Below are positions 1 through 37,560 of a DNA stretch of 37,560 nt, piece after piece; position 1 is the stretch's first letter, and the number at the start of each line of letters is the position of its first letter. The notes beneath the pieces are model-generated. The model was not told the DNA's origin, did no database searches, and worked only from the letters and a program-made list of their open reading frames with translations. The stretch comes from Candidatus Kapaibacterium sp. (GTDB taxonomy: Bacteria; Bacteroidota; Ignavibacteria; Kapaibacteriales; UBA4661), in the NCBI GenBank assembly GCA_025455065.1, contig JALONG010000058.1, positions 1 to 37,560 on the forward strand, written 5' to 3'. Position numbers and translations under genes: made by a program.

Positions 1-350
1 AAATCAATCGCTTGAGTCTTAAGTTGAGAACATTAGGCTGAAGCCCCTTGCTACACGGAATGAGTATTCAAGCCATTCAAAAAAAATCATGCGATTACCC
101 TAGATTTCTTGCCTTACCGGAAACGAAGGAATCCGTAGAACTACGGATTTCGTATTTTTCAGTAGTTCTGCTGTTTGGTAAAGTCCTACGATGTTGTATT
201 TTGGGCAATGTTTTTGGTGGAACGTTCATGTACAAGCTCCATAAAACGCACATATCTTTTTTTATTGAAAATCTGCTCGGACAACAGCTCTGACGGGGTT
301 TTACCGACTTTTTTTGCTCATGGTGAAGAACAATTCTTTGGAGAACAATT
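1..350. other. Non-coding leader region
   Basis: I see no convincing gene here. The only open frame (48-293, +) would start with TTG, has no family I recognise, and crosses a strong palindrome. A motif near 32-50 (GAAGCCCCTTGC) resembles the CCCCTTG stems of the element at 2040-2151, and AAAGTCCT at about 182 resembles the end of that element, so a degenerate copy is possible. Confidence 0.5.
130..149. repeat. Perfect 9-bp palindromic hairpin
   Basis: AATCCGTAG (130-138) and CTACGGATT (141-149) are perfect inverted repeats separated by only AA. ACGA/TCGT extends the stem with a bulge. There is no clear T-run, so a terminator is not proven. It could be a cruciform or the core of an old repeat. 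Confidence 0.5.
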
Positions 351-770
351 ATGAATCCGCGTGAACAGCATTACCGCCTTGCAAAATCGCTTGCAATGCT
401 TGTTTGTGTCTCGGTAGGCGCATTGTTTGTCGTTACGGCTTGCGACAGTTTGGCGAACTTTTCGGGTCCCGCCAAAGGGGAACGTCGTGTGGTTGTGGAA
501 CAGTGCGACACGGTGAACGTCTCGTATTCACGCACGATACAACCGCTTCTTCAAAATAATTGTTATTCTTGCCATTCCAACGCGATTCAAACCGTTGGGG
601 TGAATTTGCAAGGGTATGAAAACGTCAAGCGCTTTGCTGATGCGACATTGCTTGTGGGGGTAACATCCAGACTGCCCGGGTACGCCGAAATGCCGCCACC
701 CGGACCGCTTTCCGACTGCAACAAACGTATTATTCGCGCTTGGGTGAATCAAGGGGCAAAAAATAATTAA
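351..770 (+). CDS. Lipoprotein c-type cytochrome (single haem)
   Basis: 139-aa protein with an N-terminal membrane segment (about residues 12-30) ending in a lipobox-like VTAC, lipid-anchored Cys31. It has one CxxCH haem site (C71, C74, H75) and a likely distal ligand M114 in YAEMPPPGPLSDC. The ending, with IIRAWVNQGA, is typical of small cytochrome domains of the planctomycete-type/surface cytochrome kind. The second pair of cysteines (C52, C123) could form a disulfide. The role is probably periplasmic or outer-membrane electron transfer; the partner is unknown. It is followed by a CHRD protein, a cytochrome-barrel fusion, a YceI protein and a Rieske protein, which suggests a redox/envelope locus. 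The start is preceded by TTTGGAGAACAATT, a plausible ribosome site. The stop codon lies in a 17-bp tandem duplication. Confidence 0.85.
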   Translation: MNPREQHYRLAKSLAMLVCVSVGALFVVTACDSLANFSGPAKGERRVVVEQCDTVNVSYSRTIQPLLQNNCYSCHSNAIQTVGVNLQGYENVKRFADATLLVGVTSRLPGYAEMPPPGPLSDCNKRIIRAWVNQGAKNN

Positions 771-797
771 GCACACCCAATAATTAAGCACACCCAA
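764..797. repeat. 17-bp tandem duplication over a stop codon
   Basis: TAATTAAGCACACCCAA occurs at 764-780 and again immediately at 781-797 without a mismatch. The TAA stop of the cytochrome gene (768-770) lies inside the first copy. Confidence 0.9.
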
Positions 798-923
798 TGA
801 AGCGGGAACGATGAACCCTAGATAGAGCATCGTGTTGAGACCGGTTGCTCTTTCTCTGTATTCTCTCCTGTGTCCTTGTTTCAATATTTATTTTCCATTC
901 TATTTTTTTTGAGGAGTTGAGGT

Positions 924-2003
924 ATGAAACTTTTGCGTCCTTTCCTAGCGTTGGCGGCTATTGTTTTTTTCTCTGCTGAAATAGCAACGAGCCAACAGTT
1001 TTTTACGATTGCGTTGGATGGTAGTGACCCTTCGCAAACTGCCAGCACACCCGCAACAGGAAGCGGCTGGGCGGTGTTGAGTGCAGACAAAACACGATTA
1101 ACCTACACATTTGCCTTTGCACGATTGAGCGGTTCGCCGACAGCAGCGCACTTCCATTTGGGTGGAAGAGGCGTAGCAAATCCTGCTCCGGCACAAACGA
1201 TAGCCATTACCGGTAATTACGTTACAGGTACATGGAATAACCCGACTGCTGCCCAACTTGATTCCCTGCTTGCAGGAAAAATTTATGTAAACATTCACAC
1301 GATGCAATTTCCTGGCGGTGAAATTCGCGGTCAGGTGGTTCCTGTTGCAAGCGGTGGTTATTCGATTGCACTTAGTGGTGCAAATACAGTACCCACCCCC
1401 ATATCCACACCTGCGCGTGGAGCGGGTTATGCTGTCCTTAGCGCAGATTCGACCTTGACATATCGGGCAACGGTATTTGGTTTATCCAGTATGCTGCGAT
1501 TCGCTCACTTTCACTACGGCATATCCACAGCTAATGGTATTATAGCGCAATTAATTGAATTCACAGACAGCACGACACGGGGAACATGGAAACTCCCAAA
1601 GTTAGCATTTGATACACTGCGTGTCGAAGGTTTATACATGAACGTCCACACCGTCAATAACGGCGGCGGTGAAATTCGTGGACAAGCACGCGCATTGTCG
1701 TCCATCGTCAGCGTCCGCGAACTCGCTTCAAACCTCGCTTCACAGGTAAAAATCACGATTTCTCCCAATCCCGTAGCGGATATGATGACCATGACTTTCA
1801 CCATGCCACAAAGCGGAAAAGTTCGTATCCAGCTCTTCGATGCACTTGGCAGAAGCGTTTCGGAGACAGTCGAAGGCGTGTGGAATAGCGGCATTATCAC
1901 ATCGAACATATCCGTCGGAGCGTTGAACGCAGGTGTGTATTATTGCCGTATCGTTCTGCCGAATGGAGAGACTGTTGCACGGGGCTTTGTTGTGAGCCGC
2001 TAA
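924..2003 (+). CDS. Two-domain CHRD protein with T9SS sorting domain
   Basis: 359 aa. A signal peptide covers residues 1-23 (cleavage near ATSQQ). Two CHRD (chordin-type) repeats follow at about 26-139 and 147-256. Each has the AHFH motif (75-78 and 194-197) and the closing GGEIRGQ motif (131-137 and 248-254). Residues about 276-359 are a type IX secretion C-terminal sorting domain: it starts with ISPNPVADMMTMTF, has FDALGR in the middle, and ends GVYYCRIVLPNGE...GFVVSR. The protein is therefore probably exported through the outer membrane and attached to the surface. CHRD domains are common in bacterial secreted proteins, but their function is poorly known. A good ribosome site (GAGGAG then GAGGT) precedes the ATG. 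Repeated AGATTATC-like units follow the stop. Confidence 0.92.
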   Translation: MKLLRPFLALAAIVFFSAEIATSQQFFTIALDGSDPSQTASTPATGSGWAVLSADKTRLTYTFAFARLSGSPTAAHFHLGGRGVANPAPAQTIAITGNYVTGTWNNPTAAQLDSLLAGKIYVNIHTMQFPGGEIRGQVVPVASGGYSIALSGANTVPTPISTPARGAGYAVLSADSTLTYRATVFGLSSMLRFAHFHYGISTANGIIAQLIEFTDSTTRGTWKLPKLAFDTLRVEGLYMNVHTVNNGGGEIRGQARALSSIVSVRELASNLASQVKITISPNPVADMMTMTFTMPQSGKVRIQLFDALGRSVSETVEGVWNSGIITSNISVGALNAGVYYCRIVLPNGETVARGFVVSR

Positions 2004-2039
2004 CCGAGCGGCGAGATTATCGGCAAGATTATCAAGATT

Positions 2040-2151
2040 AGGACTTTCGCAAATCCATACTTTTATGGCAAGGGGTTGAAACCCCTTGTTGCGTAAGTCA
2101 TTGTTTAACAAGGAGCTTTAGCCCCTTGCGACTTGTGTTTGCGAAAGTCCT
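2040..2151. mobile_element. MITE-like element with 14-bp terminal inverted repeats
   Basis: 112-bp element. AGGACTTTCGCAAA (2040-2053) is perfectly inverted at 2138-2151. Inside are two further hairpins built on CAAGGGGTT/ACCCCTTG (2069-2088) and CAAGGAGC/GCCCCTTG (about 2109-2128). AAGATTA occurs on both sides (2034-2040 and 2153-2159) and could be a target duplication, although this motif also repeats locally. There is no open reading frame. A related element with similar ends lies at 3545-3725. The inner hairpins could also serve as a transcription terminator. Confidence 0.6.
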
Positions 2152-2279
2152 AAAGATTATTTTGTTCTGTCATTTTCCTCTCACTGTCTTTTCTTCGCAG
2201 CGCAAATCCTGTTGCTGTCCGCATCATTGCTTTGCGCTGCGAAGTTTTTTTTGGAGTTCATTTTATCGGAGTTTCCGCT

Positions 2280-3542
2280 ATGGTTTTGCAATGGTTTACT
2301 CGTGATATTTCCCGATTTGCGGTCTTGATTGCCGCACTATTCCTCGCTTCAGGAGACCTTCGGGCATTACCTCAATTCACACTGCTGACGGGAAATAAAT
2401 GCCTTAATTGCCACATAACACCGCAAGGAAGCGGCTTGCGCAACGAACTTGGGTGGTACATGGCGAAAGATATGGCATTGCTTTCAGCGCATACGCTCGG
2501 GTTGCAATTTATCGAAAAGGCAGAAACCAACAGCCTTGCCGATGGCGCATTAACGCTGGGTTTTGACGCAAGGGTGCAGATGACACGCTCACCGCGCATT
2601 TCGACTGCTGAAACGCGGTTTATTCCCATGCAAACATCCGTCTATGCCGCATGGGCGCTTGCTCCTTGGCTAACGCTGGAAGGCATGGCAGATATTGGTT
2701 CGCTGGCACGGTTGGCAGCAGGCGCAGGGCTGCCGTTTATCGGACAGCAAGCGTGGATGGCTTCGGCGCTCATTCAGCCCGGATTAACCTTACCGCAACT
2801 GCGCATTGGACATTTTCAGCCTTCCATCGGGCTTCGGTACGACGACCACACTATGCTGGTGCGGCAGGTTGCCGGAGCAAATACGATTCCCATTATTGCA
2901 CCAAATTTCGCGGAATACGGCGCTGAACTGAATTACGACGGCGTTCAATGGCTGTCGCTGACCGCAGGCGTATTTTTACCGCGCTCCTTAGCACAAACCC
3001 GCACCGTAAACCGCTTTGGGGAATCCACGCCGCTGTTCGGTGATACGCTGGCAATGGCAGCAGCCGCATCAAATCTTGGCGAGTTGGTAAAAACACCGTC
3101 GTATCTGCTTCGCGCCTACGTGCTGCCCCGCACGGAAGACCACACCATGACGGGGATTCTCGGCGCGTCGTTTTTTGTCAATCAATCGTTTAGCATGGCA
3201 AATATTTTTGCCGGAATTGGACTCAGCGACCGTGTTTCCTTGCAGGGCGAATACGCAATTTCCGGTGTGCGCGAGGGGCGACAAACACGGAATTATTCGG
3301 TCATGCTGACATATCAGGCGTTTCCTTGGCTTTTGCCATTTGCCCGCTTTGAGCAAGGCAGGACGCAGGTTTCAGACCCCAATACGGCAAGCGGTGTAGC
3401 GGAACTGTACAGCACACAAGCCGTTGTCGGAGTGCAGTTGTTCCCGATTCCCTTTGTAGAACTTCGCCCCGAATTTCGCTTTTACGATACCGAAACCTTT
3501 ACCGCAACGCGGTGGAATCTACAACTGCACTTGTTTTACTAG
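2280..3542 (+). CDS. Cytochrome c fused to outer-membrane beta-barrel (Cyc2-like architecture)
   Basis: 420 aa from the ATG at 2280, chosen because the preceding 16 codons read into no recognisable signal and this Met starts one (residues 1-29, ending LRA). The mature N-terminus carries a single CxxCH site (C41, C44, H45) followed by ITPQGSGLRNELGW. The remaining ~350 residues show alternating hydrophobic/polar strands rich in aromatic residues, and the chain ends in LQLHLFY, a C-terminal aromatic residue typical of outer-membrane barrels. One haem domain plus a ~16-strand-sized barrel is the architecture of Cyc2-type porin-cytochrome fusions, which pass electrons across the outer membrane. 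I cannot tell whether the sequence groups with true Cyc2; other small haem-plus-porin families share the same N-terminal pattern. It sits between two inverted-repeat elements. Confidence 0.72.
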   Translation: MVLQWFTRDISRFAVLIAALFLASGDLRALPQFTLLTGNKCLNCHITPQGSGLRNELGWYMAKDMALLSAHTLGLQFIEKAETNSLADGALTLGFDARVQMTRSPRISTAETRFIPMQTSVYAAWALAPWLTLEGMADIGSLARLAAGAGLPFIGQQAWMASALIQPGLTLPQLRIGHFQPSIGLRYDDHTMLVRQVAGANTIPIIAPNFAEYGAELNYDGVQWLSLTAGVFLPRSLAQTRTVNRFGESTPLFGDTLAMAAAASNLGELVKTPSYLLRAYVLPRTEDHTMTGILGASFFVNQSFSMANIFAGIGLSDRVSLQGEYAISGVREGRQTRNYSVMLTYQAFPWLLPFARFEQGRTQVSDPNTASGVAELYSTQAVVGVQLFPIPFVELRPEFRFYDTETFTATRWNLQLHLFY

Positions 3543-3544
3543 AT

Positions 3545-3725
3545 TAGGGCTTTCGCAGAACACTTCGGTTAAGCGATAGTGGACGCAGATTGAAGATGAC
3601 GGAATTGATGAAGATGATGAAATCGAACCGCGTTATCATTATACAATAATAATACTTACGACAATCATCTTCAATCAATATAATCATCTTCAACCTGCGT
3701 ACCTTCCTTCTTTTACGAAAGTCCT
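3545..3725. mobile_element. Inverted-repeat element related to the one at 2040-2151
   Basis: Its ends TAGGGCTTTCGCA and TTTACGAAAGTCCT resemble the termini of the element at 2040-2151. An inner inverted repeat of 17 bp with one mismatch (3583-3599 against 3684-3700; core ATTGAAGATGA) encloses about 80 AT-rich bases. TAGAT flanks both sides (3540-3544 and 3727-3731), as a 5-bp target duplication would. The left copy of TAGAT includes the stop codon of the cytochrome-barrel gene. It has no coding capacity. Confidence 0.5.
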
Positions 3726-3806
3726 GTAGATAACATCGGCTACATACCTAATAAACACAACAATTCGCATCCACACTATTTCACAAGAAGAAAGGAAATC
3801 GTAATC

Positions 3807-4088
3807 ATGGGGAAAATTATTATAGCTGCTTGTGTGGTTATTGCTGCCATAGCTCTTGGAATCTGGGTTTCACACGGAAGCAATATCTACACCAAAGACA
3901 AAGTACAGGTAGTTGTCAAAACGGTGAACCCGAATTTTGGCACCGAAGAAGAGCATATCGAATGGAAAGATGAATTTCATCTGGGACTGGATATTGCCGG
4001 ACCAATAAGTGGTGTCGCGCTTTTGAGCGGTTTGGGCTGTTATGTGTTCATGCGCCGAAAAGCACTACACATCGCACAATCTTCATAA
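3807..4088 (+). CDS. Small two-helix membrane protein
   Basis: 93 aa, not assigned to a family. Hydrophobic helices lie at about 3-22 (IIIAACVVIAAIALGIW) and 64-84 (ISGVALLSGLGCYVFM). Between them is a ~40-residue polar loop rich in K, E and D. A short basic tail follows (RRKALHIAQSS). An AAGAAGAAAGGAAAT ribosome site precedes the ATG. The next gene (YceI) starts 50 bases on, so co-transcription is likely. Confidence 0.6.
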   Translation: MGKIIIAACVVIAAIALGIWVSHGSNIYTKDKVQVVVKTVNPNFGTEEEHIEWKDEFHLGLDIAGPISGVALLSGLGCYVFMRRKALHIAQSS

Positions 4089-4138
4089 ACACACGTTTTG
4101 TATTCAAGAGTATTTTCTTTCACGTTTTTTCTTTTTTT

Positions 4139-4789
4139 ATGAAAACCCGCATCATTTCTTCTGTCTTGGCGTTCATCACACTCAGTATTTACGCTTCATC
4201 AGACCTTCACGCAGGCACAGGTTTTACCCTCAATACCAAGGGCATAAAAAGCATTACGCTCAACAACAAAGTCGGTACCAATCAAGCACAATTCAGCAGC
4301 AGAGCGCCTTTGGAGAACATTGACGGAGGAACGGCTGTTGTAACAGGTTCATTCACCATGGATTTAGGCAATTTAGAAGCCACAACAGGAAAAATCCTCG
4401 TTGCCGTAAATACAATGCAGACAGGAGTTGCCCTGCGCGACCGCCATTTGCAGGAAAAAGATTGGTTGGACGGCGAAACGCATCCCAGTATCACGTTTGA
4501 TATCAAAAAACTTTCCAGTGTGCAGGTTGTTTCCAGCGCAGGCGGGAAGGGCGTGGCGAAAGCAATGGCAGAAGGAACGTTCACTTTGCACGGTGTATCG
4601 AAGCCGCTCAGTGTGGCAATTGAAATTACCTACATAGAAAAAAGCCCGAATGATTTGGTCATGGTCAAAGTCGGTGATTTTCCTGTATCGCTGAAAGAGC
4701 ATGGTGTCGGTGGGCGCAAAGGTATTGTGGGCAGCAAAGTCAGCGAGACAATTACGGTAAAAGCAATGCTCTATGGTTCGACGAATTAA
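4139..4789 (+). CDS. YceI-family periplasmic protein
   Basis: 216 aa. A signal peptide covers about residues 1-25 (SIYASSDLHA). The rest matches the YceI lipocalin-like fold. Visible landmarks are VTGSFTMDLGNLEATTGKI, the conserved RDRHLQEKDWLDGETHPSI block typical of the family, then GTFTLHGVSKPL. YceI proteins bind long isoprenoids or similar lipids, and in several bacteria they sit beside cytochromes or quinone-linked genes. Here the surrounding cytochrome and Rieske genes fit that pattern. No Shine-Dalgarno is visible before the ATG (a T-rich tract precedes it). The stop codon is inside a duplicated CGAATTAAG. Confidence 0.88.
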   Translation: MKTRIISSVLAFITLSIYASSDLHAGTGFTLNTKGIKSITLNNKVGTNQAQFSSRAPLENIDGGTAVVTGSFTMDLGNLEATTGKILVAVNTMQTGVALRDRHLQEKDWLDGETHPSITFDIKKLSSVQVVSSAGGKGVAKAMAEGTFTLHGVSKPLSVAIEITYIEKSPNDLVMVKVGDFPVSLKEHGVGGRKGIVGSKVSETITVKAMLYGSTN

Positions 4790-4800
4790 GCCGAATTAAG
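4782..4800. repeat. Short tandem duplication over the YceI stop codon
   Basis: CGAATTAAG occurs at 4782-4790 and 4792-4800 (period 10). The TAA stop at 4787-4789 is inside the first copy. Confidence 0.7.
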
Positions 4801-4872
4801 TATTGTCCTCCAAGAAAAAATTTGTAGTTTCCGTTTCACTCCACAATCTTTTTCCGTTTTTTTTTACCCGTT

Positions 4873-5436
4873 ATGAACACTGAAGCCCTTTCTCCCGTAC
4901 CCGTGCAAGAAGGCCAAACCGCGCCACGCCGTGAGTTCCTCGTCCAAGCCGCATCCATGCTGGGTTTAGCCGTCAGCGCCGGAACAGTTGTAACGCTTGT
5001 TAATGCTTGTGAGACCACAACGATTAAATCACCCACCAGCACAGGCGGTACTTCCACAGGTGGCACCAGCACAGGTGGTACTTCCACAGGCGGCACCAGT
5101 ACAGGAGGTACAAGCACAACGCCGTCTAACGTCATTAGCATCGCTCAAGAGCCAAGTTTGCAGCGTGCGGGCGGAGCGATAATAAAATCTATCGGCTCAG
5201 TACAAGTGCTCGTTATGCGTACAAGCACGACGGATTTTTTGGTCTTGTCGGCAGTCTGCACTCATGCGGCTTGCACGGTGGATTTGCCGATGGACGGCGC
5301 GATAAATTGCCAATGTCACGGCTCCCGTTTTTCCGCTTCGGACGGACGTGTGTTGAATGGACCGGCAGGCGCACCGCTTCGGCGCTACAACGCTACGTTT
5401 GATTCGATGCAGAATGTTTTGACGATTATGGTGTAG
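4873..5436 (+). CDS. Lipid-anchored Rieske [2Fe-2S] protein
   Basis: 187 aa. The N-terminus has a twin-arginine-like export signal (PRREFLVQAA, Arg19-Arg20), a hydrophobic stretch, and a lipobox LVNAC (Cys46). An unusual linker of five exact STGGT repeats (about 56-80) follows. The Rieske domain occupies about 95-187. Cluster ligands are C129 and H131 in CTHAAC, and C146 and H149 in CQCHGSRF. The disulfide partners C134 and C148 are also present, so the cluster should be intact and of the bc-type with high potential. No cytochrome b gene is next to it, so it may be a stand-alone periplasmic electron carrier instead of a bc1 subunit. It is the last gene of the + strand redox group and converges on gyrA. 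Confidence 0.9.
   Translation: MNTEALSPVPVQEGQTAPRREFLVQAASMLGLAVSAGTVVTLVNACETTTIKSPTSTGGTSTGGTSTGGTSTGGTSTGGTSTTPSNVISIAQEPSLQRAGGAIIKSIGSVQVLVMRTSTTDFLVLSAVCTHAACTVDLPMDGAINCQCHGSRFSASDGRVLNGPAGAPLRRYNATFDSMQNVLTIMV
5038..5112 (+). repeat. Five 15-bp tandem repeats coding STGGT
   Basis: Five tandem 15-bp units encode the linker between the lipid anchor and the Rieske domain. The units differ at third codon positions (AGCACAGGTGGT versus TCCACAGGCGGC), so the peptide repeat is more regular than the DNA, which suggests the flexible linker is kept by selection. Confidence 0.85.
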
Positions 5437-5439
5437 GGA

Positions 5440-5525
5440 TTGATACAAAAAAATTATTCGCGCAAGCCCCGTAGTACGGTGTAGTGCAGTCGCACATTGT
5501 CGTCGTACTACGGGGATGTATCAAA
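5440..5525. terminator. Bidirectional hairpin between Rieske gene and gyrA
   Basis: A perfect 12-bp stem CCCCGTAGTACG (5467-5478) / CGTACTACGGGG (5504-5515) is enclosed by an outer stem TTGATACA (5440-5447) / TGTATCAA (5518-5525). An A-run lies on the left side, giving a U-run for minus-strand transcripts of gyrA. It sits exactly between two converging genes, so it is probably a shared terminator. Confidence 0.65.
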
Positions 5526-5537
5526 TACTATCAATCC

Positions 5538-8126
5538 TTAAAACAAATCTTCCTGCTCAGGAGCCGCTTCATCACTTGCCGCATGACCATTAGCGGTATG
5601 ACCTTCCAATGACACAATTTCCACATCAGCGTCTGCCTCAGCATTTACGCCATTTTCAGCAAGGGCATTTTCAGCAAGTGCCGCTTCATCGCCTTCTTCC
5701 TCCTCCTCATGCACGACGATAGCAATGTCGGCAATAGCATCTTCATCATCCAACTTGATAAGCCGCACACCTTGCGTATTTCTACCGATAACCCGAATAT
5801 CTTTGGCTGCCTGTCGGATAACCACGCCTTTGGTCGTCATCACAACCACATCTTGCGTATCGTTCACTTCCAAAATTGCCGCTACATCACCGGTTTTGTC
5901 TGTGAGATTCATCGAAATCACACCCTTCGCGCCACGGCTTGTTCGACGGAAATCCTCGAACCGACTGCGTTTACCGTAGCCTTTTGTTCCAACGACAATC
6001 ATTGTCGTATCGGAGCGGCGAATTGCTTCCATCGAAACAACTTCGTCGCCGCTATTCAGGTTAATACCGCGAACACCGGTAGCTGCGCGTCCCATCGGGC
6101 GCACGTCGCTTTCGATAAAGCGGCACGCCATACCTTTTTTCGTGGCAATGATAATTTCGCAATTTCCGTCGGTCAATCGGGCAGAAACAAGGCGGTCGTC
6201 ATCGTTCAAACCGAGAGCAATGATGCCGTTTGAGCGCACATTTTCAAACTCATTGAGCGGAGTTTTTTTGCACGTACCATGTTTGGTGGTCATCATAATA
6301 AATTGCTTGTCGTTGAGTTCGCGCACGGGCAAATATGCCGTAATTTTTTCGTCGTTGTCTTTTTGGATAACGTTAGCAATGGAGCGCCCGCGTGATGAAC
6401 GGCTTCCTTCAGGCAAATCATACACCTTTACACGGAAACAACGCCCACGGTCGGTAAACATCATCAAATAGTGATGCGTTGCGGCTTGGAAGACTGTTTC
6501 AACAAAATCGTCTTCGCGGGTGTTTGCGCCCGACGAACCGCGTCCGCCACGCCCTTGACGGCGGTAATTTGATACCGATGTCCGCTTGATATAGCCTTGA
6601 TGCGTGATAGTAACAATCACATCTTCATTGGCAATCATGTCCTCAATCGTGAATTCACGGGCATCGTGGACAATTTCTGTGCGGCGTGTGTCGCCGAATT
6701 TATCACGCAGCGCTTTGAGTTCTTTCGAGATTTCCTGCATCTGAAGCTGCTTACTCGCCAAAATAGCTTGCAAGCGCTCTATCGTTGCCATGACCTCTTT
6801 GTACTCGTCCTCAACTTTCTGCCGCTCCAAGCCCGTCAAACGCTGAAGGCGCATATCCAAAATTGCTTTTGCTTGAAGTTCGGACAGCTTGAAATTGACT
6901 TGCAAAGCCGCGTTTGCGGTTTGTGTGTCCTGTGCGGCACGAATGGTCTTGATAATCGCATCAATGTTGTCCAGTGCGATGCGGAAACCTTCCAAAATAT
7001 GAGCGCGTTTTTCAGCTGCGTCGAGGTCGAATTGTGTGCGCCGCACAATCACTTCGTTGCGGAATTCCAAGAAATGTTCAAGCATTTCTTTCAGCGTCAA
7101 AATTTTCGGGCGACCTTTCACCAACGCCAACATAATCACACCGAAGGTAGATTGCATCTGGGTTTGCTTGAAAAGATTATTCAGCACCACACCCGAATTT
7201 GCATCGCGCTTGAGGTCAATCACGACGCGAACACCGTCGCGGTCGGATTCATCGCGCACATCGGCGATGTCTTCCAATTTTTTATCGCGCACCAAATCCG
7301 CAATTTTTTCAATCAAACTTGCTTTGTTCAGTTGGAAGGGAAGTTCGGTAACAACGATACTTTCGCGCCCCGTTTTGGCTTTTTCGATAAACGCTTTTGC
7401 GCGAACAATCACGCGCCCCCGCCCCGTCGTGTAAGCATCGCGCACACCTTGGTAGCCGTAAATAATGCCGCCCGTCGGAAAATCCGGCGCGGTGATGTGC
7501 TGCATGAGTTCTTCCACTGTCAATTCAGGCTTTTTAATCAGCGCCAGCAAGCCGTTCACAATCTCGGTTAAATTGTGCGGCGGGATGTTCGTCGCCATAC
7601 CAACGGCAATACCGCCAGCACCATTGACAAGTAACAACGGCACATTCGTCGGCATGACGGTCGGCTCTTCGAGAGAATCGTCAAAGTTCGGGCGAAAATC
7701 AACGGTATTTTTGTCAATATCCCGCAATACCTCACCGGCGATAGATGCCAAACGGGCTTCGGTATAACGCATTGCAGCAGGAGCATCGCCGTCCATAGAG
7801 CCAAAGTTTCCTTGTCCGTCCACAAGCGGATACCGCATTGACCATGTTTGCGCGAGACGCACCATTGCGTCATAGACCGACGAATCGCCGTGCGGGTGGT
7901 ACTTTCCAAGCACTTCTCCGACGATACGCGCCGATTTTTTATAGGGGCGGTTTGATGCCAAACCAAGCTCCGTCATTCCGTAGAGAATACGGCGGTGAAC
8001 GGGCTTCAGACCGTCGCGTACATCGGGCAGCGCACGGGCAACAATGACCGACATGGAATAATCAAGGTACGAATTGCGCATTTCGTCTTCCATCGTAACG
8101 GGAAGAATGCGTTCTGAACTTGCCAT
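5538..8126 (-). CDS. gyrA: DNA gyrase subunit A
   Basis: 862 aa, near-standard length. It is the cutting and rejoining subunit of gyrase, acting with GyrB to add negative supercoils. The N-terminal domain begins [20 protein letters not shown]. The active-site tyrosine is Y121 in [10 protein letters not shown]. The quinolone-determining region reads [10 protein letters not shown], with Ser82 and Asp86 at the positions equal to E. coli S83 and D87, so no classic resistance change is seen. The GyrA box of the C-terminal pinwheel is present as QGRGGRG, one residue from the usual Q(R/K)RGG(R/K)G, which supports gyrase over topoisomerase IV. The tail is acidic (EEEEEGDE and AENALAENG). A TATCTTTG -7 box lies 89 bases before the ATG. 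Confidence 0.97.
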
Positions 8127-8214
8127 AAAGCGTATGAAAATGTGAGGGGAGTGTTGTTGCGGATATTATTTTTCAATGACTTACTTCTTTGAGCGTGGAA
8201 GCGCCACAGACTTG

Positions 8215-8222
8215 CAAAGATA
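8215..8222 (-). promoter_or_regulatory. Candidate -7 box upstream of gyrA
   Basis: On the minus strand the sequence reads TATCTTTG, matching the Bacteroidota -7 consensus TAnnTTTG, 89 bases before the gyrA start. No good TTTG box is found 19-21 bases upstream, so this is only half a promoter. The same octamer precedes moxR at 19316-19323. Confidence 0.35.
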
Positions 8223-8371
8223 CGGAAATTTGGGACAAGAGCGAAATAATACAAAAAATTTCTCGCCTGTAGGAATGCCCGTAGGAACGGATGCTCTACC
8301 TGAATTTTGGTGAGGATTGGCGCGGTTTACGGTCAATGGCACAGCAATACGGCACAAGTACAATCGTGATG

Positions 8372-8689
8372 TTACCGCACTGAGTTATGAATCCAAATCA
8401 AATACGGTTCATACCCTTTTTCAATCGGCAGTGCAACAACGCACGGACAGTTGTAGCTGTGCAGTTCCACTGCCTTATCCGTTAAGGCTTGAAGCCGTTC
8501 TCCGTTGGTTTTTGCAATCAATACCGTTTCGTGGCTTGTTTCCATTGCACCTTCCCACCAATACATGGATTTCATGCCCGGCATAATGTTTACGCAAGCA
8601 GCCAGGCGCTCTTCCACGAGTGCCGTTCCGATGCGCTCTGCTTCTTCGGTTGAAGCGGTAGTGATATAAACGAAATATGTTTGAGGCAT
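8372..8689 (-). CDS. cutA: CutA divalent-cation tolerance protein
   Basis: 105 aa from the ATG at 8689; an open frame continues upstream but codes nothing CutA-like. It shows the whole CutA fold: YFVYITTASTEEAERIG, LVEERLAACVNIMPG, SMYWWEGAMETSHETVLIAK and CPCVVALPIEKGYEPYLIWI. CutA is a small trimer linked to copper tolerance, although its biochemical role is still unclear. It starts 5 bases after the stop of the ferredoxin gene, so the two are co-transcribed. Confidence 0.92.
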   Translation of the reverse strand: MPQTYFVYITTASTEEAERIGTALVEERLAACVNIMPGMKSMYWWEGAMETSHETVLIAKTNGERLQALTDKAVELHSYNCPCVVALPIEKGYEPYLIWIHNSVR

Positions 8690-8694
8690 GGGGG

Positions 8695-9024
8695 TTAGTA
8701 GGGAATCGTGCGCAAGATGTGTTTTTTGAGCGGTTCGCCTTTGCGGATGTGTTCTTGCACAAGTTTTTTTGCGAGTTTGGGAGTCATTTCTTCGTACCAA
8801 ATGCCGTCGGGATAGACCATGACAATCGGGCTGCGCCTGCAAAGGTCATTACATTGCGTTTTGGTGATGTGGACGTGTTTGTGCAAGCCCTCTTCCTTGA
8901 GTTCATGTTTGAGGGTTTCCAAAACCTCCTCCGCACCGTGTTTTTTGCACGATGACCCCATACAACACAAGATGTGGCAGGCGATGTTGTCAATATGATG
9001 CGACATAAAAAATATGACGAGCAT
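8695..9024 (-). CDS. Thioredoxin-like [2Fe-2S] ferredoxin
   Basis: 109 aa. The cysteine pattern is C21-x4-C26 (CMGSSC) and C58-x3-C62 (CNDLC), followed by IVMVYPDGIWYEEMTP. This is the signature of thioredoxin-fold [2Fe-2S] ferredoxins (NuoE C-terminal/Shethna type). It probably carries single electrons in the cytoplasm; the partner is unknown. The start at 9024 overlaps the stop of the upstream glycosidase as TAATG, suggesting coupled translation. A second ATG at 9006 (MSHHIDN) would give a more usual N-terminus and cannot be excluded. Confidence 0.88.
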   Translation of the reverse strand: MLVIFFMSHHIDNIACHILCCMGSSCKKHGAEEVLETLKHELKEEGLHKHVHITKTQCNDLCRRSPIVMVYPDGIWYEEMTPKLAKKLVQEHIRKGEPLKKHILRTIPY

Positions 9025-11063
9025 TATTGTTGAATAAATTTCCCGTTGATACGGCGCTGCAAGCGTTCATTCTGCAACGTAGCACGGTAAAAATACGCCC
9101 CCGAAGCGGGAATTGAAAGCACAAAATTCTGTTCGCCACGATTTACCTGCAAACGCTGATTCAGCACAAAGCCGCCGAGCGCGTCAAACACCTCAATATC
9201 CAGCCTTCCGGGTTCAGCCACCCCAAAACCAATCTCCACAATACCATTTGCGCGGTCAGAACGAATTTTACTGATTTTGAGCGCCGTTGTGTCTTGAACA
9301 AGGCTTGGTATCAACTGTTGCGGACGTTCACGACGAACACGGATGAGCCAATCTTGTTCGGCGATTGGTATGCTTGTTGCTTGCACAGGGGCTTGCAAAT
9401 TGAGTGGTTGAAATGAATAGAGAAGAGTATCGGTGCGAGTTGTGGCATTTGAGGGCGTTATCCATTCGACAACAAACCCGCCACTGCCTTGCAGCGCCGC
9501 ACACGCAAGCGAGACGCGGCGCACATTACCGCTTGCATACATGACGAGCGCATCATTCGATGCAAGAACGCCGTAAAATGGTGTGTTTGAAGCAGGAGAA
9601 GGTTCTAATTGTGTGAGCAAATCCAAACGCGGAATCATCTTCTCCCAATGCCAATCACTCAAAAGCCGCTTCATCACACCCATTTGCGCCGCTCCGGGAA
9701 GTTTTAATGCCGAATCCACCGTAAGACGCGGGGAATGTCCTTCGGTGGGCATCGTTGCGGAGTTCCACTGAAAAATGCCGTTTGCGCCGTAGGTAATACC
9801 GACCAAGCCACCGTGAAAAATGCTCATGTATGCCGCAACGCGGATGTCATGCGCCGTTGCGCGGCGCTTCCCGCCAACAAATGAGGCTTCCAAATCACTA
9901 AAAAACGAATTGAGAATAAAATCTTCGTACGGCGGCTCTGCGTTCAAGACAGGCTTTGCGGGAATCATTTCGTAACCGCGCCGGATGATTGCCGTGCGGG
10001 TGTCCGACCAAGGCTGATGTGAGGATTGCAACATCCCGAAATCCAGCCACGATGCGGTGTTGCTGAAAAAATCGTAGGACGCGGTAAAACCTTCGGGGTG
10101 AATACTGACAAGGTGCTGTCCGCCGTCTGCTTCGCGCAGAACGTTGGCAAAGCGCTCCCAATAGGCACGGCGCTCCGGCGTGTCGTAGCGAACATCGCCG
10201 CCCGTAACCCAAACCATCTGATGCCCCGCATACCGCGCAGCAATGTACTCCGCGGCAATAAGCGCTTCGGAAAGCCGCGTTACTTTGCGCACCCAGCCTT
10301 TATCATACCCTTCCAAACCACCATTTGCCCACTGCGGCACAAGTGCCACAATCATTCCCCGTGCATTCGCCCACGTAACAATGCTATCAAATTCATCGAA
10401 AAAGCGTGGATTGATGCGGGTTCGGTCGTTGTTGAGATACATCGTCTTTCCTGAGCGGTTGCGAGAATCATCTTCCGCAAGCACAATCGGCGTGGTTTGC
10501 AGCACGTTGAAGCCCTTCGCGGCACGGTCATCCAAAAAGCGTAGAATCTCAGGCGTTGTGCCGCGCACGAACATTTCCCACGCGGTATCGCCCAACCAGA
10601 AAAACGGTGTGCCGTCGCTGTGTTCGAGTGTGCGGCGATTTGTGGAAACCCTCAAAAAACCGTGCTTTGTCAGAGGATTTTCACCGATGGAAGTGCTTGT
10701 TTGCGTAGTCACTTGAAACCTTCCCGAAACGCCATGCAAACCGCGATTGGTCGTATCACTCGCCGTGATGCGGTATTCCCACATTCCCGCAAGAGTAGGC
10801 GCAAAGCGCACGGCATACACGCTGTCACCTGCCCAAAAGCCTGTAACAGTGCGGGTTTGACCGCTTGGGCGATGAGTGAATGTTGCGCGAATTTTGACAT
10901 CCAAAAATGGATGTACATAGAGATGCAAGGAACGAAGTCGAATCTCTGTCGGGAGATGAACATGAGCTTGTGTAGAAAAGGATGTTTGTGCAAAAAGCAA
11001 GGAGTAGTGCGCTCCGCACAAAAGCACCACCGACAACATTGTGCACTTCTGAAGAAGACTCAT
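9024..11063 (-). CDS. Secreted DUF5060-DUF4038 glycoside hydrolase-like protein with C-terminal sorting domain
   Basis: 679 aa from the ATG at 11063, chosen because it opens a clear signal peptide (about 1-26, ending LLFAQ). A DUF5060 beta-sandwich follows (about 35-120; FWAGDSVYAVRFAPTLAGMW). A DUF4038 TIM-barrel (about 130-500) then shows HGFLRVSTNRR, FFWLGDTAWEM and the candidate active-site regions VTGGD (near 288) and NAEPPYED (near 373). DUF4038 includes apiosidase-like GH140 enzymes that cut plant or bacterial polysaccharide side chains; the substrate here is unknown. The last ~80 residues (RLDIEVFDALGG...GAYFYRATLQNER) look like a T9SS sorting domain. It is divergent from the GH18 gene, 243 bases apart. 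Confidence 0.85.
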   Translation of the reverse strand: MSLLQKCTMLSVVLLCGAHYSLLFAQTSFSTQAHVHLPTEIRLRSLHLYVHPFLDVKIRATFTHRPSGQTRTVTGFWAGDSVYAVRFAPTLAGMWEYRITASDTTNRGLHGVSGRFQVTTQTSTSIGENPLTKHGFLRVSTNRRTLEHSDGTPFFWLGDTAWEMFVRGTTPEILRFLDDRAAKGFNVLQTTPIVLAEDDSRNRSGKTMYLNNDRTRINPRFFDEFDSIVTWANARGMIVALVPQWANGGLEGYDKGWVRKVTRLSEALIAAEYIAARYAGHQMVWVTGGDVRYDTPERRAYWERFANVLREADGGQHLVSIHPEGFTASYDFFSNTASWLDFGMLQSSHQPWSDTRTAIIRRGYEMIPAKPVLNAEPPYEDFILNSFFSDLEASFVGGKRRATAHDIRVAAYMSIFHGGLVGITYGANGIFQWNSATMPTEGHSPRLTVDSALKLPGAAQMGVMKRLLSDWHWEKMIPRLDLLTQLEPSPASNTPFYGVLASNDALVMYASGNVRRVSLACAALQGSGGFVVEWITPSNATTRTDTLLYSFQPLNLQAPVQATSIPIAEQDWLIRVRRERPQQLIPSLVQDTTALKISKIRSDRANGIVEIGFGVAEPGRLDIEVFDALGGFVLNQRLQVNRGEQNFVLSIPASGAYFYRATLQNERLQRRINGKFIQQ

Positions 11064-11306
11064 AAAACTCGAAGAAAATTGAACAGCCGCATCAATGGAA
11101 GGATTCTTTGATTGCCGCAAATCTACGCAATCGCAGGAATTTTTATGACAAAAAACATCCAAGCGTGATAAAACCTTGAGTTCAAAAACCTTGTGCCGGG
11201 CGCTACACGATGACAAAATTCTTTCTCCATTCTTGCGAGGAGTTTGGCGAAATGGTATTTTGGAGAATTATTTGTTGTTTTTCTTCACGATAGTTATGAG
11301 AACATC

Positions 11307-12356
11307 ATGCGCAGTTACTTTTCCTTCCTAGTTGCACTTGTCGTCGTGTTTGCTCATTTGCCATTGTCCGCTCAACAAACAGGCGAGCGCATTTTCTACA
11401 CCGACGGCGGCGAAGATTCGCAGCGCAGTTTCGAGCGCTATGCGCAGTACATTGACATCGTTGGTCCGCAGTGCCTCAAAGTGGATGAAGACGGCATCGT
11501 CTGGGGTGGCGTGGACAAACGTATGAAAGATATTGCAAAAAAATACGGTGTGAAAATTATGCCGTTGTTGGTCAATCCCGGGTTTAATCAAGAAATGCTG
11601 CACAAAGTTTTAACCTCCCGCGAAGCGCAAGAACGCTGCGTTTCCACGCTGTTGGAACTGTGCAAAAAAGAAGGCTGGTATGGTATTCAGTACGATTTTG
11701 AAAACATTCATATTTCCGACAAAGCAGCATTTACGGCATTTTTCAAACTTGCGGCGGATTCGTTGAAAAAATACGGTTTTTCCATTAGTATTGCGGTAGT
11801 TCCAAGAGCGAGTGATTATGCGGGTGAGGGCGATTATCAAAAATGGATGTATGAGTATTGGCGCGGCGGCTATGACTACAAAGCACTCGGCGCAATCGCC
11901 GATTTTATTTCGTTTATGAGCTACGACCAGCACACACGCCGCACTACGCCGGGTCCGGTGGCGGGTTATACGTGGATGGAACGCTGCTTGAATTATATTT
12001 TGCAACAAGTTCCTAAAGAAAAGATTTCACTGGGTCTGGCGCTCTATTCCGACTATTGGTATCCGTCCTTCACCAACCCGCAAACCGTCAATGCGTGGGG
12101 ACGTGCGCTCAAATATACCGATGCCATTGGCATTATGGAAAGCGCCGGAGGCAAGCAGGAATGGCACGAGCGGGATAAAATGTACGTTTCGGTTTTTGAA
12201 CGCGATGAAATTTACGAACACATTTATTTCGAGGATGCACGCTCCTTCCAAGCACGATTGGAGCTTGTGAAGAAGTACAATTTACGAGGAATTTCCTGCT
12301 GGCGTTTGGGGCAGGAGGACCCCGCAATTTTCAAGGCACTTCCGGCGCGGAAGTAA
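11307..12356 (+). CDS. Secreted glycoside hydrolase family 18 protein
   Basis: 349 aa from the ATG at 11307, which opens a signal peptide (residues 1-22, LPLSAQQ). The GH18 barrel shows the active-site strand GWYGIQYDFEN, with D130 and the catalytic acid E132 (DxE end of the DxxDxDxE motif). FISFMSYDQH (the YD after the M of strand beta-6) and a late W in GISCWRLGQED also fit. The family cleaves beta-1,4-linked N-acetylglucosamine chains; this single-domain form resembles chitobiase/YaaH-like members, which may act on peptidoglycan or chitin fragments. There is no carbohydrate-binding or sorting domain. Its stop codon runs into the repeat element at 12356. Confidence 0.88.
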   Translation: MRSYFSFLVALVVVFAHLPLSAQQTGERIFYTDGGEDSQRSFERYAQYIDIVGPQCLKVDEDGIVWGGVDKRMKDIAKKYGVKIMPLLVNPGFNQEMLHKVLTSREAQERCVSTLLELCKKEGWYGIQYDFENIHISDKAAFTAFFKLAADSLKKYGFSISIAVVPRASDYAGEGDYQKWMYEYWRGGYDYKALGAIADFISFMSYDQHTRRTTPGPVAGYTWMERCLNYILQQVPKEKISLGLALYSDYWYPSFTNPQTVNAWGRALKYTDAIGIMESAGGKQEWHERDKMYVSVFERDEIYEHIYFEDARSFQARLELVKKYNLRGISCWRLGQEDPAIFKALPARK

Positions 12357-12492
12357 TACCAATTTACGTTGAGGATTGTGCATTGTTTTTTTAATGCTTT
12401 TCTCTGGAAACAGCATAAATACTCGCACAGACAAGAATATCTGTGCCACTGAAGCCGGATTTTTTTGCACAGTTATCAACTCAAATTGGTAT
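12356..12492. mobile_element. 137-bp MITE-like element, copy 1
   Basis: The ends ATACCAATTT (12356-12365) and AAATTGGTAT (12483-12492) are perfect inverted repeats, and the similarity extends imperfectly to about 27 bp (through GTGCA). Inside is a short hairpin (CACAGA...TCTGTG) near 12431-12450. Bases 12397-12492 recur in opposite orientation at 22615-22710 with one mismatch in 96. The CACAGACAAGAAT-type core resembles palindromic repeats I remember from many environmental genomes. Confidence 0.7.
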
Positions 12493-12533
12493 AAGCAATA
12501 GCTGCAAAAACAATCGTCTTTTGACGCAAAATA

Positions 12534-12582
12534 AACAAGGCTCTTAATTCCTGCAACATCGCATGAAATCAAGAGCCTTGTT
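12534..12582. terminator. Candidate hairpin at the end of the permease-peptidase gene
   Basis: AACAAGGCTCTT (12534-12545) and AAGAGCCTTGTT (12571-12582) form a perfect 12-bp stem with a 25-base loop, 17 bases past the stop of the minus-strand gene. There is no strong T-run. It is a possible terminator or mRNA end-stabilising hairpin for both converging genes. Confidence 0.45.
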
Positions 12583-12598
12583 CACTTTTCGGGGCTAC

Positions 12599-15500
12599 TT
12601 ACTTTATTTCGAGTGCTTTTTCAATTTCCACATCCTTCAGATTATCTGACGGCTTCCGGTCGAGAAGTTTGCTCTGGGGGTCGAATCCGGCTTTTTTCGG
12701 CTCGCCGCGCACAAGCAGCGTTATCGTCTGTTCACCGCGCTTGATTTGATGCCGTTCCGTGAGCAAGAGCGTGTCGCGGTCTTTGCCGTCCTTACCTTTG
12801 GTTTTGCCGAAAACGCCAATATCTACCCAATCGTTGAGCGGCGCAGGCTTTTCGTTGCCAACGCTGTCAGCGCGAACTTTGTCGCAATTCAGTGTGAGAG
12901 CAAGACTGTATGTGCCGTTGCCTTGCGGCTTGGCGACTGCTTTCACAGCACGATTGTTGTACAGCGTAATCGTTTCAAAAAGGTCGGTGATGAGGTATTG
13001 CAAAGAATCCGGCACCGCAGGGCGCAGGGCGCTGACAAATTCCTCGCACGTCGTGAAAGGTGCTTCTTGAAAACGTACTTTTTCCACGTAGCTCTTGAGC
13101 GCAGCATTTAAGCGCTCTTCGCCAATATAGTCACGCAGCGAATACATCACGAGCGAGCCTTTGTTGTAGTGAATATGCTGGTCACTGAGAGCAATTTTTG
13201 CAAGGGGACGTTCCTGCGTTGCAAAGCCGCGTCCCGACAAGTAATCGTCCAATTCATACTTCAAAAAACGCCGCATTTTCTCTTGCCCATATTCTTTCTC
13301 CATGACCATGAGCGCCGAATACTGCGCCATTGTCTCGGACATTACTTGCGAACCTTCCACAAAGCCGCCTATAACCTGATGCCCCCACCATTGGTGCGCC
13401 ACTTCGTGCGCCGTCACGTAAAAGGGATAGTTAATGTCATCTTCCTCATCCTTCACCCGTGCGATAAAACCGATACTTTCCGAGTAGGGAACGGTATTCG
13501 GGAAAGACTGCGCGAAGGACGCAAAGCGCGGAAATTCGATGATGCGAAGTTGTTTGTGCTGGTAAGGACCAAAGTTTTTCGAGTAATATGCCAGTGCTTT
13601 TTTCGTTGCGTTAATCATCGTCAAAACGTTGTATTCATGCGCTTTGTGGTAGAATACTTCGATTGCGACGGGGCGCTGCTGTAAAGAATCGTACCACACA
13701 TCGCGCTTCACTTCAAAACGCCCCGAAATCAGCGCGAAAAAGTGCGCCATTTTGGAATCCATCGTGTAGCGGAAGTATTTGCGCCCATTCTGCTCCCACG
13801 TTTTTTGCAAATAGCCGGGTGCAATGGCGATTTGGTCGGGCGAGGTGCTGAGAGTAGCTTCAAAGCTCACCCAATCGGCATCGCGGGTGAAAAGATTCCG
13901 ATTGCGATAAAACGCCTCTGAAGCAGCAGGAAGACCTTCGGGGCGCGGCGGCAAGCCGTATTTTTTGCGTTCGTCTTTGTCGGTCATCTCACTACCGGGT
14001 TCATAGCCGATGGACGGGAAATACGCATCATTGCTGACAAACGTGCCGTTTTTCGCAATGCGTACATTTTCGCCGCCAGACTCGCTCTCCGAAAAGCCGC
14101 GTGACTGCACGGTTGTCGTGAAGTTCATCGTCAAAGTATCACCGGGCTGAAGCGGCACGGCAAATCTGTAAATGCTGTAACCAAGCCGTTTGTCGGCAAG
14201 TTTCACCGACGCAGCACGAGAAAACGCCAGCGTGATTTCGCGGGACTTAAATTCGTTGGTGTAATTAACGTGAATTTCTTGAATCGCTGACTGTGACTTG
14301 TTTTGCAGCGTATATTGTCCACGAATGACCAGATTACGCGCTTCGGGAAAAATATCTGCTTCAATGCGAACATCGGTAACTTTCGGCTGCGGCAGACGCT
14401 CATATTTCTTGAAATTTTTCTCGTAATCCACCTGCAAGAGCGTTGTTTCCTTCTCGGTGCGATAGGTATTCAGAACGTTGTTGTTGTAGAAAATCCAACC
14501 GCCTGTTCCGGCAAATATAAGTGCGCTACATCCGATAAATGCTCCAACGCGAGATGTGAAGCGGCTTTTGAGCAAGGCAAAACGTGTTGCCCAATCGTGT
14601 TCCGTGCCGCGCATCCAAAGCAGATAGGTTGCGCCCGCCAACAGCAGCGAAAACGCACCCCAATAGAGTTTATACCAGAAAAACGGTGCGAGAAAATGTC
14701 CATACTCGTTCATGTCGGAGTAGGTAATTCCGGGGTCAGAGCCGAATTTCCAGAGATTATGTTCAATACCTAACCGCGAGGAAAAACTCATGCCCAGATA
14801 GTAGATACCAATCACCACATAACCGACGTATTTGTTATTGGCAACCGTATGCACAAAGAGCGCCAAAGCAGCAATCATCACAAATTCGAGGAATCGCAGC
14901 CCGAAAATTTCCTTTACATACAAACCAACCTCGAAGTTCGTGTAGCCGCTAAAGGCTTGCGTCATCATGCCAATCGGAATGAGCGCCGCGCAAAAGAGGG
15001 CGATTACGATAGTCAGCGCCGCAAGTTTCGCCACAAACAGCACCCACGTTGGCACTGGAAGCGTGTCGGTGATATTGTCCACCTTCATTTCACGCTCGTG
15101 GAAAACCAAATCTCCCGCATAGTACGTGATGATGTACAGCAGATACAGCGCAAGGCTGCCAATCAAGATTTCAAGCACGTTGTAGGTTACGGGATAGGTT
15201 TCTGTGCCATAGATAGAACCGACATTCCGCAGCAAAATGAACAGAAACACCGCCATCCCGATAATAATGCCCAAAAAGGACTTCTCGCGCACAATCCCGC
15301 GCACATAGACCTGCACAAACGTCGAAAAGACGCGCCAGACCGAACCGGAGGAAAAATCGCGTGTTGCGTGAGGAAGATTGAGCGTGAAAATACTGCCTTC
15401 GGGAGCGCTTGTTTCCTGCTTTTTCTGCTTGTCCGGCACGACGTGTTGGAATTTGAAACGGTTGTAGGCAAATGCCGCAAATGCCGCACCCACAGCCAGC

Positions 15501-16270
15501 CACAGGGCGCGATTCGCCAGCACCGTGCCGACAAGCGGTAAGAGCGTGGTGTTGCGTTCCACAGCCGTCCAATAGCGCGTCGCAATGCCGTAGGTAATAA
15601 GTCCGAAAGGGTCGAGAAGCGAAGCGATGGTTTGATTTTCAAGGTCACTGACAAGATTTGTCGCCAATAAGTATCCCAGCAGCATAAATGTTGCTAAGTA
15701 GTTAGCAGAATTTGCCTTGCGCGTAAGCGAACTAACCATAAAAAACACACCGCCCGTAAATAAAATATTCGGCAGCGTGAAGCACAAAAGCGGGTGCAGA
15801 TAAAACATGATATTGACCGGACCGACTTTTTCCGGCTTGAGAAAATTCGGAATCAGCGTTGGAAAGAGCAGCCCCAGCGAACATCCGAACATAATCACCA
15901 GCACAATCAGCGTTACTGCGGCAAAGCGCCCACCCAAATAGCCCGTTTTGCTAATTGGCGAGGTGTAAAACAGCGAGTGCGTATTGTTCTCGAAATCCCG
16001 TTGCACAGAGGTAGAATAAAGCGCCGAAATAATGCTCAAGCCCATCAGTGATGTCAGCAAAATCGTGGCAAAAGCAATCGGCGTAGCGGCATTCACATAC
16101 ACGATACCACCACTGTTCATGCCGCCCAGCGAGACGTTGATGTCCGCAAAGCCGCCTCCGGCAAAGGAAGTAATGAGCGCACCAAAAAGAAACATCATCC
16201 CGAAATACACCCACGTCACGGGGCGAGCGAGATTGTAGCGAATTTCATAGCGAAAAAATTCCATGAACAT
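12599..16270 (-). CDS. ABC-2 type permease fused to M1 aminopeptidase
   Basis: 1223 aa from the ATG at 16270, which has AAAGGAG 10 bases upstream. The N-terminal ~620 residues hold two sets of transmembrane helices (starting YEIRYNLARPVTWVYFGMMF; a second set after IVREKSFLGIIIGM). The C-terminal ~570 residues are an extracytoplasmic M1 metallopeptidase domain with zinc site HEVAH (955-959) followed by WWGHQV and a downstream Glu in SETMAQY (about 979). The Glu is 19 residues from the second His; classical M1 enzymes have 18. Such permease-peptidase fusions with a separate ATPase are common in Bacteroidota; the transported substrate is not known. The ATPase gene lies 22 bases upstream. Confidence 0.9.
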   Translation of the reverse strand: MFMEFFRYEIRYNLARPVTWVYFGMMFLFGALITSFAGGGFADINVSLGGMNSGGIVYVNAATPIAFATILLTSLMGLSIISALYSTSVQRDFENNTHSLFYTSPISKTGYLGGRFAAVTLIVLVIMFGCSLGLLFPTLIPNFLKPEKVGPVNIMFYLHPLLCFTLPNILFTGGVFFMVSSLTRKANSANYLATFMLLGYLLATNLVSDLENQTIASLLDPFGLITYGIATRYWTAVERNTTLLPLVGTVLANRALWLAVGAAFAAFAYNRFKFQHVVPDKQKKQETSAPEGSIFTLNLPHATRDFSSGSVWRVFSTFVQVYVRGIVREKSFLGIIIGMAVFLFILLRNVGSIYGTETYPVTYNVLEILIGSLALYLLYIITYYAGDLVFHEREMKVDNITDTLPVPTWVLFVAKLAALTIVIALFCAALIPIGMMTQAFSGYTNFEVGLYVKEIFGLRFLEFVMIAALALFVHTVANNKYVGYVVIGIYYLGMSFSSRLGIEHNLWKFGSDPGITYSDMNEYGHFLAPFFWYKLYWGAFSLLLAGATYLLWMRGTEHDWATRFALLKSRFTSRVGAFIGCSALIFAGTGGWIFYNNNVLNTYRTEKETTLLQVDYEKNFKKYERLPQPKVTDVRIEADIFPEARNLVIRGQYTLQNKSQSAIQEIHVNYTNEFKSREITLAFSRAASVKLADKRLGYSIYRFAVPLQPGDTLTMNFTTTVQSRGFSESESGGENVRIAKNGTFVSNDAYFPSIGYEPGSEMTDKDERKKYGLPPRPEGLPAASEAFYRNRNLFTRDADWVSFEATLSTSPDQIAIAPGYLQKTWEQNGRKYFRYTMDSKMAHFFALISGRFEVKRDVWYDSLQQRPVAIEVFYHKAHEYNVLTMINATKKALAYYSKNFGPYQHKQLRIIEFPRFASFAQSFPNTVPYSESIGFIARVKDEEDDINYPFYVTAHEVAHQWWGHQVIGGFVEGSQVMSETMAQYSALMVMEKEYGQEKMRRFLKYELDDYLSGRGFATQERPLAKIALSDQHIHYNKGSLVMYSLRDYIGEERLNAALKSYVEKVRFQEAPFTTCEEFVSALRPAVPDSLQYLITDLFETITLYNNRAVKAVAKPQGNGTYSLALTLNCDKVRADSVGNEKPAPLNDWVDIGVFGKTKGKDGKDRDTLLLTERHQIKRGEQTITLLVRGEPKKAGFDPQSKLLDRKPSDNLKDVEIEKALEIK

Positions 16271-16292
16271 AGCGTATTTGCTCCTTTCGTGC

Positions 16293-17204
16293 TTATGCAG
16301 CCGCTTCTTCGCGGGCATTGATAGTGGAGAAATACACATCTTCCAAATCCGGCTCCACTTCCGCGAAACCATCTTCGGGCTGCACGTCGGAAAGCACGTG
16401 AATAAGCGTTTTTCCAAGCACGAGGCGGTTAGAAATCACGTGGAATCGCGCTTGATAATCTTGAAGCGAGTGTTTGTCAATGGTTTTTTTCCAGATAGAC
16501 CCGCGCAGCGATTCCATCGCAAATTGCGGGTCGCCTTGGAGCAAGATTTCGCCCTTGTTAATGATTGCCATATTACTGCACAGTTCGCTCACATCCTCGA
16601 CGATGTGCGTGGAAAGAATAACGATGCTCTTTTCGCCAACTTCCGCCAACACGTTATGAAAACGGTTGCGCTCTGCGGGGTCAAGCCCTGCTGTGGGTTC
16701 GTCCACGATAATCAATTTCGGATTACCCAAAAGTGCAACGGCAATGCCAAATCGCTGGCGCATACCGCCCGAAAACCCGCCCAGATTCTTCTTCCGTGCG
16801 TCCCAAAGATTGGTCATATTCAGCAAATATTCAACCGTTTCTTTACGCTCTTTTGCGTTGCTCAGACCTTTGAGCGCAGCAAAATGGTTCAACATCTCTT
16901 CTGCCGCCACTTTCGGATAGACGCCAAACTCTTGCGGCAAGTATCCAAGCGTTCTTCGGACGGCATCTTTGTCCGTGAGGACGTTGATTGTGCCGTCGTC
17001 AGTTGTGCTATCGCCTGTGATGAGCGTTGCCGAACCGCTATCAGCTTCCTGAAGCGTGGCGAGAGTGCGCATAAGCGAGGATTTCCCTGCGCCGTTCGGT
17101 CCCAAAAGCCCGAACATTCCTTGTCCCAAGGTCAGCGAAACGCCCTTCAGCGCTTGTGTTCCATTGGGATATGTTTTGGTAAGGTTGTCAATACGGAGTT
17201 CCAT
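16293..17204 (-). CDS. ABC transporter ATP-binding protein
   Basis: 303 aa from the ATG at 17204 (MELRIDNLTKTYPNG). The nucleotide-binding domain is complete: Walker A GPNGAGKSS (35-43), Q-loop in LGYLPQEFGVYP, signature FSGGMRQR, Walker B LIIVDEPTAGLDP and the switch His in LSTHIVEDV. It belongs to the ABC-2 exporter (CcmA-like) class. A ~80-residue C-terminal extension follows. It should drive the permease-peptidase fusion encoded next. The frame is open upstream of 17204, but that sequence is a repeat-rich non-coding region. Confidence 0.93.
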   Translation of the reverse strand: MELRIDNLTKTYPNGTQALKGVSLTLGQGMFGLLGPNGAGKSSLMRTLATLQEADSGSATLITGDSTTDDGTINVLTDKDAVRRTLGYLPQEFGVYPKVAAEEMLNHFAALKGLSNAKERKETVEYLLNMTNLWDARKKNLGGFSGGMRQRFGIAVALLGNPKLIIVDEPTAGLDPAERNRFHNVLAEVGEKSIVILSTHIVEDVSELCSNMAIINKGEILLQGDPQFAMESLRGSIWKKTIDKHSLQDYQARFHVISNRLVLGKTLIHVLSDVQPEDGFAEVEPDLEDVYFSTINAREEAAA

Positions 17205-17562
17205 AGACAAAACAACATTAATTGAAAATTTGGTGAACTGAATTTGCGTGTGATAATGTCCACGAATCGCACGAATCCTCACGAATGAACATATCAAGGA
17301 GATTCGTTCAGATGAATTTCGTGCTGATTCGTGAAATTCGTGGACGATGTTTTCTGAGAATTGAATGGCTTGCGGATGATAAAAAGTAAAGGACAAGCAC
17401 ACAAAAACAAGACGCGAAAAGTGCAAAAGTGTTGCAAAAAATTCACCGTTCGCTGCGTCATAATTGGGTTCTTTTGTGCCACATATTGCTTTGTTTAGCG
17501 AAAGGTTGTAGATTGCATTGTTTCTTTTTCACCCAACTGTATCACCTGACTTTGTAGATTTC
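17205..17562. other. Divergent intergenic region, ABC operon / hisC
   Basis: About 360 bases between the starts of the ABC ATPase and hisC. It holds an inverted repeat (17257-17345) but no gene I recognise. The frames open on both strands lack start sites or family features. Confidence 0.5.
17257..17345. repeat. Inverted repeat built from ATTCGTG units
   Basis: TGTCCACGAATCGCACGAATC (17257-17277) pairs with GATTCGTGAAATTCGTGGAC (17326-17345) with two mismatches. Additional CACGAAT/ATTCGT words lie between. ATTCGTGG-type repeats often occur as dispersed intergenic repeats; here they lie 53 bases before the ABC ATPase start, so a regulatory role is also possible. Confidence 0.6.
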
Positions 17563-18690
17563 ATGCGCCCACTCAGCGACCTTCTCCGAAAACACATCCT
17601 TACCGTCAAGCCCTATTCTTCAGCGCGTTCCGAATACCCTACCGCGAACACCTCATCAAATCAAGCGTCATCGAAAACGTTTCTGGATGCTAATGAAAAT
17701 GCGTTTGGTTCGCCTTCGGAAATAACGGTCAATCGTTATCCCGACCCGCTTCAAATGGCGCTCAAACGCCGTATTTGTGAAATCAAGCAGATACCCGAAA
17801 GCCGCATCGGCACTATCTTTCTGGGCAATGGCAGCGACGAGCCGATAGACCTCATAATCCGTGCTTTCTGCGAACCAAGCGTTCATGCGGCTTCAGGAGA
17901 AATTACCGAAGGCGATGCAATGATTATCACGCCGCCCACCTACGGAATGTACGAAGTCAGTGCGGCGATTCATCATGTTGCAGTGAAGCGTGTGCCGCTT
18001 GTGCGAACGTTTGAGGGCAAAACAGGAACATTTTGTTTGGATGAAGACGGCATCAAACAAGCAATTACGCCGCGTACAAAGCTCATATTTTTATGTTCGC
18101 CAAATAATCCCACGGCAAACGTCTTCGAGAGAGCTGCGCTAGAGCGCATCATTACCGGCTTTGACGGCATTGTGGTTTTAGACGAAGCATACATTGACTT
18201 TGCCGAAGCGCACAGTTTTTTACCGCGTTTGGCGGAATTTCCGAATCTGGTCATTTTGCAAACCTTCTCCAAAGCGTGGGGAATGGCGGCATTGCGGCTG
18301 GGAATGGCGTTTGCGGATAGCAGTATAATCGAAGTGCTGAACAAAATTAAACCGCCCTACAACATCAACATTCTCACCCAAGAAACCGCCCTGAAAGCGC
18401 TTCAGCATACGGATTGGAAAGAGCGCGTTGTGCGGGATATTTTGGAAGAACGCGAAGCACTTATGCACGAACTTTCGGCGTTGCACGACGTTCAGCACGT
18501 GTTTCCGTCGGATGCGAATTTTATTTTAGCGCACTTCACCAGTGCCCGTGCGGTCTATGAGCGTTTAGTCGAAAAAGGCATTGTTGTCCGCGACCGCTCC
18601 GGCGTAACGCTGTGCGAGGATTGTTTGCGCATTACCGTCGGAACGCCGTTTGAAAATGAGCGTTTGCTGGCGGCTCTGACAAGCGCATAA
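17563..18690 (+). CDS. hisC: Histidinol-phosphate aminotransferase
   Basis: 375 aa from the ATG at 17563 (MRPLSDLLRKHILTVKPYSSAR), which aligns with the usual HisC start; an upstream ATG at 17518 adds 15 residues. It is a PLP enzyme that makes histidinol phosphate from imidazole acetol phosphate and glutamate in histidine synthesis. It shows LDANENAFGSP, RYPDP, FLGNGSDEPIDLIIRAF, SPNNPTAN, VVLDEAYIDF and the PLP lysine in TFSKAWGMAALRLG. A related class of aminotransferases (Cobalamin CobD type) shares the fold, but the ANENP-like and NGSDE motifs favour HisC. No other his gene is in the window. Confidence 0.9.
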   Translation: MRPLSDLLRKHILTVKPYSSARSEYPTANTSSNQASSKTFLDANENAFGSPSEITVNRYPDPLQMALKRRICEIKQIPESRIGTIFLGNGSDEPIDLIIRAFCEPSVHAASGEITEGDAMIITPPTYGMYEVSAAIHHVAVKRVPLVRTFEGKTGTFCLDEDGIKQAITPRTKLIFLCSPNNPTANVFERAALERIITGFDGIVVLDEAYIDFAEAHSFLPRLAEFPNLVILQTFSKAWGMAALRLGMAFADSSIIEVLNKIKPPYNINILTQETALKALQHTDWKERVVRDILEEREALMHELSALHDVQHVFPSDANFILAHFTSARAVYERLVEKGIVVRDRSGVTLCEDCLRITVGTPFENERLLAALTSA

Positions 18691-18883
18691 ATGCTTGCTT
18701 GTAACGGCACACATCTCAAACTGCGAAAATACTGCACCACCATTGCAACCAAGCCGTCAAGATGCCGTTTACCAGACTAATCATTGTAGCGCACAAGCGC
18801 GAAAAAACTTCTTTGTTCGTCAGTATTTTTGTCGTTGATTTGTGTTTTGCTTCATAGATTTTCACTGCTTTCACGGAGGAATT

Positions 18884-19312
18884 ATGGGCTTACTCAAAGC
18901 GAAAATTGAACTTATCAATTCCGATGATTTAGCATTTCATCGCAAGAAAAAACTCGCTGCAAAAGATGTTCGCCGCTTGAAGGTGCAAGCACTCGTGGAT
19001 ACTGGAGCAATCATGCTTTCCATCAACGAAAGCATTCGTACGCAGCTTGATTTGGACATCCTCGAAAAGCGCACCGATGCACTTGCCGACGGCTCACTTG
19101 TGGAATTAGATGTGGCGGGTCCCGTAGATATTCGCTTCGGCAATCGGCAATGCACCACACGAGCAATCGTGCTTCCGGGCGAGGCGGAATGCCTCTTGGG
19201 AGCGATTCCGATTGAAGATATGGACTTGGTTGTTGATTTGAACGAGCAGAAACTTATTATTCACCCCGACCACCCTTACAAAGCACAAATGGTGCTGAAG
19301 GGCGCACGGTAA
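18884..19312 (+). CDS. Retropepsin-like aspartic protease
   Basis: 142 aa from the ATG at 18884, which has a strong GGAGGAATT ribosome site. The single-lobe retroviral-type aspartic protease fold shows ALVDTGAIMLSI (catalytic Asp39, DTGA), a mid-strand IRFG, and the second-half ECLLGAIPIEDMDLVVD. It should need a homodimer to make an active site. There is no signal peptide or membrane segment, so it is cytoplasmic. The substrate is unknown. Such small genes appear beside toxin-like or metabolic genes in many Chlorobi and cyanobacteria. A TATTTTTG box at 18824-18831 may be the -7 promoter element. moxR follows 50 bases on. Confidence 0.85.
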   Translation: MGLLKAKIELINSDDLAFHRKKKLAAKDVRRLKVQALVDTGAIMLSINESIRTQLDLDILEKRTDALADGSLVELDVAGPVDIRFGNRQCTTRAIVLPGEAECLLGAIPIEDMDLVVDLNEQKLIIHPDHPYKAQMVLKGAR

Positions 19313-19315
19313 CAT

Positions 19316-19323
19316 TATCTTTG
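19316..19323 (+). promoter_or_regulatory. Candidate -7 box upstream of moxR
   Basis: TATCTTTG, matching TAnnTTTG, lies 39 bases before the moxR ATG and right after the stop of the protease gene. It is the same octamer as upstream of gyrA. No clear TTTG box is found at 19-21 bases upstream. Confidence 0.3.
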
Positions 19324-19362
19324 AAATATTTCGATAGCATTTTTATCATCATTCTACCCACC

Positions 19363-20343
19363 ATGAGCGACCTCAAAGCACTCGAAAACCTCGCAGGCAG
19401 CATTAAATCTATCCGCGCAGAAATCGGCAAAGTTATCGTCGGGCAAGACATTATCGTCGAACAGCTTCTTATCACGCTCTTTGCGCGTGGTCATTGCTTG
19501 CTTGTCGGCGTTCCCGGACTGGCAAAAACACTGCTTATTCGCACGCTTTCCGAAGCACTCGACCTCAAATTTAACCGCGTCCAATTCACGCCCGACCTTA
19601 TGCCGAGCGACATTACGGGAACGGAAATCATCGAAGAAAACGTTTCCACAGGGCATAAAGATTTTCGTTTCATCAAAGGACCGATTTTTGCGAATATCGT
19701 TTTGGCAGATGAAATCAACCGTACTCCGCCCAAAACGCAAGCCGCACTCTTGGAAGCAATGCAAGAAGGCAACGTAACGGCGGGCGGTCAGACCTACAAA
19801 CTCGACACGCCATTTTTCGTGCTTGCCACGCAAAATCCCATTGAGCAAGAAGGTACATACCCGCTTCCCGAAGCACAGCTTGACCGCTTTATGTTCAATC
19901 TTTGGCTGGATTATCCGTCTTTCCAAGACGAAGTAACGATTGTCAAAAATACCACATCGGGCTACAAGCCTGATGTGAAGCCTGTTTTGAATGCTACCGA
20001 AATTATGCAGTATCAAGATTTGGTGCGGCGTGTGCCGGTGGCAGATAACGTCGTGGAATATGCCGTAAAGCTTGTTCACGCAACGCGCCCTTCGCCTGAA
20101 AGCACCATCAAAGTCGTGAAGGATTTCCTCAGTTACGGTGCGGGTCCGAGAGCGTCGCAGTATCTCATTCTAGGCGCAAAAACCCGCGCTGCCTTGCTTG
20201 GCAAGCCCACGCCGGACATGGATGATGTTCGCGCTGTTGCTGCACCTGTGCTGCGACACCGCATCGTTGCGAACTTCAACGCCGAAGCGGATAATGTTTC
20301 AACCGTTGCAATTATTGAACAACTCTTGAAAGAAATCGCCTAA
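19363..20343 (+). CDS. MoxR-family AAA+ ATPase
   Basis: 326 aa from the ATG at 19363 (MSDLKALENL); the longer frame begins at a TTG and lacks support. It is a MoxR-type AAA+ chaperone with Walker A GVPGLAKT, Walker B VLADEINRTPPKTQAALLEAM, sensor VLATQNPIEQEGTYPLPEAQLDRF, and a C-terminal lid domain. MoxR proteins usually pair with DUF58 and von Willebrand-domain proteins to mature metal or periplasmic enzymes. Neither partner follows here; the next gene is nadE. Confidence 0.92.
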   Translation: MSDLKALENLAGSIKSIRAEIGKVIVGQDIIVEQLLITLFARGHCLLVGVPGLAKTLLIRTLSEALDLKFNRVQFTPDLMPSDITGTEIIEENVSTGHKDFRFIKGPIFANIVLADEINRTPPKTQAALLEAMQEGNVTAGGQTYKLDTPFFVLATQNPIEQEGTYPLPEAQLDRFMFNLWLDYPSFQDEVTIVKNTTSGYKPDVKPVLNATEIMQYQDLVRRVPVADNVVEYAVKLVHATRPSPESTIKVVKDFLSYGAGPRASQYLILGAKTRAALLGKPTPDMDDVRAVAAPVLRHRIVANFNAEADNVSTVAIIEQLLKEIA

Positions 20344-20348
20344 GAAGG

Positions 20349-20461
20349 GCTGAGGGATAGAGGCTGAGGGATAGGGGCAATCAAGTACGCCTCCAATTCC
20401 CTTATCACCGTATCCCTTATCCCTTTTCCCCTATCCCCCATCCCTTTTTCCCTTATCCCTT
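20349..20461. repeat. G-rich / C-rich repeat tract before nadE
   Basis: GCTGAGGGATAG occurs twice (20349-20360, 20363-20374; period 14) right after the moxR stop. It is followed by a C-rich tract with several TATCCCTT units (20411-20461). GGGATAGGGG (20368-20377) and CCCCTATCCC (20428-20437) form a perfect 10-bp stem with a 50-base loop that ends 26 bases before the nadE ATG. Confidence 0.75.
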
Positions 20462-20463
20462 CC

Positions 20464-22446
20464 ATGAGTAGTCCCGCAAAACAGTTTGGATTTGTGCGTG
20501 TGGCAGTGTCGTCGCCGGAATTGCGCGTTGCCGATGTTGCGTTCAATACCGAGCGCATTTTGGAAGCCGCAGAACGCGCAGAAAACCTTGGCACAGACCT
20601 TGTTGTGTTTCCCGAACTCTGCATCACGGGCTATTCCTGCGGGGATTTGTTGTATCAAAAACTGCTTGTGGATGAAGCAGCAAAAGCGCTTATTCGCATT
20701 GCCGAAGCAAGTTACGCAAAGCGCATGGATGCTGCTTTGGTAGTCGGTCTGCCGATGTCGCTGGACGGGAAGCACTTCAACTGCGCGGCGTTTATTTCGC
20801 GGGGAGAAATCAAAGGGATTGTTCCCAAAACCTTTCTACCCGGTACGGGTGAATTTTACGAAGAGCGCTGGTTTTCCTCTGCGCGAGACACCGCAAGAAC
20901 GTCGGTTTTGCTGGGCTGGCGTGATATTCCCTTTGGTACGGATTTGCTGTTTCGCCCTGAAATCATGCCCGACTGCACGATTGGCATTGAGATTTGCGAA
21001 GATGTGTGGGCAGCTGCTCCGCCCAGCGTGAATCAGGCACTCAATGGCGCAACAGTTCTGGTTAATCTTTCAGCAAGCAATGAAGTTTTAGGCAAGTACG
21101 AATACCGCAAAATGCTGGTGCAAAGCCATTCGGCTCGGTGCTTGGCGGCGTATTGCTATGCGGCAGCCGGAGCGGGCGAATCCAGTACCGACCTCGTGTT
21201 TTCGGGACATTCGCTCATCGCGGAAAATGGTGCGTTGCTGGCTGAAACCGAGCGTTTTCGCTTCGATACGCAAATTGCCGTTGCCGATGTGGATGTCCAG
21301 CGCCTCACCGCAGAGCGGCTTAAAAACAACACCTTTGGGGCTTCTCGTGCAAATCATCAAGCGCGGTATATCAATTTCGAGTTTGAGGATTTTTCTCGTC
21401 CTGAAGGCGAGGCTGCAACAAAACTTTATCATCCGCTTTCTCCAACGCCCTTTGTGCCGCTTGCAACCTCGCTTCGTGAGGCGCATTGCCACGAGGTGTT
21501 TTCTATTCAAACCACAGGCTTGGCAAAGCGTCTGAAGCATACCAACACAAAGACCGTCGTTATCGGCGTTTCGGGCGGTTTGGATTCGACCTTAGCGCTG
21601 CTTGTCTGCGCAAAGGCGTTTGATATGCTGGGATTGTCCAGAAGCGGCATCGTTTCTATTACCATGCCGGGTTTCGGCACAACCGAGCGGACACGCGGCA
21701 ATGCCGAGCATTTGGCAGAATTTTTAGGAACGACGCTGCGGATTATTCCCATACAAGAGTCTGTACGCCAGCATTTCCGCGACATCGGGCATGATGAAGC
21801 GCTGCACGACATCACCTACGAAAATGCGCAGGCGAGAGAGCGGACGCAGATTTTAATGGATGTGGCGAATCAAGTGGGCGGCTTGGTGATTGGCACGGGT
21901 GATTTATCGGAACTTGCGCTAGGCTGGTGTACCTACAACGCCGACCAAATGTCTATGTACGGTGTGAATGCGAGTATTCCGAAGACGCTTGTGCGCTTTA
22001 TCGTGGAATGGTGCGCCGAACACGAGTTTTCGGGAAAAACGGCGGATGTTCTGCACGACATCTGCGCAACGCCCGTTTCGCCGGAACTGCTCCCGCTTCA
22101 AGACGGCGGCACACAGGCGCAGGAAACCGAAAAGACGATTGGTCCCTACGAACTGCACGATTTTTTCCTCTACCATTTCGTGCGCTTCCAAGCCACACCG
22201 CGTAAAATCATGTTTCTCGCCGCGCACGCTTTTGGCGGTAAATACGACCGCGAAACGCTCCACAAGTGGCTTACCACCTTCTTCCGACGCTTTTTCACGC
22301 AACAATTCAAGCGCTCTCCCATGCCGGACGGTCCGAAAGTCGGCACGGTAGCACTCTCGCCGCGTGGCGATTGGCGAATGCCGAGCGATGCTTCTGCGGC
22401 ACTGTGGATGCGGGAATTGGAGGATATTGGGCAGGAAATGGCATAG
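20464..22446 (+). CDS. nadE: Glutamine-dependent NAD+ synthetase
   Basis: 660 aa, the length of the two-domain form. It makes NAD+ from deamido-NAD+, ATP and glutamine. The N-terminal nitrilase-type glutaminase domain carries the full triad: E51 ([15 protein letters not shown]), K122 ([15 protein letters not shown]) and C178 ([10 protein letters not shown]). The C-terminal synthetase has the PP-loop SGGLDST (370-376), then [16 protein letters not shown] and [20 protein letters not shown], with the late [11 protein letters not shown] region. Both active sites look intact. Confidence 0.95.
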
Positions 22447-22959
22447 TGGAAATTTGCTCACAATCTGTATTCTTTGGGCTTGTGGCAAAAATGTCCGGAC
22501 AATTAGGGTATTGGCTTCACAACAAAAAAGGTTAGCAGTAACTATCGCAGTATGAGAAATCATGCGGCTTTGCTGTTTGTGTATGTGCGGGGCGGGAAAT
22601 GAACTCTACAAGTAATACCAATTTGAGTTGATAACTGTGCAAAAAAATCCGGCTTCAGTGGCACAGACATTCTTGTCTGTGCGAGTATTTATGCTGTTTC
22701 CAGAGAAAAGCCCCGAAAAATTTCTCTTCCCAAAAGTGGCTTTTGCTTATGGTTGCCAATTCCACACAGGTTTTACGCCATGTGTTTGGGGCAAATACAG
22801 ACCGTCTTGCTTATCGGGGCGGACATATTTCACAAGAAAATCTACTCTGCCCGACCGCTCCACACGCCAAACAGCCACTTTCGCTGTATCTTGGGAAAAG
22901 AAGGAACAGGCGATGTTCATGCTGAGGTATTGGGCAGAAAATTCTGACACATCCCGCAA
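22447..22959. other. Gene-free spacer with truncated repeat copy
   Basis: About 510 bases between nadE and darG. It contains the truncated repeat at 22615-22710. I see no credible gene: the + frame at 22628-23014 begins inside the repeat, and the other frames are shorter and unlike any family I know. Confidence 0.5.
22615..22710. repeat. 96-bp partial copy of the 12356-12492 element, inverted
   Basis: It starts with ATACCAATTT and is identical to the reverse complement of 12397-12492 except for one base (C for T in the CACAGACATTCTTG core). The opposite terminal repeat is missing, so this copy is truncated. Its left flank AGTA is the same as that of copy 1. Confidence 0.8.
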
Positions 22960-23994
22960 TTATGCGGTCACGGTGTTCAGTTGCGATTCCCGAATGTGCC
23001 GATATGCAATCTGAATATGAGCAGGTTTCATTATCTCTCGCTTGCGCTCCGTCCAGTTTGCAATATGCTCTTGCACGTCGTTTAGGGAATAATCAGGCTG
23101 CTCAAGAAGCGCGAAATCTACCGTTGCCAGCAACTCCAAACCATAGGGAGATTCAAAGCCTTCAATAAAATCCAATACCTGCTGCATACGCTCTCGCTGC
23201 TCAGGCTGAAGATTATTGGCAACATATTCCTCGACAATGCTCAAGTTCGGCTCTATGATGGTTATTTCCGTATCAGGATTGTTGCGGGTTTCGTTATAAT
23301 GGAGAAATGAACCGTTCAAAAGCTGCAAAACCTTATTCAGATTGGCAGCAAACGGTCCGTACATTCCTTTCTCGAAGTTCAGTCGGAGATGTTCCCCAAA
23401 ACGCTGAAGGAAATACGCCGTTTTCTGTGCTACGAGAAGATTGATGTCATAGCCCAAAACACGATACCGATGCAGCACATACACCAGCATTGCCCGTGCA
23501 GGCGTGAGCGGAACCAGTTCTGCCACTTCTTCCCGAACTGCTTCAAATCCCGGCTCCAAGACCGTAATCGTACACTCGGCTGCTAAGGGCGACAGATATT
23601 GCTCAATAAGCGGATGAACATCGCTCCAGCGCAATTTTCCGTTGCCACAGCCCAAAGGTGGTACAACGATTGAACGAATGTTCTTTTCTCGGATGATGCG
23701 CACCAAATCTTGCAGACCTTCTTCGATGTACGACAATTTGGACGGATACCGCCAATGGTCTTTTGTGGGGAAATTGATGATGTAGTGCGGTGTCAGTTCG
23801 TCGGTCTCGGTAACGAACATTTTGCCCATAGCAAGCTCACCTGCTTCGGCGGCGGCTTTGTACAATTTGAAATTTTTGGGAAACTGCTTCTTAAACGCCA
23901 AAGCAATGCCCTTGCCCATCACCCCTTGAAGATTGACGGTATTCACCAACGCTTCTGCGTGGATTTCTAAGATATTTCCTTGCGTGAAGGTCAT
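22960..23994 (-). CDS. darG: DarG macrodomain antitoxin (DNA ADP-ribosylglycohydrolase)
   Basis: 344 aa. The N-terminal macrodomain (about 1-150) shows TQGNILEIHAEALVNTVN, GVMGKGIALAFKKQFP and VVPPLGCGNGKLRWSDV, the ADP-ribose-binding and catalytic loops of the DarG class. The C-terminal half (about 165-340; starting near MLVYVLHRYRVL) matches the part that binds and blocks DarT. It removes ADP-ribose from thymidine in DNA and so protects the cell from DarT. It begins 6 bases after the darT stop, so the two are translated from one mRNA, toxin first. Confidence 0.93.
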   Translation of the reverse strand: MTFTQGNILEIHAEALVNTVNLQGVMGKGIALAFKKQFPKNFKLYKAAAEAGELAMGKMFVTETDELTPHYIINFPTKDHWRYPSKLSYIEEGLQDLVRIIREKNIRSIVVPPLGCGNGKLRWSDVHPLIEQYLSPLAAECTITVLEPGFEAVREEVAELVPLTPARAMLVYVLHRYRVLGYDINLLVAQKTAYFLQRFGEHLRLNFEKGMYGPFAANLNKVLQLLNGSFLHYNETRNNPDTEITIIEPNLSIVEEYVANNLQPEQRERMQQVLDFIEGFESPYGLELLATVDFALLEQPDYSLNDVQEHIANWTERKREIMKPAHIQIAYRHIRESQLNTVTA

Positions 23995-24000
23995 CGTTGT

Positions 24001-24648
24001 TTAGTAGTACCAGTTGCGATAAACTTTGGCGGGCAGCCTGCTTCCGTACTTGGTTGCAAGTGAGTCGGCAAATATACGAGTTTCCTCGTCAAAAACGCCA
24101 ATGCCGAGAAGATATTCTACTCCCAATTCACTCTTTACCAGAAATTCAGCTTGTTTACGCCGTTTTCTGTCGGAATCGGTTACTGTATCAGACCAATGTT
24201 GCTCTTTAACCATTTCAAAATCCACTTCGGTCAAATTCTCAAGATTGTCATAGAATTTTGTCAGACGATGAATACCATGACCATCGCTAAAGACAAAGCC
24301 CTGACCGCTCTCACGCACTTTTTCGACACTACTCACCAAATAGACAATATCGCGCTGCGGTTGTGCGAGAACATTCTCTCCACCTCTCCAAATCTGGTAT
24401 AGCATCGGCGAACGTGTGCCGAAATAGAAGGATACATACTCTTGGAAACTGCCCGCAACACTGCCCGACGGCTCTACGACAATAGTGCGCTTGCCCCGTG
24501 TTGAAATAAGCGTCCCATCGCCAATGCCAATATATGATTGATTTGCTTTGGGGTGATTCGGTGCGGTTAGTTTCTCAATCTTGAAAATATGCTCAAGATT
24601 GTCGCGGTGTGTAATGCGGTATAGTCCTATTTTGGAAAGGTCAATCAT
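24001..24648 (-). CDS. darT: DarT DNA ADP-ribosyltransferase toxin
   Basis: 215 aa, DUF4433 family. It attaches ADP-ribose from NAD+ to thymidine in single-stranded DNA and blocks replication, and is reported to defend against phage. Visible are GLYRITHRDNLEHIFK (His14, NAD binding), YIGIGDGTLISTR, YVSFYFGTRSPMLYQIW (Arg79) and the likely catalytic Glu168 in KQAEFLV. The last residues VYRNWYY are also typical. No frame damage is visible, so the toxin should be active. There is no Shine-Dalgarno, but a well-formed Bacteroidota-type promoter lies at 24762-24794. Confidence 0.93.
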   Translation of the reverse strand: MIDLSKIGLYRITHRDNLEHIFKIEKLTAPNHPKANQSYIGIGDGTLISTRGKRTIVVEPSGSVAGSFQEYVSFYFGTRSPMLYQIWRGGENVLAQPQRDIVYLVSSVEKVRESGQGFVFSDGHGIHRLTKFYDNLENLTEVDFEMVKEQHWSDTVTDSDRKRRKQAEFLVKSELGVEYLLGIGVFDEETRIFADSLATKYGSRLPAKVYRNWYY

Positions 24649-24761
24649 TATCAGTCATGGTCATTCGAGAAAATGCAGAAAGGGCAAAAACAAAGAAAAC
24701 TCGCCCGGGTGCGCTGTTCACCGTGCATAACACGTGGGAAGCGTGGCGAGTATTGTTGCCA

Positions 24762-24794
24762 CAAATATACGGTACTCGGCGTATTTGCTCAAAA
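24762..24794 (-). promoter_or_regulatory. Candidate promoter of darT-darG
   Basis: On the minus strand TTTTG, then exactly 20 bases, then TATATTTG. This fits the Bacteroidota primary-sigma consensus (TTTG, 19-21 bases, TAnnTTTG). It lies about 114 bases before the darT start. It is the best promoter match I found in the window. Confidence 0.6.
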
Positions 24795-24914
24795 GAACTT
24801 TTTGTATTTTCCCCGTATTCTCACTCTTCCCCGCCCGCACTTTCCCCCAAATGCTCCCCGTGCAAAACCGCAGTAAAGCATCCTCCTCAAATCGGCGTGT
24901 AGTCATCCAATGAA

Positions 24915-25049
24915 TCATCTGCCCCATTTTTCCGGCAAATACTCACGGGCGGAATGGCAAATGCTCTCCGGCACAAAACTTTTGTATTGGTATGCCGTTC
25001 CGGGATGTTGCGCAAGTGCATTGCCCGCAATGAAGTCGCTCATGTCCAT
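24915..25049 (-). pseudogene. Truncated ORF, possible Fic N-terminal remnant
   Basis: 44 codons from an ATG at 25049, ending at TGA. The stretch AYQYKSFVPESI resembles the YKSF.P motif at the start of large Fic-family proteins, where it follows an aG..i.Q segment; here it is IAGNALAQHPG. After KWG another frame continues a plausible peptide (ADDSLDDYTPI, then stop), so a frameshift is likely. The rest of such a gene is absent. It sits directly behind a duplicated operator (25071-25146), which suggests it was once a regulated gene. The family guess is weak. Confidence 0.3.
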
Positions 25050-25070
25050 ATATTTTCTTACCAAGGCTGT

Positions 25071-25146
25071 TTATATTTCAGTTTTCTGCCGAAATCTAAA
25101 ATATAACTTTTTATATTTTAAGAAAAGGCGTTTTTCTAAAATATGG
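25071..25146. promoter_or_regulatory. Duplicated palindromic operator (two 40-bp units)
   Basis: Two half-site pairs of TTATATTTTAG type: TTATATTTCAG (25071-25081) with CTAAAATATAA (25096-25106), and TTATATTTTAA (25111-25121) with CTAAAATATGG (25136-25146). Each pair is inverted with a 14-base centre, and the two units start exactly 40 bases apart. The half-sites match over 9-10 of 11 bases while the spacers differ, as expected of protein-binding sites. The array lies 22-97 bases before the ATG of the truncated minus-strand ORF. Confidence 0.55.
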
Positions 25147-25158
25147 GCTTCTGCTATT

Positions 25159-25342
25159 TCACGCAAACATCAATCGTCGTCCTTTAGGCTTCGGCACAGT
25201 ACGACCAAGTTCTTGTGTGTCTCTAGGCGCTCACGGATGATAATTTCGGCATTCTGAAGCGTGGGGCGGCGTAGGTGTCGCCATCCGCCATACAGCCCGG
25301 AAGTTCCGGCACTTCTGCGATATACGCATGGTCTTCGACACG
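25159..25342 (-). pseudogene. hicB: hicB antitoxin remnant (frameshifted)
   Basis: Reading the minus strand in three successive frames gives a HicB-like protein: VEDHAYIAEVPELPGCMADG then DTYA, then, after a shift near 25265-25275, LQNAEIIIRERLET, then, after a second shift near 25215, QELGRTVPKPKGRRLMFA and a TGA at 25159-25161. The order and spacing follow the HicB core (AEVPELPGC.A.GDT..EAL.NA...I...LE). At least two frameshifts make it non-functional as it stands. No hicA toxin lies upstream; the restriction gene ends 58 bases before it. Confidence 0.72.
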
Positions 25343-25355
25343 TGGTATGTGCTTT

Positions 25356-25374
25356 GTGCAACGGTGCGTTGCAC
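25356..25374. repeat. 8-bp perfect hairpin after the restriction gene
   Basis: GTGCAACG and CGTTGCAC with a 3-base loop, starting 27 bases past the stop of the minus-strand restriction-modification gene. No T-run follows, so a simple intrinsic terminator is unlikely. It may stabilise the mRNA end. Confidence 0.45.
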
Positions 25375-25400
25375 TATTGTTCCAATAGCAATATTTCCGC

Positions 25401-28400
25401 TTACCATTGCAGCTTCGGTAAACCCCGCACGATTTCGACCGTCTGCACACTCACGTTTATCACCGACAACAGCACATCCAAGATATAGCGCGGGTTGTAG
25501 TGTTCTGCCGCCCAATCGTTCGGGTCGTTCCTGATGCCGCTTTCTTTGTGCGTTGTTACTGCATATCGCTCCATCACCCATTCTATCGCGCTTTTCCCGT
25601 TCACAATGTACTCGTACGCTTCGTCGGGGATATTGCTTATCGTGATGCGGCTGTTGAAGTGTATCGTATCTTTGCGGTCTTTCGCGGGAAAGCGCATTTT
25701 TTCGACCGTAAACATTTCGCTCTCCGCGCCTTCAACTTCAACGTCCGCAGCCGGAACCTTTTCGTAATTGCAATGCAAATCCCCCAGCTTTCGCCCCGCT
25801 CCGGCAAACTTCCAAAAATCTTCCAAACTCACCCACGGAAGGCGCGGCAACATTTTCTTCAAGTCTGCTCCAAAGGCGGCGCGATATTCGGGACTGTGCA
25901 ACAAACCATACACGTAGTAAAACACATCTTCTTTCGTGACAATCTTTCCATACCGCTTCCGCGCTTCTTCCAGTGCGTAGTCGCTCACGCCGTCCCGCCG
26001 CACCATTTCTCGCGTGGTCTCTGCCCCAAAGAGTGTTGCTGCCTTGCTTTCACGCTCTTCGTAGTAGTAGAGTGGGAAACATTGGGTATCGCCATTAAAG
26101 TGCAAATCAGGAATACAATCGCTCATAAGTGCCGTCATTTCTTTGTTTCCGCCTGGTGCTTGCACACAAATCACGCGATTTTCCTTGCCTGCGGGGAAGA
26201 GTTTGGGGATTTGATAGACCATTTCATTCACAGCACGGGAGAAATACAGCTTTTGCTTGAAGAATGGGCGATAAACACTATCGGTTATCCAGCCGGAATC
26301 GTAGTGATGCTCACGATTCCGCACAACATCGGCTTCCAGCGCACGTGTCCAACTAATTTGCGTCGTATCATAACTCAAAAACCGCTTCACATCAAGGTTT
26401 GGTGTACTTGCTTTGGCAGTTTGAAACTGTGTTCGCTGCTCGTTGTAAAAGCCCAGCAAACGGCGGATATTTGCCTCCAGTGCGGTTTGGGAAGAATTGT
26501 AGCACCACGCATCGCGCTGCGTTTTCAGCCCATTAGAATAAAACGGCACAAACACCGTTTTGCGGTTCGTCGTGTCATCTTTGTCGCCCAAAGGAATGAA
26601 GGTCGCAAACACATCCTTGCGTTGCGAAATCCAGTCGCCATGCTCGTTTGGAGTGAGTTCCTTCCAAGGGAAATCGGGGTTTCCTGCGGAGCGGAATTGC
26701 CGGAGCAGCTTTAGTTTTTCCTCCCGCGAGAGGTAATCGCCGATGTCGTGGTAGTAGATGGTTGCGAGCGGCTTGGGTGCTTGGTCATTGGGTGCTTGGT
26801 CATTAGTTGATTGGTCATTGGTTACTTGGTCATTAGTTGATTGGTCATTGGTCATTAGTCGTGTGCCTGCGTCGTCTGACAAATGACCAATGGCTAATGA
26901 CAAATGACTATCTTCCCGACCAATGGCTAATGACAAATGGCTATCCTGCGGCTTTTTCACCAAAATCGTTATCGCAATCGGAGTGCGGGAGCCGCTTCCG
27001 AAAATTTTTCCGCCTTCTTTGCGGCTCAATTCGCCGCTTGTACGCTGATTTCCTCGCAAATTGAACACGTAAACGGCGGAAAACTCTTCTTGAAGGCATT
27101 TGCGGAAGCCGTCTTGGGCATTGCCGTCCAACCATGCACCGTTGGAGACAAAGGCAACGATGCCGCCGTGTTCGGTATTCAGGCGGTCGCTGCTCCAGCG
27201 AAATGCTTTGAAATAGGAATCGTAGAGTGAGTTTTTGTTGGTCGCATTGGTGCGGGCTGCGTAGGTAGCGGCAATGCGGCTGTTCAGCTTGGGATAGTCC
27301 TGATTTTGGGCGTTGTCGTTGGCAGAAGTTTGCCCGACGGAATAGGGCGGATTGCCGATAATGACGCGGAGCGGCGCGTGTTTCTGGCGTTCGACGCGCT
27401 CGGAATTTTGGCGGAATACATCGGAGAACAGTTCGTCGGCAGCACCTGTTTCGGCGAGTTGGAAGGTGTCCGTAAGGCAGATTCCGCCGAAGGATTGGTA
27501 GGCTTGGGTGTTGGTTACTTGGTCATTGGTTACTTGGTCATTGGTTACTTGAGGTGCGGCTTGCAGCGCGTCGTGGAAGGCATTTTCAATGTTCACCGCC
27601 GCGATGTAATACGCCAAAAGCACGATTTCGTTGGCGTGAAGTTCCGACGAATACTTGCGTTCAAGGTCTTCGGGACGAATGCGTCCGCTTTGCAAAAGGC
27701 GCACAAGGAACGTCCCCGTTCCCGTGAACGGGTCGAGGATGTGGATATTTTCGTCGGAGAGCGAGCGTCCGAACTCCTTTTGCAGAACATCATCAACGGA
27801 CTGCACGATAAAATCCACGACTTCGACGGGCGTATAGACAATGCCCAATTTTTCGACCATTTTGGGAAACGCGGTTTTGAAAAATTTGTCGTACAATTCA
27901 ATAATGATGCGCTGTTTGCCCTCGGCGTTGTCAATGCCGGAGGCACGCATTTTCACGGATTCGTAGAATTTGTTCAGCGTTTCGGTATCTTTTTCGAGAG
28001 CCTGCGCTTCCAGAAGCTCCATCATCTGCTGCATGGAAACGGAAACGGGATTGTTTTGCACAAAGGAATATCCCTCAAAGAGCGCGTCGAAAACGGGTTT
28101 GGTGATGATGTGCTGTGCAAGCATTTCGACGGCTTCGGTTTCGGAAACGGCGGGATTGATGTTTTGGCGCAAGCCTTCCACAAAGCGCATGAAAACTTGC
28201 TTGTGCGCCCCGTCGTCATTGACGAGCCGCGTGATGCGCTCGGTTTGGCGTTCGGCAATTTCGGCGATATTTTTTGCCCACTGCTCCCAGTATTGGCGGT
28301 TGCCGACTTTCAGCACCATGCGGGCAAAAATGGCGTTTTGGAGTTCGTCGAAGCGCATGAGTATTTGGTCTGCAAGGCGGTCTCCCGCGCTCTTTCCCGT

Positions 28401-30596
28401 ACTTGCATCTGCCTTTGCACCGGTAGCATCTCCACGAGGAGGCGCACCGCTTGCGCTATCGTCGTCGCCCAAAGCAGCGCCGGGCGCACCAACGACGATA
28501 TTTGCGGGGCGTTGCTGGTTGAGTTCAATTTTGTTCACGGTCGCATTAAAGCGGTCATCGTGGGATTTAAGCGCGTTTAAGACCGACCACACAACGGCGT
28601 AACGCTCGTTATCGTCGAGTGCTTTTTCCGCTTCCACATTCGCAGGAATAACAATGGGAATGATGATGTAGCCAAATTTTTTGCCTGGAGAGCGTCGCAT
28701 CACGCGCCCAACGGACTGCACCACGTCTATTTGCGAGTTGCGCGGCGAAAGGAACAGCACGGCATCCAACGACGGCACATCTACGCCCTCGCTGAGGCAT
28801 CGGACATTCGTGAGCATACGGCACGTACCGTCGTCGGTTTCGGCTTTGAGCCACGAGAGTTTTTCATCGCGCAGGGGAGCAGCCATAGAGCCGTCTATGT
28901 GGTCGGACTGCACCGAAACCATTTGCTGACGTTGTTCGCTTGGCAGGTCGTCGAGATAGGATTGTGCGAAGGTGTTGTAAATATCGGTAATTGCTTTTGA
29001 GGTTTTGATATTTTGGCAAAATGCCACCGCACGGCGCATTGGTGCTGGGTCGTGGGCTTTGGTTGCCCCGTTGTCGCCAATGATAAGTTTGGACAGCGCG
29101 TTTACGCAACCGATGAGTTTTGCGGCATCGTCGGTCTTAATTTCGGTGTTGCTATCGGCAATGCTTTTTTGCAAGGCGGGAGAAATATCACTTTCACTGA
29201 CGGTCAAAATCAATACTTTGTAATCGGTCAGAAGCCCCTTCTCTACTGCCTCACCAAAACCAATGCGGTAAATTTCTTGTCCGTACAATTTTTCGTCGTC
29301 CATCGAACACAGGACGGCACTTGATTGCGCGGCTTTGCTTTTGCTGTCGTCGCTGTACAGGCGCGGCGTGGCGGTCATGTAGAGCCGTTTTTTTGCGCGA
29401 ATGAACTCGTTGTCGTGAATGCGCACAAAGGCTGATTCTGCTTCGTCTGCAAGCGTTACGCCCGTTGTGCGATGTGCTTCGTCGCAGATAACGAGGTCGA
29501 ACTCACCAAGGGGCGAACCCGCTTCCATCAAGGCTTGCTGCGCCTTGTGGACAACTTCCAACGATTGATACGTGGAAAAAACAACCGTCATGCCGGAAGA
29601 AGTCATTGGTGCGTTAGTTGCTTGGTCATTGGTTTTTTGGTGCTTGCGAATATGCTCAAACTGCCGCAAAATGTTCTTCACGTCGGTCGAAGCAGGAAGA
29701 GCCAAATCCACAGTGCTGAAAGAATCAGGGTCAGTGTCGGAATTGGAAGCGGAGTTTCTTCGCCGTGTGCTTGAACTTGTCTGCGAAATAGCGGGGTCGG
29801 AGCAGATGCAGACTGCGTTCAAGGGCTGTTCTGCTTCCTGCGCCCATTCGCGGAGGGTTTGCCCCAGAAGCGCAATCGACGGCACGAGAAACAGCACAAA
29901 ACCTTGTTTTCCCGAAGATACGCTTGTTTCTTTTTCAGAGGTTTCTTTTTCGGCAATTTTGAGCGCGGTAAAGGTTTTGCCTGTGCCACACGCCATGATG
30001 AGCTTGCCTCTGTCTGCGGTTTTGAAGTGTTCGTGTGTGCGCTCAAGGGCGTGGATTTGATGCTCACGCAATTCTTTTTTTGCCGTGCGAGCCGCATTCC
30101 CGCTCAATCCGTCGTGAAGTTTTGCCCAATCAACGCCGGAGGCTTCCAAATCCGTCAAATGAATACGCGACACAGGCGGATGCTGGTTTTGAATGGCTTC
30201 GGTAGCGTTGGAAGTCCATTTGTTGGTCGTGGAAATCCAAAGCCTGTGTACGAAACCTGTTTTTTTGCCGTCGGGCAAGGTAAACTCTCGGCTTGAAGTG
30301 GAAAGGAAGGAATCAACGGAGGCTTTGTCAATGGTTGCAGACTCTTGGTAGCATTTGCACTGCACCGCCCAATACTCACCGTCGTGCGTCATGGCAACGA
30401 GGTCAATTCCCGTATCAACGCCGCCAAGTTCGTCTTTGGCAAAAAATTCGCTCCATAGCCAAACATGGCGGAATTGCACGGCATAGAGCGGGTCGGTTTG
30501 CAAATACAGGCACATAAGGCGTTCAAAGCGGTCGCCTTTGTCGCGCTCGGAAAAGGCTTCGGTGCGGTAGATTTCAAGAATGCTGTTGAAGGTCAT
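25401..30596 (-). CDS. Single-chain restriction-modification enzyme, Type ISP architecture
   Basis: 1731 aa from the ATG at 30596; the frame runs four codons further to a TTG. Domains in order: Mrr-like PD-(D/E)xK nuclease (about 15-110; GVDTGIDLV, then WAVQCKCY); superfamily 2 helicase/translocase with Walker A MACGTGKT (near 200), DEAH (near 372), MTATPRLY, and motif VI SVGRVMRRSPG; a coupler region; N6-adenine methyltransferase with motif I DPFTGTGTF (near 957) and motif IV NPPY (near 1082); then a C-terminal target-recognition region ending VEIVRGLPKLQW. One polypeptide therefore cuts, translocates and methylates, as in LlaGI/LlaBIII. Three low-complexity inserts (near 320, 1015-1030 and 1217-1279) come from TTGGTCATT-type DNA repeats. 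Catalytic motifs look intact. Confidence 0.9.
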   Translation of the reverse strand: MTFNSILEIYRTEAFSERDKGDRFERLMCLYLQTDPLYAVQFRHVWLWSEFFAKDELGGVDTGIDLVAMTHDGEYWAVQCKCYQESATIDKASVDSFLSTSSREFTLPDGKKTGFVHRLWISTTNKWTSNATEAIQNQHPPVSRIHLTDLEASGVDWAKLHDGLSGNAARTAKKELREHQIHALERTHEHFKTADRGKLIMACGTGKTFTALKIAEKETSEKETSVSSGKQGFVLFLVPSIALLGQTLREWAQEAEQPLNAVCICSDPAISQTSSSTRRRNSASNSDTDPDSFSTVDLALPASTDVKNILRQFEHIRKHQKTNDQATNAPMTSSGMTVVFSTYQSLEVVHKAQQALMEAGSPLGEFDLVICDEAHRTTGVTLADEAESAFVRIHDNEFIRAKKRLYMTATPRLYSDDSKSKAAQSSAVLCSMDDEKLYGQEIYRIGFGEAVEKGLLTDYKVLILTVSESDISPALQKSIADSNTEIKTDDAAKLIGCVNALSKLIIGDNGATKAHDPAPMRRAVAFCQNIKTSKAITDIYNTFAQSYLDDLPSEQRQQMVSVQSDHIDGSMAAPLRDEKLSWLKAETDDGTCRMLTNVRCLSEGVDVPSLDAVLFLSPRNSQIDVVQSVGRVMRRSPGKKFGYIIIPIVIPANVEAEKALDDNERYAVVWSVLNALKSHDDRFNATVNKIELNQQRPANIVVGAPGAALGDDDSASGAPPRGDATGAKADASTGKSAGDRLADQILMRFDELQNAIFARMVLKVGNRQYWEQWAKNIAEIAERQTERITRLVNDDGAHKQVFMRFVEGLRQNINPAVSETEAVEMLAQHIITKPVFDALFEGYSFVQNNPVSVSMQQMMELLEAQALEKDTETLNKFYESVKMRASGIDNAEGKQRIIIELYDKFFKTAFPKMVEKLGIVYTPVEVVDFIVQSVDDVLQKEFGRSLSDENIHILDPFTGTGTFLVRLLQSGRIRPEDLERKYSSELHANEIVLLAYYIAAVNIENAFHDALQAAPQVTNDQVTNDQVTNTQAYQSFGGICLTDTFQLAETGAADELFSDVFRQNSERVERQKHAPLRVIIGNPPYSVGQTSANDNAQNQDYPKLNSRIAATYAARTNATNKNSLYDSYFKAFRWSSDRLNTEHGGIVAFVSNGAWLDGNAQDGFRKCLQEEFSAVYVFNLRGNQRTSGELSRKEGGKIFGSGSRTPIAITILVKKPQDSHLSLAIGREDSHLSLAIGHLSDDAGTRLMTNDQSTNDQVTNDQSTNDQAPNDQAPKPLATIYYHDIGDYLSREEKLKLLRQFRSAGNPDFPWKELTPNEHGDWISQRKDVFATFIPLGDKDDTTNRKTVFVPFYSNGLKTQRDAWCYNSSQTALEANIRRLLGFYNEQRTQFQTAKASTPNLDVKRFLSYDTTQISWTRALEADVVRNREHHYDSGWITDSVYRPFFKQKLYFSRAVNEMVYQIPKLFPAGKENRVICVQAPGGNKEMTALMSDCIPDLHFNGDTQCFPLYYYEERESKAATLFGAETTREMVRRDGVSDYALEEARKRYGKIVTKEDVFYYVYGLLHSPEYRAAFGADLKKMLPRLPWVSLEDFWKFAGAGRKLGDLHCNYEKVPAADVEVEGAESEMFTVEKMRFPAKDRKDTIHFNSRITISNIPDEAYEYIVNGKSAIEWVMERYAVTTHKESGIRNDPNDWAAEHYNPRYILDVLLSVINVSVQTVEIVRGLPKLQW
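26771..26944. repeat. In-frame repeat insert 1 of the restriction gene
   Basis: A tract built of TTGGTCATTAGTTGA/TTGGTCATTGGTTAC 15-bp units, followed by ACCAATGGCTAATGACAAATG units in the opposite sense. It codes low-complexity peptide (TNDQS and DSHLSLAIG repeats) between the methyltransferase and target-recognition regions. The 15-bp period keeps the frame open. Confidence 0.85.
27503..27551. repeat. In-frame repeat insert 2 of the restriction gene
   Basis: About three 15-bp TTGGTCATTGGTTAC units, coding TNDQV repeats (QVTNDQVTNDQVTNTQ) between methyltransferase motifs I and IV. The frame is kept. Confidence 0.85.
29601..29640. repeat. In-frame repeat insert 3 of the restriction gene
   Basis: A short degenerate stretch (AGTCATTGGTGCGTTAGTTG, then CTTGGTCATTGG) coding KTNDQATNAPMTSSG inside the helicase domain, between motif I and the DEAH box. 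It is weaker than the other two, but of the same word family. Confidence 0.55.
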
Positions 30597-30658
30597 TGTA
30601 ATAAACAAATAAAAGTTGAATATGCACTTAGAAGAACGGCTTTTTGCTTTTTTGCCTC

Positions 30659-30718
30659 AAAAAAAACGCTGCCGACAATACTTCCCGCATCGTGTCGGGA
30701 AGATACTATTTGCAGCGT
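30659..30718 (-). terminator. Rho-independent terminator after the YgiT-type gene
   Basis: On the minus strand an outer stem ACGCTGC/GCAGCGT encloses an inner stem CTTCCCG/CGGGAAG and is followed directly by eight T. It lies about 73 bases past the stop of the zinc-finger gene and upstream of the restriction gene, so it separates the two transcripts. Confidence 0.8.
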
Positions 30719-30790
30719 GATAACTCATTTTCCAAGATACAGCACCCAAACGAAAAAGCAAAGGATTTCTGGCACTTGAAAGGCATTTTT

Positions 30791-31030
30791 TTACGCAGCT
30801 AAGGACACAATTTCCACTTCCCGCCGTGCTTCCAGAGCCGTCATTGCCAGCCGCTCCAATTCTTGTGCGGTGCTATTCTCAATCCACTCTTCGCCGCATT
30901 GCCCGCAGACGTTTGCCGGAACGTGCCGCGCCACAAACAAGCGCCCTTGAATATCTGCGCTGAATGTGGTGAAACCCTTTTCGACCGTGCCGCCGCAAAG
31001 CGGGCAGGATGTGTGATGTGGTGTCGTCAT
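30791..31030 (-). CDS. YgiT-type zinc-finger protein (antitoxin-like)
   Basis: 79 aa. It has four cysteines in two CxxC pairs (C9/C12 in CPLCGG, C42/C45 in CGQCGEEW), the zinc-binding N-terminal module found in MqsA/YgiT-type antitoxins. A short helical tail (ENSTAQELERL...) follows, with no helix-turn-helix DNA-binding domain, as is usual for this short form. Its ATG overlaps the stop of the upstream DUF4258-like ORF as ATGA, so the two are translationally coupled. In intact pairs the DUF4258 protein is the likely toxin. Confidence 0.85.
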   Translation of the reverse strand: MTTPHHTSCPLCGGTVEKGFTTFSADIQGRLFVARHVPANVCGQCGEEWIENSTAQELERLAMTALEARREVEIVSLAA

Positions 31031-31176
31031 TTCTTTTTCCGTGTGATAAAATCCGGTTCAAAAATTTCTAACGAAGGCTGATATGCCGTGATAATGTATG
31101 CTTTTTTTGTGGCTTCAGCAGCTTTGAGCAAAAATACTGTTTTTGTGTTGATTGTCAGAGGCAAAAATTCCTTCAT
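31027..31176 (-). pseudogene. DUF4258-like toxin, C-terminal part only
   Basis: 49 codons from an ATG at 31176, preceded in frame by TAA. The C-terminal half AYIITAYQPSLEIFEPDF followed by TRKKK matches the end of DUF4258 proteins (YIvTAY.P....W.pDFkTRr), the regular partners of YgiT-type zinc-finger genes. The usual N-terminal ~40 residues (with the HA..R...R.I motif) are missing, and I do not find them in other frames just upstream. The pair is probably a decayed toxin with its antitoxin retained. Confidence 0.6.
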
Positions 31177-31454
31177 TTACATTGCCACAGAATAGCGCAA
31201 TTCCCGCATTGTTTTCGCACCAAACACCCGCAAACTCACGAGATAGTCAGGGCGGCGGCGCTTGTATTTCACAGCGAGGCGGTTAAGGAAGTGCAACCAT
31301 GTATCAGGTGTGGCTGTATCGGCTTCACGAGGTTTTTTGCTTGTGCTGTGTTTGTGGAGCAAAAACGCAGAACAATTATGATGTCGTATTTGTGGCAAGC
31401 ACGAAAAAGTTCGTATTTTGCTGAATGTTTTCTTCACCCACTTCCCGCGCAATA

Positions 31455-32258
31455 ATGAGCATACTCAGCATCAACGATACCATGTACTTTCCGTCCTACC
31501 AAAAACAATGCTCACCTTCTCCCTCAGCAGTCTGGAAAAGGTTTGCATCGTTGGAGGAATACCCGACTATTGCCTTTGCGCGGCAGTCCTCCGCCGTCTT
31601 TTCCTCACGCATTGAAGGTGTCGAAATTGACCTGAATTTCTACCTTAATTCTCGTTTAACGAATGCCAAAGGAATCAAAGCGGAAACACGAACAACGCTT
31701 GATTGGGTGCGGGCATTGGAGGATGGTTATGCGTTTGCGGAGAAGCACGTTTTGAACGAGAAAAATTTTCTCAAAGTGCATTTTATGATTTCCAAGTTCA
31801 TGGACAATCATCGTGAACGCGGCGCATACAGGCGTGTTCCGGTGGTCATTGGCAGTCGCTCGAAGATTGTGTATCGCGCCTTAGCGCCGGAAAAGGTTGA
31901 GGAAGCAACGCAGGAATTTTGGCATGATATGAAAGTTCTCATAAAAACACCGCTATCTCCGGCAATGGCTTTGTATCACGCTTCGCTTGTGCATCTCGTT
32001 TTTGAGAAAATTCATCCTTTTGCCGACGGGAACGGAAGAATGGGGCGTTTGCTGGAAAAATGGTTTTTAGCGCAGCATTGCGGGAAATTAGCATGGAAAG
32101 TAACCGGTGAAGCCTATTACGAGCAGATGCGTCCCATGTATTATGCGAATCTCGCCGCTTTAGGCTCAAGCCCTGAAACACTTGATTTTAGCAAGTGCAT
32201 CCCGTTTTTACTGATGTTACCAACGGCGATTGTCGCTGCAATGGATGATTTGCAATGA
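31455..32258 (+). CDS. Fic-domain protein with N-terminal inhibitory helix
   Basis: 267 aa from the ATG at 31455 (MSILSIND); another ATG at 31425 adds ten residues. The Fic core is HPFADGNGRMGR (187-198), matching HPFx(D/E)GNGRxxR with every catalytic residue, so it should transfer AMP (or another nucleotide part) to a protein hydroxyl. The N-terminal part carries SSRIEG (50-55), which fits the inhibitory (S/T)xxxE(G/N) motif: a class II Fic that blocks its own ATP site through Glu54. It is on the opposite strand to the neighbouring toxin-antitoxin genes. The target protein is unknown. The stop codon lies in a 14-bp triple repeat. Confidence 0.9.
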   Translation: MSILSINDTMYFPSYQKQCSPSPSAVWKRFASLEEYPTIAFARQSSAVFSSRIEGVEIDLNFYLNSRLTNAKGIKAETRTTLDWVRALEDGYAFAEKHVLNEKNFLKVHFMISKFMDNHRERGAYRRVPVVIGSRSKIVYRALAPEKVEEATQEFWHDMKVLIKTPLSPAMALYHASLVHLVFEKIHPFADGNGRMGRLLEKWFLAQHCGKLAWKVTGEAYYEQMRPMYYANLAALGSSPETLDFSKCIPFLLMLPTAIVAAMDDLQ

Positions 32259-32286
32259 ATGATTTGCAATGAATGATTTGCAATGA
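32245..32286. repeat. Three 14-bp tandem repeats over the Fic stop codon
   Basis: ATGATTTGCAATGA occurs at 32245-32258, 32259-32272 and 32273-32286 without mismatch. The first copy contains the last codons and the TGA stop of the Fic gene. Confidence 0.92.
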
Positions 32287-32404
32287 AATTTCCAGCTTCT
32301 TCTCGCAAAAGCAAGAAAACATCGGCTCTTGCTACCATGGACAAAGCAAAAAAAGAGAGAATAATCTTCTTCATACTGACCTTTCTTCCCTCCTTGAAAC
32401 AACG

Positions 32405-32626
32405 ATGAATACTCGGCAACAATCGTACTCAACCACGATAGAAACACCAGCAAAATCCAAAGTTCAAGACCAATCTACACAGCAACACAAGAAAAGTGGT
32501 GATGAACGTTGGGATGAAATCTTGAAGACCGCCGAATCGGACGCTTTCTTGCAACGCTTGTCGGAGCAAGCACACGAAGATTACCGCAATGGCTCGACCG
32601 AAGAAGGCGGCTTTGATAATCAGTGA
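32405..32626 (+). CDS. Small antitoxin-like protein
   Basis: 73 aa from the ATG at 32405 (MNTRQQS). The N-terminal half is polar and low in complexity. The C-terminal half (RWDEILKTAESDAFLQRLSE, then QAHEDYRNGSTEEGGFD) resembles the toxin-neutralising tail of short antitoxins, which often end in G.TEEGGFD. No toxin gene follows. There is no visible Shine-Dalgarno. The frame upstream to 32273 is open only through the 14-bp repeats. Confidence 0.5.
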   Translation: MNTRQQSYSTTIETPAKSKVQDQSTQQHKKSGDERWDEILKTAESDAFLQRLSEQAHEDYRNGSTEEGGFDNQ

Positions 32627-32702
32627 CGATTCTGCGACGATGACATCTGCCGTAATGACAACGCTGTATTGTTCTAGGATAAGGAAGGAAATAATAGCAA
32701 AT

Positions 32703-32731
32703 AAAAAAGCCGCTTCTTCTGAAAGCGGCTT
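32703..32731 (-). terminator. Rho-independent terminator of tRNA-Leu
   Basis: On the minus strand the stem AAGCCGCTT/AAGCGGCTT (32707-32715 and 32723-32731) with a 7-base loop is followed by TTTTTTAT. It lies about 59 bases past the 3' end of the tRNA. Confidence 0.8.
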
Positions 32732-32789
32732 CAAATCTGAATCTTTGTTTTCTAACGGAAAATAAAAACAAGGGAGAACAAAGAGTATG

Positions 32790-32875
32790 TGCCCGGGGCG
32801 GGACTTGAACCCGCACGTCTTTTACAAGACCCAGGATTTTAAGTCCTGTGCGTCTGCCGATTTCGCCACCCGGGC
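32790..32875 (-). tRNA. tRNA-Leu (anticodon UAA)
   Basis: 86 bases on the minus strand. The acceptor stem GCCCGGG pairs with CCCGGGC and the discriminator base is A. The anticodon arm CAGGA-CTTAAAA-TCCTG gives anticodon TAA. A long class II variable arm (GTCTTGTAAAAGAC) and a standard T arm with GTTCAAGTC are present. CCA is not encoded. The 3' end faces the defence island, a usual site for integration. Confidence 0.95.
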
Positions 32876-32918
32876 GGAATGGATGCCTCAATGCTTTGTC
32901 GTGAGCCAAAACGGAGCG

Positions 32919-32949
32919 CAAATATGCACGAATTTTATGGAAAATGCAA
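32919..32949 (-). promoter_or_regulatory. Candidate promoter of tRNA-Leu
   Basis: On the minus strand TTG, 20 bases, then CATATTTG, one base away from TAnnTTTG. It ends 44 bases before the tRNA 5' end. The spacing equals that of the darT promoter. Confidence 0.35.
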
Positions 32950-32974
32950 GTATTCTTCTGAGGTTTTCCGCAAT

Positions 32975-34354
32975 TTAGCTCATCGGAGCGAGGTTTTCCG
33001 CCACATCCGTGCGGTATGCCGTCAGCGCCGGAAGCAAGGAAACAAGCCCCGTCAGCACAACAACGCCGCCCAGCAACAGTGCATCATAATTATACCACCA
33101 ACCGAAGGTCAGCGTTGTACCTATTTGCGCTTGCACCGTCGGCTCCGCCAAGCGCAACGCCAAACGCGCCGTACCAAGCCCTACAACACTCCCAACAAAG
33201 CCGATAAGCGAGGCTTCGGCAAGAATAAGCCCGACTACTGAGCGTTTATGCGCACCCAGAGAACGCAAAATTGCTATCTCCCGCCGACGTTCATTCAGCG
33301 AGGTATAAAGCGCCACGATAATCGAAATCGCACCCAGCACAATGACCATGTACGAAATTCCCAACAGCACACCGCTTACATTACCGACAATCTGAAACAA
33401 TCCCGCAATCTCTCGAATCGGCACAGCTGCTTGTGCCGACGTGCCGTCATTCACATTGCGCATAAAACTGTCGTAAAATACCGGACTTTTGAGTTTAACG
33501 GCAAGTGCTGTAACGCTCGTAAATTCCGGCGGAATAGGATGTTCCTCGTGCTTATGCTCCGCGTCGTGGTCGTGCTTATGCTCTGCATCATGGTCATGAT
33601 GATGTTCCCCGTCGTGGTCGTGATGATGCTCCCCGTCGTGGTCTGCTTCACCCTTCTTGTGGTCCGGTTCAGCCGTCCCAAGCGCTTTTTCGGCTGCTTC
33701 CCGTGCTTCCTCGTATTCGTGGTAATGCGTGTCCCAGACGGTGCGCATGGTCATATACACGCCTCTGTCAATCGCTGTTCCCGTCGGGGCAAGAATACCA
33801 ACCACAGGCATTTTTCCATGGTCGTGAGCGCCTTGCTCGTTTGTTTCCAAGCCGTGCCGGACGGTGAGGGAATCGTTCAGTTTCAAACCTAATTGTTGAG
33901 CAACTTCTGCACCCAGCACCGCTTCAAAGTTTTCGTCAAATGGTTTTCCTTGTGCAATACCAATGCGAAGACCTTTGCGATATTCAAATTTCGTAAAAAA
34001 ATCTGTCGTTGTGCCGACAACCTTGTACCCGCCGACATTATCACCAAAGACCATCGGAAGGCTTGATTTAATGCGCTTGTCGGCTTGAATACGCTCACAA
34101 TCGGCAAGCGGAAAATTGCCTACCGGAGCGCCTAGGTGATACATCGTGTTCAACACAAGTTGTAACGGGCTTCCCTTCGCACCGACAATAATCTCAAACC
34201 CCGTATCTTTCTGCGAAAACGAGCGCTCTGTTTCCGTGCGAAGCGTCAAAATTGATGCCGTAAGAGCCACACCCACAGCCACAGCCAGCACGGTCAAGGC
34301 GTTTGGTACTGTGCGTTGTTGGAAAAAGCGAAGGAGCAGTTTGAAAATGTTCAT
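32975..34354 (-). CDS. FtsX/MacB-type ABC permease with His-rich loop
   Basis: 459 aa from the ATG at 34354 (MNIFKLLLRFF). It has an N-terminal transmembrane helix (about 18-38), a large periplasmic MacB-type domain (about 40-325) and three C-terminal FtsX helices (starting near GVLLGISYMVIVLGAISII, with the conserved ERRREIAILRSLGA loop). Within the periplasmic part, about residues 238-272 hold a His/Asp-rich stretch (GEHHHDHD and AEHKHDHD units), which could bind zinc, copper or nickel. This class exports lipoproteins, peptides or drugs and needs a separate ATPase; none is adjacent here. The stop lies 99 bases from the tRNA-Leu gene. Confidence 0.87.
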   Translation of the reverse strand: MNIFKLLLRFFQQRTVPNALTVLAVAVGVALTASILTLRTETERSFSQKDTGFEIIVGAKGSPLQLVLNTMYHLGAPVGNFPLADCERIQADKRIKSSLPMVFGDNVGGYKVVGTTTDFFTKFEYRKGLRIGIAQGKPFDENFEAVLGAEVAQQLGLKLNDSLTVRHGLETNEQGAHDHGKMPVVGILAPTGTAIDRGVYMTMRTVWDTHYHEYEEAREAAEKALGTAEPDHKKGEADHDGEHHHDHDGEHHHDHDAEHKHDHDAEHKHEEHPIPPEFTSVTALAVKLKSPVFYDSFMRNVNDGTSAQAAVPIREIAGLFQIVGNVSGVLLGISYMVIVLGAISIIVALYTSLNERRREIAILRSLGAHKRSVVGLILAEASLIGFVGSVVGLGTARLALRLAEPTVQAQIGTTLTFGWWYNYDALLLGGVVVLTGLVSLLPALTAYRTDVAENLAPMS

Positions 34355-34426
34355 GCTGAATTGATGAAGTGTGAAATCAAGAAAATGCAGATTCTGCACG
34401 TGATTGCCGAACTTTGAGGCAAAATG

Positions 34427-35596
34427 TTACCACAGTAAATCCTCTTCTGCCGCTTTGACAAGTGCCAGCGCTTCTTGCACCGATGCGCCCAATGCTGTCA
34501 GATGTCCCATTTTACGCCCTACACGGCTCGTGGCTTTGCCGTAAAGATGAAAACTCACGCGCCCGTGCCGCATCAAGCCTACAACGGTATCCGGCACACC
34601 GGAGCCGATACGCTTTCCAAGCACATTTGCCATGACCGCCGCCGGAACAATCAAATCCGGCGAACCAAGCGGCAAATTACAAATTGCGCGAATATGATTC
34701 TCGAATTGCGACGTGTAGCAGCCTTCTATCGTGTAATGCCCGGAATTATGCGGGCGCGGAGCTATTTCGTTATACAGCAGTTTGTCTGTGTCGGTCAAAA
34801 ACATCTCCACACCAAAAACTCCTACTCCTTCAACCGCTTCTACCGCCGCAACGGCTATTTCTTGCGCTTTCTTGCGTATGCCGTCGTCAATATCGGGTGC
34901 CGGAGCAAGCACATAACGGCAGATGTGATTTTCCTGCACGGTCTCCACGCAAGGATAGACCGCCGTTTCGCCGCGACGATTCCGTGCAACCATGACAGCA
35001 AGTTCCTTGCGAAACTTCACAAATTTTTCCGCCATCATTTGGCGCGGAACATCGGGGTCACTTGTAAAGCGCATGAATGCTACCATTGCTTGATTATCGC
35101 GCCCGACCGTTGCATTGCCGTAACCGTCGTAGCCCAGCGTTCGCGTTTTCATCACGTAAGGATAGCCGTGTTCCTTGCCAAATGTGTATGCCTCTTCGAC
35201 GCTGTTGATTGCAGCAAAGACGGGAACAGGGATTCCGGCGCGTTGCATTGTCTGTTTTTGGATGAATTTATCCTGCACTTGGCGAAGCGTGTCAGGCGTA
35301 GGAAACACTAAACGTTTGTCCGTCATCCCATCCAAAATTTCCGGCGCAATAAACTCATTTTCCAGCGTAATAATATCGCTTACTTCGACAAACCGCTCCA
35401 ATTCTGTGCTGTCATACCACCCAAGGGGAAAATCCGCTTTGGTCATCATACCCGCAGGCGAATTTTCGGCAGGCTCAATAACTGCAACACGCAAACCAAG
35501 CCTGTATGCCGCTTGGGCGCTCATTTTCGCAAGTTGTCCGCCGCCTAAAATCCCGATAGTAACGGGCTGGTTGTCGTGATAAATGGATGATAACAC
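34427..35596 (-). CDS. purK: 5-(carboxyamino)imidazole ribonucleotide synthase
   Basis: 389 aa from a GTG at 35596; no ATG lies between it and the conserved VTIGILGGGQLAKM. It is an ATP-grasp enzyme that carboxylates AIR with ATP and bicarbonate in purine synthesis. Visible are the N-terminal nucleotide-binding glycine loop, DKFIQKQTMQRAGIPVP, YVMKTRTLGYDGYGN (ATP lid), GVFGVEMFLTDTDKLLYNE and IAPRPHNSGHYTIEGC with the metal-binding Glu and Asn. No purE is next to it. Confidence 0.95.
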   Translation of the reverse strand: MLSSIYHDNQPVTIGILGGGQLAKMSAQAAYRLGLRVAVIEPAENSPAGMMTKADFPLGWYDSTELERFVEVSDIITLENEFIAPEILDGMTDKRLVFPTPDTLRQVQDKFIQKQTMQRAGIPVPVFAAINSVEEAYTFGKEHGYPYVMKTRTLGYDGYGNATVGRDNQAMVAFMRFTSDPDVPRQMMAEKFVKFRKELAVMVARNRRGETAVYPCVETVQENHICRYVLAPAPDIDDGIRKKAQEIAVAAVEAVEGVGVFGVEMFLTDTDKLLYNEIAPRPHNSGHYTIEGCYTSQFENHIRAICNLPLGSPDLIVPAAVMANVLGKRIGSGVPDTVVGLMRHGRVSFHLYGKATSRVGRKMGHLTALGASVQEALALVKAAEEDLLW

Positions 35597-35638
35597 GGTG
35601 GTTGGTTTTTAGTTTTTAGTTGGTAGTTTTTGGTTTTT

Positions 35639-35762
35639 GGGTCATTATTCATTGGTCATTAGCCATTTGTTATTGGTCATTCGTTGAGGATAGTTCGTAT
35701 GGAAAACAAGTGCAGAAGCGGTTCGTAAGCCCAATGACCAATGACTAACCACCAATGACCAA
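35639..35762. repeat. ATTGGTCATT repeat cluster, inverted
   Basis: GGTCATTATTCATTGGTCATT-like words (35639-35681) face CCAATGACCAATGACTAACC-like words (35731-35762) and can fold together. The same words form the in-frame inserts in the restriction gene. The cluster fills most of the spacer between the DUF5683 gene and purK. Confidence 0.8.
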
Positions 35763-35770
35763 GCACCTCA

Positions 35771-36466
35771 TCACGGCTTTGTGCGCGAGAGTTCTTCACG
35801 AATTGCGCGTTCTTGCCAATTTTCCTGCGTTTCGTGGCGAATCGTAAGATTGATGCGCCCTTGCAGTGGGTTTACGCGCAAAGCAGCCTTAAATTCATCG
35901 CTGACATCGAAGTCAAACAAATGCGCTCCGACGTAAGCATCAATCGCGGCAAGACCGATAACACCAACAATCGCAACAATCGAAATATCCCGTAAATCGC
36001 GGAAAATCTCGCGTTGGCGCGTGATACTGCTGAGAAACGTACTTGACCGTGTGCTGTCGGATACTGCTAAAATTGAATCTGCAAGCGCAACAAGATTAGC
36101 ATTGTAAATGGTAAAGCCAATCGCCGTTCCGAATCCCGCAAGGAAAATCGGGGCTTTCCAATAGCTTTCCACGTATATTTGTCCTAAACCCGGAATAAGC
36201 GACAATGCAACTGCCAGAACGGGATCTTTGGTCATCGTTGCTGCGGTTGTACGTGTGGCGCTGGTAGAAATTGGTTGTTGCAACATCGTTTCGACAGGTT
36301 GAAATGCCCTTGCAGACGCAGCAGTATCACGGTTTTGCGCGAATGTGGGCATAGCCGCACAACAAATGACCACAAAGAGCGCACAAAACAGACGCAGCCC
36401 GCTTGAGAAAACCTGCTCGGAGCGGACTGCGCGGAAATGGTTTGTATGAAAAAGTCTGAAAACCAT
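35771..36466 (-). CDS. DUF5683 membrane protein
   Basis: 231 aa from the ATG at 36466; the frame extends to a TTG at 36490. An N-terminal signal-like helix (about 24-43, ending MPTFAQ) is followed by a polar Thr/Ala-rich spacer. The DUF5683 core comes next: DPVLAVALSLIPGLGQIYVESYWKAP, where the PGLGQ.Y...W.kg block is the hallmark, then a helix IFLAGFGTAIGFTIYNANLV and another near ISIVAIVGVIGLAAIDAYVGAHL with the typical D.Y..A.L end. Function is unknown. The protein is common in Bacteroidota and Chlorobiota and often sits near cell-division or envelope genes. Confidence 0.8.
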   Translation of the reverse strand: MVFRLFHTNHFRAVRSEQVFSSGLRLFCALFVVICCAAMPTFAQNRDTAASARAFQPVETMLQQPISTSATRTTAATMTKDPVLAVALSLIPGLGQIYVESYWKAPIFLAGFGTAIGFTIYNANLVALADSILAVSDSTRSSTFLSSITRQREIFRDLRDISIVAIVGVIGLAAIDAYVGAHLFDFDVSDEFKAALRVNPLQGRINLTIRHETQENWQERAIREELSRTKP

Positions 36467-36495
36467 GATGATATCGGGGCTATGCGGCAAAACGA

Positions 36496-36873
36496 TTATT
36501 TCACCGCAACAACTTCAATTTCTACCTGCACATCTTTTGGCAACCGCGCCACTTCTATCGTTGAACGTGCCGGTTTTGCGTCGCCCAAGTATTTTGCATA
36601 CACTTCGTTCATTGCCGCGAAATTGTTCATATCTTTCAAAAAGACCGTTGCCTTGGCAATATTGGAAAATTCATAGCCGGCATCTTTCAAAATTGCACTG
36701 ATATTTTCCAGCACCTGTGTTGTCTGCTCGGTAATGCCGCCTGCAACGATTTCCCCTGCGGGCGTAAGCGGAATTTGTCCTGCCAAAAAGAGCATCGTTC
36801 CTTGTGTTTCGATGCCTTGCGAATACGGACCAAGCGCTGCCGGAGCGTTTGTTGTGGAAATAACTTTTCTCAT
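36496..36873 (-). CDS. ridA: RidA-family reactive intermediate deaminase
   Basis: 125 aa, full family length. It hydrolyses reactive 2-aminoacrylate and related imines released by PLP enzymes. It shows [13 protein letters not shown] at the start, [16 protein letters not shown], and the signature [23 protein letters not shown] with the substrate-binding Arg103 and Glu near 118-120. All key residues of an active RidA are present. It is followed 29 bases later by the DUF5683 gene in the same direction. Confidence 0.94.
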
Positions 36874-36909
36874 GGAATGTAGTTCAAAAAATGTCAGAAA
36901 ACAGTGATT

Positions 36910-37332
36910 TTATGCAGTTTCAACTTCTTCCGCCAACGTCATTTTCAAATCAATTTGAATGCTTGGGTGCAAGGATTGATGCACGGGACACGTCCGCGCT
37001 GCGTTTTCCAAAAATTTCACATCGGCTTCGCTGACAGTGGGCGGGAGTGAGATTTCCACCCCTAAACGCCCGATTCGGCGAGGGTTTGCGACCATTTCTT
37101 TCTGCACATGAACGGTCATTCCTTTGAGTTCGATGTTACGATTGCGAGCCGCCATTGCCATAATCGTCGCCATACAAGCACCCAAGCCCGATGCAACAAG
37201 ATCTGTAGGGGAAAAACTTTCACCGCGTCCGTTATTATCCACCGGAGCATCGGTAGAAATAACCGTTTTGGAAGGATCATGCTCAAGGCGGCAATGCAAG
37301 TCGCCTTCGTATTCGATGTGGATATTGACCAT
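36910..37332 (-). CDS. OsmC/Ohr-family protein
   Basis: 140 aa. It has the OsmC fold with the two redox cysteines C53 (GLGACMATIM) and C115 (TCPVHQSLHP), and the SPTDLVASGLG block before the first. Members reduce organic hydroperoxides using these thiols; this YhfA-like subgroup is less well studied than Ohr. It lies 36 bases upstream of ridA, and both may handle reactive by-products. No promoter is evident. Confidence 0.9.
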   Translation of the reverse strand: MVNIHIEYEGDLHCRLEHDPSKTVISTDAPVDNNGRGESFSPTDLVASGLGACMATIMAMAARNRNIELKGMTVHVQKEMVANPRRIGRLGVEISLPPTVSEADVKFLENAARTCPVHQSLHPSIQIDLKMTLAEEVETA

Positions 37333-37485
37333 AATGCTACAATGTGAAAAAAGAAAAAATCAATCACTTAATTAACCGATGGATGTTCCGGTAATGCTGC
37401 CATTGCGACAAACTCACCACCCATATTTTTAAGGGTGCGCGTCCAAAAGTTTTTGACTGACGGCTTTAGTACCTAACGGATTTTG

Positions 37486-37560
37486 CTAGGTTTTCCAGAG
37501 GTTTTGAAAGAGTTCTTTGATAGTTTTGGCAAAGACGCTGGGCGAGAGTTTTTTACATTG
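37486..37560 (-). CDS. C-terminal end of a gene cut by the window edge
   Basis: Twenty-four codons run from the window edge to a TAG at 37486-37488. The last residues are LSPSVFAKTIKELFQNLWKT. The composition looks like a real protein end (amphipathic helix), but I cannot name the family. The spacer from here to the OsmC-family gene (37333-37485) shows no gene. Confidence 0.3.
   Translation of the reverse strand, partial: QCKKLSPSVFAKTIKELFQNLWKT

Follow-up and report, generated by a model that had tools for sequence, protein, structure and literature searches.

How does a restriction gene come to carry, within one open frame, three pieces of a repeat that also lies between genes? The question is raised by a stretch of 37,560 nucleotides from Candidatus Kapaibacterium sp. 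(assembly GCA_025455065.1, contig JALONG010000058.1), hereafter the window, by which this whole stretch is meant. An initial annotation, made from the letters alone, saw there a restriction gene invaded at three sites by dispersed 15-bp repeats, and proposed that these could serve a slippage-driven phase or length variation of a defence enzyme. Here we describe the element from which the inserts derive, its hosts and the corresponding sites in relatives. Pattern, profile and covariance searches of draft assemblies were used, and all copy numbers are lower bounds.

Three Inserts in a Type ISP Restriction Gene

The host gene (table 1) encodes the Type ISP domain set in one chain: Mrr nuclease, SF2 helicase, coupler, N6 methyltransferase, and ISP specificity domain. 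Its reading frame is uninterrupted across all three inserts, and where 0.48 copies of the word TTGGTCATT would be expected in the window, 14 are counted, a number that 0 of 100 shuffles reached; the proposed in-frame invasion at three sites is thus upheld. Ten of these copies lie in the restriction gene (seven in 26781-26890, two in 27519-27542, and one at 29622), and the remaining four, in 35652-35762, confirm that the same words occur between genes. The description as 15-bp units holds in part: TRF reports period-15 arrays at 26773-26852 and 27511-27551, but insert 1 also holds an inverted repeat with a partly conserved loop, in which the words of one arm are spaced at 7 bp and those of the other mostly at 15 bp. 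Likewise, the third site is a true in-frame insert, yet amounts to about one unit. As had been noticed, one insert, the second, separates DPFTGTGTF from NPPY, which we take to be methyltransferase motifs I and IV.

Table 1. Positions of the restriction gene, its inserts, and the repeat copies in the window
Feature	Position	Strand	Description
Type ISP restriction-modification gene	25401..30608	-	1735 aa; TTG start, first ATG 30596; carries three inserts
Insert 1	26772..26945	-	residues about 1222-1279; contains full hairpin element; bounds from homologue alignment
R1 element-model match within insert 1	26830..26909	-	84.7 bits; peptide SHLSLAIGHLSDDAGTRLMTNDQSTNDQVT
Insert 2	27504..27554	-	residues about 1019-1035; tandem TNDQV units alone; separates methyltransferase motifs I and IV
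Insert 3	29598..29633	-	residues about 326-337; about one unit; helicase part
Intergenic element copy	35638..35765	+	R1 match 35654-35758, 77.6 bits

Alignment of related Type ISP proteins, the check that the initial annotation had called for, gives the bounds of all three inserts in table 1 and shows the inserts to be missing, reduced, or different in homologues. Four of these (L032, L033, L034, and L037) are without all three segments, except for a short NEEENTE in L033 at the insert 2 site. In L031 (66% identity) insert 3 is absent, the insert 1 site has a single unit (QATNDQAT), and the place of insert 2 is taken by a duplicated hairpin repeat of another kind, with CCCCCTTTGTCAAGGGGG; L036, which aligns to residues 5-914 only, shows a short KQADADA at insert 3. 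The closest known host systems are the Type ISP enzymes LlaBIII (4xqk) and LlaGI (5ffj). LlaBIII matches the host enzyme over nearly its full length, yet is without inserts 1 and 3: the alignment breaks at 1220|1283 versus 1149|1156, leaving six residues of its own in place of insert 1, and a gap falls at the insert 3 site.

A fourth variable site, at 29901-29954 (residues 219-236), reads EKETSEKETSVSSGKQ here, holds another insert in L036, and is short in the other aligned homologues. The restriction gene is flanked (22963-24648 and 31425-32255) by a DarT-type ADP-ribosyltransferase adjoining a Macro-domain gene, a DarTG-like pair, on one side, and by a Fic-family gene on the other; together they form a small defence or toxin-antitoxin neighbourhood. 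Farther along, a 24-bp unit is repeated 4.3 times (33546-33648) within an ORF (33248-33892) without a Pfam match at E 1e-5.

A Dispersed Palindromic Element

A genome search for word clusters had been suggested in the initial annotation. With at most one mismatch, the 15-bp double word has 57 matches in the whole genome against 0 for the reversed control, and the 7-bp double word 158 against 1. The words are arranged as a dispersed element, in which TTGGTCA words are followed by a loop and then by TGACCAA words. Among the 61 word clusters counted in the examined neighbourhoods of this genome, 21 have two arms and 40 a single one; the polarity, TTGGTCA words before TGACCAA words, is the same in all 21 two-arm clusters and in 5 of 5 from 12 stretches of other genomes. 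The loops are related across unrelated genes: a TAYTRAAG-type core is found in 6 of 21 (0.13 expected), and the LeuRS and MutS loops are identical at 25 of 30 bases, where the best of 50 shuffles gave 19. All four genic hairpins tried fold as RNA with z-scores of -3.3 to -3.9, including 26835-26910 in insert 1 (-3.69); the one intergenic copy tried (35638-35765) gave -2.13, and no stable RNA fold was obtained for insert 2.

A covariance model, R1, was built from 18 copies. Its search of this genome gave at least 86 rows over both strands among the best 150 of 1640 candidates scored; taking the better strand per place, and examining 42 of 49 places (the seven omitted score <25 bits), at least 32 places reach 40 bits. 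The match length in strong copies is 79-118 bases. With Rfam 15, the window gave a match to a tRNA only, and four loci that carry copies gave none up to E 0.5. The exact repeat words were not found in the literature searched, nor, judging by title and the start of the abstract, was any paper recognised as describing a TTGGTCA/TGACCAA element.

Genic Copies and Their Host Proteins

The share of the element inside genes was a point on which the initial annotation had asked for figures. Of the 32 strong places found in this lower-bound census, 16 lie in ORFs whose codon score, from training on long ORFs at these same loci, is positive to either side of the copy, 15 fall outside any ORF of at least 150 aa, and one (L065) is upstream of a likely start. 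This last, an acetyl-CoA hydrolase ORF, was rejected as a genic host, its upstream coding score being negative. All 16 genic copies are in sense and in one peptide frame, SHSSLAIGH..DN..MTNDQ, although, as genic copies were oriented by gene sense in the R1 model, their orientation is not independent evidence. Over the matched stretch, one of the six frames is open in 11 genic copies, two in 4, and three in 1; at the 16 other strong places, L065 included, none is open in 8 and one in 8.

By Pfam, the hosts are LeuRS, a P-type ATPase (presumably KdpB, from its sequence), TrmO, MutS, a nucleotide cyclase, and eight histidine kinases (4 + 2 + 2); a ninth kinase (L168) was assigned by its flanking motif, and an unclassified ORF of 788 aa (L169) and the restriction enzyme complete the set. 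Seven unrelated host families are thereby represented in this genome: restriction enzyme, LeuRS, pump, MutS, TrmO, cyclase, and kinases. In the kinases the insert lies in HATPase_c, between the N box and the next strand, and these copies may be paralogues descending from one insertion event.

In the family, a peptide profile matched 8 of 10 genomes (for G000 among the best 150 of 299 candidates, for G009 among the best 150 of 314). Of 18 host loci processed, 17 yielded an ORF and eight were scanned with Pfam, two of them kinases of this genome and six hosts from relatives: a GGDEF protein, MutS2/Smr, the cyclase, a TonB receptor, a TamB-like protein, and DNA polymerase III alpha (DnaE), the latter belonging to G009, another genus. 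Type IX secretion-tail proteins were considered as a source of the element and rejected, only a short word being held in common and antisense to the model. The PF18962 type IX secretion tail itself has at least 150 matches in G000 among the best 150 of 184 candidates.

Insertion Sites in Relatives

Nine of the 10 genomes allow the LeuRS site to be read (the locus from G009 does not include it): six show a short turn, one (G000) the TTGGTCA/TGACCAA element, and two other inserts. In G005 the insert is another palindromic repeat, CCCTC...GAGGG, with the peptide PTLLPEGEGQ...SPSGRGQGEG, and in G002 a third kind, with no recognised repeat. The two halves of the LeuRS alignment are adjacent across residues 303|334 in G001, G004, G006, and G007, and the flanks stand five residues apart in Thermus LeuRS (1h3n) versus 35 here. 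Because unlike inserts occupy one position beside species without any, an insertion hotspot is favoured over a single diverged insertion. Against the reading preferred below, the short turn of G008 (locus L119) is itself written GTCATTGGTCAT, two repeat words, so native seeds exist. The KdpB-like pump lacks the insert in all five other genomes with an orthologue (four read directly, G008 from alignment coordinates), and the MutS linker, read in 9 of 10 genomes (not G003), holds the element in four (G000, G001, G002, and G005) and other sequence in five. Both in LeuRS and in the pump the insert takes the place of about seven native codons, with no clean split, so that no target-site duplication, as sought for a MITE, is readable at either. 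As to solvent exposure, a feature expected of RPE-type inserts, the alignment gaps against 4xqk and 1h3n fall at short connections; the AlphaFold models (mean pLDDT 51 for residues 899-1735 of the restriction enzyme, 38 for LeuRS) are too poor for placing the inserts.

The CCCTC...GAGGG repeat of G005 has matches in 67 plasmid records, the best of them in an annotated DNA methyltransferase gene adjoining drmD in Pseudanabaena, where it is open in frame as PSPKGRGGTRDLSGSPRPLGEGLGVRE; this second palindromic repeat, too, occurs in frame inside genes. On that plasmid stretch (L253:722-5095; Pseudanabaena galeata plasmid NZ_CP112875.1), the repeat stands soon after the methyltransferase DPTMGSGAF motif.

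Arm Spacing and Array Length

Read in the TGACCAA direction, a pure 7-bp array runs into a TGA after no more than 21 bases, but one with 15-bp spacing remains open as TNDQV. In 18 genic stretches, 15-type spacing accounts for 13 of 29 spacings on the 3' arm but 1 of 25 on the 5' arm (4 other spacings aside; p 0.0006). Genic 3' arms and intergenic arms (30 of 94, 4 others aside, in a set that excludes nine loci of unclear coding status) show no significant difference in this respect (p 0.27). The cyclase array has six complete units and a partial one up to the contig end here, versus one to two units in two relatives; length change is therefore plausible. Contigs C58, C72, and C123 end within repeat arrays (at the end of L085 and the starts of L091 and L105), one of them in the cyclase gene, and the arrays thus break the assembly.

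Distribution across Genomes and Plasmids

The 7-bp double word occurs unevenly in the phylum, in 30 of 296 genomes and 25 of 140 genera; the reversed control also forms arrays in some, reaching 24 matches on a single strand, which shows heptamer arrays to be a common feature in general. Seven plasmid records match the repeat, four from Nostoc and one each from Halotia, Rhizobium, and Serratia; with five of the seven from Nostoc or Halotia, the earlier guess of a wide family that includes cyanobacteria is corroborated. A Kapabacteriales assembly of genus PH2015 was obtained from a Dolichospermum culture (PMC7714850), and contact of Kapabacteriales with cyanobacteria is thus possible.

Origin of the Inserts

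Taken together, we consider it probable that the inserts are small palindromic elements resembling the Rickettsia palindromic elements (RPE), dispersed in the genome and persisting in genes at tolerant turns. Some mobilising enzyme would have copied the palindrome into spacers and genes alike; genic copies would then persist, presumably with near-neutral effect, in turns and linkers that tolerate extra residues and in a stop-free orientation and frame, and would be translated as a hydrophilic SHSSLAIGH..DN..MTNDQxTNDQ peptide. After insertion, the word arrays may lengthen or shorten in steps of 7 or 15 bp. The restriction enzyme would have received three such pieces, and need not depend on them. 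No mobilising gene was found; two Y1_Tnp (PF01797) genes, tried as a REP/RAYT-type mobiliser, have no repeat words within about 4 kb around each and were rejected.

The original proposal, by which the arrays would be contingency loci whose slippage tunes the restriction enzyme, draws on a 15-bp unit that preserves the frame, on pure tandem units in two of the three inserts, on arrays that end several contigs and so are long or variable, and on the differing number of cyclase units; yet a 15-bp step is unable to switch the gene off, and insert 1 is a hairpin rather than a plain array. Moreover, LeuRS, MutS, the KdpB-like pump, TrmO, the cyclase, and the histidine kinases all carry this element in the identical frame, so that a role specific to defence is unsupported. 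Phase variation of this sort is neither needed nor supported, and we regard it as highly improbable; many genes besides that of the restriction enzyme serve as hosts. Growth of each array by slippage from a native seed resembling the repeat by chance, with no transposition at all, would fit the two repeat words of the G008 turn, the single unit of L031 at insert 1, and the similar short word LDIRHWSL of secretion-tail proteins. Slippage alone cannot explain the related loops of unrelated genes, however, neither the LeuRS and MutS likeness nor the recurrent core, although it may still act once a copy has inserted, and as a full account it seems quite improbable. The least credible reading is that of a functional module, kept in its hosts for binding or regulation: a single reading frame, similar peptides, and nine kinases in which it recurs at one turn of HATPase_c speak for it, but nearly half of the strong copies (15 of 32) lie in no ORF of at least 150 aa, another lies upstream of a start, and at the LeuRS site other species either lack an insert or have a different repeat or an unrelated sequence inserted, so that no particular peptide is kept. 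For annotation, the RPE-like reading carries a warning: such peptides in LeuRS, MutS, or kinases represent repeat DNA, not domains.

Comparison with Known Repeats

Cyanobacterial STRR are tandem 7-bp words, and the present repeat likewise has tandem 7-bp words with a patchy occurrence across phyla. TAACTGA-type heptamers are described, in passages of PMC4679880, as patchy across Cyanobacteria and Bacteroidetes and mostly intergenic, upstream of starts, some of them reversed inside ORFs, with 11 such ORFs in BOGUAY; the element shares the tandem 7-bp words, but differs from that description in its word and in its hairpin with a loop. PARCEL, as portrayed in parts of PMC2996958, are palindromic DNA coding a repeated peptide and spread by transfer and shuffling; these are tandem domains of 25 residues, found in ORFs to which no function is assigned, whereas here single insertions into housekeeping enzymes are seen.

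The likeness to RPE, and to the WPE of Wolbachia, is closer, as far as the descriptions in sections of the published accounts go. RPE are portrayed there as small palindromes that occur both within and between genes and, in unrelated genes, are translated in frame; DNA polymerase III alpha and aminoacyl-tRNA synthetases are among the hosts (PMC3767692; PMC10969869). As would be expected of many-copy palindromes of some 100-150 bp that enter unrelated genes in frame, we find hairpin matches of the length given above at no fewer than the 32 strong places, and 16 genic copies in the seven families; the element would thus appear to work like RPE, and the picture matches these reports, so far as their descriptions extend. 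Since the relatives are Candidatus Kapaibacterium records and not Rickettsiales, it is RPE-like, not an RPE. It differs in its phylum and in arms made of tandem 7- and 15-bp words, and some sister species are without the insert, whereas the inserts stand at the same sites in all Rickettsia orthologues aligned in the relevant section of PMC3767692. Protein-invading palindromes being known from Rickettsia, what is new here is a variant in a Kapabacteria lineage, backed by clear comparative evidence. A bolder view would see a second protein-invading system outside Rickettsiales, recently active in the genus, with fixed turn positions of essential proteins as exchange sites for unrelated dispersed repeats and with GTCAT...ATGAC ends common with RPE-4/6/7, which are noted as rich in ATGAC in part of PMC3767692, pointing to one mobilising mechanism in both groups; this we think rather unlikely. 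PMC3767692, in its discussion of sites, leaves open whether insertions of unlike origin can enter one RPE site, and the LeuRS turn, with sister species that have no insert, the TTGGTCA/TGACCAA element, another palindrome, or an unrelated insert, makes that question directly testable.
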